From assembly GCF_000340475.1 (NCBI RefSeq), contig NZ_CM001792.1:1882659-1946658 (forward strand): DNA of 64,000 bases, read 5' to 3'. Under the pieces are notes generated by a model. It made no database searches. It was not told the origin of the DNA and was given only the letters and a program-made list of their open reading frames with translations. The position numbers were made by a program, and so were the translations under genes. This DNA is from Oceanobacillus kimchii X50 (GTDB lineage: Bacteria > Bacillota > Bacilli > Bacillales > Amphibacillaceae). Positions 1 through 64,000 of this stretch are shown here, piece after piece (position 1 is the stretch's first letter; every line of letters begins with the position of its first letter).

Positions 1-7
1 AAACGAC

Positions 8-790
8 TTAGCTAACTTTATGTTCTAATCGTAACCGATCAGCCACCATTGCAATAAATTCGGAATTGGTTGGTTTAGCTTTTGAAATATTAATGGTGTA
101 ACCAAATAGTGCAGAGATGGAATCAATATTTCCTCGACTCCATGCTACTTCAATAGCATGACGAATCGCTCTTTCTACCCGTGAGGCAGTAGTATTAAAT
201 TTCTTTGCTATATCCGGATAGAGTACTTTTGTGATAGAACCAAGCAATTCAATGTCATTATATACCATTGTAATCGCTTCTCTTAGATACATATAACCTT
301 TAATATGTGCAGGAACTCCAATTTCATGAATAATATTCGTGATATTTGCTTCAAGATCCTGTTTCTTTTTTTCTACTTTCGTTGTTTTAGATATTGTCGG
401 GCTGGACGTTATTTTCGTTCCTTGAACTTGTCGAATTTGATCTGCTAAATTTGATAAATCGAATGGTTTCAGAATAAAATAAGACGCTCCTAAATCGACT
501 GCTTTTTTCATCACTTCTTCTTGCCCAAATGCTGTTAACATAATTACATTCGGCTTCGAAGCTAAATCCATCGATTTAATGCTATTTAATACCGCTAATC
601 CGTCAATATGCGGCATGATGATATCTAATATTAATACGTCTGGATTTTTTTCCTCCAACATACTAATACAATCTCTTCCATTAAAAGCAGTTCCAATAAC
701 TTCAATATCATGTTGATCGGTAAAATAATCCTCCATCATCTCAATAAGTTCTTTGTTATCATCGACTAAACATACAGAAATTTTCTCCAC
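8..790 (-). CDS. spo0A: Sporulation master response regulator Spo0A
   Basis: Phosphorelay end-point and transcription factor that commits the cell to sporulation. Residues 1-125 form a receiver domain with the acidic pocket at D10/D11 and phospho-acceptor D56 in LILDIIMP; residues about 145-260 are the Spo0A-type helix-turn-helix DNA-binding domain ([18 protein letters not shown] recognition region). At 260 aa it is close to the usual family length. The start is GTG at 790-788, with an AGGGAGG Shine-Dalgarno 8-9 nt upstream. It lies downstream of spoIVB in the same orientation, as in other Bacillaceae, separated by a terminator and a 250-bp regulatory gap with Spo0A-box-like heptamers. Identity is secure; activity is inferred from the conserved residues. 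Confidence 0.98.
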
Positions 791-921
791 CAGTTATTTC
801 CTCCCTTTATCTTTTGATCCACAATTTACATATTCTACAAAAGTATAAAATATCCTCTTTTTAATTAAAAAACTTTAAATTATTTTAAATTTATTCAATT
901 ATACTTCGTTTTTCTCATGTT

Positions 922-960
922 TTCGATATGATTCGATATTAAAAAAAGAATGTTGTCGAA
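922..960 (-). promoter_or_regulatory. Cluster of Spo0A-box-like heptamers upstream of spo0A
   Basis: A perfect 0A box TGTCGAA lies at 954-960 (plus strand), and two one-mismatch copies TATCGAA lie on the minus strand at 922-928 and 932-938, ten bases apart. The cluster sits about 130-170 bp upstream of the spo0A GTG, where autoregulation by Spo0A is established in B. subtilis. I could not fix a convincing sigma-H or sigma-A core promoter beside it. Confidence 0.5.
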
Positions 961-1003
961 AAATCTTTAATTGTCAGTAGTTGTACTTCATTTAAAAGCA
1001 AAA

Positions 1004-1042
1004 ATAAAATACTTGTAATGGATTAACCACTACAAGCATTTT
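1004..1042 (-). terminator. Intrinsic terminator after spoIVB
   Basis: Ten-base stem (CTTGTAGTGG with CCATTACAAG on the minus strand, one G-U pair, arms at 1012-1021 and 1027-1036) followed by a T-rich tail, directly after the spoIVB stop codon. Confidence 0.7.
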
Positions 1043-2248
1043 TTAAGCAACTTTTTGTTTTTCATCTCGGTGCGGTATAATATCTGCATCTTGCAACATC
1101 CATTCAATATGAACACCGTAACCTGATGTTGGATCATTTACAAAAACATGAGTTACTGCCCCAATTACTTTTCCATTTTGAATGATTGGACTTCCACTCA
1201 TTCCTTGAACAATTCCACCTGTTTCTTTTAATAATTTTGGATCTGTAATTTGAATAACCATTCCTTTTGTAGATGGATTATTTTGCGGCACACTACTTAC
1301 AATTTCAATATCAAATTCCTCAATTTCTTCTCCATTTATGACTGTTAAAATTTTTGCTGGTCCTTCCTCTACTTCATGTGATAATGCAACCGGAAAAGGT
1401 TTGTTGTATTTCTCATGGTCAATTTCTTTCTCTAGCACACCAAATATCCCATAATCTGTATTTCTTTTTATAGAACCAATTCGATGGTCCGCTTCTTCAA
1501 ATCTTGCCTGTTTTTCTCCAGGAATTCCATTATCTCCTTTTTCAATCGAAGTTACTGAAGAATGAACAATGGACCCATCTTCTATTTCGATTGGTTTTTT
1601 TGTATCCATATCAGAGATCACATGACCTAATGCACCATACTTTCCACTTACCGGATCATAAAATGTCATCGTACCTATACCAGCTGCTGAATCTCTAATA
1701 TAAAGCCCTATTTTGTATTGTTTTTCTTTTTCATCTAATACAGGCTCAAGTTTCGTGTCAATTGTATCTTTGCCTCTTTTTACGGTAACATCCATCATTT
1801 TTTTACTTTTCCCTGCTTCTTCTACATAAGATTTAATGTCATTCATTTCTTTAATTTGTTCACCATTTATTTTAACGATAACATCACCTACATTAATCTT
1901 TGCTTTTTCCCCTGGTGAAATATCCCCTTTATTTCCATTTACCAAATGATGACCAACTACGAGAACTCCTTTTGTTTCTAGTTGAACTCCAATTGACTGT
2001 CCCCCAGGAATTACTTTAACATCCTGCAAATTTCGAATTGGTTCTTCCTCATTATTCTTTTTTGGTGCTGGAACAGCATAAGGGAAGATTTTTTGAATTT
2101 CTTTCGTTGCACTAGTCGACTGGACTAGTTCTGAATCTATATGATCAGCTATGGTCATTTCTGGAAAAATAAACATAGAAGAAAGTATAAAGGAAGTTAC
2201 TAAAAATAGTACAAATCGCTTTATGAAGTTTTTTGGTCTATTTTGCAC
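1043..2248 (-). CDS. spoIVB: SpoIVB serine peptidase (intercompartmental sigma-K checkpoint signal)
   Basis: Forespore-secreted S55 peptidase that cleaves SpoIVFA to trigger pro-sigma-K processing. After the N-terminal membrane anchor (about residues 10-30) come a PDZ domain (about 85-175, with [10 protein letters not shown]) and the protease domain with the catalytic His in [10 protein letters not shown] (about residue 209) and Ser in GMSGSP (about residue 351). I chose GTG at 2248 because GAGGAG lies 9 nt upstream; the longer frame from TTG at 2269 would contain that Shine-Dalgarno inside it. The resulting length is 401 aa. It sits between recN and spo0A, the standard Bacillus order. A sigma-G promoter would be expected in 2270-2445, but I see no confident match. 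Confidence 0.95.
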
Positions 2249-2447
2249 GTCATCACTCTCCTCTTTCAACCATCGATTTGTTCTTTTTATGTACTTATAA
2301 TTTCTGCAATCGACAAATCTTTAAACTGGAACAACCTATGTGAAATGTGTATCTTTTCCTGTAAAAGAGGTTGTATAGCTTACATAGCTTGATGTATCAG
2401 CTATATGCATATAAGAAGTTTAGTTATATTTGTTAATCGAGGTAAAA

Positions 2448-2484
2448 TAAAAAAACCGGTAAGTTTATTTTCCGGTTTTTGGCT
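2448..2484 (-). terminator. Terminator after recN
   Basis: Inverted repeat AAAAACCGG / CCGGTTTTTT flanking a loop of about 12 nt, with T runs on both strands, 20 bp past the recN stop. It probably ends the nusB-to-recN operon and could work in both directions. Confidence 0.75.
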
Positions 2485-2502
2485 GATTTTATCCTATTTA
2501 TT

Positions 2503-4197
2503 TTAATTTTTCACTTTAAAGTTTGAAGCAAGCTCAAGCATTTCTTTTGCATGATTTTTTGCAGTATCAGTAAGTTTGGTACCTGTTATCATGCGACTCA
2601 ATTCATCGATTTGTTCACTTTCATTTAACTCCTGAACACTCGTATACGTTCGATTCGCTTTTTCATTTTTACGAATAAACTTATGTGTATCTGCCATTGC
2701 CGCTACTTGGGGAAGATGAGTAATACATAAAACTTGAGAATCTATAGATACTTGATGCATTTTTTCAGCAATAGCTTGCGCAACCCGTCCACTTACTCCC
2801 GTATCCACTTCGTCGAAAATAACACTGGTAATGCCTTGATGTTTCGAAAATATCTTTTTAAGTGCAAGCATAAATCTTGATAATTCTCCACCTGATGCTA
2901 CTTTAGACAGGTCTTTTAACGGTTCACCAACATTCGTCGAAATCAAAAAACGGACTTTATCATACCCTTTTTTTGTTAACTTAAGTGGTGCGGCATCTTC
3001 AAAATCAATCGCAAATGATGCATTCTCTAAGTATAAATCTTTCAGCTCTTGATGTATCTCATTTACCAAGTTTTCTGCTGCCAATTTGCGTAAATGATGA
3101 AGCTGTTCGGCTTCTAACATTGCATCTTTTTCCAGTTCTTCTATTTCCGCAACTAATGCCTTAACATGTGTATCACGATTTGTAATCTGTTCTACTTCTT
3201 CATCAATTTTTGCTAAATAAGCTAACATTTCTTCTACTGTCGTTCCGTATTTGCGTTTTAACTTATTTAATTCATCTTTTCTTTGCTCTAATTCATTTAA
3301 TCGTTCGGGATTATATTGAAGCTCATCTAAATGATTTCGTAATGAATATGCTAACTCCTCTAAAGCATAGAAATGGTTTGCAATTTCTTCATTTTTTTCA
3401 GTAATAAAAGGATCGACATCTTGATTACTGTCCAATGCTAATTGGGCTTGTTTAACAAAATCAAGACCACGTTGTTCGCCATATAAGGCATAATAAGCAT
3501 CATTTAATGCTTTATGAAGTTTCTCATAATTTGCAAGCTGATGAATTTCTTCTTCTATTTCATTATCTTCTTCAGGCTGTAAATGTGCTTGCTCCAATTC
3601 CTGCTGTTGGAATAGTAACAAATCAAGTCTCTGTGCCATCTCTTGTTCATTATCATTTAGCTTGCGATACTTACGCTTTACTGTTTCAAGCGCATCATAT
3701 ATTTTCCTGTATTCTGTCTTTGTCTCTTCAATTGCCTTATAATCGTACATATCTAGAAAGTCAATATGATGGTCAACATCCATTAATGACTGAGTCTCGT
3801 GTTGGCTATGAATATCGATTAATGTTTTCCCAAATTCACGTAATATTGCTAATGTAACTAACTTGCCATTAACACGACAAATACTTTTACCAGAAGAAGT
3901 AATGATACGTTGTAATACTACTTGTTCATCTTGTATTTCTATCCCAAATTCATTACCTGTACGATATATAGGATGATGGTTGTTCGAAATAAAAAACAAT
4001 CCTTCAATTGTTGCTTTTTTCGTACCATGTCTAACATAGTCTACCGATCCTCTCCCACCTGCTAACAATTGAATCGCATCAATTATAATGGATTTACCTG
4101 CTCCAGTTTCACCTGTTAATACAGTTAATCCATCATTAAAAGTAATAGATATGTCATCGATAATAGCAAAATCTTGAATTGATAATTCGGTTAACAC
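2503..4197 (-). CDS. recN: DNA repair ATPase RecN (SMC-like)
   Basis: SMC-type ATPase that acts early at double-strand breaks. The Walker A motif GETGAGKS lies near residues 29-36; a long coiled-coil centre (about 150-400) follows; then come the ABC-type signature SGGELSRF and Walker B VIFDEVDTGVSG. I selected GTG at 4197 because the protein then begins like other RecN proteins (VLTELSIQDFAI) and a GGGGTGG Shine-Dalgarno lies about 8 nt upstream; a GTG four codons earlier (4209) lacks a spaced ribosome site. The 564-aa product is slightly shorter than the roughly 576 aa typical of Bacillus. It is the last gene of the operon, after ahrC, a conserved pairing. No LexA box was identified upstream. 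Confidence 0.96.
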   Translation of the reverse strand: MLTELSIQDFAIIDDISITFNDGLTVLTGETGAGKSIIIDAIQLLAGGRGSVDYVRHGTKKATIEGLFFISNNHHPIYRTGNEFGIEIQDEQVVLQRIITSSGKSICRVNGKLVTLAILREFGKTLIDIHSQHETQSLMDVDHHIDFLDMYDYKAIEETKTEYRKIYDALETVKRKYRKLNDNEQEMAQRLDLLLFQQQELEQAHLQPEEDNEIEEEIHQLANYEKLHKALNDAYYALYGEQRGLDFVKQAQLALDSNQDVDPFITEKNEEIANHFYALEELAYSLRNHLDELQYNPERLNELEQRKDELNKLKRKYGTTVEEMLAYLAKIDEEVEQITNRDTHVKALVAEIEELEKDAMLEAEQLHHLRKLAAENLVNEIHQELKDLYLENASFAIDFEDAAPLKLTKKGYDKVRFLISTNVGEPLKDLSKVASGGELSRFMLALKKIFSKHQGITSVIFDEVDTGVSGRVAQAIAEKMHQVSIDSQVLCITHLPQVAAMADTHKFIRKNEKANRTYTSVQELNESEQIDELSRMITGTKLTDTAKNHAKEMLELASNFKVKN

Positions 4198-4224
4198 TTT
4201 TCTATCCACCCCATTGTTTCTAAC

Positions 4225-4674
4225 TTATAACATTTCAATAAAGCGATTTTTAATCATTTCTGCTTGTTCAGGAGTTCTGCAAATGATTAAACATGTATCA
4301 TCCCCACAAATTGTCCCCATAATCTCTTCCCAGTCTAGATTATCAATTAATACACCAACAGCATGCGCATTTCCAGGTAATGTGTGAAGAATAATAAAAT
4401 GACTAGCATGTTCAATTTTTACAAAAGTATCAACAATAAGTCGTTTTAACTTTTGTAATGGATTGAAACGTTGGTCTGCCGGTAGACTATATTTATATTG
4501 CCCCGTTGTTGTAGGAACTTTTACTAATTGTAGTTCTTTAATATCGCGTGAAACGGTTGCTTGAGTAACATTAAAATCTAACGCTTTTAAGGAGTCGACT
4601 AATTCATCTTGTGTCTCAATTATATTCTCTGTGATTAGTTCTCTAATTTTAATATGCCGCTGTAATTTACTCAT
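4225..4674 (-). CDS. ahrC: Arginine repressor/activator ArgR (AhrC)
   Basis: Arginine-sensing hexameric regulator that represses arginine biosynthesis and activates catabolism. At 149 aa it has the family length. Residues 1-65 form the winged helix-turn-helix ([13 protein letters not shown] recognition helix), and 80-149 the oligomerisation/arginine-binding domain with LPGNAHAVG and the GDDTCLII motif, whose acidic pair contacts arginine in known structures. ATG start with a strong GAGGAGG site 8 nt upstream. It lies between tlyA and recN, the canonical Bacillus arrangement. I recognise the family with high confidence; target genes are not in this window. Confidence 0.97.
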
Positions 4675-4694
4675 GATTACACCTCCTCAGTTCC

Positions 4695-5504
4695 TTAACT
4701 CAAATACATATGTGCTTCTTCTATAACATGTTCGTAGGATATAGACGCATCCATATTGTATTCTTTTTCCCATCCTAAATGTAGCAGAAACTCAATATTT
4801 CCTTCTGTACCCGTAATAGGTGAGTAAGTTAAATTCAACAAAGAAAAACCGCTCTGCCTTGCGTATACTATCACTTTATCTAAGACTTCATGATGTATCG
4901 CTGGATCACGAACAATTCCTTTTTCTCCTACTTGTTCACGTTTTGCCTCGAATTGTGGTTTTATTAGTGCAATTATATCACTATTTGGTTGTAGAATCTT
5001 ATTAAGGACTGGGAATATATGCTTTAAGGAGATAAATGAAACATCTATAGATACAAAATTAGGAAGACCTTCATTTAATAACTCAGGTGTAACGTCTTTA
5101 AAGTTTGTCCGTTCCATTACAATAACACGGTTATCATTTCGAAGCTTCCAATCTAATTGATTGTACCCAACATCAATTGCATAGCTTTTAACTGCGCCAT
5201 GTTGTAATGCACAATCCGTAAACCCTCCCGTGGATGAGCCAACATCCATAAACAATTTACCAGATACATTTACATCAAATTCCTGCAATGCCTTGTCTAA
5301 CTTTTTTCCGCCCCTACCAACATAGGGATTATCTTTATGTTTTACACGTAACGGGGTTTCACTAGAAATAATAGTTCCCGGTTTATCTATTCTATCGTTT
5401 TCTGTATAAACAACTCCAGCCATAATAGACCTTCTCGCTTTCTCAATATCCTCTACTAACTCTCGTTCTACAAGTAACTCATCAGCTCTTTTTTTCTTTT
5501 TCAT
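4695..5504 (-). CDS. tlyA: TlyA-family rRNA 2'-O-methyltransferase / hemolysin-like protein
   Basis: Predicted RNA methyltransferase (YqxC/TlyA family). An N-terminal S4 RNA-binding domain (residues 1-65, KKRADELLVERELV) is followed by an FtsJ-like Rossmann methyltransferase, with the SAM-binding loop MDVGSSTGGFTDCAL near residues 85-100 and a catalytic Lys region IALIKPQFEAKRE. Length 269 aa is near normal. It begins one base after the ispA stop, so the two are probably translationally coupled. In B. subtilis dxs lies between these genes; here it is absent. The 'hemolysin' label in databases is historical; the methyltransferase role is the better-supported one for the family. Confidence 0.93.
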   Translation of the reverse strand: MKKKKRADELLVERELVEDIEKARRSIMAGVVYTENDRIDKPGTIISSETPLRVKHKDNPYVGRGGKKLDKALQEFDVNVSGKLFMDVGSSTGGFTDCALQHGAVKSYAIDVGYNQLDWKLRNDNRVIVMERTNFKDVTPELLNEGLPNFVSIDVSFISLKHIFPVLNKILQPNSDIIALIKPQFEAKREQVGEKGIVRDPAIHHEVLDKVIVYARQSGFSLLNLTYSPITGTEGNIEFLLHLGWEKEYNMDASISYEHVIEEAHMYLS

Positions 5505-5505
5505 T

Positions 5506-6390
5506 TTAATGATCTCGCTCGCTGAAATACTTTGTTAATTCGGTAAGTAAAGAATTATCTGCCCCAGCTAAATGTAGACTTTTAAAAGCTTTTTTTACAT
5601 ATTGATTTTTCTGCTCGATAGCGCCATCTAATCCTAATAGTTTCGGGTACGTGCTCTTTTCATTTAGTTCATCGCTACCGACAGGTTTTCCAATTTTCGA
5701 TATATCTCCAGTAATATCCAAGATGTCATCCTGTACTTGGAATATTAGCCCTAAATAATAGGCATAATCAGTTAAATGTTTTAACTGATTGTCTGTTGCT
5801 CCACCAAGATATGCACCAGCAAAAATGGCAAATCGAATTAACTCGCCGGTCTTCAATGCATGAATTTCTTCCATTTCATCTAATGAAACAGCTTGTTTTT
5901 CTGCTTCCATATCCAGTATTTGACCAGCAACCATCCCAGCAGGTCCACTTGCTTCAGATAAAATACGTATTAATTGAACTTTCTCATCTGAAGAGAGTAG
6001 TGCGTCCGAACTAATCAATTGAAAACTATATGTTAGTAATGCATCTCCAGCCAGTATTGCTGTAGCTTCATTAAATTGTTTGTGATTCGTTAATTTACCT
6101 CGGCGATAATCATCATCATCCATCGCTGGTAAATCATCATGAATGAGCGAGTACGTATGAATCATTTCTAATGCTACTGCTGAAGACATAACTTTATCCA
6201 GTGTTTCTCCATAAACCTCATAACTAGCAAACATTAATATCGGTCTTAGTCGCTTTCCACCAGCTTTTAACGAATATAACATGGAGTCTTTTAGATTGGT
6301 TGGAATATCTAATTGTGAAAAATAAGCATTATATGTTTGTTCTAGTTTGTCACGATATTCATCCAAATATCTTTGTAAGTTTTCATTCAC
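5506..6390 (-). CDS. ispA: Geranylgeranyl/farnesyl diphosphate synthase IspA
   Basis: Condenses isopentenyl diphosphate with allylic diphosphates to make C15 precursors for undecaprenol, heptaprenyl quinone chains and haem O. Both Mg-binding aspartate motifs are present: the first in [11 protein letters not shown] (about residue 85) and the second in [12 protein letters not shown] (about residue 225). It is 294 aa, normal for bacterial IspA. The start is GTG at 6390, overlapping the xseB stop by four bases (GTGA), which supports this start and coupling. It directly abuts tlyA, with no dxs between; see the finding on isoprenoid genes. Confidence 0.96.
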
Positions 6391-6623
6391 GACGACGGAT
6401 CCTCCTGTATATCAAAAGGCTCTAATTCTCCCTGTTCATTCATTATTTGTACCATTTTATCTTGTACATGGTTCAACTTTTCACTACAAAGTTTAGAAAG
6501 ATTCATACCTTCTTGATAATATTCGATAGCTTTTTCGAGTGGAACGTCTCCTTCTTCTAATTTAGAAACGATTCCTTCTAATTTTTCTATGGCTTGTTCA
6601 AACGTTAAATCCTTCGTTGCCAT
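6387..6623 (-). CDS. xseB: Exodeoxyribonuclease VII small subunit
   Basis: Small subunit of the single-strand-specific exonuclease VII. The 78-aa product starts [19 protein letters not shown] and is mostly helical, as in the family (the [27 protein letters not shown] core). I chose ATG at 6623 because AAGGAGG lies 9 nt upstream; a longer frame from 6677 would run inside xseA without a ribosome site. It overlaps the xseA end by 26 bp and the ispA start by 4 bp, so the three are tightly coupled. Confidence 0.95.
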
Positions 6624-7965
6624 TCTCTGTCGCCTCCTTAATTTCGGATACTTTTCCAACCACTTCACCATCTGCAACCTTTAATTGTATCGTATCATTT
6701 ATATTCACATTTTTAACTGATTTTATTAACTCCCCGTTTTCATCATATGGTAATGCGTATCCTCTTTTCATAATTTCTAACGGGTTAACCAAACTTAATT
6801 TATCTATTTGCGAATATAATCGTTGAGAGTGTTGTTCAAGATAATTATTCATCGTCTTATTTTGAAGGGAGTGTAATTGACGTAATTTATCAAGAGCTAA
6901 TTTAAGTTCCCTTTGTGGATGTTGACTGGATAGTCTTTTTTTTAAGTGATCATGTGTTAATTTGTCATCAGAAACTTTTGTTTTCATTATTCGTTGAAGA
7001 TTATCCATGGTTGAATCTAATTGTTGTTCCTTTTGCTTTACTAATTGATGCGGATATTTAAACGCATAGGTTTGGCTTAATTGACGAAGTCTTGTTTTGT
7101 TCTGATTAATATATTGCTTTAACTGCTGTGCTAACTGCCTTTTTTGTATCTCTATTTTATCCATAAGTTCGATCTGGGAAGGTACTGCTAATTCTCCGGC
7201 TGCAGTTGGTGTAGGAGCACGTAAATCAGCTACAAAATCGCTTATCGTTGTATCTGTTTCATGTCCAACAGCGGATATAATTGGCGTTTTCGATTCAAAA
7301 ATTGCTTTTGCAACTTCCTCTTCATTAAAACTCCACAATTCTTCAATCGATCCTCCGCCTCTCCCAACAATAATAACATCGTACGATAGATCGTCTGCTT
7401 GGTGTATGGCTCGAACGATAGATGCTGGAGCTTGATTTCCTTGAACAAGTACTGGAAAAACCGTTATTTTTACAGAAGGATAACGGCGTTTCATTGTTAT
7501 GAGAATATCCTTGATTGCTGCACCAGTTGGAGAAGTGATCACGGCAATACTTTTTGGATAACGAGGAATTGATTTTTTATATTCCTCTGCAAAATATCCT
7601 TGTTTATGTAATCTTGCTTTTAATTGTTCAAATGCTTGATACAATGAACCGATTCCGTCAGGCTCCATTTCATGAATATACAACTGATATTGACCATAAG
7701 CTTCAAATACACTTATTTCACCACGAATAAGGACGTTCATTCCATTTTCAGGATGAAAGAGTAACTTACGATTACTGGAAGCAAACATAACCGCCTGAAC
7801 ACGAGCAGAATCATCTTTTATCGTCAAATACATGTGGCCTCGACTATGGTGCTTAAAATTTGAAATTTCCCCTCGTAACCAAATATCACGCAAATGTGGA
7901 TCAGAGTCCATTTTCCTTTTTACATATTTAGTCAAGGCTGTTACCGTCAAATATTTATCTTTCAA
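6598..7965 (-). CDS. xseA: Exodeoxyribonuclease VII large subunit
   Basis: Catalytic subunit of exonuclease VII. The N-terminal OB fold (residues 1-100, [19 protein letters not shown]) is followed by the conserved nuclease domain with [24 protein letters not shown] and SAVGHETD, then a long coiled-coil region (about 260-400) and a C-terminal segment (KRGYALP). At 455 aa it is full length. The start is TTG at 7965, overlapping the folD stop by 11 bp; AAGGA lies a few bases upstream and the N-terminus aligns with known XseA, so I keep this unusual start. Confidence 0.95.
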
Positions 7966-8812
7966 CGTGATTCAATCCTTTTGCAGCTTTAATTGTGTTT
8001 TTTAATAGCATGGTTATCGTCATTGGACCAACACCACGTGGTACAGGAGTTATGAAAGATGCTTTCTCTTTTGCACTTTCAAAATCTACGTCTCCAGTAA
8101 GTTTTCCATCATCCTTACGATTAATGCCTACATCAATTACAACCGCATCTTTTTTAATATAATCAGCATTAATTGCATGAGCTCGTCCCATCGCAACAAT
8201 TAGTATATCTGCCTGTTTTGTAATTTCTTGCAAGTTCTTTGTACGTGAGTGCGTATACGTAACTGTTGCATTTTCCTGTAGTAAAAGCAATCCAATTGGT
8301 TTTCCAACAATATTACTTCTGCCTATAATAACAGCATGCTTTCCTTCAAGAGAGATATCTTTTGATTGCAACATCGTTAAAATACCGTACGGAGTACATG
8401 GTATAAATGTATCTTCACCCGTCATCATTTTTCCAACATTAATAGGATGAAATCCATCTACATCTTTCGCAGGAGAAATTGCATGTATAATCTTCTGTTC
8501 GTCCATTTGATCTGGTAATGGTAACTGAACTAAAATGCCATGAACACTATCGTCGTTATTTTGTTCATCAATGATACTTAACAGTTCCTCTTCAGTAGTA
8601 TCATCAGGCAGTTCAATTAAATTAGAAGAAATCCCTGTCACCGCACAGGCTTTTTCTTTTCCTCTTACATAGGATTTGGAAGCAGGGTTATCTCCAACCA
8701 ATATTACTGTTAAATGTGGAGTCAGACCTTTTTCTTTTAATTCATCTACTTCTATTTTCATTTTTTGCTTTAATTCTTCAGATAATTCTTTGCCATTTAA
8801 CAACGTAGTCAT
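7955..8812 (-). CDS. folD: Bifunctional methylenetetrahydrofolate dehydrogenase/cyclohydrolase FolD
   Basis: Interconverts 5,10-methylene-THF, 5,10-methenyl-THF and 10-formyl-THF, supplying one-carbon units for purines and formyl-Met. Family motifs are clear: the catalytic Lys region around KSYVRGKEKAC, ILVQLPLPDQ, the NADP-binding GRSNIVGKPIG near residue 165, and the C-terminal TPVPRGVGPMTITMLL. At 285 aa it is the usual length. ATG start with GGGAGAG 7 nt upstream. It stands between nusB and xseA as in B. subtilis. It connects functionally with the glycine cleavage system and the folate cyclo-ligase elsewhere in the window. Confidence 0.97.
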   Translation of the reverse strand: MTTLLNGKELSEELKQKMKIEVDELKEKGLTPHLTVILVGDNPASKSYVRGKEKACAVTGISSNLIELPDDTTEEELLSIIDEQNNDDSVHGILVQLPLPDQMDEQKIIHAISPAKDVDGFHPINVGKMMTGEDTFIPCTPYGILTMLQSKDISLEGKHAVIIGRSNIVGKPIGLLLLQENATVTYTHSRTKNLQEITKQADILIVAMGRAHAINADYIKKDAVVIDVGINRKDDGKLTGDVDFESAKEKASFITPVPRGVGPMTITMLLKNTIKAAKGLNHVER

Positions 8813-8827
8813 TGGTTTTTCTCTCCC

Positions 8828-9208
8828 TTATGCAATAATTTTTGATAATACACCATTCACAAATTTCCCCGATTGTTCATCCCCAAATGTATGTGCCAGT
8901 TCGATTGCTTCGTTAATAGAAACATTTTGCGGAATATCATCGATGTACATTATTTCTAAAATAGCCATTCGAAGTATCGTTCTTTCCACAGAAGCTATCC
9001 GATCTATTGTCCATTTTTCTAAATGTGCTGAGATCTTCCCATCAATTACGATTTTATGCTGTATAACTCCCTCAACTAACGATCTCAAGAACACATCGTT
9101 TCTTTCCTTTTCTTTTAGAGTTTCCATTACGTCTTCTAATTCCGTCTCATTAATGTCTAGCTGAAATAAGACCTGAAAAGCTTTTTCTCTTGCTTTGTGT
9201 CGATTCAT
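8828..9208 (-). CDS. nusB: Transcription antitermination factor NusB
   Basis: RNA-binding factor of the rRNA antitermination complex (binds boxA with NusE/S10). The 126-aa all-helical protein starts MNRHKAREKAFQVLFQLD and ends with IELAHTFGDEQSGKFVNGVL, both signature regions. I start at ATG 9208, where AGAAGGAGT is correctly spaced; upstream in-frame codons to 9322 are probably untranslated. First gene of the nusB-folD-xseAB-ispA-tlyA-ahrC-recN operon. In B. subtilis yqhY is directly upstream; here glcT-ptsG intervenes. Confidence 0.96.
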   Translation of the reverse strand: MNRHKAREKAFQVLFQLDINETELEDVMETLKEKERNDVFLRSLVEGVIQHKIVIDGKISAHLEKWTIDRIASVERTILRMAILEIMYIDDIPQNVSINEAIELAHTFGDEQSGKFVNGVLSKIIA

Positions 9209-9333
9209 TCTATTTTGACTCCTTCTAATTCCTTCATATACTGTTAAAATAATAACACGTTTCTCTTTTGCTTGGCTAGGATTCAACCATATCATATATA
9301 CGATTTTAGCATATCCGATCATTTTTTAGTGAA

Positions 9334-9376
9334 CAAAAAGAAAGCCGTAAGTAAAAGATATTTTACTTAGACGACT
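9334..9376 (-). terminator. Terminator after ptsG
   Basis: Long imperfect hairpin (CTAAGTAAAA pairing with TTTTACTTACGG around a TATC loop on the minus strand, one bulge) followed by a T-rich stretch, immediately after the ptsG stop. Confidence 0.75.
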
Positions 9377-9377
9377 C

Positions 9378-11405
9378 TTATTGTACCCTTTTGAAGGTTA
9401 GAATATCGGATTGACCTTTTTCAACATTTTTCTCTTGTATTTTTACGTATACTGAATCATGTATGTTTGTAAATACAACTGGAGTTACTGTTGAAAATCC
9501 TTGTTTTTCTAAATAGTCTAGATTTACTTTTAATAATGGCTGTCCAGCTTCAACAAATTGGTTCTCATTAACTAACATATTGAATCCATTTCCTTTTAAA
9601 TTTACTGTATCCAATCCGACATGAATTAATATTTCTTTTCCTGAATTTGATTGTACACCAATTGCATGATTGGTCGGAAAAATATTAATGATTTTTCCAC
9701 CTACAGGAGAAACAATCGTTCCTTCTTTAGGAATAATTGCAAAACCCTCGCCCATCATTTTACCAGAGAACACTGGATCAGAAACATCCGTTATTGGTAT
9801 CAATTGACCAGTTAATGGTGATACAAATGTTTCATCATTCATTGAACCAACATTCTCCTCGTATGTACCTCTAGTATTTACTTCTGGTTGAGGTGTCTTA
9901 CCTAAAACTATATCTTGTATTTGTCCTTTGATCGTTTCGGAGCGAGGTCCAAAAATTGCTTGTATATTATTTCCCACTTCTAAGACACCTGATGCTCCTA
10001 ATTGTTTTAATTTGTTTTTATTAACTTGCTCAATAGAATCAACAGATACGCGTAATCTGGTAATACAAGCATCCAAATGCGTAATATTATGTAGTCCACC
10101 TATTGCTTCTAATACTTCATATGCTAACTCATTATTCTCAGAACTTGTACTATAGATATTTTCATCAGAATCTTCTCTCCCTGGAGTTAATAGGTTAAAC
10201 TTCTTAATAAAGAAACGGAATAGAAAATAGTATATTACCGCAAAGATTAACCCAAGTATAATTGCTATCCACCAAGGTTCCTGTCCAGGTAAAATACCGA
10301 AAAGAACAAAGTCAATTGCTCCCCCTGAGAAAGTATACCCTATATTTACATGAAAGAAAGTCATTAGAACAAAGGATAAACCATCTAAAATTGCATGGAG
10401 CAGAAACAATAATGGTGATACAAACATAAATGAAAATTCAAGAGGTTCTGTAATTCCTGTTAAGAAAGAAGTAAGTGCACCTGAAATAAGTAACCCAGCA
10501 ACTAATTTCTTTTTAGCTGGTTTAGCAGCATGATACATCGCTAAAGCTGCAGCCGGTAAACCAAACATCATAATTGGAAATTCTCCAGCCATAAAGTTTC
10601 CAGCTGTGAATTCCACTCCATCTTTTAATTGTGCAAAGAAAATTGTCATATCCCCCCGCACAATATTACCTGCTTCAGTCGTATAAGATCCAAATTCATA
10701 CCAAAAAGGCGCATGAAAAATGTGATGAAGTCCAAACGGAATTAATAATCGCTTAATTAATCCAAATAAAAACACTGCTACATACGTTCCCTCTTCGATT
10801 AGCCAATAAGAGGCACCATTCATAGCTTCTTGTACCGGGGGCCAAATAAACATTAACAATATGCCTATAACAAATGAAGCTCCAGCAGTAGCTATTGGAA
10901 CAAATCGTTTCCCAGCAAAAAATCCTAAGAAAGATGGCATCCGAATATCGTGAAATCGATTGTAACAAAATGCAGCAATCAGACCGACAATAATTCCACC
11001 AAATACTCCTGTTTGTAAAGTTGGGATACCTAAAACAGTAGCAAAACTTGGATCAGATTCAATCATTTTAGAAGTTACACCAATCCAAGATCCCATCACT
11101 TGATTTAAAACCAGATAACCAACTAATGCAGCTAATCCAGCCGCACCATCACTTGCTAACCCTATAGAAACACCAATGGCAAATAGTAATGGTAAGTTAT
11201 CAAAGATAATACCACCTGCATCTTCCATTACGGTGGCAACTAGCTGAATCCAATCCATTTGAAGAAAAGGAAGGTACTCTAACATCGTATCCTGTTGTAA
11301 TGCATTCCCAATACCTAGTAATAAGCCAGCAACTGGCAACAATGCAACTGGTAACATAAGAGCTTTTCCTATTTTTTGTAATACACCAAATACTTTCTTA
11401 AACAT
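9378..11405 (-). CDS. ptsG: Glucose-type PTS permease EIICBA
   Basis: Membrane permease that imports and phosphorylates glucose or a related sugar using the PEP phosphotransferase chain. The 675-aa product has an EIIC membrane domain (about 1-400, start MFKKVFGVLQKIGKALMLPV), an EIIB domain with the phosphorylated Cys in LDACITRLRVSV (about residue 450), and an EIIA domain (about 530-675) with the His in ILIHVGLDTVNL. I use ATG at 11405, preceded by AGAGGGG. The upstream leader and glcT indicate antitermination control. Its insertion between nusB and yqhY is unlike B. subtilis. Glucose is inferred from the GlcT pairing; N-acetylglucosamine is an alternative for this family. Confidence 0.93.
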   Translation of the reverse strand: MFKKVFGVLQKIGKALMLPVALLPVAGLLLGIGNALQQDTMLEYLPFLQMDWIQLVATVMEDAGGIIFDNLPLLFAIGVSIGLASDGAAGLAALVGYLVLNQVMGSWIGVTSKMIESDPSFATVLGIPTLQTGVFGGIIVGLIAAFCYNRFHDIRMPSFLGFFAGKRFVPIATAGASFVIGILLMFIWPPVQEAMNGASYWLIEEGTYVAVFLFGLIKRLLIPFGLHHIFHAPFWYEFGSYTTEAGNIVRGDMTIFFAQLKDGVEFTAGNFMAGEFPIMMFGLPAAALAMYHAAKPAKKKLVAGLLISGALTSFLTGITEPLEFSFMFVSPLLFLLHAILDGLSFVLMTFFHVNIGYTFSGGAIDFVLFGILPGQEPWWIAIILGLIFAVIYYFLFRFFIKKFNLLTPGREDSDENIYSTSSENNELAYEVLEAIGGLHNITHLDACITRLRVSVDSIEQVNKNKLKQLGASGVLEVGNNIQAIFGPRSETIKGQIQDIVLGKTPQPEVNTRGTYEENVGSMNDETFVSPLTGQLIPITDVSDPVFSGKMMGEGFAIIPKEGTIVSPVGGKIINIFPTNHAIGVQSNSGKEILIHVGLDTVNLKGNGFNMLVNENQFVEAGQPLLKVNLDYLEKQGFSTVTPVVFTNIHDSVYVKIQEKNVEKGQSDILTFKRVQ

Positions 11406-11424
11406 TTTTATCGCCCCTCTAGCA

Positions 11425-11517
11425 AGTACGGTAAAACATAAAAAAGCATGAGCATCAATTGCAAACAATTGTTAAGTTGGTTAACTTAACGATTGTGCAT
11501 GTATTTACTCATGCCTC
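11425..11517 (-). promoter_or_regulatory. GlcT-type RNA antiterminator/terminator leader of ptsG
   Basis: Between glcT and ptsG the minus-strand leader contains a 13-bp stem with one mismatch (inner GTTAAGTT AACC AACTTAAC) enclosed by a second pair GCATGAG (11507-11513 side) and CTCATGC followed by TTTTTT (11444 side). The layout, a central hairpin plus a U-tailed terminator before the ribosome site, is what GlcT/LicT antitermination needs. The RNA sequence is not a close copy of the B. subtilis RAT as I remember it, so which hairpin is the protein-binding element is inferred. Confidence 0.6.
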
Positions 11518-11542
11518 ATTGTATCAGTAGCACTTCATCTAT

Positions 11543-12385
11543 CTATTCATATTTTTGATAAAGACGTTGTAAATGCATCGTTAAATAAACAGCTTCTGCC
11601 TCATATACTGGTTTTTTAATTGTTTGTTGCATAATTTTCATTAATTTCCAGCTCAAATTATAACATATTGGATATTCCGTTTTCAGTAACTCTGCAATTT
11701 TTTTTGGTTCTTGTACAACTTCTCCTTTTACCAATCGATCAATGGTATATCGGATATGACGAACCAATCGGATATATTCAATACCTGCTCGGTCAATCTC
11801 AATATTTAATTTACTCTCAATTAGATCAATTAATTGTGTAATTAATTGAGAGTATCGATTAACGTCTGATATTTTTTTATTGTAAATAGCACTATGTACA
11901 TGTAACGCAATAAAACCAATTTCTCCATCCGGTAAACTAATCTCTAATTGTTGGTTTAAAAAATCAACAATATCTGCGGCAATTTCAAATTCGAAAGGAT
12001 AAAGGATTTTCGTTTCAGATAAGAATGGATTTATAATTGCCATCCCTTTCTCTAAACGATTAATTGCAAATAAAAGGTGGTCCGTTAAAGCAACATGGAC
12101 TTGTTCATTTAATATTTCACTAGACCTTTTTTGAATCATATCAATGGAATCAATTATTTTTTGAAGTAAATAATCATCTATCTGAGGTACTATTTTTTTG
12201 TATTGATCTTGTTGTTCTTGATCTCGTAAAACAAATAATTTCTCAACAAATTCTTCTTTGATAGTATCATTCTTTTTATAATGAAAACCTATACCACTAC
12301 CAATTAATACCACTTCATTTTGATAATTATCTAAAGCTATTAATACATTATTATTCAATGGCTTCTTAACTATAAAATCAGACAT
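11543..12385 (-). CDS. glcT: PTS-regulated transcriptional antiterminator GlcT (BglG family)
   Basis: RNA-binding antiterminator that allows ptsG transcription when sugar is present. Residues 1-55 are the co-antiterminator domain (NNNVLIALDNYQNEVVLIGSG), followed by two PRD domains (about 60-170 and 170-280) with the expected histidines, for example in LTDHLLFAINR, LHVHSAIY, RHIRYTIDR and TMHLQRL. Start chosen at ATG 12385, seven codons inside the longest frame, because GGGAGAAAGG is well placed. It is encoded just upstream of ptsG with a hairpin leader between, matching the B. subtilis glcT-ptsG unit. PRD phosphorylation by HPr/EIIB is family knowledge. Confidence 0.9.
   Translation of the reverse strand: MSDFIVKKPLNNNVLIALDNYQNEVVLIGSGIGFHYKKNDTIKEEFVEKLFVLRDQEQQDQYKKIVPQIDDYLLQKIIDSIDMIQKRSSEILNEQVHVALTDHLLFAINRLEKGMAIINPFLSETKILYPFEFEIAADIVDFLNQQLEISLPDGEIGFIALHVHSAIYNKKISDVNRYSQLITQLIDLIESKLNIEIDRAGIEYIRLVRHIRYTIDRLVKGEVVQEPKKIAELLKTEYPICYNLSWKLMKIMQQTIKKPVYEAEAVYLTMHLQRLYQKYE
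11546..11573 (-). promoter_or_regulatory. Candidate sigma-A promoter of ptsG inside the glcT 3' end
   Basis: Minus-strand TTTACA (11568-11573), 16-bp spacer, TATGAA (11546-11551), overlapping the last glcT codons. It would start a leader of about 130 nt that includes the antiterminator hairpins. Two mismatches from consensus in total, so moderate support. Confidence 0.4.
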
Positions 12386-12472
12386 ATTACCTTTCTCCCA
12401 TAACAATCTTTGAATAAGTATAATTGTAACATAAAAGAAAGAAATTTATAAAAATTATTAAGCTTATTTATA

Positions 12473-12508
12473 AAAAACACAGGTCATATTTGGATGACCT
12501 GTGTTTAT
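12473..12508 (-). terminator. Terminator after accBC-yqhY
   Basis: Nearly perfect palindrome AAACACAGGTCAT / ATGACCTGTGTTT with a 6-nt loop immediately after the yqhY stop; A/T runs on both sides suggest bidirectional function. Confidence 0.85.
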
Positions 12509-12515
12509 AGACTAT

Positions 12516-12905
12516 TTACTCGGAATCTTCTACTTCATCTTCCATGTGTATACCGACAACATGAACATTTATTTCTTGTAAGTCAATGGCTGTCATAGAA
12601 AAGATGGTTTGACGAATATTCGTTTGTAAATCCTGCGCTACTTTTGGAATAGGTTGACCAAATTTCAAAATAACATAAATGTCAATGGAAACTCCGTCTT
12701 CTTTTAATTCTACTTTTACACCTTTACTGTGTGATTTTTTTCCGAAACGTTCAGCAACGCCTGAAGCAAAGTTACCTCTCATTGCATATACTCCTGGTAT
12801 TTCCGTAGCTGCTATTCCAGCAATTACTTCTAATACTTCAGGTGCAATCTCTACCTTCCCTAATTCATTTTGATCACTTACTTCTAATAATGGTTGTTCA
12901 CTCAT
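12516..12905 (-). CDS. yqhY: Asp23/YqhY-family envelope stress protein
   Basis: Asp23 (DUF322) family protein of 129 aa with the core EVIAGIAATEIPGVYAMRG and VSIDIYVILKFGQPIP. Family members are often tied to lipid synthesis; in B. subtilis YqhY clusters with accBC, and its loss is linked to acetyl-CoA carboxylase mutations. Start at ATG 12905, with AAGGAG 8 nt upstream; a GTG three codons earlier is too close to that site. It follows accC by 12 bp, so it is the third gene of accB-accC-yqhY. Exact biochemical role unknown. Confidence 0.92.
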   Translation of the reverse strand: MSEQPLLEVSDQNELGKVEIAPEVLEVIAGIAATEIPGVYAMRGNFASGVAERFGKKSHSKGVKVELKEDGVSIDIYVILKFGQPIPKVAQDLQTNIRQTIFSMTAIDLQEINVHVVGIHMEDEVEDSE

Positions 12906-12917
12906 TGCATTCACTCC

Positions 12918-14285
12918 TTATTCGGAATCATCTGTTTCTTGCAAAATCGGATATTCAGTAAGGAAATTGGTATTAAAATCACCTTCTTGAAATATTGGGT
13001 GATTCATAATTTGATAGTGAAAAGGAATTGTTGTAAAGACTCCTTCAACAACAAATTCATCTAATGCTCGTTTCATCTTACTAATTGCTTCTTCTCTAGT
13101 TGAAGCGTATGTTATTAACTTTGCAATCATCGAATCATAATATGGTGGAATTCGATATCCACTATACGCACCAGAATCAATCCTCACTCCTAATCCACCA
13201 GGTGGTAAATACATTTCGATCTCACCGGCAGATGGCATAAAGTTTTGGTATGGATTTTCTGCATTAATGCGACATTCAATAGCCCAGCCTTCCATCGTTA
13301 TATCTGACTGATCAACAGATAGCTTTTCACCATTTGCGACATTAATTTGTTCTTTAATTAAATCAATACCCGTTACCATTTCAGTTACAGGGTGCTCTAC
13401 CTGTATTCTAGTGTTCATTTCCATAAAATAAAACTCATTTGTTTTCCTATCAAAAATATACTCAATGGTACCAGCACCAACATATTCTACTGCTTTAGCT
13501 GCTTTTACAGATGCTTCTCCCATTTTAGCACGAATGGATTCATTTAGTGCAGGAGAAGGTGATTCTTCAATTAATTTCTGTAGCCTTCGTTGAATTGAGC
13601 AATCTCTTTCACCAAGATGAACAACATTACCATGAGTGTCAGCAAGTATTTGAATTTCAACATGACGAAAATCTTCAATGAATTTCTCCAAGTAAACTCC
13701 TGGATTTCCAAAAGCTGTTTCTGCTTCTTTTTGCGTTATCTCCATTCCTTTGACAAGGTCTTCTTCGTTATGAGCAACACGAATTCCTTTTCCGCCACCA
13801 CCAGCAGTAGCTTTGATAATAACAGGATAGCCAATATCATTAGCCACTTCGATTGCATCTTCTATTGTATCGACAATACCTTCTGAACCTGGAACAACGG
13901 GTACATTGGCATTTTTCATTGTTTCTTTTGCAACATCTTTGATTCCCATTTGTTGAATTGCTTTTGGAGTAGGGCCAACAAAAGTGATATTACAGGCTCT
14001 GCATATCTCTGCAAAATCAGCATTTTCAGCTAAAAAACCATATCCTGGATGAATAGCATCAACTCCTGTTAATGTGGCTACACTCATGATATTCGTTATA
14101 TTTAAATAGCTGTCTTTACTTAATTTTGGACCAATACAATATGCTTCGTCGGCTAATTGTACATGTAGAGATTCGCTATCGGCTTCTGAGTATATGGCAA
14201 CCGTTTCGATATTCATTTCTTTACAAGCACGAATAATACGAACCGCGATTTCCCCTCTATTAGCTATTAATAGCTTCTTAATCAA
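12918..14285 (-). CDS. accC: Acetyl-CoA carboxylase biotin carboxylase subunit AccC
   Basis: ATP-dependent carboxylation of the biotin on AccB, the first step of fatty acid synthesis. N-terminal domain IKKLLIANRGEIAVRII, ATP-grasp domain with the glycine-rich loop KATAGGGGKGIRVA (about residue 160), catalytic HVEIQILAD and FMEMNTRIQVEHPVTE. Length 455 aa is standard. The start is TTG at 14285 with an AGGGG-rich site upstream; no ATG fits the conserved N-terminus. It follows accB by 13 bp and precedes yqhY. Confidence 0.97.
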   Translation of the reverse strand: MIKKLLIANRGEIAVRIIRACKEMNIETVAIYSEADSESLHVQLADEAYCIGPKLSKDSYLNITNIMSVATLTGVDAIHPGYGFLAENADFAEICRACNITFVGPTPKAIQQMGIKDVAKETMKNANVPVVPGSEGIVDTIEDAIEVANDIGYPVIIKATAGGGGKGIRVAHNEEDLVKGMEITQKEAETAFGNPGVYLEKFIEDFRHVEIQILADTHGNVVHLGERDCSIQRRLQKLIEESPSPALNESIRAKMGEASVKAAKAVEYVGAGTIEYIFDRKTNEFYFMEMNTRIQVEHPVTEMVTGIDLIKEQINVANGEKLSVDQSDITMEGWAIECRINAENPYQNFMPSAGEIEMYLPPGGLGVRIDSGAYSGYRIPPYYDSMIAKLITYASTREEAISKMKRALDEFVVEGVFTTIPFHYQIMNHPIFQEGDFNTNFLTEYPILQETDDSE

Positions 14286-14298
14286 TTATTCCATCCCC

Positions 14299-14784
14299 TT
14301 ACTTCTTTACTCTGAATAATGGTTGTCCATACTCAACGAGTTCTCCATTCTCAACCAATATTTCCACGATTTCTCCTGATACTTCTGCTTCGATTTCATT
14401 AAACAGTTTCATTGCTTCGACAATACAAACAACACTGCTAGGATCCACTTTTGTTCCCTTGTTCACAAAAGCATCTTTCTCCGGTGATGAAGCGGAATAA
14501 AATGTACCAACCATCGGTGAAGTAATTTCATAATCATAATCTACTTGAGCACTTGATGATTCTTTTGTTGCCTCTTTCGTTTCTTGAGCTCTCATTTGCG
14601 GTTCTCTCTCCACAGTTGGTTGACTAGTAACTTCTGTTATAGTAGGACTTGGCTGTGATACTTTTTGTTGATTACTAAACTTTTTCATCGATATATTTGT
14701 CCCATTTGTTTCATATGAAAATTCTGTTATAGATGATTCATCGACCATTCTAATTATTTCCCTTAACTCTTCTACATTTAACAT
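14299..14784 (-). CDS. accB: Biotin carboxyl carrier protein AccB
   Basis: Carries carboxybiotin between the carboxylase and carboxyltransferase of acetyl-CoA carboxylase. The 161-aa protein has an N-terminal helix region ([17 protein letters not shown]), a Pro/Thr/Ser/Glu-rich linker (about 40-80) and a biotinyl domain (about 85-161), with the biotinylated Lys in [13 protein letters not shown]. Start ATG 14784 is chosen because GAGGAG lies 8 nt upstream; a GTG three codons before is within that site. First gene of accB-accC-yqhY, preceded by a FapR-like operator. Confidence 0.97.
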
Positions 14785-14832
14785 AACCGGCACTCCTCGC
14801 TTGTATTTTATCTACATCTTTTGTTCAAGCTT

Positions 14833-14849
14833 TTACGATTAGGTACTAA
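14833..14849 (-). promoter_or_regulatory. Candidate FapR operator upstream of accB
   Basis: The minus strand reads TTAGTACCTAATCGTAA, matching 14 of 17 positions of the FapR consensus as I recall it (TTAGTACCTGATACTAA), with the whole left half and terminal TAA intact. A plausible promoter lies just upstream (TTGATG ... TAATAT), placing the site near or just after the start of transcription, a typical repressor position. Regulation is inferred; fapR itself is not in the window. Confidence 0.5.
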
Positions 14850-15000
14850 TATTACCTCTTAGTATATTACGATACAATCAGGGTAAACATCAAGTAAATC
14901 TATATTTTCTAACAATTTAACTTAATTATATCAGTAATAAAAATGCTTTGCCATGAAGGAATCCACGTGTCCTTTATGCGGATAAATAATTATATATAAC

Positions 15001-15034
15001 CATAAAAAAACGACGGAAGAAAACATCCGTCGAT
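15001..15034 (-). terminator. Terminator of the spoIIIA operon
   Basis: CGACGGA / TCCGTCG seven-base stem (arms at 15011-15017 and 15026-15032) with an 8-nt loop and a run of seven T on the minus strand, 25 bp beyond the spoIIIAH stop. Confidence 0.9.
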
Positions 15035-15058
15035 TAGCTAGAGCTAAAAATCTTACAA

Positions 15059-15613
15059 TTATTCTCCTGTGGTAGGTTGGAAATTAACTTCAGTCGTAAT
15101 ATCCCTACCAAATTCATCTCGAACCATTTGCATAATATTTACAGCTTCTTCGTCTGATAGTTCTTCCACTTTTACATGTACATGAACTTTATCACCATCT
15201 GTGCGAACAAGAACATCTTCATAACCAGTTGCACCTAGTATTTGTTCTTGTAAAATATTCTCTTTTGAGGATAATTCTTCTAATTGATCAATTTCTTTTA
15301 ATGCTTCATCTTTCTCTTCCGCACTAGAAGATCCCGAAGCTACTACATCTGTTAAACGACTCTTTTGCTTACTTCGCTCATCTTGAACTTCCATTCGAAT
15401 AGTTGTAAATACTTCATCACTTCCAACATTATTAGTACTTTCTATTTCAGCATTTTCCTCTCCATCTGTAGGAGCAGTTGTTTCCTCTGAACCACCTTGT
15501 CCATCATCAATAAAAGCTAAATCGTCACCATTTGGAGAGAAGATGTAGAAAACACTAAGAACAACCATTAGACTAAGCATTGTTAATAACCATACAGTTT
15601 GTTTTTTTAACAT
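15059..15613 (-). CDS. spoIIIAH: Stage III sporulation protein SpoIIIAH
   Basis: Mother-cell membrane protein whose extracellular ring-forming domain meets forespore SpoIIQ to build the feeding-tube channel. One N-terminal transmembrane helix (about 6-24, VWLLTMLSLMVVLSVFYIF), an acidic low-complexity linker (about 30-65), then the YscJ/FliF-like ring-building motif domain (about 75-184, ending ITTEVNFQPTTG). 184 aa, shorter than the B. subtilis form, mainly in the linker. ATG start with AAGGAGG. Last gene of spoIIIAA-AH. Confidence 0.95.
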   Translation of the reverse strand: MLKKQTVWLLTMLSLMVVLSVFYIFSPNGDDLAFIDDGQGGSEETTAPTDGEENAEIESTNNVGSDEVFTTIRMEVQDERSKQKSRLTDVVASGSSSAEEKDEALKEIDQLEELSSKENILQEQILGATGYEDVLVRTDGDKVHVHVKVEELSDEEAVNIMQMVRDEFGRDITTEVNFQPTTGE

Positions 15614-15625
15614 ATAAATTCCTCC

Positions 15626-16261
15626 TTAATTTTTTGGCATTACTGAAATTTTATGCGTAGGGACATCAAGTACACGTGAAACTGCTTCTATTACTTGATT
15701 TTTTAAAGATGGTGTTTCAGCCCCTTTTGCAACAACGAATACTCCTCTAACCTCTGGTTGTTTTGTTTGTACAAGTAGTGGTATTTCTTGATCACCACTA
15801 CGAAACAAAACTACTTGACTCTCTTCAGTTTGATCTTCAACTACTCTAGAGCCACCATTTTGATCTGTCTCATCTGTAGTTTGTTGACCTCTCGTTTGAT
15901 TCTTTTCATAAATTTGTTCACTTGTCGCATCAAGGTTTACCATTACTTCAGCATCATTCACACCTTGTATTTTGTTGAGCATCGTGGCCAATTGACCAGA
16001 CAACTCTTGTTCCAATTCTGAAATATCAGTCCCCGCCATTTCTTCTTCTCCTCCGGTTGGTTCTGATTGGTCGCTTGGTGGTTCTTGACTGATTTCTGGT
16101 TCTTCACTCGATGAGAACATATTACTTATAAAAAGCAGTAACAATCCTGTTAAACCTAATATTATTAAATAACCAATTTTCTTAGATGGCTTCTTGTCCT
16201 TATTTTCCTTATCATTTTGTTCATTGTTCGGCCTGAAAAAAGAATCTATTTTATTTTTCAA
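15626..16261 (-). CDS. spoIIIAG: Stage III sporulation protein SpoIIIAG
   Basis: Ring-forming component of the SpoIIIA-SpoIIQ complex on the mother-cell side. One transmembrane segment (about 27-45, IGYLIILGLTGLLLLFISN), a charged linker, then a ring-building motif domain (about 80-211, LATMLNKIQGVNDAEVMVNL) ending with a typical VLDVPTHKISVMPKN. I chose TTG at 16261 since it overlaps the spoIIIAF stop as TTGA and has GGGAGG 6 nt upstream; the longer frame to 16279 would place that site inside the gene. 211 aa. Confidence 0.94.
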   Translation of the reverse strand: MKNKIDSFFRPNNEQNDKENKDKKPSKKIGYLIILGLTGLLLLFISNMFSSSEEPEISQEPPSDQSEPTGGEEEMAGTDISELEQELSGQLATMLNKIQGVNDAEVMVNLDATSEQIYEKNQTRGQQTTDETDQNGGSRVVEDQTEESQVVLFRSGDQEIPLLVQTKQPEVRGVFVVAKGAETPSLKNQVIEAVSRVLDVPTHKISVMPKN

Positions 16262-16875
16262 GATGTCCCTCCCTCCCAATAAACGGTTACTTTTTTATCA
16301 GTAATTTCCCATAATTCCATAAGAAGCATCTCCATTTCCGAAAAATCCATCTTCGGAGGTGTTTTCTCCGAATTTGAATCAATTACCACATCTTCAACTG
16401 TATCCACCGCTCCCTCCCCTTGTTCAGCTTCTTTAATAAATACAATGACTTCTGTAAGATCCTCAAAGGTAACTTCACTCTTCTCTGTAAATCGGAATTC
16501 GATGTCTTCTACCATCATGTTATATTCCTCCTTTAAGGGGTCCTCGGCAACATTTTCCAATTGGACAGCCATTTGTTCTAAAATATATGCATCTTGACTC
16601 GCTTCTATTTCATTTTTTTGAAATTCTATCTGATTTTCTAAAGAATCAGTTGAATTATATTGTTGTTCCATTTCACTGATAGAACTTGATATGACAGTAT
16701 CTATATCTGTATTGAACAAGTGAAAAACTGGTTGTAAAATAATTAAAATTAATACCAATCCGGTTACTAAACGAACATATTTTTTAAGATCATTTGCAGG
16801 AATAAGTAAATCAATGATAGATGCTATTATAATAAATATGATAATTTGAGTTACCCAATCGATTAGTATATTCAT
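16258..16875 (-). CDS. spoIIIAF: Stage III sporulation protein SpoIIIAF
   Basis: Membrane protein of the SpoIIIA complex. Two N-terminal transmembrane helices (about 5-22 and 32-52; INILIDWVTQIIIFIIIASII-type start and LVTGLVLILIILQPVF), then a soluble domain in which ring-building-motif features were reported for the family. The 205-aa product begins at ATG 16875, with AGGGAG upstream; the longest frame continues into spoIIIAE without a ribosome site. It overlaps spoIIIAG by four bases. Confidence 0.93.
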   Translation of the reverse strand: MNILIDWVTQIIIFIIIASIIDLLIPANDLKKYVRLVTGLVLILIILQPVFHLFNTDIDTVISSSISEMEQQYNSTDSLENQIEFQKNEIEASQDAYILEQMAVQLENVAEDPLKEEYNMMVEDIEFRFTEKSEVTFEDLTEVIVFIKEAEQGEGAVDTVEDVVIDSNSEKTPPKMDFSEMEMLLMELWEITDKKVTVYWEGGTS

Positions 16876-16888
16876 TGATTCTATCTCC

Positions 16889-18067
16889 CTATCGTAAAAG
16901 TATGGTAAGGTTACTGGCCGCCACAATAATTACAATTGCCAAGAGAAACATAAGTGATACGGCTAATAAACAAGCGAGAATGTAAAGGATGTACGTACTG
17001 ATTGTATTTAATGCTTGTACAATTGGCCCACCGCCGATCGGTTGTAATACAGCAGCAGCAATCTTATAAATTAACGCTATAGCAGCAACTTTTATTGCAG
17101 GAAATGCAACAATAAATAATATAACTACTAGACCAGCAATCCCTAACGCATTTTTTAAAATTAATGATGCACTCAAAATGGTATCTGCTGCGTCAGTAAA
17201 TGTGCGACCAACAACAGGAATAAAATTACCGGTAACGAATTTTGCAGTTTTCATTGCAACCCCATCTTGAATGGCTGATGCGGTTCCTTGGACAGAAATA
17301 ACGCCTAAAAAAATAGTCAGAAATACCCCGAGTGTACCTAAAGCTACAGATTTAAAAAGATTGGCTAAATGAGTAACTTTGTAATTTTCATTTAAACCAC
17401 TAATAATAACTAGCATCGCCGCCAAGAATAATAGTGGCAAAACAAATACTGAAATAAAGACACCACTAAAATTAATCAGAAAAATAATTATGGGATGAAA
17501 GAAGGATATCGAAACAACATTTCCAAAACTAGCCATCATTCCTAAAACAAGTGGTAGTAGTGCAATCATAAAACCTTTCATGGTATCAATCGCTTCTTTT
17601 GTATAGGAGGTTGCTAAATAAAAACTATTCAACACTAGAAAAATTAATACTAAGAATATAACGAAATAGGCCACTCGACTAACTGTTGTCTTTTCAAATG
17701 CGGATTGCATCGATTGTAAAATAACAGCAAATAAAGTAAGCATAAGCAAACTACCTAATAATTTTCCATTTAGAATCAACTCGTGAAAAAGGTAATGCAG
17801 GAATTGTGTAAGGATATCCTTGATAGAAAAAGAGTTTATATCTTTTATAAATTCGTAAAAACTTGTTTTTTCTAAATCTGGTATAGCTTGTCCATATTCA
17901 TCGACAATTTCCTCCCAATAGGTTTGAACCCCCTCTATTGATATTTCATCTAGTAATGCATCCTTTAATTCTATAGTCGGGATTGGTTCAGCAGAAATAG
18001 GAGCTTGTCCAATAAACATAAACAATATAGTGAAGAGAATCACACGAATTCCTGTTGAATACTTCAT
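16889..18067 (-). CDS. spoIIIAE: Stage III sporulation protein SpoIIIAE
   Basis: Polytopic membrane protein with a cleavable-type signal sequence (residues 1-26, hydrophobic core then PISAEP) and about seven to eight later transmembrane segments between residue 95 and 392. It is thought to form the membrane channel or scaffold of the SpoIIIA apparatus. 392 aa is the usual size. ATG start; GGGAG lies rather far (about 11 nt) upstream. It sits between spoIIIAD (33-bp gap) and spoIIIAF (13-bp gap). Confidence 0.95.
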   Translation of the reverse strand: MKYSTGIRVILFTILFMFIGQAPISAEPIPTIELKDALLDEISIEGVQTYWEEIVDEYGQAIPDLEKTSFYEFIKDINSFSIKDILTQFLHYLFHELILNGKLLGSLLMLTLFAVILQSMQSAFEKTTVSRVAYFVIFLVLIFLVLNSFYLATSYTKEAIDTMKGFMIALLPLVLGMMASFGNVVSISFFHPIIIFLINFSGVFISVFVLPLLFLAAMLVIISGLNENYKVTHLANLFKSVALGTLGVFLTIFLGVISVQGTASAIQDGVAMKTAKFVTGNFIPVVGRTFTDAADTILSASLILKNALGIAGLVVILFIVAFPAIKVAAIALIYKIAAAVLQPIGGGPIVQALNTISTYILYILACLLAVSLMFLLAIVIIVAASNLTILLR

Positions 18068-18100
18068 TCACTTCAATTGCTCCCTTCAGGCTTGATATTT

Positions 18101-18493
18101 TTAGACATTTGGTAAAAAGCCAACAATTGCTTCAATAACTGTAGTTATGATAGGAACTGCTAATAACAATATAAATATCTTCCCTGCTAGTTCAATATAC
18201 TTTGATACCGAATCTAGCCCTGCGTCCTTTGTAAGATGTGATCCTATTTCTGCAATATATGAAATGCCAATAATTTTTAAAATCGTATTCAGATAGAGCG
18301 TTTGGATATTCGCCTGATTTCCTAAGGAACGAATTGTTTCGAAAATAATTTGAATTTGTTGAATTACGGAAAAAAATATAATGATCCCTGTAATTAAAAT
18401 TAAGAAAAATGCAAGTGATTTATTAACTTCTTTTAGTAAAATGTAAAGAATTGCTGCCACAACACCTAATAATACAATTTGGAGTATATCCAT
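18101..18493 (-). CDS. spoIIIAD: Stage III sporulation protein SpoIIIAD
   Basis: Small integral membrane protein with about four hydrophobic segments over 130 aa (MDILQIVLLGVVAAILYIL at the start; IFILLLAVPIITTVIEAI near the end). The central KYIELAGKIF motif and overall length match SpoIIIAD. It belongs to the membrane core of the SpoIIIA complex along with AC and AE. It follows spoIIIAC by 11 bp. Confidence 0.94.
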   Translation of the reverse strand: MDILQIVLLGVVAAILYILLKEVNKSLAFFLILITGIIIFFSVIQQIQIIFETIRSLGNQANIQTLYLNTILKIIGISYIAEIGSHLTKDAGLDSVSKYIELAGKIFILLLAVPIITTVIEAIVGFLPNV

Positions 18494-18504
18494 TAGAAAG
18501 CCCC

Positions 18505-18705
18505 TTAGAATAAAAATACCGATTTAATTTGTTGGAATAAATCTGATAGTCCATTTACGACAATAACAAGGACAATGATAAAACCGATTAATGTCGCAAA
18601 CTGAGCAATTTCTTCTTTACCCATTTGTTTCAAGATTGTATGAATGAGTGCTACTATTATTCCAATCCCTGCAATTTGGAATAGTATCGATGCGTCTAAA
18701 AACAT
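18505..18705 (-). CDS. spoIIIAC: Stage III sporulation protein SpoIIIAC
   Basis: 66-aa protein with two transmembrane helices (about 7-25 and 38-58) separated by a short charged loop (KQMGKEEIAQ). Family members are FliQ-like in topology and lie in the inner core of the SpoIIIA secretion-like complex. The start is ATG 18705 and GGGGC precedes it. Third gene of the operon. Confidence 0.94.
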   Translation of the reverse strand: MFLDASILFQIAGIGIIVALIHTILKQMGKEEIAQFATLIGFIIVLVIVVNGLSDLFQQIKSVFLF

Positions 18706-18748
18706 GCATTTGCCCCTTTCTTCCCACCCATCGAGATATGATGATAAC

Positions 18749-19261
18749 TTAAATAAATAGCAATACTAAAAACAGGCCACATAGAATCCCTAGTGTTTTA
18801 GATAACTTTCCATAATGTTGATAAGCATCTTGTGCTTCACTCAACTGGGTTTCTAAATAAACTTTTGTTAGATGGATATGCTTTTGTTGTTGTTCAATAT
18901 CGTGTTGTCCTAACGATTTTCCAAATTGAAGTAAGATTTCTTCATCACTAGATTGCAATGCAGAATTTTTTAGTAATAGACTTACTTGTTTTTCCCAAAT
19001 TTGATCAAAATCAAATGGTATTTTATCCATTTGTTTAGCCATACCTTGAAAAAACAAACGAATCGGCTCAGGACTTTTTTTGGAAATAATTAAAAAAGCA
19101 GCTTGTAATGAAACTTGACTATATACCATTTCTGCTTCTAATACTTGTAAAGCATTAATCACTTGTCGTATATGTTTTGGTCGTTGCTTCAGTCCATTAC
19201 TCCATTCAAATCCGATGGTGGTTGCTGTCCCGATTAAAAGCAGTGCTCCAATCCACTTCAT
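18749..19261 (-). CDS. spoIIIAB: Stage III sporulation protein SpoIIIAB
   Basis: SpoIIIAB resembles type II secretion GspF-like proteins: short N-terminal hydrophobic segment (MKWIGALLLIGTATTIGF), a helical cytoplasmic middle with the conserved RPKHIRQVINALQVLEAEM, and a C-terminal membrane helix (about 152-170, ending LFLVLLFI). The 170-aa frame starts at ATG 19261 with GAGGAG upstream; the longest frame to 19366 lies inside spoIIIAA. It overlaps the spoIIIAA 3' end by 56 bp, a larger overlap than elsewhere in the operon. Confidence 0.93.
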   Translation of the reverse strand: MKWIGALLLIGTATTIGFEWSNGLKQRPKHIRQVINALQVLEAEMVYSQVSLQAAFLIISKKSPEPIRLFFQGMAKQMDKIPFDFDQIWEKQVSLLLKNSALQSSDEEILLQFGKSLGQHDIEQQQKHIHLTKVYLETQLSEAQDAYQHYGKLSKTLGILCGLFLVLLFI

Positions 19262-20189
19262 GTATAGGACTCCTCTTTGACAATTTAATTTCATCACCAG
19301 CAGAATTATAAACTTTTTGTATCTTACCAATGTTTGTCCCTTTTCCCAGTAAAATATATCGTTCAAATACCTGCTGTTCGATTAACTTTTGCATAGATGG
19401 TCGACTATTTAAATCATCCCATTGGTTGGCGTGAGCGGTACAAATAATGGTTACACCAGTATGAATAGCTTCTAATAATGCATCTACATCATGATCGGTC
19501 CCGATTTCATCGACAACAATAATATCTGGTGACATCGAACGGACCAGCATCATCATTCCTTCTGCCTTTGGACAGGCATCCATAACATCAGTCCGAGTTC
19601 CTACATCATGTTGAGGAATACCTTGTAATGACGCAGCAATTTCAGACCTTTCATCCACTATTCCAACCTTTTTTGACCTATTCATCGGTTGATCTATCGT
19701 TGCAATCATCCTGGTTAAATCACGAATCATTGTTGTTTTTCCGGATTGTGGGGGACCAATAACCATGGTATTAAAATAGTAGTTATTTTGGTTAATATAT
19801 CGAAACACCTCTATTGCAGCATTCCGTTTTTCCTTTGCAATACGGATATTAAAACAGGATATATGCTGTAATGCCTTGACACCTTTTCCTGAAGTATTTA
19901 CCCTACCAGCAATTCCAATTCTATGACCACCTTCTATGGTTATATATCCTGATCGTAGTTCATCTTCCATGCGATATAGAGAGTATTCACTTATTTGATT
20001 TAATAAATAATTGCCATCACTTTTTTGAGGTATTGTATCTTTAAGCCACTTTGTGTCTTTATCAAATATCAATTCGATAGGTCTTCCTATTCGAATTCTA
20101 ATTTCTTGAAGTTCTTCTTCATTATGGATAATTTTTTCTTTTATACAGCGCTGTAAATGTATAGGGAAGAGTCGTAAGATCTTGTCCAT
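19206..20189 (-). CDS. spoIIIAA: Stage III sporulation ATPase SpoIIIAA
   Basis: Secretion-type AAA ATPase that powers the SpoIIIA complex in the mother cell. Walker A GPPQSGKTTMIRDL near residue 145, Walker B DIIVVDEIG near 217, arginine-rich KKVGIVDERSEIA between them. 327 aa, about 20 residues longer than the B. subtilis protein; the extra residues are at the C-terminus, where the frame runs into spoIIIAB. ATG start with GAGG about 7 nt upstream, preceded by a sigma-E-like promoter. First gene of the eight-gene operon. Confidence 0.95.
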   Translation of the reverse strand: MDKILRLFPIHLQRCIKEKIIHNEEELQEIRIRIGRPIELIFDKDTKWLKDTIPQKSDGNYLLNQISEYSLYRMEDELRSGYITIEGGHRIGIAGRVNTSGKGVKALQHISCFNIRIAKEKRNAAIEVFRYINQNNYYFNTMVIGPPQSGKTTMIRDLTRMIATIDQPMNRSKKVGIVDERSEIAASLQGIPQHDVGTRTDVMDACPKAEGMMMLVRSMSPDIIVVDEIGTDHDVDALLEAIHTGVTIICTAHANQWDDLNSRPSMQKLIEQQVFERYILLGKGTNIGKIQKVYNSAGDEIKLSKRSPIHEVDWSTAFNRDSNHHRI

Positions 20190-20223
20190 AATATTTCCTC
20201 ATCTCTACATAATCTTTATACTA

Positions 20224-20251
20224 AATGTATGTGATAGAAGATATAATATGA
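20224..20251 (-). promoter_or_regulatory. Sigma-E promoter of the spoIIIA operon
   Basis: Minus strand TCATATT (20245-20251), 13-bp spacer, CATACATT (20224-20231), very close to the sigma-E consensus (KMATATT, 13-15 bp, CATACAHT). It lies 35 bp upstream of the spoIIIAA start, and spoIIIA is a known mother-cell sigma-E operon. Confidence 0.8.
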
Positions 20252-20285
20252 CCAATTGGAAGTAACCTTGTTTTATATGGACTAA

Positions 20286-20326
20286 AAAAAGCCTTAAAAA
20301 GTCATTAAGACTTTTTAAGGCTTTAG
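20286..20326 (-). terminator. Terminator after efp
   Basis: Perfect 16-bp stem AAAGCCTTAAAAAGTC (20288-20303) / GACTTTTTAAGGCTTT (20309-20324), loop of five bases, T-rich on both strands; ends papA-efp. Confidence 0.92.
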
Positions 20327-20337
20327 AAGATATATAC

Positions 20338-20895
20338 TTAAGCTCTAGATACGTATTTACCGTCGGATGTGTTGATAACTAATACATCACCCTCGTTTAC
20401 AAAGAATGGAACTTGAACAATCAATCCTGTTTCAAGTGTTGCGGGTTTGGATCCACCACTCGCAGTATCTCCTTTAATACCAGGTTCTGTTTCCGTTACT
20501 GTTAGTTCAACATTATTTGGTAGATCTACACCTAGAATCTCATTCTCATAGCTAATGATAGAAACTTCCATATTCTCTTTGATAAATTTTAACTGTTCTT
20601 GGATTTGTTTACCTGGGATTTCTATTTGGTCATACGTATTCGTATCCATAAATGCATGTGCATCTCCAGAAGCATAAAGGTACTGCATTTTACGATTTTC
20701 TATATGTGCTTTGGCAACTTTTTCACCTGCACGGAACGTTTTTTCTTGAATATTACCGCTTCGTAAATTGCGTAGTTTAGATCTTACAAAAGCAGCACCT
20801 TTTCCTGGCTTCACATGTTGAAATTCGATGACTTGCCAGATATCATTGTCTACTTCAACTGTAAGTCCTGTCTTAAAATCATTTACTGAAATCAT
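20338..20895 (-). CDS. efp: Translation elongation factor P
   Basis: Relieves ribosome stalling at polyproline stretches. 185 aa with the three beta-barrel domains; the exposed loop VKPGKGAAF carries Lys32, the residue modified in many bacteria (5-aminopentanolylation in B. subtilis). The C-terminal [16 protein letters not shown] signature is intact. ATG start, AGGGAGG upstream. It follows papA by 25 bp and ends at a strong terminator. Confidence 0.98.
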
Positions 20896-20920
20896 TCTTG
20901 TTCCTCCCTATGTATGGGTA

Positions 20921-21982
20921 TTAAAGCTGAATCAATTCTTTTGGAGCAAAAGTTAACCGCTCGTTTCCTGTATCGGTTATCACGATATCATCCTCGATAC
21001 GACAACCTCCAAGTCCTTGTACGTATATCCCTGGTTCTACGGTGACTACCATTCCAGGTTTTAAAATTATATCAGATCGGTAAGATAATCCAGGGCTCTC
21101 ATGAACCTCTAATCCAAGTCCATGTCCTGTAGAATGTCCAAATTGCTCTCCGTAACCCTTCTCTGAAATATAATCTCTTGTGAGACTGTCAGCTTCTTTA
21201 CCAGTAATTCCTGGTCTTGTACCTTTCACTCCACGAAGGTTCGCCTCTAATACTATATCATATATTTGCTTTAGTTCGACAGATATTTCTCCTACTGCTA
21301 CCGTTCGAGTAATATCGGAACAATAACCATTATACAAGGCACCAAAATCTAAAGTAACAAGTTCACCAGATGCGATTTTTTTATCGGAAGCAACACCATG
21401 CGGCAAGGCAGATCGATGTCCAGATGCTACAATGGTGTCAAAACTAGAAGAAGTTGCCCCTTGACGACGCATAAAGAATTCCAATTCGTTTGAAATCTCA
21501 ATTTCAGGCACCCCAGGTTTGATATAGTTTTGAATATGAGAAAATGCATCATCGGCAATTTTAGCAGCTTTTTTCATCACTTCTAATTCATCCGGTGTTT
21601 TGAACATGCGCAATTCTTCAATCCAGCCACTTACAGGAACAAGTTCAGCAGAAAAAGATTCTTGGTAAGATAAATACTCTGAGTATGTTGTATAATCCTT
21701 TTCAAACCCTAATCTTTTTACATTATTTTCACTAACTAATTTACTAACTTCCTTTGCTATTCCACCTTTATGTTCTACGATATCAAAACCTGAGGCTTGA
21801 GAAGAAGCTTGTTCTGTATATCTAAAATCTGTGATAAATACTGCTTTATTCGCAGTAATCAAAGCAGTACCCGCACTCCCAGTAAAACCTGTAATATACC
21901 GTCTGTTATACGGACTATTAATGATTATAGCTTCAACATTATGTTCTTCCATACGACTTCTTAATTGTTCTACTTTAGTCAA
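20921..21982 (-). CDS. papA: Xaa-Pro aminopeptidase (M24B, PapA/YqhT-like)
   Basis: Cytoplasmic metallopeptidase that removes N-terminal residues preceding proline. N-terminal creatinase-like domain (1-125, RRYITGFTGSAGTALI), then the pita-bread catalytic domain with metal ligands in TLDFGALYNGYCSDITRT, GHSTGHGLGLEVHE and VTVEPGIY plus RIEDDIVI. I place the start at TTG 21982, where AGGAGG has a 9-nt spacing and the N-terminus aligns with known homologues; the ATG three codons earlier directly touches that site. 353 aa. The neighbour efp is linked to proline-rich translation. Confidence 0.93.
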   Translation of the reverse strand: MTKVEQLRSRMEEHNVEAIIINSPYNRRYITGFTGSAGTALITANKAVFITDFRYTEQASSQASGFDIVEHKGGIAKEVSKLVSENNVKRLGFEKDYTTYSEYLSYQESFSAELVPVSGWIEELRMFKTPDELEVMKKAAKIADDAFSHIQNYIKPGVPEIEISNELEFFMRRQGATSSSFDTIVASGHRSALPHGVASDKKIASGELVTLDFGALYNGYCSDITRTVAVGEISVELKQIYDIVLEANLRGVKGTRPGITGKEADSLTRDYISEKGYGEQFGHSTGHGLGLEVHESPGLSYRSDIILKPGMVVTVEPGIYVQGLGGCRIEDDIVITDTGNERLTFAPKELIQL

Positions 21983-22060
21983 TTCTCCCATCCTCCTATG
22001 TAGTCAGAAAACTATCTATTTTTGTATTTTAGTTTAACACAAAATCAATAGTTTGAATAA

Positions 22061-22576
22061 TTATTGGGAGCTTTCTGACTGAGGATGCTTTGCCTTTTGC
22101 CAGTCTTCATAATTATAAGATATTGAGTAACCTACAAACGTACCGTATAAAATAAACACACATATTGTTGTAACCCATGTATTTAACGATAATTCAGTTA
22201 GGTGTGGAACATTTGGAAAAAGTGGTTGAAGTACAAAGAATACGATTGCCCATACAGCTATTCCAAATATAATACTTACCCATAATGAATAGACTTTCTT
22301 TAACAATATATAGTAAAGAAATGCAATAGCTACAGATACTATACCTGCTATAATAATTGTGAAAAAGTTCCCTAACCAGCTATCTGTCCAACTAGCATTA
22401 ACCCAAGAAGTTAATAATAACGATTTAGGTGATACCTCCATGAAATTAAAGTAATAAAATATACTAGCTATTAAACTCCATAGAATACCGCCGATAAATC
22501 CAGTTAATAACGATCTTGCAAGTAATGTGAGCCGATCCTCATTTTGATTGGAATGATTTTGTTTCCCAGAACTCAT
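22061..22576 (-). CDS. yqhR: YqhR-family conserved membrane protein
   Basis: 171-aa membrane protein with four predicted transmembrane helices (about 25-45, 65-90, 98-120, 130-155). The size, the SLLTGFIGGILWSLIASI segment and the position next to papA match B. subtilis YqhR, a conserved sporulation-clade protein of unknown role. The start at ATG 22576 has GGAGG 8 nt upstream; the longest frame adds 29 residues with no ribosome site. In B. subtilis an aroQ-type gene lies between this gene and papA; none is here. Confidence 0.8.
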   Translation of the reverse strand: MSSGKQNHSNQNEDRLTLLARSLLTGFIGGILWSLIASIFYYFNFMEVSPKSLLLTSWVNASWTDSWLGNFFTIIIAGIVSVAIAFLYYILLKKVYSLWVSIIFGIAVWAIVFFVLQPLFPNVPHLTELSLNTWVTTICVFILYGTFVGYSISYNYEDWQKAKHPQSESSQ

Positions 22577-22890
22577 GTAGTTACACCTCCATCGATTAGT
22601 ATTGCCAATCGATGGTGAACTATCACATTTTATACTAAAAATCTTTACTATAAAGACAATCAATCATTGCATAAATAATAATGTATAGGGAAGAATATAG
22701 TATCAATAATGATTCATCTGATCATACAAATCGTGTTCAAATATCGGAAATTGGTATATCATTAAAAGAAGATATCTGTTTACTAACCTTACTTAAAACG
22801 AGTAGAAAAATTCTAAGTAAGGAATGTAATTAATTGCAACCAACTTATGTATAAGTCTCTGTATGTATAAATTGATTAGGAGGGGTGTAA
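22577..22890. other. Non-coding gap between divergent yqhR and yqhP
   Basis: 314 bp, AT-rich, between divergently transcribed genes. It must hold both promoters; no strong repeat or RNA element is apparent, and no yqhQ-like frame remains. Confidence 0.5.
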
Positions 22891-23253
22891 ATGAGAAATA
22901 AATCTATGACTATATTGGTGTATATTATAATTGGATTAGCCGCCGTTGGGCTTTTTTCACAATTATTCGGGAATACAATTTCATTCCTTTCTAGAATATT
23001 AGTTACCATTGTAATCGGAGCAGCAATTTTTGGTTTACTTTACTACTTTTTTGTTAGGCGTAATTCCCCAACAAATACGGAAGATCGAAAAAAGTATAAA
23101 CAAGCAGTGAAGCAATCGAAGACTAAATATAATTCTACCTCTTCTCCTATACCAAAAAAAGCAACACATAAAAAGAAACGAACAAAAAAAGCAAGTCACT
23201 TACGTGTAATTGAAGGAAGTAAATCGAAAAAAAAGAACCGCGCTTCATATTGA
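22891..23253 (+). CDS. yqhP: YqhP/SA1362-family membrane protein
   Basis: 120-aa protein with two transmembrane helices (about 7-25 and 32-52) followed by a strongly basic cytoplasmic tail (about 53-120, many Lys/Arg, Ser-rich). The layout and position match B. subtilis YqhP and staphylococcal SA1362, whose function is unknown. ATG start with GGAGGGG 8-9 nt upstream. Its stop lies inside a bidirectional terminator shared with the convergent lipase gene. Confidence 0.75.
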   Translation: MRNKSMTILVYIIIGLAAVGLFSQLFGNTISFLSRILVTIVIGAAIFGLLYYFFVRRNSPTNTEDRKKYKQAVKQSKTKYNSTSSPIPKKATHKKKRTKKASHLRVIEGSKSKKKNRASY

Positions 23254-23270
23254 GCGGTTCTTTTTTTGTT
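23232..23270. terminator. Bidirectional terminator between yqhP and the patatin gene
   Basis: AAGAACCGC / GCGGTTCTT stem with a 12-nt loop, A-run on one side and T-run on the other, between convergent genes. The yqhP stop codon is within the loop/stem. Confidence 0.9.
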
Positions 23271-23275
23271 GAGTG

Positions 23276-24166
23276 TTATCCATGCCATTTTTTCAAGAAT
23301 TTTTCTGTACTATTTCTTCCGGAAATAATTAATTTTTGTCTCGCTTCTTCTGTTAATGAGAAATTCATGGCTGCTGTTCCTTCAACAGGTACAAAAATGA
23401 TATTCTTCTTGTCGCTAGTAGAAATATATCTAGAATCATGCGCCTGTTTCATAGTCGAAAAGAGAGCTTGAAACATACCAATTGCATTATCAATCTTTCT
23501 TGGACCAATCTCTTGTGTTATTTCGGTTAATTTCACACCTAATAACGGCCGAAGTGGTTTATTTGTAGGTTGATCAAAAATCCACATTGGAAAGTTACTG
23601 AGTAATCCTCCATCAACAACAATACTTTTTTGTTTATACCTTCCAGGTACTCTCTTGGGCATAAAGAAATACGGGAAACCCGCACTCATTCGTACAGCTT
23701 TCGAAACAGGGAAATATTCAGGCTTTATACCATAAACTCTTTCTAAATCATCAGGAATCACTACTAATTTCCCTAAGGATAAATCACTCACAACAACTTT
23801 TAAATAACCTTCTTTAATATCAGAAAAGGTTTTAATGTGTTTCCGTTCTAAAACCTCCATCAACCAAGCTTCAAGTTTATCTCCTTTATTAATTCCAAGC
23901 TGGAAATATAGAAAAAACCATTTTGTCAGCGGTAAGAACTTTGTAAGCAAAGGTGGATCTGCTAAAGAAGAAAGATCTAATTCATTTACAAGCTCTTTAA
24001 TTTCTTCCATTGAGTATCTTGCTGCAATCATTGAAGCAATAATTGCTCCAGCAGATGTTCCTGCAACTCGTTCGAATTCAATATGATGTTCCTTAAAGGT
24101 TTCTAAGACACCTACATACGCAAAAGCCTTTACTCCTCCTCCAGAAAAAACACCATCTATATTCAT
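23276..24166 (-). CDS. yqhO: Patatin-like phospholipase (YqhO-like)
   Basis: Predicted lipid acyl hydrolase with a Ser-Asp dyad. Oxyanion hole GGGVKAFAYVG near residue 10, nucleophile in GTSAGAII near 38, catalytic Asp in VVDGGLLSNFP near 190. 297 aa. Start ATG 24166 with GGAGAG about 7 nt upstream; the longer frame begins 13 codons earlier without a site. It lies near mntR and yqhP as in B. subtilis. Substrate not predictable from sequence. Confidence 0.88.
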   Translation of the reverse strand: MNIDGVFSGGGVKAFAYVGVLETFKEHHIEFERVAGTSAGAIIASMIAARYSMEEIKELVNELDLSSLADPPLLTKFLPLTKWFFLYFQLGINKGDKLEAWLMEVLERKHIKTFSDIKEGYLKVVVSDLSLGKLVVIPDDLERVYGIKPEYFPVSKAVRMSAGFPYFFMPKRVPGRYKQKSIVVDGGLLSNFPMWIFDQPTNKPLRPLLGVKLTEITQEIGPRKIDNAIGMFQALFSTMKQAHDSRYISTSDKKNIIFVPVEGTAAMNFSLTEEARQKLIISGRNSTEKFLKKWHG

Positions 24167-24275
24167 AACATCTCTCCATACAGTTGTTACTTCATATATA
24201 AGCACAGATGTTAAGAGTTATTCCAATAAACAAGTATAAAGTATGATAATATCGAACAGATTTTTCTGTAAATTT

Positions 24276-24325
24276 AAAAACCGAACTATTATAAGGAACA
24301 TCCTCTCTAAAAGTTCGGCTCTCAT
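24276..24325 (-). terminator. Terminator after mntR
   Basis: AGCCGAACT / AGTTCGGTTTTT on the minus strand with a loop of about 24 nt that forms little structure; adjacent to the mntR stop. Confidence 0.7.
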
Positions 24326-24328
24326 TTA

Positions 24329-24772
24329 TTAATTTTCTGTTACCTCGTTTACTTGCTGGTCACTTTCTTTAATTACCTTTTTTAAATCTTTTACGCGTGA
24401 ATCATCTTTTTTAAAATAATTTACAAGGTCCCCAATACGGTCAATAGAGTTCCAACTTAGATGGTGTTCAATTCCTTCAACATCTTCATATATATTTTCA
24501 TCATTTACTCCAATTATTTCTAAAAACTCTTCTAATAATTCGTGACGAAATACTAGACGTTCTCCAATTTTCTTACCTTTAGTAGTTAATACAAAACCAC
24601 GGTACTTTTCGTAATCAAGATACTGATCCTTATCTAGTTTTTGTACCATTTTTGTGACAGAAGACGGATGAACATCCAAGGCCTCAGCAATTGCTGAAAC
24701 ACGAGCGTATCCTTTTGATTCAATTAAGTTATATATTATTTCAATGTAATCTTCCATACTAGGTGTAGGCAT
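24329..24772 (-). CDS. mntR: Manganese-responsive repressor MntR
   Basis: DtxR-family Mn(II) sensor controlling manganese uptake and efflux. Winged helix at residues 1-65; metal ligands D8, E11, H77, E99, E102 and H103 can all be counted in the sequence, the exact B. subtilis MntR set. At 147 aa it lacks a DtxR SH3 domain, as expected for MntR. ATG start, AAGGAGC just upstream. In B. subtilis lipM follows; here a repeat-containing gap and yqhL follow. Confidence 0.97.
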
Positions 24773-24889
24773 AAAACGCGCTCCTTAAATAGGTGAAAAT
24801 ATTTTTTATCACAGGCAACATTTTTTCTTTTCTATACTATGAGCATACATGATTGTTGGGTCAGACTCAAGTTTTTATTCAAGAAACAC

Positions 24890-25035
24890 AAAATGCGACC
24901 GGCCGTTAGAAACATAGCGAGTGTATCCTATTTTTTAGGACTATTGAGTTAATCACGGAGAGGTGACAAACCGATGGTGTAGTGCGATTTCCTGAAGTCT
25001 TCTAGTTTCTCGACGCTTGCATAGGACGTGGTCGT
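24890..25035. repeat. Degenerate intergenic repeat, copy A
   Basis: Region between mntR and yqhL with non-coding, relatively GC-rich sequence unlike its surroundings. The 50-bp piece at 24984-25033 recurs at 58374-58430: the right part (CTAGTTTCT...GGACGTGG) in the same orientation and the left part (GCGATTTCCTGAAGTC) inverted. No reading frame spans it. Confidence 0.6.
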
Positions 25036-25088
25036 TTCTGTCTACTAAAAGATATGAAGTCCAAATTCTTTCCTTTTAAATAAAAACT

Positions 25089-25117
25089 TTGAAAAATAGA
25101 CGCTCTACCCATATAAT
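25089..25117 (+). promoter_or_regulatory. Sigma-A promoter of yqhL
   Basis: TTGAAA (25089-25094), 17-bp spacer, perfect TATAAT (25112-25117), 33 bp before the yqhL ATG. Confidence 0.8.
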
Positions 25118-25150
25118 GATAATGTAGACTAGAATTACGGGGGACCTAGA

Positions 25151-25525
25151 ATGGAAATTTTAATTATAGCATTAGTCGTTTTATTAGCGGTGAGTCTATT
25201 CCGATATTATAGACAGAAGAATTATTTAAAAGTATTAACCGAAGATCAATTTCGTGAAGGATATCGAAAAGCACAATTAATTGATGTTAGAGAGCCTCAA
25301 GAATTTGATAGAGGTCATATTTTAGGAGCAAGAAATATCCCAATGACTCAAATGAAACAACGTCTTGTAGAAATGCGTAAAGATAAACCAATTTATTTAT
25401 ATTGCCAAGGAAGTTCACGTTCAGCAAGAGCAGCTCAATTACTTCATAAAAAAGGCTACAAAGAAATCTATCAGCTTAAGGGTGGATTTAAAAAGTGGAC
25501 GGGTAAAATCAAGACAAAAAAATAG
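25151..25525 (+). CDS. yqhL: Membrane-anchored rhodanese-like sulfurtransferase (YqhL)
   Basis: N-terminal transmembrane helix (MEILIIALVVLLAVSLFRYY) followed by one rhodanese domain (about 30-122) with the active-site loop YCQGSSRSARAA, Cys at about residue 89. Single-domain rhodaneses move sulfane sulfur; the membrane anchor suggests a cytoplasmic-face role. 124 aa, normal for YqhL. GGGGG before ATG, with a good sigma-A promoter. Ends at its own terminator. Confidence 0.9.
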   Translation: MEILIIALVVLLAVSLFRYYRQKNYLKVLTEDQFREGYRKAQLIDVREPQEFDRGHILGARNIPMTQMKQRLVEMRKDKPIYLYCQGSSRSARAAQLLHKKGYKEIYQLKGGFKKWTGKIKTKK

Positions 25526-25533
25526 CAGAAAGA

Positions 25534-25572
25534 TTAAAACCGAACCATCATTTGATGTTGTTCGGTTTTTAC
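25534..25572 (+). terminator. Terminator after yqhL
   Basis: AAAACCGAAC (25536-25545) / GTTCGGTTTT (25560-25569) stem with T tail, just after the yqhL stop. Confidence 0.88.
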
Positions 25573-25644
25573 TTTTCATTAATAGAAGTAATTTAACTCA
25601 TTGAATCAATTCATAATTAATATATTTGGTGTAAAATCCTAATG

Positions 25645-25830
25645 TTGCGCTGTTTGATTTCCATTGCAGACGACGCTTTCCGCAGGTACGACTTCAAAGC
25701 GTAAGAAATATACAGAGACTCCTGTGGGAAGACGACCTAGGTGAGACTCCGGATTGCTTAGCTACCGGAGGCTCGTCAGCCGCCGCTGTATTAGCGAAGT
25801 ATATTTCTGCAGCGGGTTTTCAAAAGCTAA
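25645..25830. repeat. Degenerate Bacillaceae-type GC-rich intergenic repeat
   Basis: Non-coding stretch with phrases such as GACGACGCTTTCCGC and AGACTCCTGTGGGA, which I recognise from a dispersed repeat common between genes in Bacillus-related genomes. Its central part is bounded by the inverted pair AGAAATATAC (25704-25713) / GTATATTTCT (25799-25808) and contains a CTCCGG/CCGGAG hairpin. Located between the ends of yqhL and gcvPB. No transposase frame. Confidence 0.55.
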
Positions 25831-25932
25831 TCATTCGGATCTATCTTTTGAGTGAATATTTTTGTTCCAATCCCTTTTGATAGGTTTATTCTTAATGTAA
25901 CAAGAGTTTTACTCGCACTAATAAAGAACTGC

Positions 25933-27390
25933 TTATGGATTGTATCTGAGTACAGGTTTTCTAGCAGCAGTTGTTTCATCCATACGCTTTACAATTGTCT
26001 CATGGGGTGCTTCCTGAACAATTTCAGGGTTTTCCTCAACTTCCTTAGCTATTGTGCGCATCGTATCTATAAATCCATCTAATGTTTCTTTCGATTCTGT
26101 TTCAGTTGGTTCTACCATCAATCCTTCTTCTACATTCAATGGGAAGTAGATTGTAGGTGGATGATAACCAAAGTCTAATAATCGTTTTGCCATGTCTAAT
26201 GTTCTAACCCCGAGTTTCTTTTGCTTACTACCTGATAAGACAAATTCATGTTTGCAATGTTGTGGGTAAGGAAGTTCAAATGTACCTTCCAACTGTCTCA
26301 TCATGTAATTGGCATTTAATACAGCATATTCACTGACCTTTTTAAGCCCTTCTGATCCCATAGTCCGAATATACGTATAAGCACGTAGGTTTATTCCAAA
26401 ATTCCCATAGAACGGTTTAACCCTTCCAATAGATTGTGGTCGATTTTCATCAAAATCATAACTATCTTTGTTTTTAACAATCAATGGTTTCGGTAAAAAT
26501 GAAGCTAATTCTTCACTAACTCCAACTGGACCTGACCCAGGTCCTCCACCACCATGTGGACCAGTAAACGTTTTATGAAGATTCAAATGTACTGCATCAA
26601 ACCCCATATCTCCTGGACGAACATAACCCATGATTGCATTCAGATTAGCCCCATCGTAATATAGCTTACCACCAGCATCGTGGACTATTTCAGCCATTGT
26701 CAAGATATCTTTTTCAAACAATCCAAGTGTATTAGGGTTTGTTAACATTAGAGCTGCTGTATCGTCCCCTACTACCTGTCTTAAATCATCTAAATCTACT
26801 AATCCTTCTTGATTCGATTTAACTGTAACAGCTTCAAAACCAGCAACAGCTGCAGAAGCTGGATTTGTTCCATGAGCAGAATCCGGAACAATAACCTTAG
26901 TTCGTCCATAGTCTCCATTAGACTCATGAAATGCACGGATCATCATTAACGCAGTCCATTCACCTTGTGCTCCAGCCGCAGACTGTAAGGATACTTCATG
27001 CATACCAGTTATCTCTTTTAACGATTCTTGAAGATCAAACATCATTGCCATTGCACCTTGAACAGTGCTGACATCTTGATACGGATGGATATGACTAAAT
27101 CCATCTAATCTAGCGATATCTTCATTTATCTTCGGATTATATTTCATAGTACATGAACCAAGTGGATAGAACCCGGAATCAACTCCATAATTACGATTTG
27201 ATAAACCAGTGTAATGACGTATTATATCAAGTTCACTCACTTCAGGAAGTTCTGGAGGAGTCTGTCGTACATATTCCGAACCTAATTCCTCTTCTAAATC
27301 AAATGATTCAACATCTAACTCTGGTAAACTATAACTGGTTCTACCTTCTTTACTTCTCTCAAATATTAGTGGAAAATCTTTCTTAGACAT
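25933..27390 (-). CDS. gcvPB: Glycine dehydrogenase (decarboxylating) subunit 2
   Basis: PLP-binding half of the split P-protein of the glycine cleavage system; decarboxylates glycine and passes the aminomethyl group to GcvH lipoate. The PLP Lys is in [16 protein letters not shown] (about residue 270). 485 aa. Start ATG 27390 chosen, with GGGGG 6 nt upstream; the ATG two codons before touches that site. Overlaps the gcvPA stop by 8 bp. Last gene of gcvT-gcvPA-gcvPB. Confidence 0.97.
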
Positions 27391-28732
27391 GAACATCCCC
27401 CAATTCTTTCACAAATTGATCGATTTCTTCCTTTGTTCGTACCTCTGTTACCGCTATTAACATATATCCTTCTAATGACTTATCATCTTTAGCAAGATCA
27501 TATCCAGCAATAATACCTTTATCTAATAAATGTTTATTTATTTTTGAGACAGAACCTGGAACTTTTATAACAAACTCATTAAAGAAAGCTCCATCGAAAG
27601 CAACCTCTATTCCAGCTTCAAGAATTTTTTTCTTTGCATATCTTGCTTTTTGCATATTTACGCTGGCCAATTTACGTAATCCATGCTTACCAATCGAACT
27701 CATTGCGACAGAACTAGCTAATGCATTTAGAGCTTGATTTGAACATATATTGGATGTTGCTTTATCCCGTCGTATATGTTGTTCCCGAGCTTGTAAAGTT
27801 AACACATATCCTCTTGTGCCTTCTTCATCAACTGTCTCTCCTACGAGACGACCTGGAACTTTACGCATTAGTTTTTTTGTAGTTGCAAAATACCCACAAT
27901 GAGGACCACCAAATTGCGCTGGGATGCCGAAAACTTGTGTATCACCTGTTACAATATCAGCTCCAAATTCTCCCGGAGGGGTTAAATATCCAAGAGCTAA
28001 GGGATTACTTGAGACAATTAACATTGTTTTCTGGTGGTTTTCAAGTAATTGTTCAATTTTTTTCATTGGTTCTAATTGGCCAAAAAAGTTAGGGTATTGA
28101 ACAACTACACCAGCAATCGTATCATCTAGTGCTTGATCTAGTTGGGTTAAATCAGTGATTCCATTTACAGTATCAATTTCTATAACTTCAATTGATTGGC
28201 CTTTTGTGTAAGAATCAATAACTGCACGATATTCCGGATGAACCGCTTTTGATACCAGTACTTTTTTTCTTTTTGTGTGAGCAGCACTAAGATTGACTGC
28301 CTCTGCCAAGGCTGTGCCTCCATCATACATAGAAGAGTTTGCAACCGGTAATCCTGTTAATTCGGATATCATTGTTTGAAATTCAAAGATTGCCTGTAAT
28401 TCCCCTTGAGATATTTCTGGCTGATATGGTGTATACGCAGTATAAAACTCTGAACGAGAAATTACATGATCTACTACAGAAGGAATGTAATGATCATACA
28501 CACCTGCTCCTAAAAATGATGTGTATTCTTTTGTATGAATACTGCGACTAGCAAGCTCTGTTAATTCTTTTGTTAGTTCATACTCACTTATAGGGGCTTT
28601 TAGATTCATTTCACCCTTAAAACGAACATGTTCTGGAATGTCAGAAAAAAGTTCTTCCGTGGATTGAATTCCAATTGCGTCAAGCATTTCCCGCTTATCT
28701 AGATTAGTCATCGGTAAGTAACGAAATTCCAT
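27383..28732 (-). CDS. gcvPA: Glycine dehydrogenase (decarboxylating) subunit 1
   Basis: N-terminal half of the P-protein, partner of GcvPB. Typical motifs: [38 protein letters not shown] and PANSS-like [18 protein letters not shown]. 449 aa, usual length. I chose ATG 28732 with GGGGGAG about 9 nt upstream; the longest frame runs into the gcvT end. Situated 16 bp after gcvT, so co-transcribed from the glycine riboswitch promoter. Confidence 0.97.
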
Positions 28733-28748
28733 TGGTTGGTTCTCCCCC

Positions 28749-29864
28749 TTATCTTCCCCGTTTATAAAATGGTGTTGGAACAATTTTAGCCTTCAATATA
28801 CGTTTTCGAACTTTTACGTCAACCTCTGTACTTATCTCTGTATAATCGGTATTAATTAAAGCTAATCCGACATTTTTATTCAGTGTCGGTGATTGGGTTC
28901 CAGAAGTTATAAAACCAATCTCTTTATCGTCTTTAAGTACCACATATTCATGTCTTGGAATCCCTTTATCAATCATTTCAATTCCTACTAATTTACGATT
29001 AATACCATTATCTACTTGATTTTTTAATACTTCTTTTCCTATAAAATCCGATTCTTTATTGACTTTTACTGCAAATCCTAAACCAGCCTCTATTGGAGAA
29101 ATATCTTTTGATAATTCCTGCCCATATAATGCTAAATTAGCTTCAAATCGTAATGTATCACGAGCACCTAATCCAATTGGTTCTAATCCCTCAGCTTCTC
29201 CTTTTTCAAGAAGCAATTTCCATAACGCAGCTCCAGATGAAGCATCAATATAAATTTCGAAACCATCTTCACCTGTATACCCAGTGCGTGAAATAAGTGC
29301 CTTTGCCTCTATTCCACGTAAAGCTACATTATTCTTAAATCTAAAAAATTTAATTTCTTGTAAATTTTCTTCTGTACATTTTTGTAGTATATCTTCAGCT
29401 TTTGGCCCTTGTACTGCGAGCTGAACATACTGATTAGATACATTTTCAACGACAACCTCATCGTTCGTATACGAATTTTGCTGTATTATCCAATTTGCAT
29501 CCTTTTCCGTGTTTGCAGCATTTACTACTAACAAATATTCTTCATCATCTAACATATAAACAATTAGATCGTCAACAGTACCACCATTTTCATAACACAT
29601 AATAGTATATTGTGCTTTACCTGGTTCCAATTTGGAAATGTCATTTGTTAATACGTATTGCAAAAACGATTTGCTTTTTGGTCCTTTCACCGAAATTTCT
29701 CCCATATGAGATACATCAAAAAGACCTGCTTTTGTTCTGGTTACTTCATGTTCATGTTTAATACCTGAGAACTGTACAGGTAAATCCCATCCTCCAAAAT
29801 CAATCGTTTTTGCACCATGCGATGCATATTCTGGAAAAATTGGTGTACGTTTTTGTTCACTCAT
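28749..29864 (-). CDS. gcvT: Aminomethyltransferase GcvT (T-protein)
   Basis: Transfers the methylene group from aminomethyl-lipoyl GcvH to tetrahydrofolate, releasing ammonia. Conserved folate-binding pattern: [28 protein letters not shown], and [18 protein letters not shown] [15 protein letters not shown]. 371 aa. ATG 29864 has AGGAG 8 nt upstream; an upstream in-frame extension of 14 codons lies in the leader. First gene of the operon; it feeds one-carbon units to FolD. Confidence 0.97.
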
Positions 29865-29907
29865 TCCATCCACTCCTATTTTAGTTTGATGAAAAGTAAA
29901 GCGCATA

Positions 29908-29946
29908 AAAATAGAGACTCCTCCATAGTGAAGAAATCTCTGTCCT
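29908..29946 (-). terminator. Expression-platform terminator of the glycine riboswitch
   Basis: AGAGA...TTC / GAGGAGTCTCT stem followed by ATTTTTA on the minus strand, between the aptamer and the gcvT ribosome site. Consistent with transcription termination when glycine is low. Confidence 0.6.
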
Positions 29947-29999
29947 TAAACCAGAAAGTTGCATATTCATTCTTCAAAAAAGAACGAATATTTGCTTCG

Positions 30000-30122
30000 T
30001 GGGTGGTTTACTTGCGTAAACACTCTCCAGAGGTGCGTCATACAAGAGTCTTTTCTGCCTGAGAGATTCGCTCTTCACTTGCTCCTTCGGCGTTACTTTA
30101 AATAGTAAGCTCTCCCCTTGTA
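30000..30122 (-). ncRNA. Glycine riboswitch (gcvT element), apparently single-aptamer
   Basis: Minus-strand leader of gcvT with the conserved aptamer blocks GGGGAGAG (P1 5' side), GCCGAAGGAGCAA, CTCTCAGGCAGAAAAGAC and GACGCACCTCTGGAGAG (P1 3' side, 30023-30030). Immediately after is a perfect hairpin GTTTAC-GCAA-GTAAAC (30006-30021), a GNRA-capped stem like the 'ghost aptamer' of singlet glycine riboswitches. I find one full aptamer, whereas B. subtilis has two. A candidate extended -10 (TGTTATAAT) lies at 30197-30205. Confidence 0.9.
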
Positions 30123-30265
30123 ATCTTCCGCTGATGAAATATGTATATTTTGGATATACTAAGTACCAAAATAAAGGAAAATCTATTTTCAATTGGATTA
30201 TAACACAGATACTATAGATTTTATAGAAAAAACCAAATTTTATTAACAAGAAAAGGGGATAACAT

Positions 30266-31936
30266 ATGGATTCTATCCAAGTCAACAAAGACGAACAATT
30301 TATCATAGACCTGGATGAGGCAATCCAGCGAGAAGAAAATCTAACAAGCTGGAAACTTTTCTCTATGGCATATGAAGCAGAAAAGCAAACGATGAGCCCT
30401 TCGTTTAAAGGGCTTCGTTCTATAAATCATTTATCGCATCTTCAAATCTTAGATCACCAACGAGAGGCAGCCGAACAAGTTATCGAAGAAATGGACGGAA
30501 GAGCTATACTTGCTGATGAAGTAGGATTAGGAAAAACAATTGAAGCTGGTTTAATATTAAAAGAATACATGGTAAGGGGATTAGTTTCAAAAGTATTAAT
30601 TCTTGTACCTGCTTCATTAGTAAACCAATGGGAAAAAGAACTAAATGATAAGTTTTTTATCCCAGCTATTGCACATCGGAAAAACTACAGCTGGGTAGAT
30701 AACCATGTAGTCATTTCATCTATCGATACTGCAAAACGCTCTCCAAACAGTGAGGAAATTCTAGATATTGATTATGATTTAATCATCATAGATGAAGCAC
30801 ACAAGTTAAAAAACGAGAAAACGAAAAACTATCAATTCGTAAGAGAATTAAAGAAGAAATACTGTCTATTACTTACTGCTACACCAGTTCAAAATAAATT
30901 ACTCGAGTTATTTAACTTAATCAGTATATTAAAGCCAGGACATTTAGGAAACTACCAAACGTTTACTGAAAAATACGGGAAAGACAGAAAGAGAATGGAA
31001 CAAGATCCATACTTGAAACAACTTGTTCAAAAAGTGATGATACGAAATACACGGAAAGAGACAGCTTTACAACCTTCCAAAAGAAAAATAGAAACGGTGT
31101 GGATGGACTTTCCAAAAGAATTCCAACAATTATACGATCAATTAGTTCAACTTTCATTTGGAATGTCATCATTTTCAAAGATTACCTATTTACGTGAATT
31201 TTGTTCTTCTCGTGAAGCATGCTATATGTCATTAGTAAAATTCGTAAAAGATATTGAAGATGTAGAACACCCTTTAAAAAAAATAATTTCTGATTTAGAA
31301 TCCCTAGAACAACATATAAAAGCTGAACAAATGGTCAAATTAATTCAATCTTTAGGGGATGAGAAGGTTATCGTATTTACGGAATACAGAGCTACGCAAT
31401 ATTATTTGCAGTGGTTTTTACAACAACACGGGATTACTTCCGTTCCATTCCGTGGGGGATTTAAACGTGGAAAGAAAGACTGGATGAAACAGTTGTTCCG
31501 AGATCACGCTCAAGTATTGATAGCTACGGAAGCTGGCGGAGAAGGTATTAATCTTCAGTTTTGTCATAATATGATCAACTATGATCTACCATGGAATCCG
31601 ATGCGACTGGAGCAACGGATAGGAAGGATTCATCGATTTGGTCAAGAAAAAGACGTACAAATATATAATTTAGTGATTAAAAATACGATCGAAGAACATA
31701 TGCTTTCCCTATTATATGAAAAAATTGATTTATTCCAGAATGTAATTGGAAATTTAGATGCTATATTAGCTGAATTAAATGTGAAAAGTTTAGAATCTGA
31801 AATGGAATCTATATATAATGAATCAAGTTCTAGTGGAGAAGTAAGGATTAAATTAGACAATTTAACTTCCATAATAGAACAAGCGAATCCATCAGATAAC
31901 AAAATGGAGGAGGAGCAAAAGTATGGCAATTCATGA
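30266..31936 (+). CDS. yqhH: SNF2-family helicase-like ATPase (YqhH)
   Basis: Superfamily 2 Swi2/Snf2 ATPase. Motif I ILADEVGLGKTIEAGLIL near residue 90, motif II IIIDEAHKLKN near 172, motif III TATPVQNKL, and C-terminal helicase motifs V/VI (EGINLQF, MRLEQRIGRIHRFGQ). 556 aa, the same size as B. subtilis YqhH; DNA translocation is expected but the physiological role is unknown. ATG with GGGGAT 5-6 nt upstream, divergent from gcvT. Overlaps yqhG by 14 bp. Confidence 0.92.
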   Translation: MDSIQVNKDEQFIIDLDEAIQREENLTSWKLFSMAYEAEKQTMSPSFKGLRSINHLSHLQILDHQREAAEQVIEEMDGRAILADEVGLGKTIEAGLILKEYMVRGLVSKVLILVPASLVNQWEKELNDKFFIPAIAHRKNYSWVDNHVVISSIDTAKRSPNSEEILDIDYDLIIIDEAHKLKNEKTKNYQFVRELKKKYCLLLTATPVQNKLLELFNLISILKPGHLGNYQTFTEKYGKDRKRMEQDPYLKQLVQKVMIRNTRKETALQPSKRKIETVWMDFPKEFQQLYDQLVQLSFGMSSFSKITYLREFCSSREACYMSLVKFVKDIEDVEHPLKKIISDLESLEQHIKAEQMVKLIQSLGDEKVIVFTEYRATQYYLQWFLQQHGITSVPFRGGFKRGKKDWMKQLFRDHAQVLIATEAGGEGINLQFCHNMINYDLPWNPMRLEQRIGRIHRFGQEKDVQIYNLVIKNTIEEHMLSLLYEKIDLFQNVIGNLDAILAELNVKSLESEMESIYNESSSSGEVRIKLDNLTSIIEQANPSDNKMEEEQKYGNS

Positions 31937-32705
31937 TTTAAATTCCTTTCTAAGTGAATATTTTCAAACAAAAAACTGCTTGATTGAGGAAAATATAGAT
32001 GGGAAAATGGTCATTCAGCTAACAGAAGAAATGGATCGAGAACTAATGAACCGACCATTTTACTGGCATTATATAAAAAAGATAGGACGTCAAGGTGAGC
32101 CGATGAAACTGTCTATGATAACTAATCCTGATAAGAAAGATGAACAAGGTGAATGGATCCATTTCGGCAGCCCTCGCTTACATCAAATATTAAATAAATT
32201 AAAACAAGGTGAGCGTCTGACAAAATTATTCGAGGTAATACATACAGCGGAAAAAACTCCTTTATATCCGTGGTTAATTACCAATATTAAAGTTAGTTAT
32301 AGTGGTAGATACAAAAAAGATGAAATATTATCAATGGGGTTGCAGTTAGTAAACGGTCGAATGGTTGTCGATGCCATGGATAAACTACAGAAAATTCCAT
32401 TGGAAAAATCGATTTCCGATTATTGTTTTACGATGTCTCCCATAATTAAATTACAGAGTGGTTTTAAACGTATTCAAGATACAATAACCACTTATATTGA
32501 AAATCAAGAACATAATTGGGCTAAAGATTCATTTGAAGTTTGGGATGAAGAAAAAAAGACGCTGACACACTTTTATGAAGATAACTTAGAACATAAACGT
32601 TACATGCAGGAATTGGAAGATTTAAAAAAAAGATATCAACCAACAATTCAAATTAAAGTTATTAACGGTGGTATATTTTATTTAAAAGATAACTCCCTAC
32701 ACTAA
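31923..32705 (+). CDS. yqhG: YqhG-family protein of unknown function
   Basis: 260-aa soluble protein with no motif I can assign beyond the YqhG family (MAIHDLNSFLSEYFQ start, RPFYWHYIKKIGRQGEP). Charged, with helical C-terminus. Always seen paired with yqhH; here the genes overlap by 14 bp, with GGAGGAG placed before the ATG, so they are probably co-translated. A partner or regulator of the SNF2 ATPase is a guess from context only. Confidence 0.85.
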   Translation: MAIHDLNSFLSEYFQTKNCLIEENIDGKMVIQLTEEMDRELMNRPFYWHYIKKIGRQGEPMKLSMITNPDKKDEQGEWIHFGSPRLHQILNKLKQGERLTKLFEVIHTAEKTPLYPWLITNIKVSYSGRYKKDEILSMGLQLVNGRMVVDAMDKLQKIPLEKSISDYCFTMSPIIKLQSGFKRIQDTITTYIENQEHNWAKDSFEVWDEEKKTLTHFYEDNLEHKRYMQELEDLKKRYQPTIQIKVINGGIFYLKDNSLH

Positions 32706-32740
32706 AAAAGAAATGGATCATTTTCCATTTCTTTTTTTAT
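32703..32740. terminator. Bidirectional terminator between yqhG and yqzE
   Basis: AAAAGAAATGGA / TCCATTTCTTTT stem with A-run and T-run flanks between converging genes; overlaps the 3' end of the small minus-strand gene. Confidence 0.9.
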
Positions 32741-32903
32741 ACCATAATTTAAATGTAAATGGTAAAACTCCAAACCAACGACTCTGATATAAACTTTGCT
32801 TTTTTTGATGAGTATTTCTTCTTTTTTGTTTTTCTTCTTTTGGCAGGTCGATATAAGTAATTACTTGTTCCGTCATATACCGTAAATAGTCATTCCCATT
32901 CAT
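32718..32903 (-). CDS. yqzE: YqzE-like small protein beside comG
   Basis: 61-aa basic protein (MNGNDYLRYMTEQVITYIDL ... SRWFGVLPFTFKLWYKK). The NDYLRYMTEQ start and the WFGVLPF motif fit the YqzE family, which in B. subtilis lies just downstream of comGG. Here it lies upstream of comGA on the other strand, an unusual place. ATG 32903 with AAGGCGG about 6 nt before. Function unknown; a competence link is only positional. Confidence 0.7.
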   Translation of the reverse strand: MNGNDYLRYMTEQVITYIDLPKEEKQKRRNTHQKKQSLYQSRWFGVLPFTFKLWYKKRNGK

Positions 32904-33043
32904 AAACACACCGCCTTTATTTACTAGTTATTTTGACCAGTTCATAAACAATTATTCAAAATATTTTTAAATACAAGCAGGATTATATCGTATTATGTAG
33001 AAAGTATATTATAGTCAGAAATTCTTAGAAAGGAGGTAGATGA

Positions 33044-34051
33044 ATGAATGAAGTAAAAAAACTTTCTGACTCCCTCATTCAATCTGCGGTCTCATTACAA
33101 TCTTCGGACATACATTTTTATCCTTATACTACACAGACGGAAATTTATTTTCGTATTCATGGAAGACGTACACTACATCGAAAGATTTCTTCAAATCAAT
33201 ATCGATTATTAATTACTTATTATAAGTTTATTTCTGGTATGGATATTGGTGAGTCCAGAATACCTCAACACGGTACAATTATCTGGACAGAAACGTCGGA
33301 CACATATTCTTTACGTATTTCTACCCTCCCCCACTATTTATTAGAGAGCATAGCAATACGAATCCACCCACAACAATCTCATCAGTTAGAGCAGCAATTG
33401 TTTCTTTTTCCAAATCAAATCCGTCACATAAAAAAAGAATGGTTATCAAATCAAGCAGGTATCATTTTACTAACAGGGCCGACTGGAAGTGGTAAATCAA
33501 CGACTTTATACGCTCTATTAGAGTCCATACTTGCAGAAAACCCATGTCAAACAATCACACTAGAGGACCCAATTGAAAAAAAGATGGATAATGTATTACA
33601 AATTCAAATTAATGAAAAAGCAGGCATCTCCTACCACGCTGGATTAAAAGCAGCACTTCGGCATGATCCGGATATTATTATGGTTGGAGAGATCCGTGAT
33701 CGCAAGACCGCTCATTTTGCCTTTGAGGCTGCTTTAACAGGGCATCTCGTTTTCAGTACGTTACATGCAAAGAATGCTGTTGGTACTATATTTCGTCTTA
33801 AAGAAATGGGATTGAAGGATATTGATCTTGAACAAAGTCTTTTAGCGATTGGAGCAATTCAACTATTACCGATACAATATAGAGGGGAACAAAGAAGAGC
33901 TGCAATTATGGAATTGTTAGAAGGAGAACAATTGTCAGAAGTAATATACAATCAACGGACTCACCTTGAATACCGTTTTACATTTGAATACCTACGAAAG
34001 AAGGCTTTTGCATATGGCTTTATATCTAAGAAAGATTATCCAGTCACATAA
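33044..34051 (+). CDS. comGA: Competence pseudopilus assembly ATPase ComGA
   Basis: Traffic ATPase (GspE/PilB family) that drives assembly of the transformation pseudopilus. Walker A LTGPTGSGKSTTLYAL near residue 145, Asp box TLEDPIEKKM, Walker B DPDIIMVGEIRD and His box GHLVFSTLHAKNA. 335 aa, close to other ComGA proteins and lacking the PilB N-terminal domain, as usual. A strong AAAGGAGGT lies 6-7 nt before the ATG. First of seven comG genes, all overlapping or closely spaced. Confidence 0.96.
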   Translation: MNEVKKLSDSLIQSAVSLQSSDIHFYPYTTQTEIYFRIHGRRTLHRKISSNQYRLLITYYKFISGMDIGESRIPQHGTIIWTETSDTYSLRISTLPHYLLESIAIRIHPQQSHQLEQQLFLFPNQIRHIKKEWLSNQAGIILLTGPTGSGKSTTLYALLESILAENPCQTITLEDPIEKKMDNVLQIQINEKAGISYHAGLKAALRHDPDIIMVGEIRDRKTAHFAFEAALTGHLVFSTLHAKNAVGTIFRLKEMGLKDIDLEQSLLAIGAIQLLPIQYRGEQRRAAIMELLEGEQLSEVIYNQRTHLEYRFTFEYLRKKAFAYGFISKKDYPVT

Positions 34052-35054
34052 GCTATCTTCAAGCAAGCAACTTCGTTTTTTACAAATTCTAAGTAGAATG
34101 TTATCGAAAGGATTAACAATTTCTGAATCCCTAGAAACACTTTCTTTCTATGATGAATATAAACATGTTACTGATATGATTAAGAATGACCTGAAGAATG
34201 GATTACATCTAGATGAAGCACTTGAAAACGTTCATTTTCACCATTCTATCGTTACACATCTTTATGTTGTAAGAGATAATGGTAATTTAGAAAGTCGGAT
34301 AAAGCAAAGTATACATCTATACCAAAATCGAATAAACTATCAGAAACGTTTTCAACAAGTAGTCCGATATCCACTTATTCTGATTATAACTTTTAGTATT
34401 ATATTATATTTCGTATATAATCAAGTACTTCCATCCTTTCAATTTCTTTTTGTAAGCAACCTCTCCCCTCCTCTTCAACTCATATTTTTCACGTTACAAT
34501 GGGCTGGTTATTTTATTCTTATTGTGTTATTTCTCATCCTAATAGCCTTTGTATTTTGGTCTGTATTTAAAAAAAAGATATCTACTGACCTGAAGATAAA
34601 GATCATTTCTAAAATCCCTCTTCTTGCTAGTTACTATCGAAAACAAACATCTTTTTATTTTGCTACGCAATTAAGTTCCCTTCTTCAAGCAGGTATGTCA
34701 TTTCATACATTACTTTCCTATATGGCTTATCAAGATAAATTACCAATTATTACGTATTATTCAAAACAGATGCACTTACAATTAGCAAGAGGAAAATCAT
34801 TAGAGAGTCTACTTACATCTTTTTACTTTATAGAAAAACAATTAAGAGCAATTATGTCTACTAGAGTTGACGCAAAGACCCTTGCTAAGGACTTACACGT
34901 ATATGCTGAATTATCTATGGAAGAAATGTATTACCAATTAAATAAGATAATTACGTATATTCAACCTATATTTTTTATTATAGTAGGAGCTTTTATTATT
35001 TTCATTTATATTAGTGTCCTCTCTCCAATGTTTGAAATAATGAATTCAATTTAA
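34014..35054 (+). CDS. comGB: Competence pseudopilus membrane protein ComGB
   Basis: GspF/PilC-family polytopic protein, platform for pseudopilus assembly. Two GspF repeats (about 20-130 and 200-330) and three transmembrane helices (about 112-135, 155-185, 312-338). Start ATG 34014 selected, giving 346 aa and a 38-bp overlap with comGA; AGAAGG lies 8 nt upstream. A longer frame from 33966 has no ribosome site. Sequence divergence is typical for this subunit. Confidence 0.93.
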   Translation: MALYLRKIIQSHKLSSSKQLRFLQILSRMLSKGLTISESLETLSFYDEYKHVTDMIKNDLKNGLHLDEALENVHFHHSIVTHLYVVRDNGNLESRIKQSIHLYQNRINYQKRFQQVVRYPLILIITFSIILYFVYNQVLPSFQFLFVSNLSPPLQLIFFTLQWAGYFILIVLFLILIAFVFWSVFKKKISTDLKIKIISKIPLLASYYRKQTSFYFATQLSSLLQAGMSFHTLLSYMAYQDKLPIITYYSKQMHLQLARGKSLESLLTSFYFIEKQLRAIMSTRVDAKTLAKDLHVYAELSMEEMYYQLNKIITYIQPIFFIIVGAFIIFIYISVLSPMFEIMNSI

Positions 35055-35066
35055 GGAGTAGATCAT

Positions 35067-35369
35067 ATGTTTAAAAAAGAAGCTGGTTTTACACTCATTG
35101 AAATGTTAATTGTGCTCATGGTCATTTCCGTATTGATAATCCTCATCATTCCTAATATAGGAGAAAAAAGTGGGGAAGTTCATTCTAAGGGTTGTGAAGC
35201 TTTGATCAGTGTTGTTCAAGCTCAAGTAGATACATTTTTGTTAGAGACTGGACAACACCCTAATTCCTTGGATGAATTAGTAGAAAATGATTTTATTACC
35301 GAAGATCAATTAACTTGTCCAAATAATAATTCACTAACTTATTCGAACGGCAAAGTAAATGCCTCTTAG
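35067..35369 (+). CDS. comGC: Major competence pseudopilin ComGC
   Basis: Main subunit of the DNA-uptake pseudopilus. Type IV prepilin leader MFKKEAG|FTLIEML, with cleavage expected after Gly7 by ComC and the conserved Glu at mature position 5, then a hydrophobic helix. Two cysteines (KGCEA and LTCPN) match the intramolecular disulfide of ComGC. 100 aa. AAGGAG before the ATG; 12 bp after comGB. Confidence 0.96.
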   Translation: MFKKEAGFTLIEMLIVLMVISVLIILIIPNIGEKSGEVHSKGCEALISVVQAQVDTFLLETGQHPNSLDELVENDFITEDQLTCPNNNSLTYSNGKVNAS

Positions 35370-35787
35370 CAAAAATGGCTTTACGCTCATCGAAGTATTA
35401 TTTTCTTTAGCCATTTTAATGGTTATTATAACCTTCTTCGCACCTTCACAAATGACTCAATTAAATCAATTAAAAGAGAAGCAGTTTTTCGAGTTACTTA
35501 AATATGATGTCCTATATATTCAATCACGAGCAAGAATGTATGAAAATGAACGTGTTTTAATTCGTTTTTATGCTGATGAATACAGAATAATTGAAGGACT
35601 GAATACCAATGAAGTTCGTCCATATCCAGCAGGATTATCTATTGATACATTTGGTAAAAGAGAAATTTATTTCAATTCGAATGGCACAGTTATTCAGCCG
35701 CGAACAATAAGTGTCTATGGAATCAATAAAACATATCAATTAATTTTCCCTCTGGGGAAAGGGCGTTTTTATATTGCAGAAATCTAA
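35359..35787 (+). CDS. comGD: Minor pseudopilin ComGD
   Basis: 142-aa prepilin-like protein with leader MPLSKNG|FTLIEVLFSLAIL and Glu5 present, then a soluble beta-rich domain. It overlaps comGC by 11 bp and lacks a free intergenic ribosome site, so translational coupling is likely. ComGD is needed for pseudopilus assembly in B. subtilis. Confidence 0.92.
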   Translation: MPLSKNGFTLIEVLFSLAILMVIITFFAPSQMTQLNQLKEKQFFELLKYDVLYIQSRARMYENERVLIRFYADEYRIIEGLNTNEVRPYPAGLSIDTFGKREIYFNSNGTVIQPRTISVYGINKTYQLIFPLGKGRFYIAEI

Positions 35788-36115
35788 TGGCTTTAGTTTT
35801 ACTGAAGTAATAATAGCTACTTTACTCTTTTTTACAATTATCATATCGCTTCTTCCTCTTTTTTCTCTTCTAATGAAAGAACAACTCGTGCTTCAAGAAA
35901 GACGTACAATAGCTTATAAGTTACATGATAAGCTACAATCAAACTTCTGGAATGATCTTCAAAACGAAAAATCTACATTCTTATTGGAAAACTCTCAAAC
36001 AGAAGTAACGTTTGATTTTGAAACAGAACAAAGAATACTCACAGGATGTGCACAGTGGGTAAATATAAAACATCGACAAGAGGAGTATTGTTTGCATGGT
36101 AAATCTCCAAGATAA
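35774..36115 (+). CDS. comGE: Minor pseudopilin ComGE
   Basis: 113-aa prepilin-like protein: MQKSNG|FSFTEVIIATLLFF, with Glu5 kept, then a short charged domain with two Cys (TGCAQW, EEYCLH). The start is TTG 35774, overlapping comGD by 14 bp, with AAAGGGCG about 8 nt upstream. Identification rests on order and N-terminus since sequence conservation in the family is poor. Confidence 0.85.
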   Translation: MQKSNGFSFTEVIIATLLFFTIIISLLPLFSLLMKEQLVLQERRTIAYKLHDKLQSNFWNDLQNEKSTFLLENSQTEVTFDFETEQRILTGCAQWVNIKHRQEEYCLHGKSPR

Positions 36116-36518
36116 TCGAGGTTTCTCGCTAATTAGTCACTTATTGATGATGACAATAATCTTAATTACACTTCCTTTTATAAGTTATATGTTACATTTC
36201 ATAGAAACTCCATCTGCAAAGGAAGAGTTGTCTGTTCATCAATTTTTTCAATTTATACGTGATGATGTTATTCGCTCTCTTCATGCAGTGGCAACAAATG
36301 ACAAACTGGTATTGACTGTTCCAAGTGATTTAAATGAACAAACCGTTACCTACGAACAGTTTGGGAATTTAATCCGACGCCAAGTAGATGGAAAAGGATT
36401 TGAAATTTATTTAAGAAACATAGCTGAATTATACTTCCAACCGTTAGAATTTGGATTTCAAATTATATTAACAACGAGTTCTGGAGATCAATATGAAAAA
36501 ACAATTAGTTTTTATTAA
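36096..36518 (+). CDS. comGF: Competence protein ComGF
   Basis: 140-aa protein with N-terminal hydrophobic helix (RGFSLISHLLMMTIILITLPFI) and a soluble domain carrying the ComGF-like pattern IRRQVDGKGFEIYL. The helix lacks a Glu at position 5, as is tolerated in ComGF. ATG 36096 with AGAGGAG 10 nt upstream; overlaps comGE by 20 bp and comGG by 26 bp. Confidence 0.88.
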   Translation: MVNLQDNRGFSLISHLLMMTIILITLPFISYMLHFIETPSAKEELSVHQFFQFIRDDVIRSLHAVATNDKLVLTVPSDLNEQTVTYEQFGNLIRRQVDGKGFEIYLRNIAELYFQPLEFGFQIILTTSSGDQYEKTISFY

Positions 36519-36864
36519 TAATGAACAAGGATTTCTATTTATTTATGTTATTTGGATTATTAGCTTCCTATTCTTAAGTTTAACGCTATTGACTATTTAT
36601 AATCATCATGATAAAAAGATAACCGATTTTCATTTAAAACTACTCCAGTCAGAAACATTGTTTCAAATGAGCAAGGTAGACGTTGAAAATGATTTAGAGG
36701 AATTTATGGATACACAAAAACCTAAATATTATTCTTATCCTGATGGACAAGTTAAAGTACAGATAAAATCAAGAAAGCAACATATTTTTTCTTTATCCTT
36801 CACTATTTTTTTGGAGGAAGACCCCTTTTATTCCTATGAACATTTTTATGCAATTGATGAATAA
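36493..36864 (+). CDS. comGG: Competence protein ComGG
   Basis: 123-aa last gene of the comG operon. N-terminal hydrophobic helix (about 12-35, QGFLFIYVIWIISFLFLSLT) and a poorly conserved soluble part. Assignment rests on position, length and topology. Starts inside comGF by 26 bp. An inverted repeat ATTGATGA/TCATCAAT straddles its stop codon, but without a T run. Confidence 0.82.
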   Translation: MKKQLVFINNEQGFLFIYVIWIISFLFLSLTLLTIYNHHDKKITDFHLKLLQSETLFQMSKVDVENDLEEFMDTQKPKYYSYPDGQVKVQIKSRKQHIFSLSFTIFLEEDPFYSYEHFYAIDE

Positions 36865-36988
36865 AAAATCATCAATTAGGTTAATCTAATTACAACTTCA
36901 AATATAATTGTTCATAGAAACGTTTACAATCTTATCCAGCTCGTATATAATAACTATGAAAAGGTTACCTACAAAGGAGGGGGAAGAC

Positions 36989-37231
36989 ATGGATCGTATG
37001 TTTCGTGTTCTTGCCTTTTGGACAGGTATTTTTACAGTAATGTTTTATGTCGGTGACATGATGAATACTGCACTTCTATTCCTGGCTCAAACGGCGTTTT
37101 TCCTTACATTAGGCTATTTAAAACTATCCGAACGAATGTACATGTATTTATTTGGTGCATATTGTACTGTATTTCTAATTGGATATACTTGGTATTCCGA
37201 ATTTATACTTGTACCTGGGTTTGGACATTAA
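36989..37231 (+). CDS. yqgY: YqgY/DUF2626-family membrane protein
   Basis: 80-aa protein with three hydrophobic helices (MDRMFRVLAFWTGIFTVMFY; MNTALLFLAQTAFFLTLGYL; MYLFGAYCTVFLIGYTW) ending FILVPGFGH. The sequence pattern matches DUF2626, a small conserved Bacillus family of unknown function. Start at ATG 36989 with a very strong AAAGGAGGGGG; upstream in-frame codons to 36908 are unsupported. Confidence 0.85.
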   Translation: MDRMFRVLAFWTGIFTVMFYVGDMMNTALLFLAQTAFFLTLGYLKLSERMYMYLFGAYCTVFLIGYTWYSEFILVPGFGH

Positions 37232-37235
37232 AACA

Positions 37236-37272
37236 AAGAAAAAACCACATGAATCATGTGGTTTTTTCTTAT
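37236..37272. terminator. Bidirectional terminator between yqgY and yqgX
   Basis: AAAAAACCACATG / CATGTGGTTTTTT with a 3-nt loop between converging genes. Confidence 0.95.
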
Positions 37273-37276
37273 GTTC

Positions 37277-37900
37277 TCAAGCTTGAAAAAAAGGATTTCC
37301 GTCTTTTTCAGCTTGTATAGTTGTAATTGGACCGTGACCAGATAAAACTTGGTATTTTTCGGGTAATTGATATAGTTTTTCTCGAATCGAATGTTCTAAC
37401 ACGTCTATATCTCCTCCTGGTAAATCAGTTCTACCTATTCCTTTTTGAAACAGGACATCACCACTGATTACTAACTGTTGTTCAGGAAATATATAACTTA
37501 CACTACCTGGAGAATGTCCTGGTGTATGATATACTTGCATTGAAAACTCTCCTATAGTTAATCCACCCTCTACCACACTAAATTCTGCAGGTGCTGCTAC
37601 AATAGATTGACCGATTAATTTATAAGAACCATTCAAATTTGGATCACTTAACCATTCATGTTCTGCCTGATGCAAATAAACTGGTGCATTCGTTTTCTGA
37701 CGAATCTGTTCTAAAGCTCCAATGTGATCAAAATGTGCATGAGTTAATAAAATAGCATTAATATCTATGTTATGTTCTTTAATTATAGACAGGATTATTT
37801 CTGCATCTCCACCTGGATCAACAACTATCCCATTACTTCCTTCTTTAAGAATATAACAATTCGCTTGTACCATCCCCACTGGTCTAGCAATAATTTCCAT
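37277..37900 (-). CDS. yqgX: Metallo-beta-lactamase-fold hydrolase (YqgX, glyoxalase II-like)
   Basis: Di-metal hydrolase with the HxHxDH signature in LLTHAHFDHIG, plus later ligands in YHTPGHSPGSV, ISGDVLF and VLSGHGP. 207 aa, matching short glyoxalase II-like/persulfide dioxygenase-like proteins of Firmicutes rather than long GloB. ATG with GGAGAG before it. Substrate is unknown; a thioester such as S-lactoyl-bacillithiol is an inference. Confidence 0.88.
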   Translation of the reverse strand: MEIIARPVGMVQANCYILKEGSNGIVVDPGGDAEIILSIIKEHNIDINAILLTHAHFDHIGALEQIRQKTNAPVYLHQAEHEWLSDPNLNGSYKLIGQSIVAAPAEFSVVEGGLTIGEFSMQVYHTPGHSPGSVSYIFPEQQLVISGDVLFQKGIGRTDLPGGDIDVLEHSIREKLYQLPEKYQVLSGHGPITTIQAEKDGNPFFQA

Positions 37901-38045
37901 AAAATTCTCTCCTTATTTTTTATAATAACTCGACAAAAAAGATGGAATACTATAAAATAATAATTGATAATCGTTAGTTACATAATAATACATATATTCC
38001 TTTCGACTCAACAAAAAGGGGTCGGAATGAGGAGGTTAATAAAAG

Positions 38046-38228
38046 ATGGAAGCGTATTATCACATTATCCTTGGAGTATTACTTTTAGGAGTCACTTTAT
38101 TAGCTGTTATTTCCGTTATTCGTCAGCTAAAGTATAAAAACATGTTTGCACTATTATTTTCAGCTATTACTGCTGTAGCTTTTGGATTCTTTTCAATCGC
38201 TACGATTATCAAAGAGATTATTGGATAA
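38046..38228 (+). CDS. yqgW: YqgW/DUF2759-family small membrane protein
   Basis: 60 aa with two transmembrane helices (about 6-24 and 34-55) joined by RQLKYKNMF. Pattern and position next to ltaS and yqgX match the DUF2759/YqgW family, function unknown. GAGGAGG lies 9 nt upstream of the ATG. Followed by a hairpin terminator. Confidence 0.78.
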   Translation: MEAYYHIILGVLLLGVTLLAVISVIRQLKYKNMFALLFSAITAVAFGFFSIATIIKEIIG

Positions 38229-38235
38229 TAACCAT

Positions 38236-38280
38236 GGAAAAAACAACATTTTGCTTCTGGCATTATTGTTGTTTTTTAAT
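38236..38280 (+). terminator. Terminator after yqgW
   Basis: AAAAAACAACA / TGTTGTTTTTT arms around a 19-nt loop, immediately downstream of yqgW. Confidence 0.75.
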
Positions 38281-38303
38281 GTCTATATTAGTATGAAAAC
38301 AAA

Positions 38304-38393
38304 AGCACAAGACCCTCCTTTAGTTTAGCAACGTACCGATGATAACTTTCACTTAGGGGGTATAAGTACGACTAGGCTCTTTACGGTTGTGCT
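38304..38393. repeat. Non-coding segment with AGCACAA/TTGTGCT ends
   Basis: A 90-bp, GC-richer stretch between two terminators, bounded by inverted AGCACAA (38304-38310) and TTGTGCT (38387-38393). No frame, no promoter. It resembles the other degenerate intergenic repeats in style, but I found no second copy in the window. Confidence 0.3.
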
Positions 38394-38431
38394 GGTTTAA
38401 TTCACACACAAATTTTATAATTTCGTGCAAT

Positions 38432-38474
38432 ACAAAAACCTAACAACAATCGCATTGTTGTTAGGTTTTTGTTA
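38432..38474 (-). terminator. Terminator after ltaS
   Basis: CAAAAACCTAACAACAAT / ATTGTTGTTAGGTTTTTG perfect stem, tight loop, T tail on the minus strand. Confidence 0.95.
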
Positions 38475-38481
38475 GTTTTAA

Positions 38482-40431
38482 TTATTCTTCTTCTTTTGCT
38501 TGATCTTTACCAAAATCTACGAATCGGAATAAGTCTCCATATACAATGGAATCGGAATAAGCTAATTCTTGGTCAACTTTTTCTTGAATAGAATCACATG
38601 CACTCGCCACTTGTTCCTTTTGTTGTTCTGCTTCTTGTTCAGAAGATGTTTCTTCATCAATAACATCATCTACAGGTTCACCAGTTTCTCTGTCATAACA
38701 AACACCCATAGTTTTGATATAGTCTTCACTAACGAAATCACCATTACGAAGCGCTATATAATCTTTTCGATCTTCACTAAACATGTCGTTACCGAAAGAG
38801 ATATCTTTTTCTTGTTCGATACCCAACATATTAAGCATAGTTGGTTTAAGGTCAATTTGACCTGTTACTTCATCCATAACTTTTCCTTCACCATGACCAG
38901 GAATATGAACAAATAAAGGAACACGTTGTAACTGTACTTGATCATAAGGAGTAATTTCCTCTTTATCTAGATACTGTGCCATCGCACGGTTATGATTTGC
39001 ACTAATTCCAATATGATCACCCATAATCACTATTACAGAATCTTCATATAATCCACTATCTTTTAGATCTTGGAAGAACTGTTCAATAGCTTCATCCATA
39101 TACCTTACTGCTGGGAAGTAATTATTAAGTGTATTTGAGTTTGAATCAAATTTATCAATAGACGTATCTTCCTCATTCATTTCAAATGGGAAATGGTTTG
39201 TTAAAGTTATAAACTTACTGTAAAAAGGTTGTTCCATTGACTCTAAATACTTAATCGATTGTTCAAAGAATGGTTTATCTTTTAATCCCCAACCAATTGA
39301 ATTCTCATTTGAAACCTCATAAGCTTCTTCACCATAAAAGTTGTCAATTTCTAAACTATCGTACATTCCTTCACGATTCCAGAAGCTTTTATTATTGGCA
39401 TGTAATACAGAAGAAGTATACCCTTCTTCTTTTATAAGTTCTGGAAATGCATTATATTCATTTCCGCCATGCGTAAAGAATACAGCACCACGAGATAATG
39501 GATATAAAGAGTTTTCAACTAAGAACTCCGAATCTGAGGTGTTTCCTTGGCCGGTCTGTTCATAGAAGTTTTCAAAGTAGTACGTATCCTCATCTTCAGC
39601 TAAACCGTTTAAGAAAGGAGTTATTTCTTCTCCATTTACCTCATTATTAATTACAAACTCTTGAAGTGACTCTGCATTAATAAAAATTACATTTTTATCT
39701 TCAGCAATGCCAAACATTTCTTCACTTCGTTTATGATCAATATTCGTCTCAATAAACTCCTCAATTTCAGGAATTTCATTTCCATCTGCAAATACGCGCT
39801 GTGACTCGGTTTTTGAGTGAACAACAATATCGTATACATGATAATTAAATAAACCAATATTTTTAACTAAATACTCTCTATCAAACGCACGAGTAAATAA
39901 TTGTGGACGTTCCATCTCTGCTAAGAAAAAGTTTCCTGCAAGTAGAACTAAAGAAAATGCTACTGCTCCTACTTTTCCACTCTTTGGATATTGAACAGAT
40001 AAAGTACCTTCATATTTCTTACTTAAAATCCAAATAATAATAACATCAGCAAAGAATAATACATCATATGGTTTGATTAGCGTTAAAATACTTGACCCTA
40101 AATCTCCCATATTGCTTCCCATAAATAATTGTGGAATCGTAATAAAATCTGTAAACTGACGATAGAATACGAGATTCGCCCAAACAATCAAGGAAGCAAA
40201 TAATGCCATATAGCGAATATATTTCATTTGCCTTGAAGTCTTATTAAACCACACCGCAATCGTAAATATTAAGAATGCAGACACAAATGGATTAATAAAT
40301 AAAATTAACTCTTGCATAGAATTGTCAATTCCAATGTTGAACATAAATCTATATACAATATACGTTTTTAGACCAAATAGTATCGCTGCTAATATATACA
40401 ACGGCACTTTGGGTTTTTTGAAGAATTTCAT
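38482..40431 (-). CDS. ltaS: Lipoteichoic acid synthase LtaS family (YqgS-like)
   Basis: Polymerises glycerol-phosphate from phosphatidylglycerol onto the lipoteichoic acid chain. Five N-terminal transmembrane helices (about 10-30, 42-62, 72-92, 118-138, 153-172), then an extracellular sulfatase-fold domain with metal ligand Glu254 (INAESLQ) and nucleophile Thr298 (GQGNTSDSEF), plus GDHIG. 649 aa with an acidic C-terminal tail. ATG start with AGGAGG. Bacillus genomes carry several paralogues; by position this corresponds to yqgS. Confidence 0.93.
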   Translation of the reverse strand: MKFFKKPKVPLYILAAILFGLKTYIVYRFMFNIGIDNSMQELILFINPFVSAFLIFTIAVWFNKTSRQMKYIRYMALFASLIVWANLVFYRQFTDFITIPQLFMGSNMGDLGSSILTLIKPYDVLFFADVIIIWILSKKYEGTLSVQYPKSGKVGAVAFSLVLLAGNFFLAEMERPQLFTRAFDREYLVKNIGLFNYHVYDIVVHSKTESQRVFADGNEIPEIEEFIETNIDHKRSEEMFGIAEDKNVIFINAESLQEFVINNEVNGEEITPFLNGLAEDEDTYYFENFYEQTGQGNTSDSEFLVENSLYPLSRGAVFFTHGGNEYNAFPELIKEEGYTSSVLHANNKSFWNREGMYDSLEIDNFYGEEAYEVSNENSIGWGLKDKPFFEQSIKYLESMEQPFYSKFITLTNHFPFEMNEEDTSIDKFDSNSNTLNNYFPAVRYMDEAIEQFFQDLKDSGLYEDSVIVIMGDHIGISANHNRAMAQYLDKEEITPYDQVQLQRVPLFVHIPGHGEGKVMDEVTGQIDLKPTMLNMLGIEQEKDISFGNDMFSEDRKDYIALRNGDFVSEDYIKTMGVCYDRETGEPVDDVIDEETSSEQEAEQQKEQVASACDSIQEKVDQELAYSDSIVYGDLFRFVDFGKDQAKEEE

Positions 40432-40642
40432 AGTTCTCCTCCTAGTTTCTTAACTCATTCATCTAAATTTCATAGTACAATTCCTCATTATGAATCATAT
40501 TCCACATTTTTAGCAATTGTAAACTACAATTAATAAAATACTTATTAATATAGACGAATATCATGCCATTAAAGTTTCACTTTTATAAGATTTTTTTACA
40601 CTGTACTCATAAGTTACTATTTTAGTAGAAAATAAAAAAAAA

Positions 40643-41620
40643 TCAAGTGAAAAATGTGCTATTTTTTGAAGAATATGCTAAATATGCTGCTCCAATAATA
40701 CCTGCGTCATTTCCTAATTGAGCAGTTTTAATTGAACATGCTTCTGCCACTCTTGGTAACGCATGTTTTTCAAAAGCTTGCTGTATAGCATCAATTAACT
40801 GATCTCCAGCTTTGGAAACTCCCCCGCCAATTAATACTTTAGAAGGGTTTATAATTACACCCATGTTAGCTAAGACTTTGCCTAAAACATCAGCAGTATG
40901 ATCAACAATCGATTTTGCTGCTATATCACCTTCAGATGCTAGTTCAAAAATTTCTTTAGATGTAATTTCTCTATTTTTATTATAAGCTTCTGCTAATTTT
41001 GAATGAGGTATTTCAATGATTTTTTCTAATGCTTGTCTTACAATACCTGTAGCAGAAGTAATTGTTTCTAGACAACCATGATTGCCGCAATTGCAAGGTG
41101 CCCCATTCTCTTCCACAATCATATGGCCTAATTCTCCTGCCATTCCATTTGCTCCATTTAAAATTCGACCATTGGCAATGATTCCTCCGCCTACTCCAGT
41201 ACCTAATGTAATAGCAATTAAATTGTCTGCTTGATTTCCTGCACCAACCCAATTTTCACCAAGCACTGCAATGTTCGCGTCATTTTCAACATAAACTGGA
41301 ACTTTTGCATATTGTTGAAACGCTTCAGCTAAAGCAACATTTTTCCAACCGATATTAACCGCTTCATGAACATATCCTTTTTCTGCATCAATAAAACCTG
41401 GTGCTCCCACACCTAGTCCAATTATCGATGATAGAGAATAGGATAAATGCTCCATTTTTGACTCAATAGACGACCAGATTTCTGGGACAATATGCCTTCC
41501 ACCATCCGCTAGATTCGTAGATACTTCCCATTTGTGTACTATCTTCCCATTTTCAGATATAAAACCTATCTTAACCGTAGTTCCCCCAATATCAATACCC
41601 ACTAATAAATGCTTGTCCAC
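40643..41620 (-). CDS. glcK: Glucokinase (ROK family)
   Basis: Phosphorylates free glucose with ATP. N-terminal phosphate loop GIDIGGTTVKIGF, sugar-binding ENDANIAVLGE, ROK zinc motif CNCGNHGCLE with GHMIVEE before it. 325 aa. The start is GTG at 1620 in the 41-kb numbering (41620), sharing one base with the yqgQ TAG stop, so the genes are coupled as in B. subtilis yqgQ-glcK. A second glucose route beside ptsG. Confidence 0.95.
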   Translation of the reverse strand: MDKHLLVGIDIGGTTVKIGFISENGKIVHKWEVSTNLADGGRHIVPEIWSSIESKMEHLSYSLSSIIGLGVGAPGFIDAEKGYVHEAVNIGWKNVALAEAFQQYAKVPVYVENDANIAVLGENWVGAGNQADNLIAITLGTGVGGGIIANGRILNGANGMAGELGHMIVEENGAPCNCGNHGCLETITSATGIVRQALEKIIEIPHSKLAEAYNKNREITSKEIFELASEGDIAAKSIVDHTADVLGKVLANMGVIINPSKVLIGGGVSKAGDQLIDAIQQAFEKHALPRVAEACSIKTAQLGNDAGIIGAAYLAYSSKNSTFFT

Positions 41621-41823
41621 TACCCATTCCCCTTTAAATGATTATTTTTTTCTTTTTTAATGCAAAGTTTTGCCGTTAGAAATTCTTGTTGAGTAATAAA
41701 TCCATATTGATACAAATCATCTAATTCAAGTTCTATTAATTCCAAATCTCCCAGTCGATCGCCAGTATAAATAAACGCACCAAAACGTTTTAATAAATTA
41801 CGAACATCAATCATTGTTTTCAA
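41620..41823 (-). CDS. yqgQ: YqgQ-family (DUF910) small protein
   Basis: About 67 aa, with the conserved core DVRNLLKRFGAFIYTGDRLGDLELI of the YqgQ family; helical, possibly nucleic-acid binding in the family, function unproven. The longest frame starts at ATG 41835, but a good extended -10 (TGATATAAT, 41841-41846) would put the transcript start on that ATG; TTG 41823 with GGTGA upstream is therefore preferred. The start remains uncertain. Coupled to glcK. Confidence 0.85.
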   Translation of the reverse strand: MKTMIDVRNLLKRFGAFIYTGDRLGDLELIELELDDLYQYGFITQQEFLTAKLCIKKEKNNHLKGNG

Positions 41824-41840
41824 ATTAATCACCATTCACT

Positions 41841-41869
41841 ATTATATCAAATGCTTTAATTAATGGGAA
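41841..41869 (-). promoter_or_regulatory. Promoter of yqgQ-glcK
   Basis: Minus strand TTCCCA (41864-41869), 17-bp spacer, TGATATAAT with perfect TATAAT at 41841-41846; an extended -10 promoter. Confidence 0.65.
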
Positions 41870-41877
41870 CTAAACAA

Positions 41878-41912
41878 ATGAAAACCCGAATCAGTTAACG
41901 ATCCGGGTCTTT
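41878..41912 (-). terminator. Terminator overlapping the SpoVAF-like gene end
   Basis: ACCCGGATC / GATTCGGGTTTTC hairpin on the minus strand; the gene stop codon is in the 5' arm. Confidence 0.85.
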
Positions 41913-43352
41913 AGGGTTTAATATTTCAGGTCGGCGATGCTTTATCGGTACTGGCACACGAATGATAACATCCCGTAATGCATTTGGTGAAAATGGCATA
42001 AATGGCCAAAAATAAGGTATTTTAAACGTCTTCATTTTTGTAATGTACAATAGCCAACAAGTTATACCCACTACATAACCAATCACACCAAAACTGGCGG
42101 TCGCTAATAATAAAATAATACGTACAATTCGATTAGCCATACTTAGCTCATAACTAGGAGTTGCATAAGAACCAATTGCAGCAGTAGCAATGTAAAGAAC
42201 CACTTCGTTGGTAAACCACCCTACCTGGACAGAGACTTCACCTATCATAATTGCTGCAACCAATCCGAGTGCCGTTCCTAATGCAGATGGAGTATGAATG
42301 GAAGCCATCCTTAACATATCTAACCCTATCTCCGCAATGAGAAATTGGAGAAGTAGAGGTATTACTCCAGGATCATCTGGACCAATAAACTCTAAAGCAG
42401 CGGGTAATAACTCTGGATGTGAAGACATTAAATAATATAGAGGCAATAATATCATTGAAAATAAAATTGCAAAAAAACGAACCATTCTTAAATATGCACC
42501 AACAGTAGGTTTCTGACGATATTCTTCCGCATGATGTAAATGATTCCAAAACGTTGTTGCAGTTATCATAACACTAGGTGAGCCATCAATAATTAACAAG
42601 ATATGGCCATCATATAAGTGTGCAGCAGCAGTGTCTGGTCTTTCTGTATATCGTACAGATGGATAAGGATTCCAATAACGATCACTTAAAAACTCTTCAA
42701 TTGTTTTTTCTGCCATCGGTAGTCCATCTGTGTCAATTTTTTCTAATATCGATTTGATTTTTTCTATATGTTTATTATCTGCAATATCTTCTATATAACT
42801 TATGACTACATCAGTTTTTGACCGTCGCCCTACCTGTAAATATTCCATTCGAAGTGAACGATCGCGTACTCGTCTTCTTGTTAATGCGGTATTAAATACT
42901 AATGTTTCTACAAATCCATCTCTTGGTCCACGAACTACTCTTTCTAGATCTGGTTCTTCAGGGGAGCGTGCAGGGTAAGTTCTCGAATCAATAATAATTG
43001 CCTTATCTATACCATCTACAAATAAAGCTGTTGCTCCGGCTAATACAAAATCAGCGGCTTGATAAATATTATCTATAGGTTCAATTTCTATATAGGGGAT
43101 ATATCTCTTAAGTAGTTTGGTTAACGTATCTTTATCCAGTTCATGTTCTTTTAGCGCAGCCAATGTTTGCATGATATATAACGATATATCATCTTTGGCA
43201 AATCCATCAACCATGAACATAGCCATATCTTTCCCTGCATAATTTAAATCTAAATAAATTAAATCAAAACTTTTCTCAACCCCTAAATAACTTTTTAGGA
43301 ATGTAACGTTGTTTGTTAATTTATGATCAATTGGTCTTTTATCCTGTTTCAT
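41895..43352 (-). CDS. SpoVAF/GerA-family spore germination protein
   Basis: GerA alpha-subunit-type protein: soluble N-terminal domain (about 1-290) with GPRDGFVETLVFNTALTRRR, then about five transmembrane helices (about 295-450) with the PSALGTALGLVAAIMIGE block. 485 aa and the N-terminus resemble SpoVAF more than nutrient receptors. In B. subtilis spoVAF is in the spoVA operon; here no spoVA or GerB/GerC partner is adjacent, so this is a stand-alone copy. Either an orphan SpoVAF or a divergent germination receptor subunit. Confidence 0.85.
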   Translation of the reverse strand: MKQDKRPIDHKLTNNVTFLKSYLGVEKSFDLIYLDLNYAGKDMAMFMVDGFAKDDISLYIMQTLAALKEHELDKDTLTKLLKRYIPYIEIEPIDNIYQAADFVLAGATALFVDGIDKAIIIDSRTYPARSPEEPDLERVVRGPRDGFVETLVFNTALTRRRVRDRSLRMEYLQVGRRSKTDVVISYIEDIADNKHIEKIKSILEKIDTDGLPMAEKTIEEFLSDRYWNPYPSVRYTERPDTAAAHLYDGHILLIIDGSPSVMITATTFWNHLHHAEEYRQKPTVGAYLRMVRFFAILFSMILLPLYYLMSSHPELLPAALEFIGPDDPGVIPLLLQFLIAEIGLDMLRMASIHTPSALGTALGLVAAIMIGEVSVQVGWFTNEVVLYIATAAIGSYATPSYELSMANRIVRIILLLATASFGVIGYVVGITCWLLYITKMKTFKIPYFWPFMPFSPNALRDVIIRVPVPIKHRRPEILNPKDPDR

Positions 43353-43481
43353 TCGTTACCACCTGTGACTATAAGATATGACTAGTTTATAACGAACTAT
43401 AATTTCTATACTAGAATCCTTCATATATTCTTTTTTAAAAACATATATAAACATATAGACAAGCGATAAAGGATGAGTAAG

Positions 43482-44345
43482 ATGTGGAAAAAATATATCC
43501 TTCCAATCATAGGCGGTTTAATATTTGTGACTACAATTTATATTATCAATATAGACAAACAAGCAATTAGCTTTTTTCCATTAGATGATACACACACTTT
43601 TAATTATGCAGATACAAAAGTTTTACTTATAGGAGAAGAAGATACAAATCGATACGAAATGCAATGGAATATAAATTCACAAAGTGATGCGGAATTAGCT
43701 ATGCGACAAGATGTATCCTTATTATTCGTAAATGGCAGACTAAAAGGAGTACGCAGTAAATGGCAACAAGATACTGATAAGATTGATATTCAAGAAAATT
43801 TTATTGGACATGACTCAAATCATTATGAAAGTATTTCATTTCATCAGGGAGAGATCCATATTGATAACAATACAATAAGAAGTATTCAACATATGTCTCA
43901 AGATGAACTGTATGTTATTGACTCCCCTTCTGAACCAATTGCTTCATTTAAAGAACCAGCTAACGAATACGAAAAGGAATGGGAAGAAGTCTTAAATCGG
44001 ACTACAAATCAACAATTAATTTATCATTGGCAACAACTCATGCAATATTTTAACGTAAATTCCTCTAACTATTATGCTATACCATTAACAAATTTATTTA
44101 TATATGAAGATACTCCATTACCAAATATGACTAAGCAAGAATCAGATCAAGTGATTGGACAATTGTGGGAAGGACTATATAAAAACTACATTATCCCTGC
44201 TCTTGACCCACCAAATGATAAACTTAGCAGCTTTGTACCATTAATTTTAATCGACAAAGAAGCAAAACACTTACTTGTTCTATATGAACTAAACGGAAAA
44301 AAAGAGCAGCTAATTCAGCGGTTGCCAAAAGCTACTCTTAAATGA
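43482..44345 (+). CDS. Uncharacterised membrane-anchored protein
   Basis: 287 aa with one N-terminal transmembrane helix (about 5-22, YILPIIGGLIFVTTIYII) and a large, probably external domain. I recognise no family motif. Start set at ATG 43482, nine bases after AAAGGATGA; an ATG three codons earlier abuts that site. Divergent from the SpoVAF-like gene, and its TGA is immediately followed by the convergent gluP stop with no intervening base. A sporulation role is possible from context only. Confidence 0.75.
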   Translation: MWKKYILPIIGGLIFVTTIYIINIDKQAISFFPLDDTHTFNYADTKVLLIGEEDTNRYEMQWNINSQSDAELAMRQDVSLLFVNGRLKGVRSKWQQDTDKIDIQENFIGHDSNHYESISFHQGEIHIDNNTIRSIQHMSQDELYVIDSPSEPIASFKEPANEYEKEWEEVLNRTTNQQLIYHWQQLMQYFNVNSSNYYAIPLTNLFIYEDTPLPNMTKQESDQVIGQLWEGLYKNYIIPALDPPNDKLSSFVPLILIDKEAKHLLVLYELNGKKEQLIQRLPKATLK

Positions 44346-45902
44346 TTAATAATTGGATAAGTCCTGCTGAAGATCTAATAATTCTTGATTATCAGGAAAT
44401 CGTTCTAGACCTTCGCCGATTACTTCTCTCGCCTTATCAAATTCAAAATTATTTGCATATATGATAGTTAAATTATTGTACGCTTCAGGAATAGTTTCTT
44501 CATATCCTAAACTTTCTTCTAAATCAGCTTGTGCTAATTCAATTTCACCTTGCTGTATATATGCATACGAACGATGGAAAAGAAAATAAGCCATCAACTT
44601 ATTATCTTTATTCGATTTTAATTCATTTAATGCATCGGTAGATATTTCAATTGCTTCTTCAAATTGATTATCAGTTAGTTTTTCTTCTACTTCAATTAAT
44701 TTAAATTCTAGAGAAGAAGCGTTATTATCAATACCATACATTAATAATCCGGCACATAAAACAATAAATGCGATAATTGCTCCTAATTGATATTTACCAT
44801 TCTTTTTACTTGGTACATGTAGACAAGCAGCTATTAGAAAGCCGCCAAGTAAACCACCGAGATGAGCACCCATATCTATTTCTGGGATAGAAAACCCAAT
44901 GACGAGGTTTAATACTAGTATAAATATAATATTCATACCCATTGTATCTTTAAATACGTCTTTATAAATTAAACCAAAGAATAGCAAGGCACCAAACAAT
45001 CCAAATATTGCTCCAGATGCCCCGGCAGAGATACTAATAGATGTAGCAAAGCTAGCTATCGAACCAGCTATTCCGCCAAGAAAATAAATAACTAAAAATC
45101 GCGTTCTACCAAATATCCTTTCAATAGCTGTTCCCAAATAAAACAATGCAACCATGTTCATTAAGATATGGACAAAACCTATATGTAGGAACATGGAAGT
45201 AAATAGTCGCCACCATTCACCTTCCATAATTAGTGGATTATATTTTGCTCCCATATCAATAAGCGTATCAATGTTCTCACTTCCGCCATTATTTATTTGT
45301 TGTAAGAAAAAATATATATTAAGTGCTATTAAAATATATGTAAATAATGGCTTTCCATTTGAAAATACTTTTCTTCTTTTTTCAATTCGGTTATTAAAAT
45401 CTTGAAGTATAGTTTGTTTAAAATAAGCAACTTTTCTTTCTTTTTCTTCATTATCCAATTCGTCTATTTCTTCTAAAGATAAATCTAGACCTGTTTTTTC
45501 TCGTAAACGTTCAATTTCATCAGAACGCTCTGTTTCATGTAAAAAATACACATTCATCGTAAAAGGCTTTTTTGCATTTGAAGTAATCGGTTTTTTTAAT
45601 GTTTGCCAATCATCACCAATTGGTTCTTCACTCGATGTATAAACCGTAATTGCTTCAATATGTTTTCCTTTGAAGCTTTTTCTCATTTGATGAATCCGTT
45701 GATATGTACTTGTTACATCTTGTTTGAGTTGATTTTGCCAATCAAACCGTTTAGGCAATAACCGAATGATGAATGAAGTGTTATTTTGAAATCTCTCGAA
45801 CCAAAGCTCGTCTGTCTCCTCATTTTTATTAATTAATTCAAATCCTTGCTGAATTAGTTGATAAGCTAATTGGTATTCCAAATATAAATCGTTTAGGTAC
45901 AT
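44346..45902 (-). CDS. gluP: Rhomboid protease GluP (YqgP) with TPR tail
   Basis: Intramembrane serine protease. N-terminal cytoplasmic domain (about 1-175), a rhomboid membrane core with nucleophile Ser in GASGAIFGLFG and His in DMGAHLGGLLGG, then tetratricopeptide-like repeats (about 405-518, ALNELKSNKDNKLMAYFLF). 518 aa, like B. subtilis YqgP. ATG with GGGAGG 7 nt upstream. In B. subtilis YqgP acts in Mg/Mn transporter quality control; that role here is inferred from homology. Confidence 0.94.
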   Translation of the reverse strand: MYLNDLYLEYQLAYQLIQQGFELINKNEETDELWFERFQNNTSFIIRLLPKRFDWQNQLKQDVTSTYQRIHQMRKSFKGKHIEAITVYTSSEEPIGDDWQTLKKPITSNAKKPFTMNVYFLHETERSDEIERLREKTGLDLSLEEIDELDNEEKERKVAYFKQTILQDFNNRIEKRRKVFSNGKPLFTYILIALNIYFFLQQINNGGSENIDTLIDMGAKYNPLIMEGEWWRLFTSMFLHIGFVHILMNMVALFYLGTAIERIFGRTRFLVIYFLGGIAGSIASFATSISISAGASGAIFGLFGALLFFGLIYKDVFKDTMGMNIIFILVLNLVIGFSIPEIDMGAHLGGLLGGFLIAACLHVPSKKNGKYQLGAIIAFIVLCAGLLMYGIDNNASSLEFKLIEVEEKLTDNQFEEAIEISTDALNELKSNKDNKLMAYFLFHRSYAYIQQGEIELAQADLEESLGYEETIPEAYNNLTIIYANNFEFDKAREVIGEGLERFPDNQELLDLQQDLSNY

Positions 45903-45975
45903 ACACCAACCTCCCCATGATTATCATACCAAAAGGGAATATCTTTTGCACAGGATTATCATGGTGGATCATTCT

Positions 45976-46030
45976 AAAAAACGAAGAAGATGAGTGTGAA
46001 ATCCTATATACTCATCTTCTTCGTTTTTAA
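45976..46030 (-). terminator. Strong palindromic terminator after the YqgO-like gene
   Basis: AAAAACGAAGAAGATGAGT / ACTCATCTTCTTCGTTTTT, 19-bp stem; symmetrical T/A tails. It spans the stop codon of the small gene at 46027. Confidence 0.95.
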
Positions 46031-46218
46031 TAATTATAGCGACTAGTTGATGGTTCACCAAAAATTTTTGATTGAACACCTGGAAAATTCATAGCTAACC
46101 TAACTGCTATCTTACGTATAATACTTATGGCAAATAGCGCATTAAATAATTTATACCTCCACTTTAATACGATTAAAATCAAAGATATAAATAATGCAAC
46201 CGAAATGAGAGGACGCAT
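46027..46218 (-). CDS. Small membrane protein at the yqgO position
   Basis: 63 aa with an N-terminal hydrophobic helix (RPLISVALFISLILIVLKW) and a basic tail (FAISIIRKIAVRLAMNFPGVQ). Located between gluP and the folate cyclo-ligase, exactly where B. subtilis has yqgO; sequence is too short to confirm. AGGAAGG lies a little far upstream of the ATG. It runs into a strong terminator. Confidence 0.6.
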   Translation of the reverse strand: MRPLISVALFISLILIVLKWRYKLFNALFAISIIRKIAVRLAMNFPGVQSKIFGEPSTSRYNY

Positions 46219-46262
46219 TAATAAATCATTCCTTCCTAACTCTATTATGTAAATAGTTTTTT

Positions 46263-46838
46263 CTAGAATGATTTACTTATACATAGAAAAATTAACTTTT
46301 CTGTTAACAAATAATCTACCGGTAGATCATGTGATTCCTTAGGTAAGGACGAGACAATCTGTAACTCACTACAAATTGACAATGTGGGAGCTTTTATACT
46401 CGGTAACATTCGATCATAATAACCTCCACCAAACCCAATACGATAACCATTTTTATCAAATACAATACCTGGAACAATACATAAATCAAGTATTTCATTT
46501 TTTACAGGACTTGTAAGTTCAATAACAGGTTCCTCTATACCAGCGTAGACAACTTCTAGTTGTTCAAAAGTGGTGATTTGATGATATGTCATTGTTTTAT
46601 CAAACGGATTACATTTAGGAATGGCAATAATTTTATTTTCTTTCCATCCTTGCCGAATGATTTGTTTTGTGTCCCACTCAAATCCCTTAGAAACTGTAAT
46701 TCCAATTGTTAACGCATTTTTCCAAAGACTTGATTGAAATAATAATTGCTGTTGACTTAACTGGATAGCGTTTCTTTCATCTTCAGGTAATTTTTTTAAT
46801 TGTTGGATCATATTTTTTCTTAATATTTGCTTTCTCAT
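46263..46838 (-). CDS. yqgN: 5-formyltetrahydrofolate cyclo-ligase (YqgN)
   Basis: ATP-dependent conversion of 5-formyl-THF to 5,10-methenyl-THF, rescuing folate that accumulates for example in spores and from glycine hydroxymethyl side reactions. Signature GIVFDKNGYRIGFGGGYYDR near residue 130 and the N-terminal basic helix MRKQILRKNMIQQL. 191 aa. Start ATG 46838 with AGAGGGT; the longer frame passes through the rpmG terminator. Confidence 0.94.
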   Translation of the reverse strand: MRKQILRKNMIQQLKKLPEDERNAIQLSQQQLLFQSSLWKNALTIGITVSKGFEWDTKQIIRQGWKENKIIAIPKCNPFDKTMTYHQITTFEQLEVVYAGIEEPVIELTSPVKNEILDLCIVPGIVFDKNGYRIGFGGGYYDRMLPSIKAPTLSICSELQIVSSLPKESHDLPVDYLLTEKLIFLCISKSF

Positions 46839-46862
46839 ATTTACACACCCTCTAATAATAGA

Positions 46863-46896
46863 AAAACTCCTATCCAAACGATAAGAGTTTTTTACT
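46863..46896 (-). terminator. Terminator after rpmG
   Basis: AAAAAACTCTTAT / ATAGGAGTTTTT stem with short loop directly after rpmG, minus strand. Confidence 0.8.
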
Positions 46897-46900
46897 AACA

Positions 46901-47050
46901 TTATTTTGTTTCACGATGTAACGTGTGTTTTTTTAGACGTGGTGAGTATTTCATAAGCTCAATACGTTCAGGATTTGTACGCTTGTTTTTTGTAGAGATA
47001 TAGTTACGATCTCCCGTTTCCGTACAAGCTAAAGTTATATTTACGCGCAT
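46901..47050 (-). CDS. rpmG: Ribosomal protein L33 (Cys-poor form)
   Basis: 49-aa L33, too short for the 60-residue cut-off. Translation begins [20 protein letters not shown] and ends [16 protein letters not shown]. Of the zinc-binding cysteines seen in many L33 proteins (two CxxC pairs) only one Cys remains, so this is a non-zinc-binding type. GGAGGG lies 7 nt before the ATG. Position before the yqgN gene fits B. subtilis rpmGA. Confidence 0.95.
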
Positions 47051-47280
47051 ATTTTATCCCTCCAAACTTTTCAACTTGCCTCTTCATACATAATCGTACA
47101 GACTTTAATTATATTATCAAACTTTCCAGTAATTATCAAGATTGTTTACTGCAATAATGGATGAAAATCAGCTGTTAACTTATTTCCATAATTATAGTAA
47201 TGATAAAAATTAGTAGAATAATGATGATTCCATTGTCTTTTTATGGTATAACTATTAATGAATATGAAGGAGGGAATAAA

Positions 47281-47511
47281 ATGTTTTATGCGATAATCGC
47301 TATTATCGTGGTTGCAATTGTTCTATTCATTCTATCTTATTTTATGAATGATAGAATTGAAGAAGTAGAATCACAGTTAGAACAAATGTCGATTACAACG
47401 ATGCAAGATACATATCAATTAAAAAAGAAAATCAAAGTACTTGAGGAAGAACTATTACCTAGTGATTTAACTGATCATAAAAGAGAAAATAGTAATCTTA
47501 TCAATAATTAA
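47281..47511 (+). CDS. Small membrane protein with coiled coil
   Basis: 76 aa: one N-terminal transmembrane helix ([21 protein letters not shown]) followed by a charged coiled-coil ([13 protein letters not shown] ... [13 protein letters not shown]). No family recognised; in B. subtilis the small genes yqzC/yqzD occupy this spot between rpmGA and pst, and this may correspond to yqzD. GAAGGAGG upstream of ATG 47281. Followed 12 bp later by the MltG-like gene, so probably one operon. Confidence 0.7.
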
Positions 47512-47523
47512 AGGAGTAAATCA

Positions 47524-48081
47524 ATGAAACATCATATTCGAGCTTTTTCACTCGGTTTGTTTACAAGTGCCTTAATTATTCTGATTGTATTCTATCTAGT
47601 ACAAGATTCGCAAACACCTATTGAAGATGTTAAAGCAGAAGAACTCATTCCTGTATTAGAAGATCAAGGTTACGCGGTTCTTTCCCAAGAAGAATACATA
47701 TCTTATAGTGTAAATGGAAACGATTCAGAAAAAAATACTGATACCAACAGTGAATCAACAGATGAAGACGCTGAACAGAATAAAGAAGAAACCGAAAATA
47801 ATAATAAAGAGGAAGAAGAAACAACTGAAGAAGATTCATCCAATGAAGAAGAATCTGAAGAAGATTCTCCAAAAGAATATAAGCTTACTATTGAAACTGG
47901 AATGGCTTCTTCTCAAATTAGCGATATACTAGAAAATGAAGATATTATTGAAAGTGCTTCTGACTTTAATGACTACTTAGAAGATAATGATTATGCAATT
48001 AACGTGAAGCCAGGCACATTTGAATTAACAAGCGATATGTCTCATTTTGAAATAGCGGAAGTAATTACAAGCTATAATTAA
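47524..48081 (+). CDS. MltG-like (YceG N-terminal region) membrane protein without catalytic domain
   Basis: 185 aa with one N-terminal membrane helix (about 8-26), a highly acidic low-complexity stretch rich in Glu/Asn/Ser/Thr (about 65-118), and a C-terminal domain (about 120-185) with GMASSQISDILENEDII and VKPGTFELTSDMSHFEIAEVI. That last domain resembles the LysM-like part of MltG lytic transglycosylases, but the catalytic Glu-containing domain is absent. Possibly a peptidoglycan-associated accessory. May correspond to B. subtilis yqzC. Confidence 0.7.
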   Translation: MKHHIRAFSLGLFTSALIILIVFYLVQDSQTPIEDVKAEELIPVLEDQGYAVLSQEEYISYSVNGNDSEKNTDTNSESTDEDAEQNKEETENNNKEEEETTEEDSSNEEESEEDSPKEYKLTIETGMASSQISDILENEDIIESASDFNDYLEDNDYAINVKPGTFELTSDMSHFEIAEVITSYN

Positions 48082-48115
48082 AAATAGCACAGCGAAATGC
48101 TGTGCTATTTATTTA
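48080..48115. terminator. Bidirectional terminator between the MltG-like gene and phoU
   Basis: AAATAGCACAGC / GCTGTGCTATTT with a 5-nt loop between converging genes; overlaps the phoU 3' end. Confidence 0.93.
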
Positions 48116-48761
48116 AATTCACACTTTCTCCTTTGACCATATATAATATGCTTTCACCAATATTTGTGATATGGTCTGCGAATCGCTCCAAGTATCTTGC
48201 GCAAAAGGACATTTGCATTACATATTCTATTTGATCAGGTCGAGTAGCTGTTTCGTATAACAGGTCACTAACTACACGCTTATAGACACGATCTACTTCA
48301 TCATCCAACTCCGCTAACTTTCCAGCAAGCGAAATATCCTCTTGGTCAAATGCCAATACTGCTGTGTGAAGCATCTTTTTGACTTGATGGTGCATATGCG
48401 AAAGATCAGGAGGTACACTTGAAGGGTTATCAAGTAGCCTTATGCTTGATTTAGCGATATTCTTCGCATTATCCCCCATTCGCTCAATATCTATCATAAC
48501 CCTTAATGCAGATACAATTCTTCTTAAGTCTGTTGCTACAGGTTGTTGTTTTGCAATAAGTAAAATCGCTTTATCATTAATACTTTGTTCTAACTTGTCA
48601 ATTTCATTATCTTTAGCTATAACATTCTCTGCCATTTCTTGCTGTTGTTGAATTAAAGATTCCATTGATTTATCCAATGCCTCACCAACTAAATCCGCCA
48701 TATGAAGGATATCCGCATATAGTTCTTGAAGCTCATCTTGGAACTGATTTCGTGTTGACAT
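48105..48761 (-). CDS. phoU: Phosphate signalling protein PhoU
   Basis: Helical PhoU with two three-helix repeats (about 1-110 and 115-218), each with the metal-binding pattern: IDIERMGDNAKNIA and LERFADHITNIGES. 218 aa. ATG 48761 with GGGAGG 7 nt before. PhoU normally couples Pst transport to PhoR; in B. subtilis pstSCAB sits beside pbpA, but here no pst genes are present and phoU stands alone next to pbpA. Confidence 0.94.
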   Translation of the reverse strand: MSTRNQFQDELQELYADILHMADLVGEALDKSMESLIQQQQEMAENVIAKDNEIDKLEQSINDKAILLIAKQQPVATDLRRIVSALRVMIDIERMGDNAKNIAKSSIRLLDNPSSVPPDLSHMHHQVKKMLHTAVLAFDQEDISLAGKLAELDDEVDRVYKRVVSDLLYETATRPDQIEYVMQMSFCARYLERFADHITNIGESILYMVKGESVNLNK

Positions 48762-48849
48762 ATAAGTTCCTCCCATAATAAATAGTTTATATATGTACCC
48801 AATTATAAAGGTTGAATATTAATCGTTTGTAAACTCTATGTAATCATTT

Positions 48850-48892
48850 ATAAAAAAACAGCAAATCCATGTTGGATTCACTGTTTTTTATC
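48850..48892 (-). terminator. Terminator after pbpA
   Basis: AAAAAACAGTGAATCC / GGATTTGCTGTTTTTTT hairpin, one mismatch, at the pbpA stop. Confidence 0.9.
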
Positions 48893-50972
48893 AATCAACT
48901 GCTTCTTCTTCATCTTGTTCTTCCTTCACTTCGAAGTAAGCATCAAGGATACGTCTGCCAATTTTATTATTTATTCCATTTCCTTCCCCAGTATGTGGAA
49001 CTATTACAGCAAACGCAACTTCTGGTTCATCAAATGGTGCATAGCCAACCAGTGAAAGACTATTGGTATCAGCTAGCTTTTTCCCATCTTCATAAATGGA
49101 TGTTTCAGCTGTACCCGTCTTCCCAGCAGCAGTATAATCCGCGCTATTAAAATAATTTCTTGCTGTTCCTGTACTATAAACCCTTCTAAAACCTTCTTGT
49201 ACGCGTTCAATTTCAGATTGACTCATATCTATTCTGTTCATTACTTGCGTATTTTTTGTATAATACACTGGACCTAATTCATCAAATGAAGCAATTGGAT
49301 CATGAACTTGCTTTAGGAAATGTGGTTGTACACGATAACCATCATTAGCAATCGTTGAAACGTATTGTGCTAATTGTAAAGTCGTATACGTATCATATTG
49401 TCCAATTGTAAAATCCAGAACATTACCAGGATTGGGTGCGCTATTTGAACGAACTCCAGTAGATTCATACGGAAAATCAATACCCGTAGAGGCACCTAAA
49501 CCAAATTGATTAAAATAATTTTGTAAATCATTTAGTGCATTGTTGTATTCACTCCAACTTGCATTAAGGCTAGAGTTATCTGGATATGGATGTCGGTTTT
49601 CTCCCATCATTCGTAAAGCGATATAGAACATGTAGACGTTTGAAGACTTTTCCAAAGCTTGATAATCGTTTACATGACCTAAATTTGAAACTGATTTTTT
49701 TACTGGTGTACTAGCGATTCGAATTGGGTTATCAAAAAACACTTGTCCTGGTGAAATCACACCCGATTCATATCCTGCTAATACACTGGCACCTTTCACT
49801 GACGAACCTGGTTCATATGCACTTGCTAACGCCATAAATGCGGCATCATTGTATTCTCCCTTTTCTTTATCATAATTCACGCCAGACATTGCCAGTAACT
49901 CGCCTGTTTTTGGATTCATTACTACTGCAAAAGCGTTCGTTAGGTACTGATTAGGCCCAGGATATTTTTCTTTAGCATCCTTAAATTCTTCTAATACTAT
50001 TTCGTCTACTTTTTCTTGAAATTCCATGTCAATCGTTAAAACGAGGTCTTTTCCTCGTTGCCCTTCAACTACGGTTTCCGTTCCTACTATCGTACCATCT
50101 TTTCTCGTCTCATATTGAATCTGTTCTTTTCTACCTCTCAAGAAATCTTCATATTGCTGTTCTAAACCACTTTTTCCTACTCTATCGTTCCGGCTATATC
50201 CTTTACTTAAATAAGCTTGCACATCTTCAGCTGGAATTCCTTGCTGCTGACTTGTTATACTTCCCAACAGACTCGTTAAGGTATCCTCGTAAGGATATAC
50301 TCGATCCCAATCTGTGGTCGCATTTATCCCTGGTAATTTATCCAAATTCTCTGCAACAGTTGCATATTCTTCCGCAGTAACATCTTCATTTTTTATAACT
50401 TGTGGAGTCAATGAGTAAGCTTTATCCAATTCTTTTTTTATAGCGATAATTTCCATATCATCATCAGAGAAATCACTAATTTCTTCTTCGGTAATCAAAT
50501 CCAATGTATGGTTATATACATCTGCATTGTCCATTTCGGAAGTATCTAGGTCCTCTAACCTCTCGTCTACATCTTTTTGATTAAGTAAATAATAATATTC
50601 CCGCTTATCTCTATCCGTAATACGTTTTAACCGGTCTTCCTGACTCATATCAATATACTCTGCTAACTTTTGAGCTAATTCTAAGCGATCTTTCGCTTGT
50701 ACGCCTTTTGGTGGCGTATAAGTAATAGAATACATCGCTTTATTATCTACAATTACATTTCCATTTGTGTCTAATATTTTTCCTCTCGGAACAGGTACAC
50801 TCGTCGTGTCAATATTTGTTCGCTCAATTTCTTCTTGGTGAGCCTCCCCATTCAAAATTTGTACAACCCCTAGTTGCAAAATTAATACAGAGAACAACAA
50901 AAAGATTGCAAAAAATAATATATTTATCCGAAAGGGAAGTTGGGCTCGTTTCTTTTTATTATCCTTACTCAA
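48891..50972 (-). CDS. pbpA: Class B penicillin-binding protein (PBP2A-like transpeptidase)
   Basis: Cell-wall transpeptidase for elongation. One membrane anchor (about 14-38), pedestal/dimerisation region with VPVPRGKILDTNGNVI, then the penicillin-binding domain: SSVK catalytic Ser390-Lys393, SSN in KSSNVYMF, KTG in AAGKTGTAET. 693 aa. The start is TTG 50972 with GGGGGAG 8 nt upstream. Flanked by yqgE as in B. subtilis pbpA, which is required for rod-shape outgrowth together with its paralogue. Confidence 0.93.
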   Translation of the reverse strand: MSKDNKKKRAQLPFRINILFFAIFLLFSVLILQLGVVQILNGEAHQEEIERTNIDTTSVPVPRGKILDTNGNVIVDNKAMYSITYTPPKGVQAKDRLELAQKLAEYIDMSQEDRLKRITDRDKREYYYLLNQKDVDERLEDLDTSEMDNADVYNHTLDLITEEEISDFSDDDMEIIAIKKELDKAYSLTPQVIKNEDVTAEEYATVAENLDKLPGINATTDWDRVYPYEDTLTSLLGSITSQQQGIPAEDVQAYLSKGYSRNDRVGKSGLEQQYEDFLRGRKEQIQYETRKDGTIVGTETVVEGQRGKDLVLTIDMEFQEKVDEIVLEEFKDAKEKYPGPNQYLTNAFAVVMNPKTGELLAMSGVNYDKEKGEYNDAAFMALASAYEPGSSVKGASVLAGYESGVISPGQVFFDNPIRIASTPVKKSVSNLGHVNDYQALEKSSNVYMFYIALRMMGENRHPYPDNSSLNASWSEYNNALNDLQNYFNQFGLGASTGIDFPYESTGVRSNSAPNPGNVLDFTIGQYDTYTTLQLAQYVSTIANDGYRVQPHFLKQVHDPIASFDELGPVYYTKNTQVMNRIDMSQSEIERVQEGFRRVYSTGTARNYFNSADYTAAGKTGTAETSIYEDGKKLADTNSLSLVGYAPFDEPEVAFAVIVPHTGEGNGINNKIGRRILDAYFEVKEEQDEEEAVD

Positions 50973-51030
50973 TATCTCTTCTCCCCCAATAATTTAGTAC
51001 AATATTTTCCTCTGTTTGATTTTACCATAA

Positions 51031-52308
51031 TTAACGTTTTTTTTCGTCTGTAATTTGCTCTTTTATTAAAATTTCTTTTGGTTTTTTGGTTCCTATATGG
51101 ATATTTTTAATGAGGAAATAAATAACAAGGTGACCAGCTCCAAAAACAATCAGCAAAGTTGGGATAATTTGTTCTTCTTCAAAAAATATAATCGCTAGTA
51201 TAAAAACAGTTATCGATAATGCTCTGCCTAAATTTAAGAAGATTTCTCGTATAACTATATATTCCACACGCATTTCAGCAGCTTTGTATGCTTTTCCAAT
51301 TACATCAAAAGTCATCGAAACAAATGGTACATTCAAGATTGGATAGGCAACCCCTATAACTACAGCATATACCATCAATAATGTATAATTCACTTCAAAA
51401 ATGATGATAAATATGGAAGCAAATAATAACAATCCACCTACTAATATCGATTTTTTCCTTAAATGTGGTTTAATATATTTTGCTGCAATTAGATAAAAGA
51501 CAATCGATAAACCGGATAAAAACATATTAAACGTCCCAAGGGCGAGTTCACTATTTGTAACGAGAAACACCCAAATTGTGATATAAAACCCAAAAATACC
51601 TTCTCTTAATCCTTGAAAAAAATGAGAATGTAAAACCCTTTTCCAATTTTTGTTTCTTTTCCTTTCTTTTGCTATATGCTTTATAGCAAATAATCCCTTT
51701 GACCCTTTTCTTACGATGAAAAAACTCGCGATCACTGCACAAGCGAACAACAGAAAAGAAATTCCAAAGATTACATTATATCCGACATCATCTACCATAT
51801 TCGCAATGATAAAGCCAGCTAATAATGGGCCAACCATACCTGCAAATGAACTTAAAATGCCGAACACGCCATTGAACATATCTCTTGTATCCGGCTCCGT
51901 AATTTCAAAAGTCATAACATGAAATGCTAACCAAAAAAATCCGTAACCAATACCGATTAAGCACCCTAGTATAAAGTTATAATAAGCTGCCAACTCCCCA
52001 ATAAACAAGACACAAACAAAAAATAGGCAAAGAAATAGTATACCAACGCGTAAAATAAGTATGCGATCAATGGCTTTGGATAACTTCCCTGCCCATACAA
52101 ACGCAAGTGCCTGGAAAATATAACTAGCTAAATTATAATTAGCTATTGTTATTAATTCTCCAGATTGTTTCCAGATATAAACGTTAACAAATGTATTAGA
52201 TAAGAAAATACCTCCTGAATATAATCCACCAATCAATAAAAGAATAACTAAGTCACGATTTTCAATTTTATGTTTTTGATAATAATTGTTTATTTGTTGG
52301 AACATCAT
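51031..52308 (-). CDS. yqgE: Major facilitator superfamily protein (YqgE)
   Basis: 425-aa membrane protein with about 12 transmembrane segments, opening LVILLLIGGLYSGGIFLSNTFVNVYI and a cytoplasmic AGKLSKAIDRIL loop between helices 2 and 3 (MFS motif-A-like). YqgE homologue by family and position between pbpA and sodA. Substrate unknown. Two adjacent ATG codons; the first is spaced 6-7 nt from AAGGAG. Confidence 0.85.
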   Translation of the reverse strand: MMFQQINNYYQKHKIENRDLVILLLIGGLYSGGIFLSNTFVNVYIWKQSGELITIANYNLASYIFQALAFVWAGKLSKAIDRILILRVGILFLCLFFVCVLFIGELAAYYNFILGCLIGIGYGFFWLAFHVMTFEITEPDTRDMFNGVFGILSSFAGMVGPLLAGFIIANMVDDVGYNVIFGISFLLFACAVIASFFIVRKGSKGLFAIKHIAKERKRNKNWKRVLHSHFFQGLREGIFGFYITIWVFLVTNSELALGTFNMFLSGLSIVFYLIAAKYIKPHLRKKSILVGGLLLFASIFIIIFEVNYTLLMVYAVVIGVAYPILNVPFVSMTFDVIGKAYKAAEMRVEYIVIREIFLNLGRALSITVFILAIIFFEEEQIIPTLLIVFGAGHLVIYFLIKNIHIGTKKPKEILIKEQITDEKKR

Positions 52309-52361
52309 AAACGACTCCTTCTTTTCAAACTTTATTTTTTGCGAAGGAGGCGTATCTATAC

Positions 52362-52400
52362 AAAAAAAAACACGTGAAATTCATTTCACGTGTTTTAATT
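52362..52400 (-). terminator. Terminator after sodA
   Basis: AAAACACGTGAAAT / ATTTCACGTGTTTT perfect stem with a 2-nt spacer and T/A tails, 12 bp past the sodA stop. Confidence 0.93.
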
Positions 52401-52412
52401 TATAGTTGTATA

Positions 52413-52940
52413 TTACTTAGCTTCTTCGTAGTTTTTCGCTACTTGATCCCAATTAACTACATTCCAGAATGCTGAAATGTATTCTGGGCGTTTATTTTGA
52501 TACTTAAGGTAATAAGCATGTTCCCAAACATCAAGTCCTAAAATTGGAGTTTTACCATCCATTAATGGTGAATCTTGATTTGGTGTGCTTGTAATTTCTA
52601 GTTCTCCGTTGTTAACAATTAGCCATGCCCAGCCAGAACCGAAACGTCCTGCTGCAGCTGTTGCAAATTCTTCTTTGAATTTGTCTAATGAGCCAAATTT
52701 AGCATTAATTTTATCAGCTAATTCACCTGTTGGCTCACCGCCACCATTTGGTGATAGTAACTTCCAAAATAGACTGTGGTTAGCATGTCCGCCACCGTTG
52801 TTGCGTACTGCAGTTTTTGCACTTTCAGGGACTGCATCGAGATTGCTTATTAATTCTTCTACAGACTTACTTTGAAGATCTGCCTGTCCTTCCAATGCAT
52901 CATATGCATATGGTAATTCAGGTAATTCAAATTTTGCCAT
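52413..52940 (-). CDS. sodA: Mn/Fe superoxide dismutase with internal N-terminal deletion
   Basis: Superoxide dismutase family; 175 aa instead of about 202. Start [17 protein letters not shown] is normal, then the sequence jumps to [14 protein letters not shown]. The missing 27 residues normally hold the first helical hairpin, with the metal ligand His (about residue 27, in an IHHTKHH-type motif) and the gateway Tyr. The other three ligands are present: His55 (HANHSLFW), Asp137 and His141 ([10 protein letters not shown]). The reading frame is intact. Catalysis is doubtful. ATG 52940, GAGGAGG upstream. Confidence 0.9.
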
Positions 52941-53076
52941 GTTTATCTTCCTCCTCAAAATAAATGATGTAAAGGTTTATGTCCCTTTATAGTAAAAAGA
53001 TTATCAAAGCTTTTAAGCAGTTGCAAACGATATGCTTTATATTTCCAATGTTTTGTATTCGATTTCATCTTCAAAT

Positions 53077-53105
53077 ACAAAAACAAGCTTTTGCTTGTTT
53101 TTAAA
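53077..53105 (-). terminator. Terminator of the tRNA cluster
   Basis: AAAAACAAGC / GCTTGTTTTTG hairpin with a 4-nt loop, 3 bp beyond the tRNA-Phe 3' end on the minus strand. Confidence 0.93.
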
Positions 53106-53107
53106 AG

Positions 53108-53180
<73 letters not shown>

Positions 53181-53324
53181 ATATTAAATTAATTTTAACT
53201 AATTTAAACTAATTCTGATATTAATTTATATACCGTTCTTATATCAAATTTTCATCAGTAAGTCACACTTCCACACTACAATTGTTTTTACTAAGTGATA
53301 ACACCTGCATCTTCAAGTTTATAG

Positions 53325-53390
53325 AGAGAAGTCTACATCACTGGAAGTTACACTTGTAACTCTACCAACTAAGCTACACGCTATGATCGA
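53325..53390 (-). pseudogene. Probable tRNA fossil
   Basis: Minus strand GTGTAGCTTAGTTGGTAGAGT is a recognisable tRNA D-arm, followed by a disordered anticodon-like region (ACAAGTGTAACTTCCAG) and no T-arm or acceptor. It lies in the 222-bp gap between tRNA-Ser and tRNA-Phe. Possibly a decayed Thr or Val tRNA; identity uncertain. Confidence 0.5.
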
Positions 53391-53403
53391 TATAAAATAT
53401 GTA

Positions 53404-53496
53404 TGGAGGAGGTAGAGGGATTCGAACCCCCGCGCGGTTTGACCCGCCTCTCGGTTTTCAAGACCGATCCCTTCAGCCGGACTTGGGTATACCTCC
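53404..53496 (-). tRNA. tRNA-Ser (TGA)
   Basis: 93 nt with a long variable arm; acceptor GGAGGTA / TACCTCC, anticodon TGA in TCTTGAAAA, encoded CCA. The discriminator base reads T rather than the usual G. Confidence 0.96.
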
Positions 53497-53508
53497 GAAT
53501 TGGTTAAA

Positions 53509-53585
53509 TGGTGGACCCTGCAGGACTCGAACCTGCGACCGATCGGTTATGAGCCGATAGCTCTAACCAACTGAGCTAAGGGTCC
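53509..53585 (-). tRNA. tRNA-Ile2 (CAT, lysidine-modified)
   Basis: 77 nt, anticodon CAT. The body GGACCCTTAGCTCAGTTGG with CGGCTCATAACCG matches Bacillus tRNA-Ile whose C34 becomes lysidine (TilS) to read AUA, not tRNA-Met. CCA encoded. Confidence 0.9.
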
Positions 53586-53604
53586 TTCTACTTAATTTTA
53601 ATCA

Positions 53605-53681
53605 TGGGGCGACCGGTGGGGATTGAACCCACGAATGCCGGAGCCACAATCCGGTGCGTTAACCACTTCGCCACGACCGCC
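53605..53681 (-). tRNA. tRNA-His (GTG)
   Basis: Anticodon GTG in GATTGTGGC; extra G(-1) encoded and paired with C73; CCA encoded. Confidence 0.97.
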
Positions 53682-53691
53682 ATGATTTATA

Positions 53692-53768
53692 TGGTAGCGG
53701 CGGAGGGGATCGAACCCCCGACCTCACGGGTATGAACCGTACGCTCTCGCCAGCTGAGCTACACCGCC
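53692..53768 (-). tRNA. tRNA-Met (CAT, elongator)
   Basis: 77 nt; GGCGGTGTAGCTCAGCTGG with anticodon loop TTCATAC, G1-U72 wobble, CCA encoded. Body typical of elongator Met in Bacillus, not initiator. Confidence 0.93.
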
Positions 53769-53769
53769 A

Positions 53770-53844
53770 TGGCTCCACAGGTAGGATTCGAACCTACGAC
53801 CGATCGGTTAACAGCCGATTGCTCTACCACTGAGCTACTGTGGA
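53770..53844 (-). tRNA. tRNA-Asn (GTT)
   Basis: 75 nt; acceptor TCCACAG / CTGTGGA, anticodon GTT in CTGTTAA, discriminator G, CCA encoded. First tRNA of the transcript Asn-Met-His-Ile2-Ser-Phe. Confidence 0.97.
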
Positions 53845-54432
53845 ATAATCATTAAAAGTCTTGTTTATGTAATAACAGCAACGAAATATAATTTATCATG
53901 TTTAACAAAATCTGTCAAACATTTTTTTGCGTCTTTGCAAAAGTTTTTATTTCGTTTTTCGACTGCAAAATTTATAATAGCACGTTTTTTTTCATATTTC
54001 AACATAAATTTTAATAGATTATGCATTTTTTTATTTTTTTCAGTTAAACCCGGTCAAATTTCTTTTATTTTGAATATTTCCTACTTCAATATATTAGTTT
54101 ATTATACTATATGGGTAGAAATAGCGTAAGTTAAAGGCCAGGTTCTACTTCCCTAATACTTCCTATACATTAATAAACCACTCTTAGTAATTATAGAATT
54201 GATACACAGATTAAAGAGTTCAGTAAATTAAGTTTGAAGAATTGAAACTTGATGGAGGTTAATCTTTGCTACAACAACTGAACTACATGGAGAATATGGC
54301 GAAACAAATCAAAATCAACTAGGAAGAATAAACTTTCCCTAGTTGAGCTTGAGCTTGACTGTGGTAAAGGAAGCTATTCAAATTCATAGACACTATTTAA
54401 AATTTTCAATCAAAACTTTTCTGTTTCATTAA
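53845..54432. other. Non-coding gap upstream of the tRNA cluster
   Basis: 588 bp, very AT-rich up to about 54120, which should contain the tRNA promoter; I cannot choose one confidently. At 54255-54320 a GGAGG is followed by a short open stretch (LLQQLNYMENMAKQIKIN then stop) that might be a gene remnant. No mobile-element ends seen. Confidence 0.4.
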
Positions 54433-54768
54433 TTAATTTGCATTATATTTTTGAAGTATTTCCTGTAATTTAAGTGCTATAGCGATATTACCTTTCACCT
54501 TTAATTTTCCCGTCATATAAGCCATAGTCGTATTCAATTTGTTGTTTGCAAGTTTAATGAAATCTTTTGTATCTATTTGAATCAGACAATCTACGTTATT
54601 TATTTTTTCTTGAGTAACATAAGGATTTTTTCCTTTTAGAAAGAGAATATACTCTTCCTTTGTATCTTTTAAAGACACTTTTACAACACTTTCAATTTCA
54701 TTCACAATCTCCGGATTAATCTTTAATTGATTTTCTAATTCTTCTACTAATTTCTCTATCTCCCCCAT
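54433..54768 (-). CDS. SCP2 sterol-binding domain protein
   Basis: 111-aa single-domain protein of the SCP2 (sterol carrier) fold: DCLIQIDTKDFIKLANNKLN and MAYMTGKLKVKGNIAIALKLQEIL are the typical strand-helix core. Such small bacterial proteins bind lipids or hydrophobic ligands; no enzyme domain is attached. ATG with AAGGAGGG 7 nt upstream. Isolated between two gaps of nearly 600 bp; no B. subtilis counterpart at this position that I recall. Confidence 0.82.
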   Translation of the reverse strand: MGEIEKLVEELENQLKINPEIVNEIESVVKVSLKDTKEEYILFLKGKNPYVTQEKINNVDCLIQIDTKDFIKLANNKLNTTMAYMTGKLKVKGNIAIALKLQEILQKYNAN

Positions 54769-55361
54769 TTAATAACCCTCCTTTACTTCTATATTACTAA
54801 TACCAGATTGATCTGAAAAGACAAATTTATCTAACATCATTATTTATTGGTTACGGCAAAAAAATTAAAATTAGTTGATTGCTAACATGAGTCAATTTCA
54901 TAATTGGCAAGTTTAATTAAATAACGAATAACTAATGAAATGTTTCAATAATAGGAAAAATTGATTCTCATCCGTACCTACTAAAATGGAACTGTCTGCA
55001 ATTGGAATCTACCAATGTAACATTCGGCTTTAATACCAAATAACTTAAGATGATGGACTTAAGTGTTAAGAATAAATTATATAGAAACACTTCTTATTGA
55101 ATCAAATTCAAGCGCATTCACTAATTTTTTAAGACATTATTTTGGTACATTTAACTGATGATTCACTATATAAAAATGGTCAAATAATCGCGTTTTCTGC
55201 ATATGAATAGTATGTAAAAAATAAAAATTGTCTTTAGTTTTTAACCTGTAATAATAGCCTACAAAAAAAGTAATACCTAAAAATTAATAGTAAATTTATT
55301 ATTTATAAAGAAAATCGCAGAGAAGTTTTCACCTCTCTACGATTTTTTATAATTAATTTTC
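54769..55361. other. Non-coding gap upstream of the SCP2 gene
   Basis: 593 bp, AT-rich, no frame or RNA motif I can defend. The terminator of the Na/Pi cotransporter gene lies at its far end (55306-55348). Confidence 0.5.
55306..55348 (-). terminator. Terminator after the Na/Pi cotransporter gene
   Basis: AAAAAATCGTAGAGAGG / CTTCTCTGCGATTTTC stem on the minus strand with U-rich tail. Confidence 0.88.
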
Positions 55362-56987
55362 CTATTCACCTAATACATTCTCTGCAATATTCACAGCATG
55401 GTCGCCAATTCTTTCAAGGTTACTAATAATATCAACAAAGACAATCCCTGCTGATCCGTTACATAGACCTTCATTCATACGAATGATGTGACTTTTACGG
55501 AATTTGCGCTCCATTTTATCAATTTGATCTTCTTTTTGAATAACTTCTAGTGCTGCTTCTCTATCTTTAAGTTCTAATGATTCAATTGCCTGTTTTACTG
55601 TCATAGCAGTCAAATCAAACATATTATTTAAGTCTTCCATAGCTTGGTCTGTTAAAATTACTTTGTTTGACATTTTGTAATCAATCAATTCCAATATATT
55701 CTCAAAATGATCACCTATACGTTCAATGTCTCGTACAGTGTTCATAAGAGCAGTGTGCTCAGCACTTTCAACTTCTGATAAAGATGTTGACGCAATTTCA
55801 ACTAAATAATCCGTGATTTTTCTATCTAGATTATTTAAGGCACCTTCAACTTGCAACGCCATCTCAGAATTCTTTTCATTTTGTGTTGTCACATATAAAT
55901 GTGTTTCTTCAAGACCTTTATGCGCATAGCTACCCATTCTTACAACTTCAGCTTTTGCTTGATCCAATGCTAAAGATGAAGATTGTTGGATGAATATTGG
56001 ATCTAAGTGCATTGGTTTATATTCAATGATTGTGTCATCACCAGGTATAAGTTTAGTTACAAACCAGGCAAGAGCTGCTATAAATGGAAATTGTACAATT
56101 GTATTAGCAATATTAAAACTTCCATGCCCGAAAGCAATTGTCATTTCTGGATTTAGATTGAGCCAATCCTGTAAAAATGCAACATAATTTGTAAATGGTA
56201 TTAACAGTAATAAGAAGACAGTTGCTCCTATTAAATTAAAAGTTACGTGAGTTAATGCCGCTCTTTTTGCAGCTACAGATGCACCAATACTAGCAATAAT
56301 TGCAGTTATTGTTGTTCCTATGTTATCCCCAAATAATACTGGTAGAGCAGCGCCTAATTCAATTGCACCTTCAGAATATAATCCTTGTAATATCCCTATT
56401 GTTGCAGATGAACTTTGAACAATTAATGTAAATACCGTTCCAATTACTACTCCTAAGATTGGAGTTTCGCTCATTGATACAGTAAGTTCATGAAACGCTT
56501 CTAAAGAGCGAAGTGGCGACATTCCACTACTCATTAATTCTAAACCAAAGAAGAGGGAACCAAAACCAAATACAGCTTGTCCTGCTGCATTGACGATTGG
56601 TTTCTTAAAGAAGAATAATAAGAAAGCACCAAGAGCCATTATAAGCAATGCATATTCACCTAAATCAATACCAATTATAAATGCAGTTACTGTAGTACCG
56701 ATATTGGCACCCATAATTACCCCAATAGCCTGTCTTAAAGTCATATAACCTGCATTTACCAGCCCAACAGTTAATACTGTTGTTCCGGAGCTACTTTGTA
56801 TAAGTACAGTAACAATTATACCAGCGAGTACTCCTAGAAACGGATTGCTTGTAAAGCGATCCAGAATATCTCGAAGACGATCGCCTGCTGATTTTTGTAA
56901 ACCATCACCCATGTATTTAATACCTAGCAGGAATATTCCTAAACCTCCGATAAATTCAATTAATAGTGTTTGTACATCGATATCCAC
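55362..56987 (-). CDS. Na+/phosphate cotransporter with C-terminal PhoU-like domain
   Basis: Sodium-dependent phosphate transporter (NptA/PNaS family). Two inverted membrane repeats carry the QSSS motifs (VLIQSSSGTTVL near residue 64 and LIVQSSSATIGI near 190), about nine transmembrane helices to residue 320, then a cytoplasmic PhoU-like helical domain (about 340-541, DIERIGDHFENILELI and NLERIGDHAVNIAENV). 541 aa. GTG start with AAGGGATG upstream. A PhoP-box-like array lies upstream. Fits a sodium-rich habitat. Confidence 0.92.
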   Translation of the reverse strand: MDIDVQTLLIEFIGGLGIFLLGIKYMGDGLQKSAGDRLRDILDRFTSNPFLGVLAGIIVTVLIQSSSGTTVLTVGLVNAGYMTLRQAIGVIMGANIGTTVTAFIIGIDLGEYALLIMALGAFLLFFFKKPIVNAAGQAVFGFGSLFFGLELMSSGMSPLRSLEAFHELTVSMSETPILGVVIGTVFTLIVQSSSATIGILQGLYSEGAIELGAALPVLFGDNIGTTITAIIASIGASVAAKRAALTHVTFNLIGATVFLLLLIPFTNYVAFLQDWLNLNPEMTIAFGHGSFNIANTIVQFPFIAALAWFVTKLIPGDDTIIEYKPMHLDPIFIQQSSSLALDQAKAEVVRMGSYAHKGLEETHLYVTTQNEKNSEMALQVEGALNNLDRKITDYLVEIASTSLSEVESAEHTALMNTVRDIERIGDHFENILELIDYKMSNKVILTDQAMEDLNNMFDLTAMTVKQAIESLELKDREAALEVIQKEDQIDKMERKFRKSHIIRMNEGLCNGSAGIVFVDIISNLERIGDHAVNIAENVLGE

Positions 56988-57058
56988 GTATTACTTCATC
57001 CCTTCTAAGGCTTATGTTTTTTCTTGTAGAATTTTGTGCCTTATCCATTATTGATGAT

Positions 57059-57118
57059 ATTATACTCTTTGTAAAGGTACTTTTGAAAAATTTACATACT
57101 CTTAACATTTCTTTACAA
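57059..57118 (-). promoter_or_regulatory. Candidate PhoP-regulated promoter of the Na/Pi cotransporter
   Basis: A perfect -10 TATAAT (57059-57064, minus strand) is preceded by three hexamers at strict 11-bp spacing on the plus strand: TTTACA 57091-57096, TTAACA 57102-57107, TTACAA 57113-57118. These resemble the B. subtilis PhoP box TT(A/C/T)ACA and would lie about -39 to -66. Phosphate control is inferred. Confidence 0.45.
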
Positions 57119-57248
57119 ATTATTAATGACAGCTTTAGTTACCTTATTTTTGTACAATTATTTCTTTATATGTGCCCTTTCATTTATAATTAATTTCCAA
57201 TTACAAAAAGCTACAAAATCTGATTTTTATAATTCATTTACTTGTAGC

Positions 57249-57308
57249 ACAAAAATCCCGAAATCAAACCTCTTTTATCAAAAAGAAAGATTTAATTTCG
57301 GGATTTAA
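57249..57308 (-). terminator. Terminator after the NfeD-like gene
   Basis: AAATCCCGAAATTAAATC / GATTTCGGGATTTTTG arms with a loop of about 20 nt; minus-strand T tail. Confidence 0.82.
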
Positions 57309-57315
57309 AACTTAT

Positions 57316-57954
57316 CTACTCACTATAATCTATTTTTTCAATTCGAATTTTGGTTCCATCAACTTCTACCACTTTCACTTTTGAACCTTTTTCTAACCAT
57401 TGTCCGCCAGTTACTGCACTATAATGTTTCTTATTTATCTCAACTGTACCTGAAGGTCTAAAGTCTGTTAGTGCTTCTCCTTCTGTTTCTAATAAATCTT
57501 CATACTCTTTTGATAATGAACTGTATCCTGCTTCTTTCGTTAACTGATCCATAAGAGCTAATTTTGTCCACATTTTCCTACGTTTAAAAACTTTTAAAAA
57601 TACCAATGATAATCCTGTACCGAAAAGTAGCGCAATAACTGCATATAACCCACTTGCTAAATCTGGTTGTGGTAGCGCTACAGCAGCAATCATTGTACCA
57701 AGACCCAGTGTTGCAAGAGTTCCATCATTAACAATTTTCCCGTCAATAATTATTAGTAATAAACCAATAAAATAAACAATAACGATAAGTAAGACTGAGT
57801 CTGTATCTAAATAAGCTGTAAAATAAACAGAAATAAATCCAATTCCTAATAAACCAAATATTCCACGCATATTTACTAATACTTCACCTAATAAGAATAA
57901 TGTTCCTAAAAATAACGCAAGAAAACCAATCCATTGTACATCAAATAAATCCAT
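57316..57954 (-). CDS. NfeD-family membrane protein
   Basis: 212 aa with about four to five transmembrane helices (1-130; start MDLFDVQWIGFLALFLGTLFLL) and a C-terminal OB-fold domain (about 145-212, SGTVEINKKHYSAVTGG ... VKVVEVDGTKIRI) characteristic of NfeD proteins. It lacks the ClpP-like protease domain of long NfeD and has no flotillin gene next to it. Partner of membrane-domain or SPFH proteins by family knowledge. Confidence 0.87.
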   Translation of the reverse strand: MDLFDVQWIGFLALFLGTLFLLGEVLVNMRGIFGLLGIGFISVYFTAYLDTDSVLLIVIVYFIGLLLIIIDGKIVNDGTLATLGLGTMIAAVALPQPDLASGLYAVIALLFGTGLSLVFLKVFKRRKMWTKLALMDQLTKEAGYSSLSKEYEDLLETEGEALTDFRPSGTVEINKKHYSAVTGGQWLEKGSKVKVVEVDGTKIRIEKIDYSE

Positions 57955-58034
57955 ACTCTACTCGCCCCTTCCTCTCTCTATCTATAATTACGATCTAAGT
58001 ACAAAAAGGTTTCATAAAAGGAGACAAGACAACT

Positions 58035-58358
58035 ATGCATCCCTTTAAAAAATTATTATTATCCATATTAATTATATTGGTTCTCATAAGTATATTTCAA
58101 GATTTAACTAATATTAATAATAACGATTTTACAAAAGAACCAAGTGTTCGAAGTCAACATGCCCAATTTAATATCATACCAGTAAAAGTACTACCTGGAG
58201 ATACCGTTTTAAGCATAATCGAAAGCCTGCATCAAGGAAGAACCTCAGAGATTAAAATCGACAAACTGCTGAAAGAATTTCGGAATTTAAATCCAACTAC
58301 AGAACCAACTGAAATAAAAATAGATCATGTTTATTATTTTCCTTTAGAGAAAGAGTAA
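58035..58358 (+). CDS. yqfZ: LysM-like membrane-anchored protein (YqfZ)
   Basis: 107 aa: an N-terminal transmembrane helix (KKLLLSILIILVLISIF) and a LysM-like domain (about 50-105, VLPGDTVLSIIESLHQG ... NLNPTTEP ... IKIDHVYYFPL). Extracellular peptidoglycan binding is likely. Matches B. subtilis YqfZ in architecture and neighbourhood. AAGGAGA upstream of the ATG. Between it and yqfX B. subtilis has ispG; here there is none. Confidence 0.8.
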   Translation: MHPFKKLLLSILIILVLISIFQDLTNINNNDFTKEPSVRSQHAQFNIIPVKVLPGDTVLSIIESLHQGRTSEIKIDKLLKEFRNLNPTTEPTEIKIDHVYYFPLEKE

Positions 58359-58373
58359 AAAATGTATTAAAAG

Positions 58374-58432
58374 AACTAGAACGACTTCACGAAATCGCCT
58401 AGTTTCTGAGCGTTTGGGCTGGACGTGGCTGT
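58374..58432. repeat. Degenerate intergenic repeat, copy B
   Basis: Shares about 24 bp inverted (AACTAGAACGACTTC ... GAAATCGC) and about 30 bp direct (CTAGTTTCTGAGCG ... GGACGTGG) with 24984-25033. Non-coding, between yqfZ and the yqfX terminator. Confidence 0.6.
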
Positions 58433-58478
58433 CAAGCTAATTAGTTGTATATAGTATACAAATTTTGTCATTTTCTAA

Positions 58479-58517
58479 GTAAAAAAATAAGGCTGATTGA
58501 ACAGCCTTAAAAAAGAA
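58479..58517 (-). terminator. Terminator after yqfX
   Basis: TTTTTTAAGGCTG / CAGCCTTATTTTTTT hairpin on the minus strand, containing the yqfX stop codon. Confidence 0.92.
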
Positions 58518-58878
58518 ACGGGATAACGAATAAAGACATCACCATTGAAATTACTCCTAATCCAATTGCGATATTTCCAAGTACATCTATATCTCTACTT
58601 CTAGCTACAAAACCGAAGATGATACTTGCAGACCCTAATATTATTGGCCAAACAAAGAATGAAATCAAGGCTAGCGCGATCCCTGCCCAACCATAAAATG
58701 TCCCTGGATTTGCGTCTTCTTCTGGAACTTCGCTATCCCTTAGATCATCAGCAGTAAATTCTTGTGCATATTCTTCATTTCTCTTACTATCTAAGTCATG
58801 TCCAATAAAAGAAGGATGTTCATCATCCCCATAATGCGGTGCATCCTCTGTATGATTTTTTCTTTCATCTTCCATCAT
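58507..58878 (-). CDS. yqfX: YqfX-like DUF4190 membrane protein
   Basis: 123 aa: an acidic, hydrophilic N-terminal half (about 1-60, Asp/Glu/His-rich) and two transmembrane helices at the C-terminus (about 63-90 and 100-122), the DUF4190 pattern. Function unknown. Two successive ATGs; the second (58875) is 8 nt from GGAGG and may be the real start. It ends within its terminator. Confidence 0.78.
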   Translation of the reverse strand: MMEDERKNHTEDAPHYGDDEHPSFIGHDLDSKRNEEYAQEFTADDLRDSEVPEEDANPGTFYGWAGIALALISFFVWPIILGSASIIFGFVARSRDIDVLGNIAIGLGVISMVMSLFVIPFLF

Positions 58879-59035
58879 AAAATCCTCCCTCCAACATATA
58901 TTTTGATACGACCTTATTTTATGGAGACAGTTACTATTCGAAACTGTTAAAATGTGGTTATCTATCCAATCTTAAATGTTGTCATTTTTTATTTTTTTGC
59001 ATATCTATATATGAGTGTGAAAAGGAGAGAAGAAT

Positions 59036-59320
59036 ATGTCATTTTTTATTAAAGAAATGGTTAAAAGTAAAGTACGCAATTTGACGGTTGGTGAGTTACT
59101 ACATTACAGCAAACAGTATAATTTTCACATAACTGAACACCAAGCAAGACAAATCATTAACTATTTGAGAACCAATTCCCCTGATCCATTTAAAGCAAGT
59201 GACCGTGATCGTATGTTTCATGAATTATCTTCGATTACAGATCCACAGACAGCGCAACAAGCTCAAGCTTTAATGGATGAAGTTATTCAATCTTACGGAT
59301 TAGGACATCTCTTTAATTAA
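59036..59320 (+). CDS. yqfT: YqfT-family (DUF2624) protein
   Basis: 94 aa, soluble and helical: MVKSKVRNLTVGELLHYSKQ and HQARQIINYLRTNSPDPFKA match the DUF2624 family known from B. subtilis YqfT, next to nfo. Function unknown. AAAGGAGAG upstream of the ATG. Convergent with nfo, 41 bp apart. Confidence 0.82.
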   Translation: MSFFIKEMVKSKVRNLTVGELLHYSKQYNFHITEHQARQIINYLRTNSPDPFKASDRDRMFHELSSITDPQTAQQAQALMDEVIQSYGLGHLFN

Positions 59321-59361
59321 AAAGAAGCTGATCATAAAGATTTATAATCAACTTCACTAAT

Positions 59362-60255
59362 TTACGCTTCCAATATTTTATCTTTTAATTGATTATCAAA
59401 ATTACCTTCTTTTAACATTTCTATTTCATGTTTATAAGGAGGTTTTTTATTTTTCTTATCCATACCTACAAATGGTGTTTCCAAAATCTTAGGTAGATCT
59501 GATAATTGTGGGTGATGAACTACTTTGTGTAAAGCATCAAAGCCGATATAACCAAAGCCAATATTTTCATGACGGTCTTTATGGGCACCTTGCTCATTTT
59601 TACTATCATTCACATGGATAACTTTTAATCTATCTATACCAATGATCTTATCAAAATGCTCTAATACTCCATCAAAATCTTCTACTACATTGTAACCCGC
59701 ATCGTGAATATGACATGTATCCATACAAATAGATAGACGGTCATTGTGAGTTACTCCATCAATAATTTGAGCTAATTCTTCAAACGTACGTCCTATTTCA
59801 GAACCTTTTCCAGCCATCGTTTCTAATGCTATTTGGACAGTACTATTTGGATCTAGAACTTCATTTAAACCTTCAATTATTTTCGGAATTCCTTTTTCAG
59901 CACCTTCTCCAACGTGTGCTCCTGGATGAAGTACAATTTGTTTAGCACCTAATGCCTCTGTACGATCAATTTCATTTTTTAAAAAATTAACTCCCAACTC
60001 AAAAGTCGCAGGCTTGATAGAATTACCAATATTTATTATATATGGTGCATGTACAACAATATCTTGAATTCCATTAGCTTCCATATGTTCTTTCCCTGCT
60101 TCAATATTCAACTCTTCTATAGGTTTTCTTCTTGTATTTTGAGGGGCTCCTGTATATATCATAAAGGTATTTGCTCCATATAGAGCAGCATCTTCACTTG
60201 AGCCTAGTAACATTTTTTTGCCATTCATTGAAACGTGTGAACCAATCTTTACCAT
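59362..60255 (-). CDS. nfo: Endonuclease IV (AP endonuclease)
   Basis: Class II AP endonuclease of base-excision repair; in Bacillus it protects spores. TIM-barrel metal ligands are visible in [46 protein letters not shown] and ILETPF. 297 aa is the full size. ATG with GAGGAGG 6 nt upstream. It lies downstream of cshB by 24 bp, so co-transcription is likely. Confidence 0.97.
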
Positions 60256-60279
60256 TTTGATTCCTCCTCTTTCCTTACC

Positions 60280-61584
60280 CTACTTTTTCTTTCTTTTAGT
60301 TAATTGTCGTTTAATCTCTTGTTGTTGGCGTTTTTGCTTCTTCTTATAACCAGGTTTTACTTTTTTCTGTTTAGATACTCGTTTCCAAGCCTCTTTATCG
60401 ATGGAAGTATCTACTTGTTGACGACGTTGTCGTTCATTCCACGAAGGATCTGTTTTCCATTCTCCATTTTTTACTTCTACAAATTCAAATATTAAGCCTT
60501 TTTGCTCTAATCGTTGAATTAATAACAAATCATTGTCATCATATATACTTATGGCTGTTCCTTCTAAACCAGCTCTAGCAGTTCTACCAACTCGATGAAT
60601 ATAAAAAGCTTCTTCTTTTGGAATTTGAGCGTTTATAACATGGCTAACACCTTTAATATCAATTCCTCTCGCAGCTAAATCAGTAGCCACAACGTATTGA
60701 TATCTAAGATTTTGAATTTCCTTTAAAACTCGTTTTCTTTCTCTAGGGGTTAAACCTCCATGAATAACTCCTACTTCTAATCCATATTCTAATAATTCAT
60801 CTGCAAGTTCATTTGCTTGTTTTTTACCATTTGTAAATATAAGTGTAAGGTACGGATTTATGGACTGAGAAATTTCCCAAATAATTTCAGCTTCATTTCG
60901 ATGTTTTTTTCGAATTAATCTATGCTCCATTTTTTCTGGTGAAAAGTGTTCATTAATTTTTATAATTAATGGATTATTTATATACTTTTTGAAAAAATGC
61001 TGTAGCCGTTGTGGAATAGTTGCAGAAAAAACAAGCAACTGAATATCTTGTTTCGATCGAACTAATAATTGATCGACTTCTTCAATAAATCCAAGATCTA
61101 ACATTAAGTCTGCCTCATCAACAACAAAAGATTTTGCTGAATATATAGACACAGCTCCACTTTTAACAAGATCTAAAATTCTACCTGGTGTTCCTACAAT
61201 AATATGAGGGGGTGTCTTTAATTTATCTGTCATTTTTTGTTTATCTGTACCACCAACTAGTAACTTTGCATTCCATTCATTCGTCTTATCAGCTAGGGTA
61301 ATTATATTTCTTACTTCATCATATAATTGCGTTGCTAGCTCTCTAGTAGGTGCGGTTATCACAAACTGAACTTCATTTCTATCACTTTCTAATTTGTGAA
61401 AAAGAGGTAATAAAAATGCATGCGTTTTACCAGATCCTGTGCGAGATTGTCCTACTACACTATCACCTTTTATTATAGCAGGAATAACTTTTTCCTGAAT
61501 TTCTGTAGGTTTTTTAAATTTTAATCGCTCAATAACATCATTTACAATGGGGTTTAATTGTAAATCTTCAAATTTCATACCCAC
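60280..61584 (-). CDS. cshB: DEAD-box RNA helicase CshB
   Basis: Cold-shock-associated RNA helicase. Q motif KFKKPTEIQEKVIP, motif I GQSRTGSGKT, motif II VVDEADLM, SAT in VFSATIP, motif VI HRVGRTARAG; a Lys/Arg-rich C-terminal tail (about 390-434). I chose GTG 61584 with AGGAGG 7 nt upstream; an ATG nine codons before would contain that site. 434 aa. In B. subtilis ispH and yqfQ separate it from yqfO; here they are adjacent. Confidence 0.94.
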   Translation of the reverse strand: MGMKFEDLQLNPIVNDVIERLKFKKPTEIQEKVIPAIIKGDSVVGQSRTGSGKTHAFLLPLFHKLESDRNEVQFVITAPTRELATQLYDEVRNIITLADKTNEWNAKLLVGGTDKQKMTDKLKTPPHIIVGTPGRILDLVKSGAVSIYSAKSFVVDEADLMLDLGFIEEVDQLLVRSKQDIQLLVFSATIPQRLQHFFKKYINNPLIIKINEHFSPEKMEHRLIRKKHRNEAEIIWEISQSINPYLTLIFTNGKKQANELADELLEYGLEVGVIHGGLTPRERKRVLKEIQNLRYQYVVATDLAARGIDIKGVSHVINAQIPKEEAFYIHRVGRTARAGLEGTAISIYDDNDLLLIQRLEQKGLIFEFVEVKNGEWKTDPSWNERQRRQQVDTSIDKEAWKRVSKQKKVKPGYKKKQKRQQQEIKRQLTKRKKK

Positions 61585-61605
61585 GTAATGACCTCCTATC
61601 TTCAT

Positions 61606-62724
61606 CTATACAAACTGAAATGGATCAGTATTTATTTCAGATATCTCTATAAAATCTTTGTCCAAATTCATTGTTTGTGCTAACGTTTGTTTTGTATAAT
61701 ATTTCATAATTTTTTCAATATAATGTCCAGCATCTATAACAGTTAATCCCATTTCAGCTGCTTCCTGAGCCATATGAAAAGTCATATCTCCAGTGATATA
61801 CACATCTGCTTTTTGACGCATAGCATGGGAAACATATCTTTCGCCACTTCCTCCTAAAATAGCTACTCGTTTAATTATTTTATCTTTATTTCCTGAAATA
61901 CGGATTCCTTCGAGCTGAAATTGAGTTTTTACCGTTTGAATAAAAGAATCTAATGTGCTTGGCTCTGTTAAGTTGCCTATACGACCAATTCCAAAATCTG
62001 TAGTTTCATTTTCTAAAGCATAAATATCATAAGCGGGTTCTTCATAAGGATGCGCATGGAGAATTGACATTATAACATCTGAAAGTTTACTTTCAGGAAC
62101 AATTGTTTCAACTTTATATTCGTCAACATGTGTTATTTTATTTTCTTCCCCAATGTATGGATTAGTACCATTCAATGGCTTAAATGTCCCTTGCCCCGGA
62201 CTTTGGAATGTACAATGACTATAATTTCCAATATGACCTGCTCCAGAATCAGCGAATGTTTGTCGAATCTTTTCCAAGTGGCTTGTTGGAACATAAATAA
62301 CTACTTTATAATTCTTCTCATTATATACTGAAACTAATGGCGTTGGATGAATAAGTTTTAACTCTTTAGCTAACATATCATTAACTCCGCCATCTGCTGC
62401 ATCTAAATTCGTATGAGATGCGTATACAGTAATATCATTCTTTATTAGTTTTTGAACTGTTCTTCCCTTAGGTGTATCCATATTAATTTGTTTTAATGGC
62501 TGAAATAAGAGTGGATGATGCGCAATAATTAAATTTATGCCCTTTTCTATTGCTTCATCTACGACTTTTTCAGTAACATCTAATGTAATAAGAACCCTAC
62601 TCGTAATAGCGTTATAAGTTCCTATTTGTAGACCTACATTATCCCAATCATAGGCTAAATGTTTCGGTGCCCAAACATCCATTGCTTGAAAAAAATCAGC
62701 GTGTTTCCATGTTGTTTTTTTCAT
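61606..62724 (-). CDS. yqfO: NIF3-family protein YqfO
   Basis: Nif3-like 1 (DUF34) protein with di-metal site residues in NLIIAHHPLLFQPLK, YASHTNLDAADGGVND and AILGGSGERYV/ITGDMTFHMAQEA. The 372-aa length includes a central PII/CutA-like insert (about 130-230). Proposed as GTP cyclohydrolase-like or metal-related in the family; not settled. ATG with GGGAGG; overlaps trmK by 29 bp. Confidence 0.92.
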   Translation of the reverse strand: MKKTTWKHADFFQAMDVWAPKHLAYDWDNVGLQIGTYNAITSRVLITLDVTEKVVDEAIEKGINLIIAHHPLLFQPLKQINMDTPKGRTVQKLIKNDITVYASHTNLDAADGGVNDMLAKELKLIHPTPLVSVYNEKNYKVVIYVPTSHLEKIRQTFADSGAGHIGNYSHCTFQSPGQGTFKPLNGTNPYIGEENKITHVDEYKVETIVPESKLSDVIMSILHAHPYEEPAYDIYALENETTDFGIGRIGNLTEPSTLDSFIQTVKTQFQLEGIRISGNKDKIIKRVAILGGSGERYVSHAMRQKADVYITGDMTFHMAQEAAEMGLTVIDAGHYIEKIMKYYTKQTLAQTMNLDKDFIEISEINTDPFQFV

Positions 62725-63433
62725 TGTTTAAGACCTCCCGCATCCATTCCAATTCTTTTGTAAATAGATTAATTTTATCGTGATCGATCTGTTTTGCTTG
62801 CTTCATCTGTTTAACTATACGTTCTAATTTCTCTCTCTCTATCTGCCATTTTTTCATAAATGCATCATTTCTGTCTTGTAATAAGTATGGACCAAAGTAT
62901 AATTGCTTTTCTTTTTCCAGATCATTATAAGGAGATTTAATTGATTTGTCCTTCCCTGCAACTAAAATCTCATAAATATGACCTTGTTCTTCTATAATTT
63001 CTTCCATTATCAACAGATATTTGTGATCATCTAACCACTGGCGTAATTCTTTAGCATCTACATTAGGCTGTAACACCATTCTATCCACTTCTAAAGCAAT
63101 TTCTTTATGCTGATTTAGTATAGATGTAATTAACGACCCACCCATACCTGCAATTACAATTTGTTTGATTTCCCCTGGTCTAATAACTTCTAGACCATCT
63201 CCTAAACGAACATCGATTTGATTTTGCAGTCCATATTCGTTAATTGTATCTTTCGCACTTTCTAAAGGGCCAATATTGACTTCCCCGGCAATTGCTTTAG
63301 CATTTGGGTTGTTCTGGCAAACATATGCAGCTAAATATGCATGATCTGATCCAATATCAGCAAAGTTCGCATTTTCAGGAAGATAAGATGCTACTTTTTT
63401 TAAACGATTTGATAAACTAACTCTCTTACCCAT
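62696..63433 (-). CDS. trmK: tRNA (adenine22-N1)-methyltransferase TrmK
   Basis: Methylates A22 in bacterial tRNAs. Rossmann fold with FADIGSDHAYLAAYV near residue 25 and IVIAGMGGSLI near 90, then a helical C-terminal domain. I chose ATG 63433 (245 aa), spaced from AAGGTG, over GTG 63445, which is too near the site. Coupled to yqfO, as in B. subtilis yqfN-yqfO. Confidence 0.93.
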   Translation of the reverse strand: MGKRVSLSNRLKKVASYLPENANFADIGSDHAYLAAYVCQNNPNAKAIAGEVNIGPLESAKDTINEYGLQNQIDVRLGDGLEVIRPGEIKQIVIAGMGGSLITSILNQHKEIALEVDRMVLQPNVDAKELRQWLDDHKYLLIMEEIIEEQGHIYEILVAGKDKSIKSPYNDLEKEKQLYFGPYLLQDRNDAFMKKWQIEREKLERIVKQMKQAKQIDHDKINLFTKELEWMREVLNNEKNNMETR

Positions 63434-63455
63434 TACCTTATTCACCTTCTACATT

Positions 63456-63494
63456 AAGAAAAGCTTTCTGATTTTCAGCAGAAAGCTTTCATTC
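63456..63494 (-). terminator. Terminator after cccA
   Basis: GAAAGCTTTCTG / CAGAAAGCTTTTC stem with 7-nt loop just downstream of cccA, minus strand. Confidence 0.9.
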
Positions 63495-63508
63495 ATTTAA
63501 ACTTATAA

Positions 63509-63898
63509 TTACTGTTTCTCACTTAACCATTGCGTTAATGCTTCCAAATCTTCACCTTGTACTTGAGATTGAGCTGGCATATTCCCTATACCTTCTTGTA
63601 CAATCTGAGCAATTTCTTCTTGAGAATATTTGCTTCCGATTTCAGTTAAAGCAGGTGCAGATCCACTAGCTAAATCAGATCCATGACACATTGCACAATT
63701 ATTTTGGAATACTGCATCTCCATCTCCTCCAGCAGTTTCTCCACCGCCTTCTTCAGATTGCTCGGTTTCTTCCCCACCATTTTCTTCAGCGTCTTGAATA
63801 GCTTGTCTTTGATCAATTCCAACTACTGAAATAATAATTACAGCAAGGATCCCGATAACAGCAATAATCGCATATGGTATAACCGGGTTTTTTTTCAT
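63509..63898 (-). CDS. cccA: Membrane-anchored cytochrome c550 CccA
   Basis: Small c-type cytochrome held to the outer membrane face by one helix (about 8-27). An acidic Gly-rich linker (about 38-60) precedes the haem domain with CAMCH (C68, C71, H72) and axial Met in IGNMPAQ (about 106). 129 aa. AGGGAGG before the ATG. Position next to trmK and, in B. subtilis, rpoD upstream fits CccA; the acidic linker is typical of salt/alkali-adapted relatives. Confidence 0.94.
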   Translation of the reverse strand: MKKNPVIPYAIIAVIGILAVIIISVVGIDQRQAIQDAEENGGEETEQSEEGGGETAGGDGDAVFQNNCAMCHGSDLASGSAPALTEIGSKYSQEEIAQIVQEGIGNMPAQSQVQGEDLEALTQWLSEKQ

Positions 63899-64000
63899 TA
63901 TGCTTCCTCCCTTATGTAATCCCCTTAATGCATATATAAAAGACTATATATAGTGTACTTTAAAATCTAATAATTTTAAAGGATTATCATAGAAAATTTA

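Follow-up and report, generated by a model that had tools for sequence, protein, structure and literature searches.

The sodA locus of Oceanobacillus kimchii X50

The stretch of DNA analyzed here (64,000 nucleotides; hereafter, the window) carries on its minus strand a sodA gene, which encodes a superoxide dismutase (SOD) of the Fe/Mn type and is shorter than its counterparts in other genomes. The features of the locus, in window positions, are the following.

52413-52940, minus strand: sodA coding sequence, 175 codons plus stop, ATG start, without 28 codons that are present in relatives
52890-52903, minus strand: sole copy left of the 14-bp repeat ATGATGCATTGGAA, which holds the deletion junction (from comparison with relative G010)
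52950-52955, minus strand: Shine-Dalgarno sequence AGGAGG of sodA (read from the sequence)
52367-52396, minus strand: terminator-like hairpin of sodA (consensus scan only)
52776-52778, minus strand: codon of His55, the second metal ligand, kept (His83 of the intact form; alignment)
52530-52532, minus strand: codon of Asp137, metal ligand, kept (Asp165 of the intact form; alignment)
52518-52520, minus strand: codon of His141, metal ligand, kept (His169 of the intact form; alignment)

The closest relative by SodA is genome G010, with 96% identity over query residues 13-175, and the 251 bases 5' of the sodA ATG are 92% identical between the two genomes. Alignment of the two proteins (203 residues in G010 and 175 here) reveals an in-frame gap of 28 residues, or 84 bp. 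The sequence-only reading of this locus had described an in-frame deletion of 27 residues and 81 bp; the deletion stands, but its size does not. That reading also took the rest of the gene, its ribosome site and its terminator to be intact, in agreement with the AGGAGG sequence, the hairpin and the gap-free alignment of the remainder. Elsewhere in the window, a stretch resembling a decayed tRNA (53320-53385, minus strand) lies between tRNA-Phe and tRNA-Ser and was not called by ARAGORN; G010 differs there, and both genomes yield the same six tRNA calls.

The short SodA lacks one metal ligand and both gateway residues

The piece missing from the short SodA is helix 1 of the N-terminal hairpin, and it contains His28, His32 and Tyr36 of the intact protein, all three of which are invariant in the alignment of relatives. 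In human MnSOD, His26 is a metal ligand and His30 and Tyr34 are gateway residues, according to PMC9208312, from which the ligand set used here for Fe/Mn SODs (three His and one Asp) was also taken. Through the conserved HHxxHHxxY motif, His28, His32 and Tyr36 of intact SodA would correspond to these three human residues. The short SodA harbors three of the four required ligands, the first His being gone, and gateway residues His32 and Tyr36 (intact numbering) are absent from it. The proposed loss of the first metal-binding His and the gateway Tyr is thus borne out, as both lie within the piece present in G010, and the three ligands said to remain, His55, Asp137 and His141, are in place and invariant in a 24-sequence alignment.

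Domain searches and structure prediction locate the lesion in the N-terminal domain. In the Pfam search, PF02777 (Sod_Fe_C) is matched in full by the short SodA (profile 1-102, 153.3 bits) and PF00081 (Sod_Fe_N) incompletely (profile 48-82 of 82, 44.8 bits); the intact G010 SodA, for comparison, matches PF00081 over profile 1-82 with 117.2 bits. With the NCBIfam SOD equivalog, whose cut-off is 363, the short SodA scores 213.3 bits, but these models do not discriminate here, as the intact G010 SodA (277.5 bits), SodF and both SodC-like proteins all fall under the curated cut-offs. AlphaFold2, run with the same 23 relatives for both proteins, predicts one long hairpin helix in the short SodA (mean pLDDT 76.8, pTM 0.69, with residues 1-13 below 50) and two long hairpin helices in the intact G010 protein (mean pLDDT 86.2, pTM 0.85). 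The best PDB sequence matches of SodA are 6pro, 1jr9 and 2rcv.

Having lost helix 1, and with it one His ligand and both gateway residues, the short SodA should not dismutate superoxide and would be inactive as a SOD. The gene still has its ribosome site and its terminator, so the protein is probably made; the product would retain the C-terminal α/β domain and three of the four metal ligands and would then be degraded or inert.

A direct repeat lies at both breakpoints

In the G010 sodA, ATGATGCATTGGAA is present twice, forming a 14-bp perfect direct repeat with a spacing of exactly 84 bp, one copy at each breakpoint. A single copy is kept in the X50 gene, and the exact junction point within the repeat cannot be told. 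At 14 bp, the repeat at these breakpoints in G010 is the longest among 29 relatives, the other 28 having 2-9 bp. No repeats were reported within the X50 sodA, as expected because one copy has been lost. A search with a 91-bp segment of G010 that includes the lost piece gave no match in the X50 genome (E ≤ 0.001) and one match each in G010 and G014. Neither a second intact sodA nor a misplaced copy of the lost piece was found elsewhere in the X50 genome.

The finding of both repeat copies in the relative G010 and of one copy in the derived sequence is the pattern of a deletion between repeats, and the combination of a long repeat in the nearest relative with the deletion here fits slippage between the copies. 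In the most likely scenario, the 28-residue piece of SodA was lost through slippage at short repeats. Either slipped mispairing or recombination independent of RecA, acting on the 14-bp repeats 84 bp apart, would have removed one repeat and the DNA between the copies. The deletion is in frame because the repeat spacing is a multiple of three. Recombination between short repeats had already been suggested by the sequence-only reading, and the perfect repeat in G010 now provides the two copies. A short-repeat deletion is an ordinary kind of event, seen here in an important enzyme and in one genome.

Distribution of the short form

The open frame of sodA is 201-204 residues long in 28 of the 29 relatives from which it was extracted, and in the 29th (L010) it crosses a stretch of N. 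The seeming 641-codon double SodA of this last locus (G008:C18) arises from the same N stretch in the assembly and is not a fusion. Among 58 genomes, X50 is the only one that aligns SodA residues 1-175 in one piece. SodA matches of the others start at query residue 13-20, and many of these genomes show a second, separate match to residues 1-27, with extra codons between the two. SodF-type matches in G016 and G007 span query residues 3-169 and 3-174, but over 188 and 193 codons, and are thus not deleted.

The wider searches gave the same result. Fe/Mn SOD matches were obtained in 158 of 159 genomes of the family and SOD matches in 396 of 397 genomes of the order, and among the matches listed all but that of X50 start at residue 13-20. 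At 80 of 80 further loci, checked singly with the intact G010 SodA, the 28-residue piece, His28, His32, Tyr36 and all four ligands are present. SOD proteins among the matches listed (120 of 8,000 scored) are 194-228 residues long, in a database clustered at 90%, in which same-species members could be hidden. A conserved family of short-form SODs, which would have overturned the sequence-only reading, finds no support in these data: the short form is found in X50 alone among the matches listed and at none of the 80 further loci. One genome of the same genus, G026 (completeness 100), has no SodA match and only a SodF-type SOD; other members of the genus may therefore tolerate the loss of SodA as long as they have SodF.

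The remainder of sodA shows almost no decay

Compared with G010, the remainder of sodA has a dN of 0.012, a dS of 0.293 and an omega of 0.042, the 15th lowest of 63 window ORF pairs. Intact SodA pairs give omega values of 0.030-0.058 where dS is measurable. Five residues differ between the short SodA and the G010 protein; judged by outgroups, two more likely changed in G010, two are ambiguous and one, D at alignment column 156, is clearly a replacement on the X50 branch. Outgroup parsimony thus places at most three replacements on this branch, compared with ~61 expected had it been neutral throughout, and neutral drift covers at most ~13% of it, on the assumption that the branch is half of dS. 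The changes in the remainder are too few to date the loss. Their near absence indicates that the deletion is recent, that it is an artefact of the stock or the assembly, or that the short protein is still constrained.

Constraint of this kind would be expected if the short SodA were kept for a nonenzymatic role, such as metal buffering, regulation or partnership with another SOD subunit. The low omega, the intact ribosome site and terminator, and the retention of three ligands and the C-terminal domain would all suit such a role. However, the omega lies in the range of intact SodA pairs and is explained by selection that acted before the deletion, the short form occurs in no relative among the matches listed, and no other gene points to such a function. 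We therefore regard this as very improbable.

An artefact, in which the sodA deletion (and perhaps also the sodF stop described below) is confined to the assembly or the sequenced culture and absent from the wild lineage, deserves more weight, though it too is unlikely. Deletions between short repeats can occur during culture or be created when reads are joined wrongly, and both the restriction of the short sodA to one genome, among the matches listed, and the undecayed state of the rest of the gene are what an artefact would produce. Against this, the assembly is a single contig with a completeness of 100 and a contamination of 0.25, and 14-bp copies spaced by 84 bp would fit inside a normal read and be unlikely to make an assembly collapse. 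An artefact would also require that the other SOD gene had independently suffered an error or mutation of its own. The surrounding sequence appears clean: among the 63 ORF pairs between the window and G010 (at least 100 aligned residues each, a few being antisense frames; aligned parts only), 58 have no gap and four have 1-2 gap positions, so that 62 have two or fewer, and the 28 positions in sodA form the single large gap. Locally poor sequence was rejected on these grounds, within the aligned parts. The clean area speaks against general sequence error but not against a culture variant. We infer that the assembly reflects the living strain.

Two other window ORFs differ from their G010 counterparts. 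In the pair at 60280-61605, a 28-residue C-terminal end is unaligned on both sides. The 185-codon ORF at 47524-48081 contains an acidic low-complexity stretch, and the alignment with its 113-codon G010 counterpart covers just the first 97 residues.

An in-frame stop in the second Fe/Mn SOD gene

A search for a second SOD, named in the sequence-only reading as a check, revealed one more Fe/Mn SOD gene, of the SodF type, outside the window. PF02777 is found at two places in the X50 genome, in sodA and at C1:1009049-1009357, the latter within the following gene.

G000:C1:1009010-1009885 (L149:7011-7886), minus strand, outside the window: sodF-type gene with an in-frame TAA

The in-frame TAA, at C1:1009559-1009561, divides the gene into pieces of 108 and 181 codons and is followed, after one codon, by an ATG in the same frame (...DALEPYIAK-stop-I-MYLHHDKHH...). 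The stop is positioned at the start of the helix homologous to that lost from SodA. All three of the closest homologues (G021, G003 and G013; 86-90% identity) have an amino acid at this position. The SodF-type matches of 28 relatives show 53-90% identity and open frames of 283-403 codons; 23 of the 28 loci were extracted as one open frame, the other five being missed by the motif filter. The genes that flank sodF in X50 adjoin each other in G010, without sodF between them, and the context is different again in G013 and G021; either gain by transfer or loss in G010 is possible. That both lesions fall in the same helix carries no significance of its own, because sodF would be broken by a stop at nearly any position.

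SOD function might be partly kept if translation of sodF restarted at the ATG just after the stop, yielding a 181-residue piece. This piece contains HHDKHHQSY, the C-terminal domain and homologues of all four ligands, with Sod_Fe_N matched from profile position 23, and omega values of sodF against the three closest homologues (0.044-0.061) are near those among the three themselves (0.039-0.055). However, no Shine-Dalgarno sequence is visible before this ATG in the sequence, the N-terminal region of the SOD domain would be missing from the piece and the stop may simply be recent. In addition, 15 residues of the X50 SOD domain differ from the residue common to the other three, compared with 0, 3 and 5 in those, although X50 sodF is the deepest branch of the four compared. 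A functional restart is thus improbable, somewhat more so than an artefact at sodA.

Other superoxide and peroxide defenses

Two Cu/Zn SOD-like genes of X50 are open, encode proteins of 213 and 195 residues that score over the Pfam cut-off, and have lipobox-like N termini; both proteins look intact and appear to retain all of their metal ligands. Both proteins should be lipoproteins outside the membrane, acting outside the cytosol, as judged from these N termini. Catalase (PF00199) matches number six in X50, five in G010, three in G014 and five in G026. Compensation by extra manganese uptake was considered and rejected, as X50 and G010 each have two Nramp-type matches over the cut-off. No Ni-SOD match was found in the X50 genome, but the controls were silent too, and this result is hence not evidence of absence.

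A probable recent loss of SodA function

The sequence-only reading had left the choice among an inactive SOD, a new role and an artefact open. The low divergence and the lack of any sign of a conserved new form make recent loss of function the most likely of these, with the artefact retaining the small share given to it above. Thus, sodA of X50 is probably a recent loss-of-function allele of an ordinary Bacillaceae Mn-type SOD, generated by deletion at the 14-bp repeat. This finding gains weight because the one other Fe/Mn SOD gene detected carries an independent lesion. As that gene is stop-interrupted, no intact cytosolic SOD would remain, and the cell may be without a working internal superoxide dismutase.

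The genus Oceanobacillus leads an aerobic life. A broader reading, less likely than not and held with clearly less confidence than the loss of SodA itself, is that both cytosolic Fe/Mn SODs were lost in nature from a free-living bacterium that has catalases and Cu/Zn SOD lipoproteins, through two independent lesions in the same metal-binding helix, and that this bacterium lives either without cytosolic SOD or with a split SodF only. Should both lesions be real, X50 would be a naturally occurring double mutant for SOD, from a family with an Fe/Mn SOD match in 158 of 159 genomes, and could readily be used to learn how such a bacterium manages without cytosolic SOD. Should they be artefacts, the record of this genome needs correcting, as superoxide dismutase may be the annotation given to the short protein. 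No report of this sodA deletion or of an Oceanobacillus without SOD was found among titles and abstract openings, subscription papers being largely outside reach.

Comparison with known superoxide dismutases and loss alleles

The X50 SodA is the same gene as the Mn superoxide dismutase SodA of other Bacillaceae, sharing the remaining sequence, the C-terminal domain and three ligands. Unlike them, it is without 28 residues: helix 1, together with the ligand His28 and the gateway pair His32 and Tyr36 (intact numbering). The second Fe/Mn SOD belongs by sequence to the SodF-type SODs of Bacillaceae, which have an N-terminal extension. These are perhaps the SodFM3 group, which PMC13008324 counts in Bacillaceae. 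In contrast to the other SodF-type SODs of this family, the X50 copy is broken by an in-frame TAA where the homologous helix begins.

Pseudogenes and loss alleles can arise by deletion between short direct repeats. The X50 sodA resembles such alleles in that its deletion ends in a perfect direct repeat of which one copy is kept, but differs from them in that the deletion is in frame, so that the reading frame is preserved, as is most of the domain.
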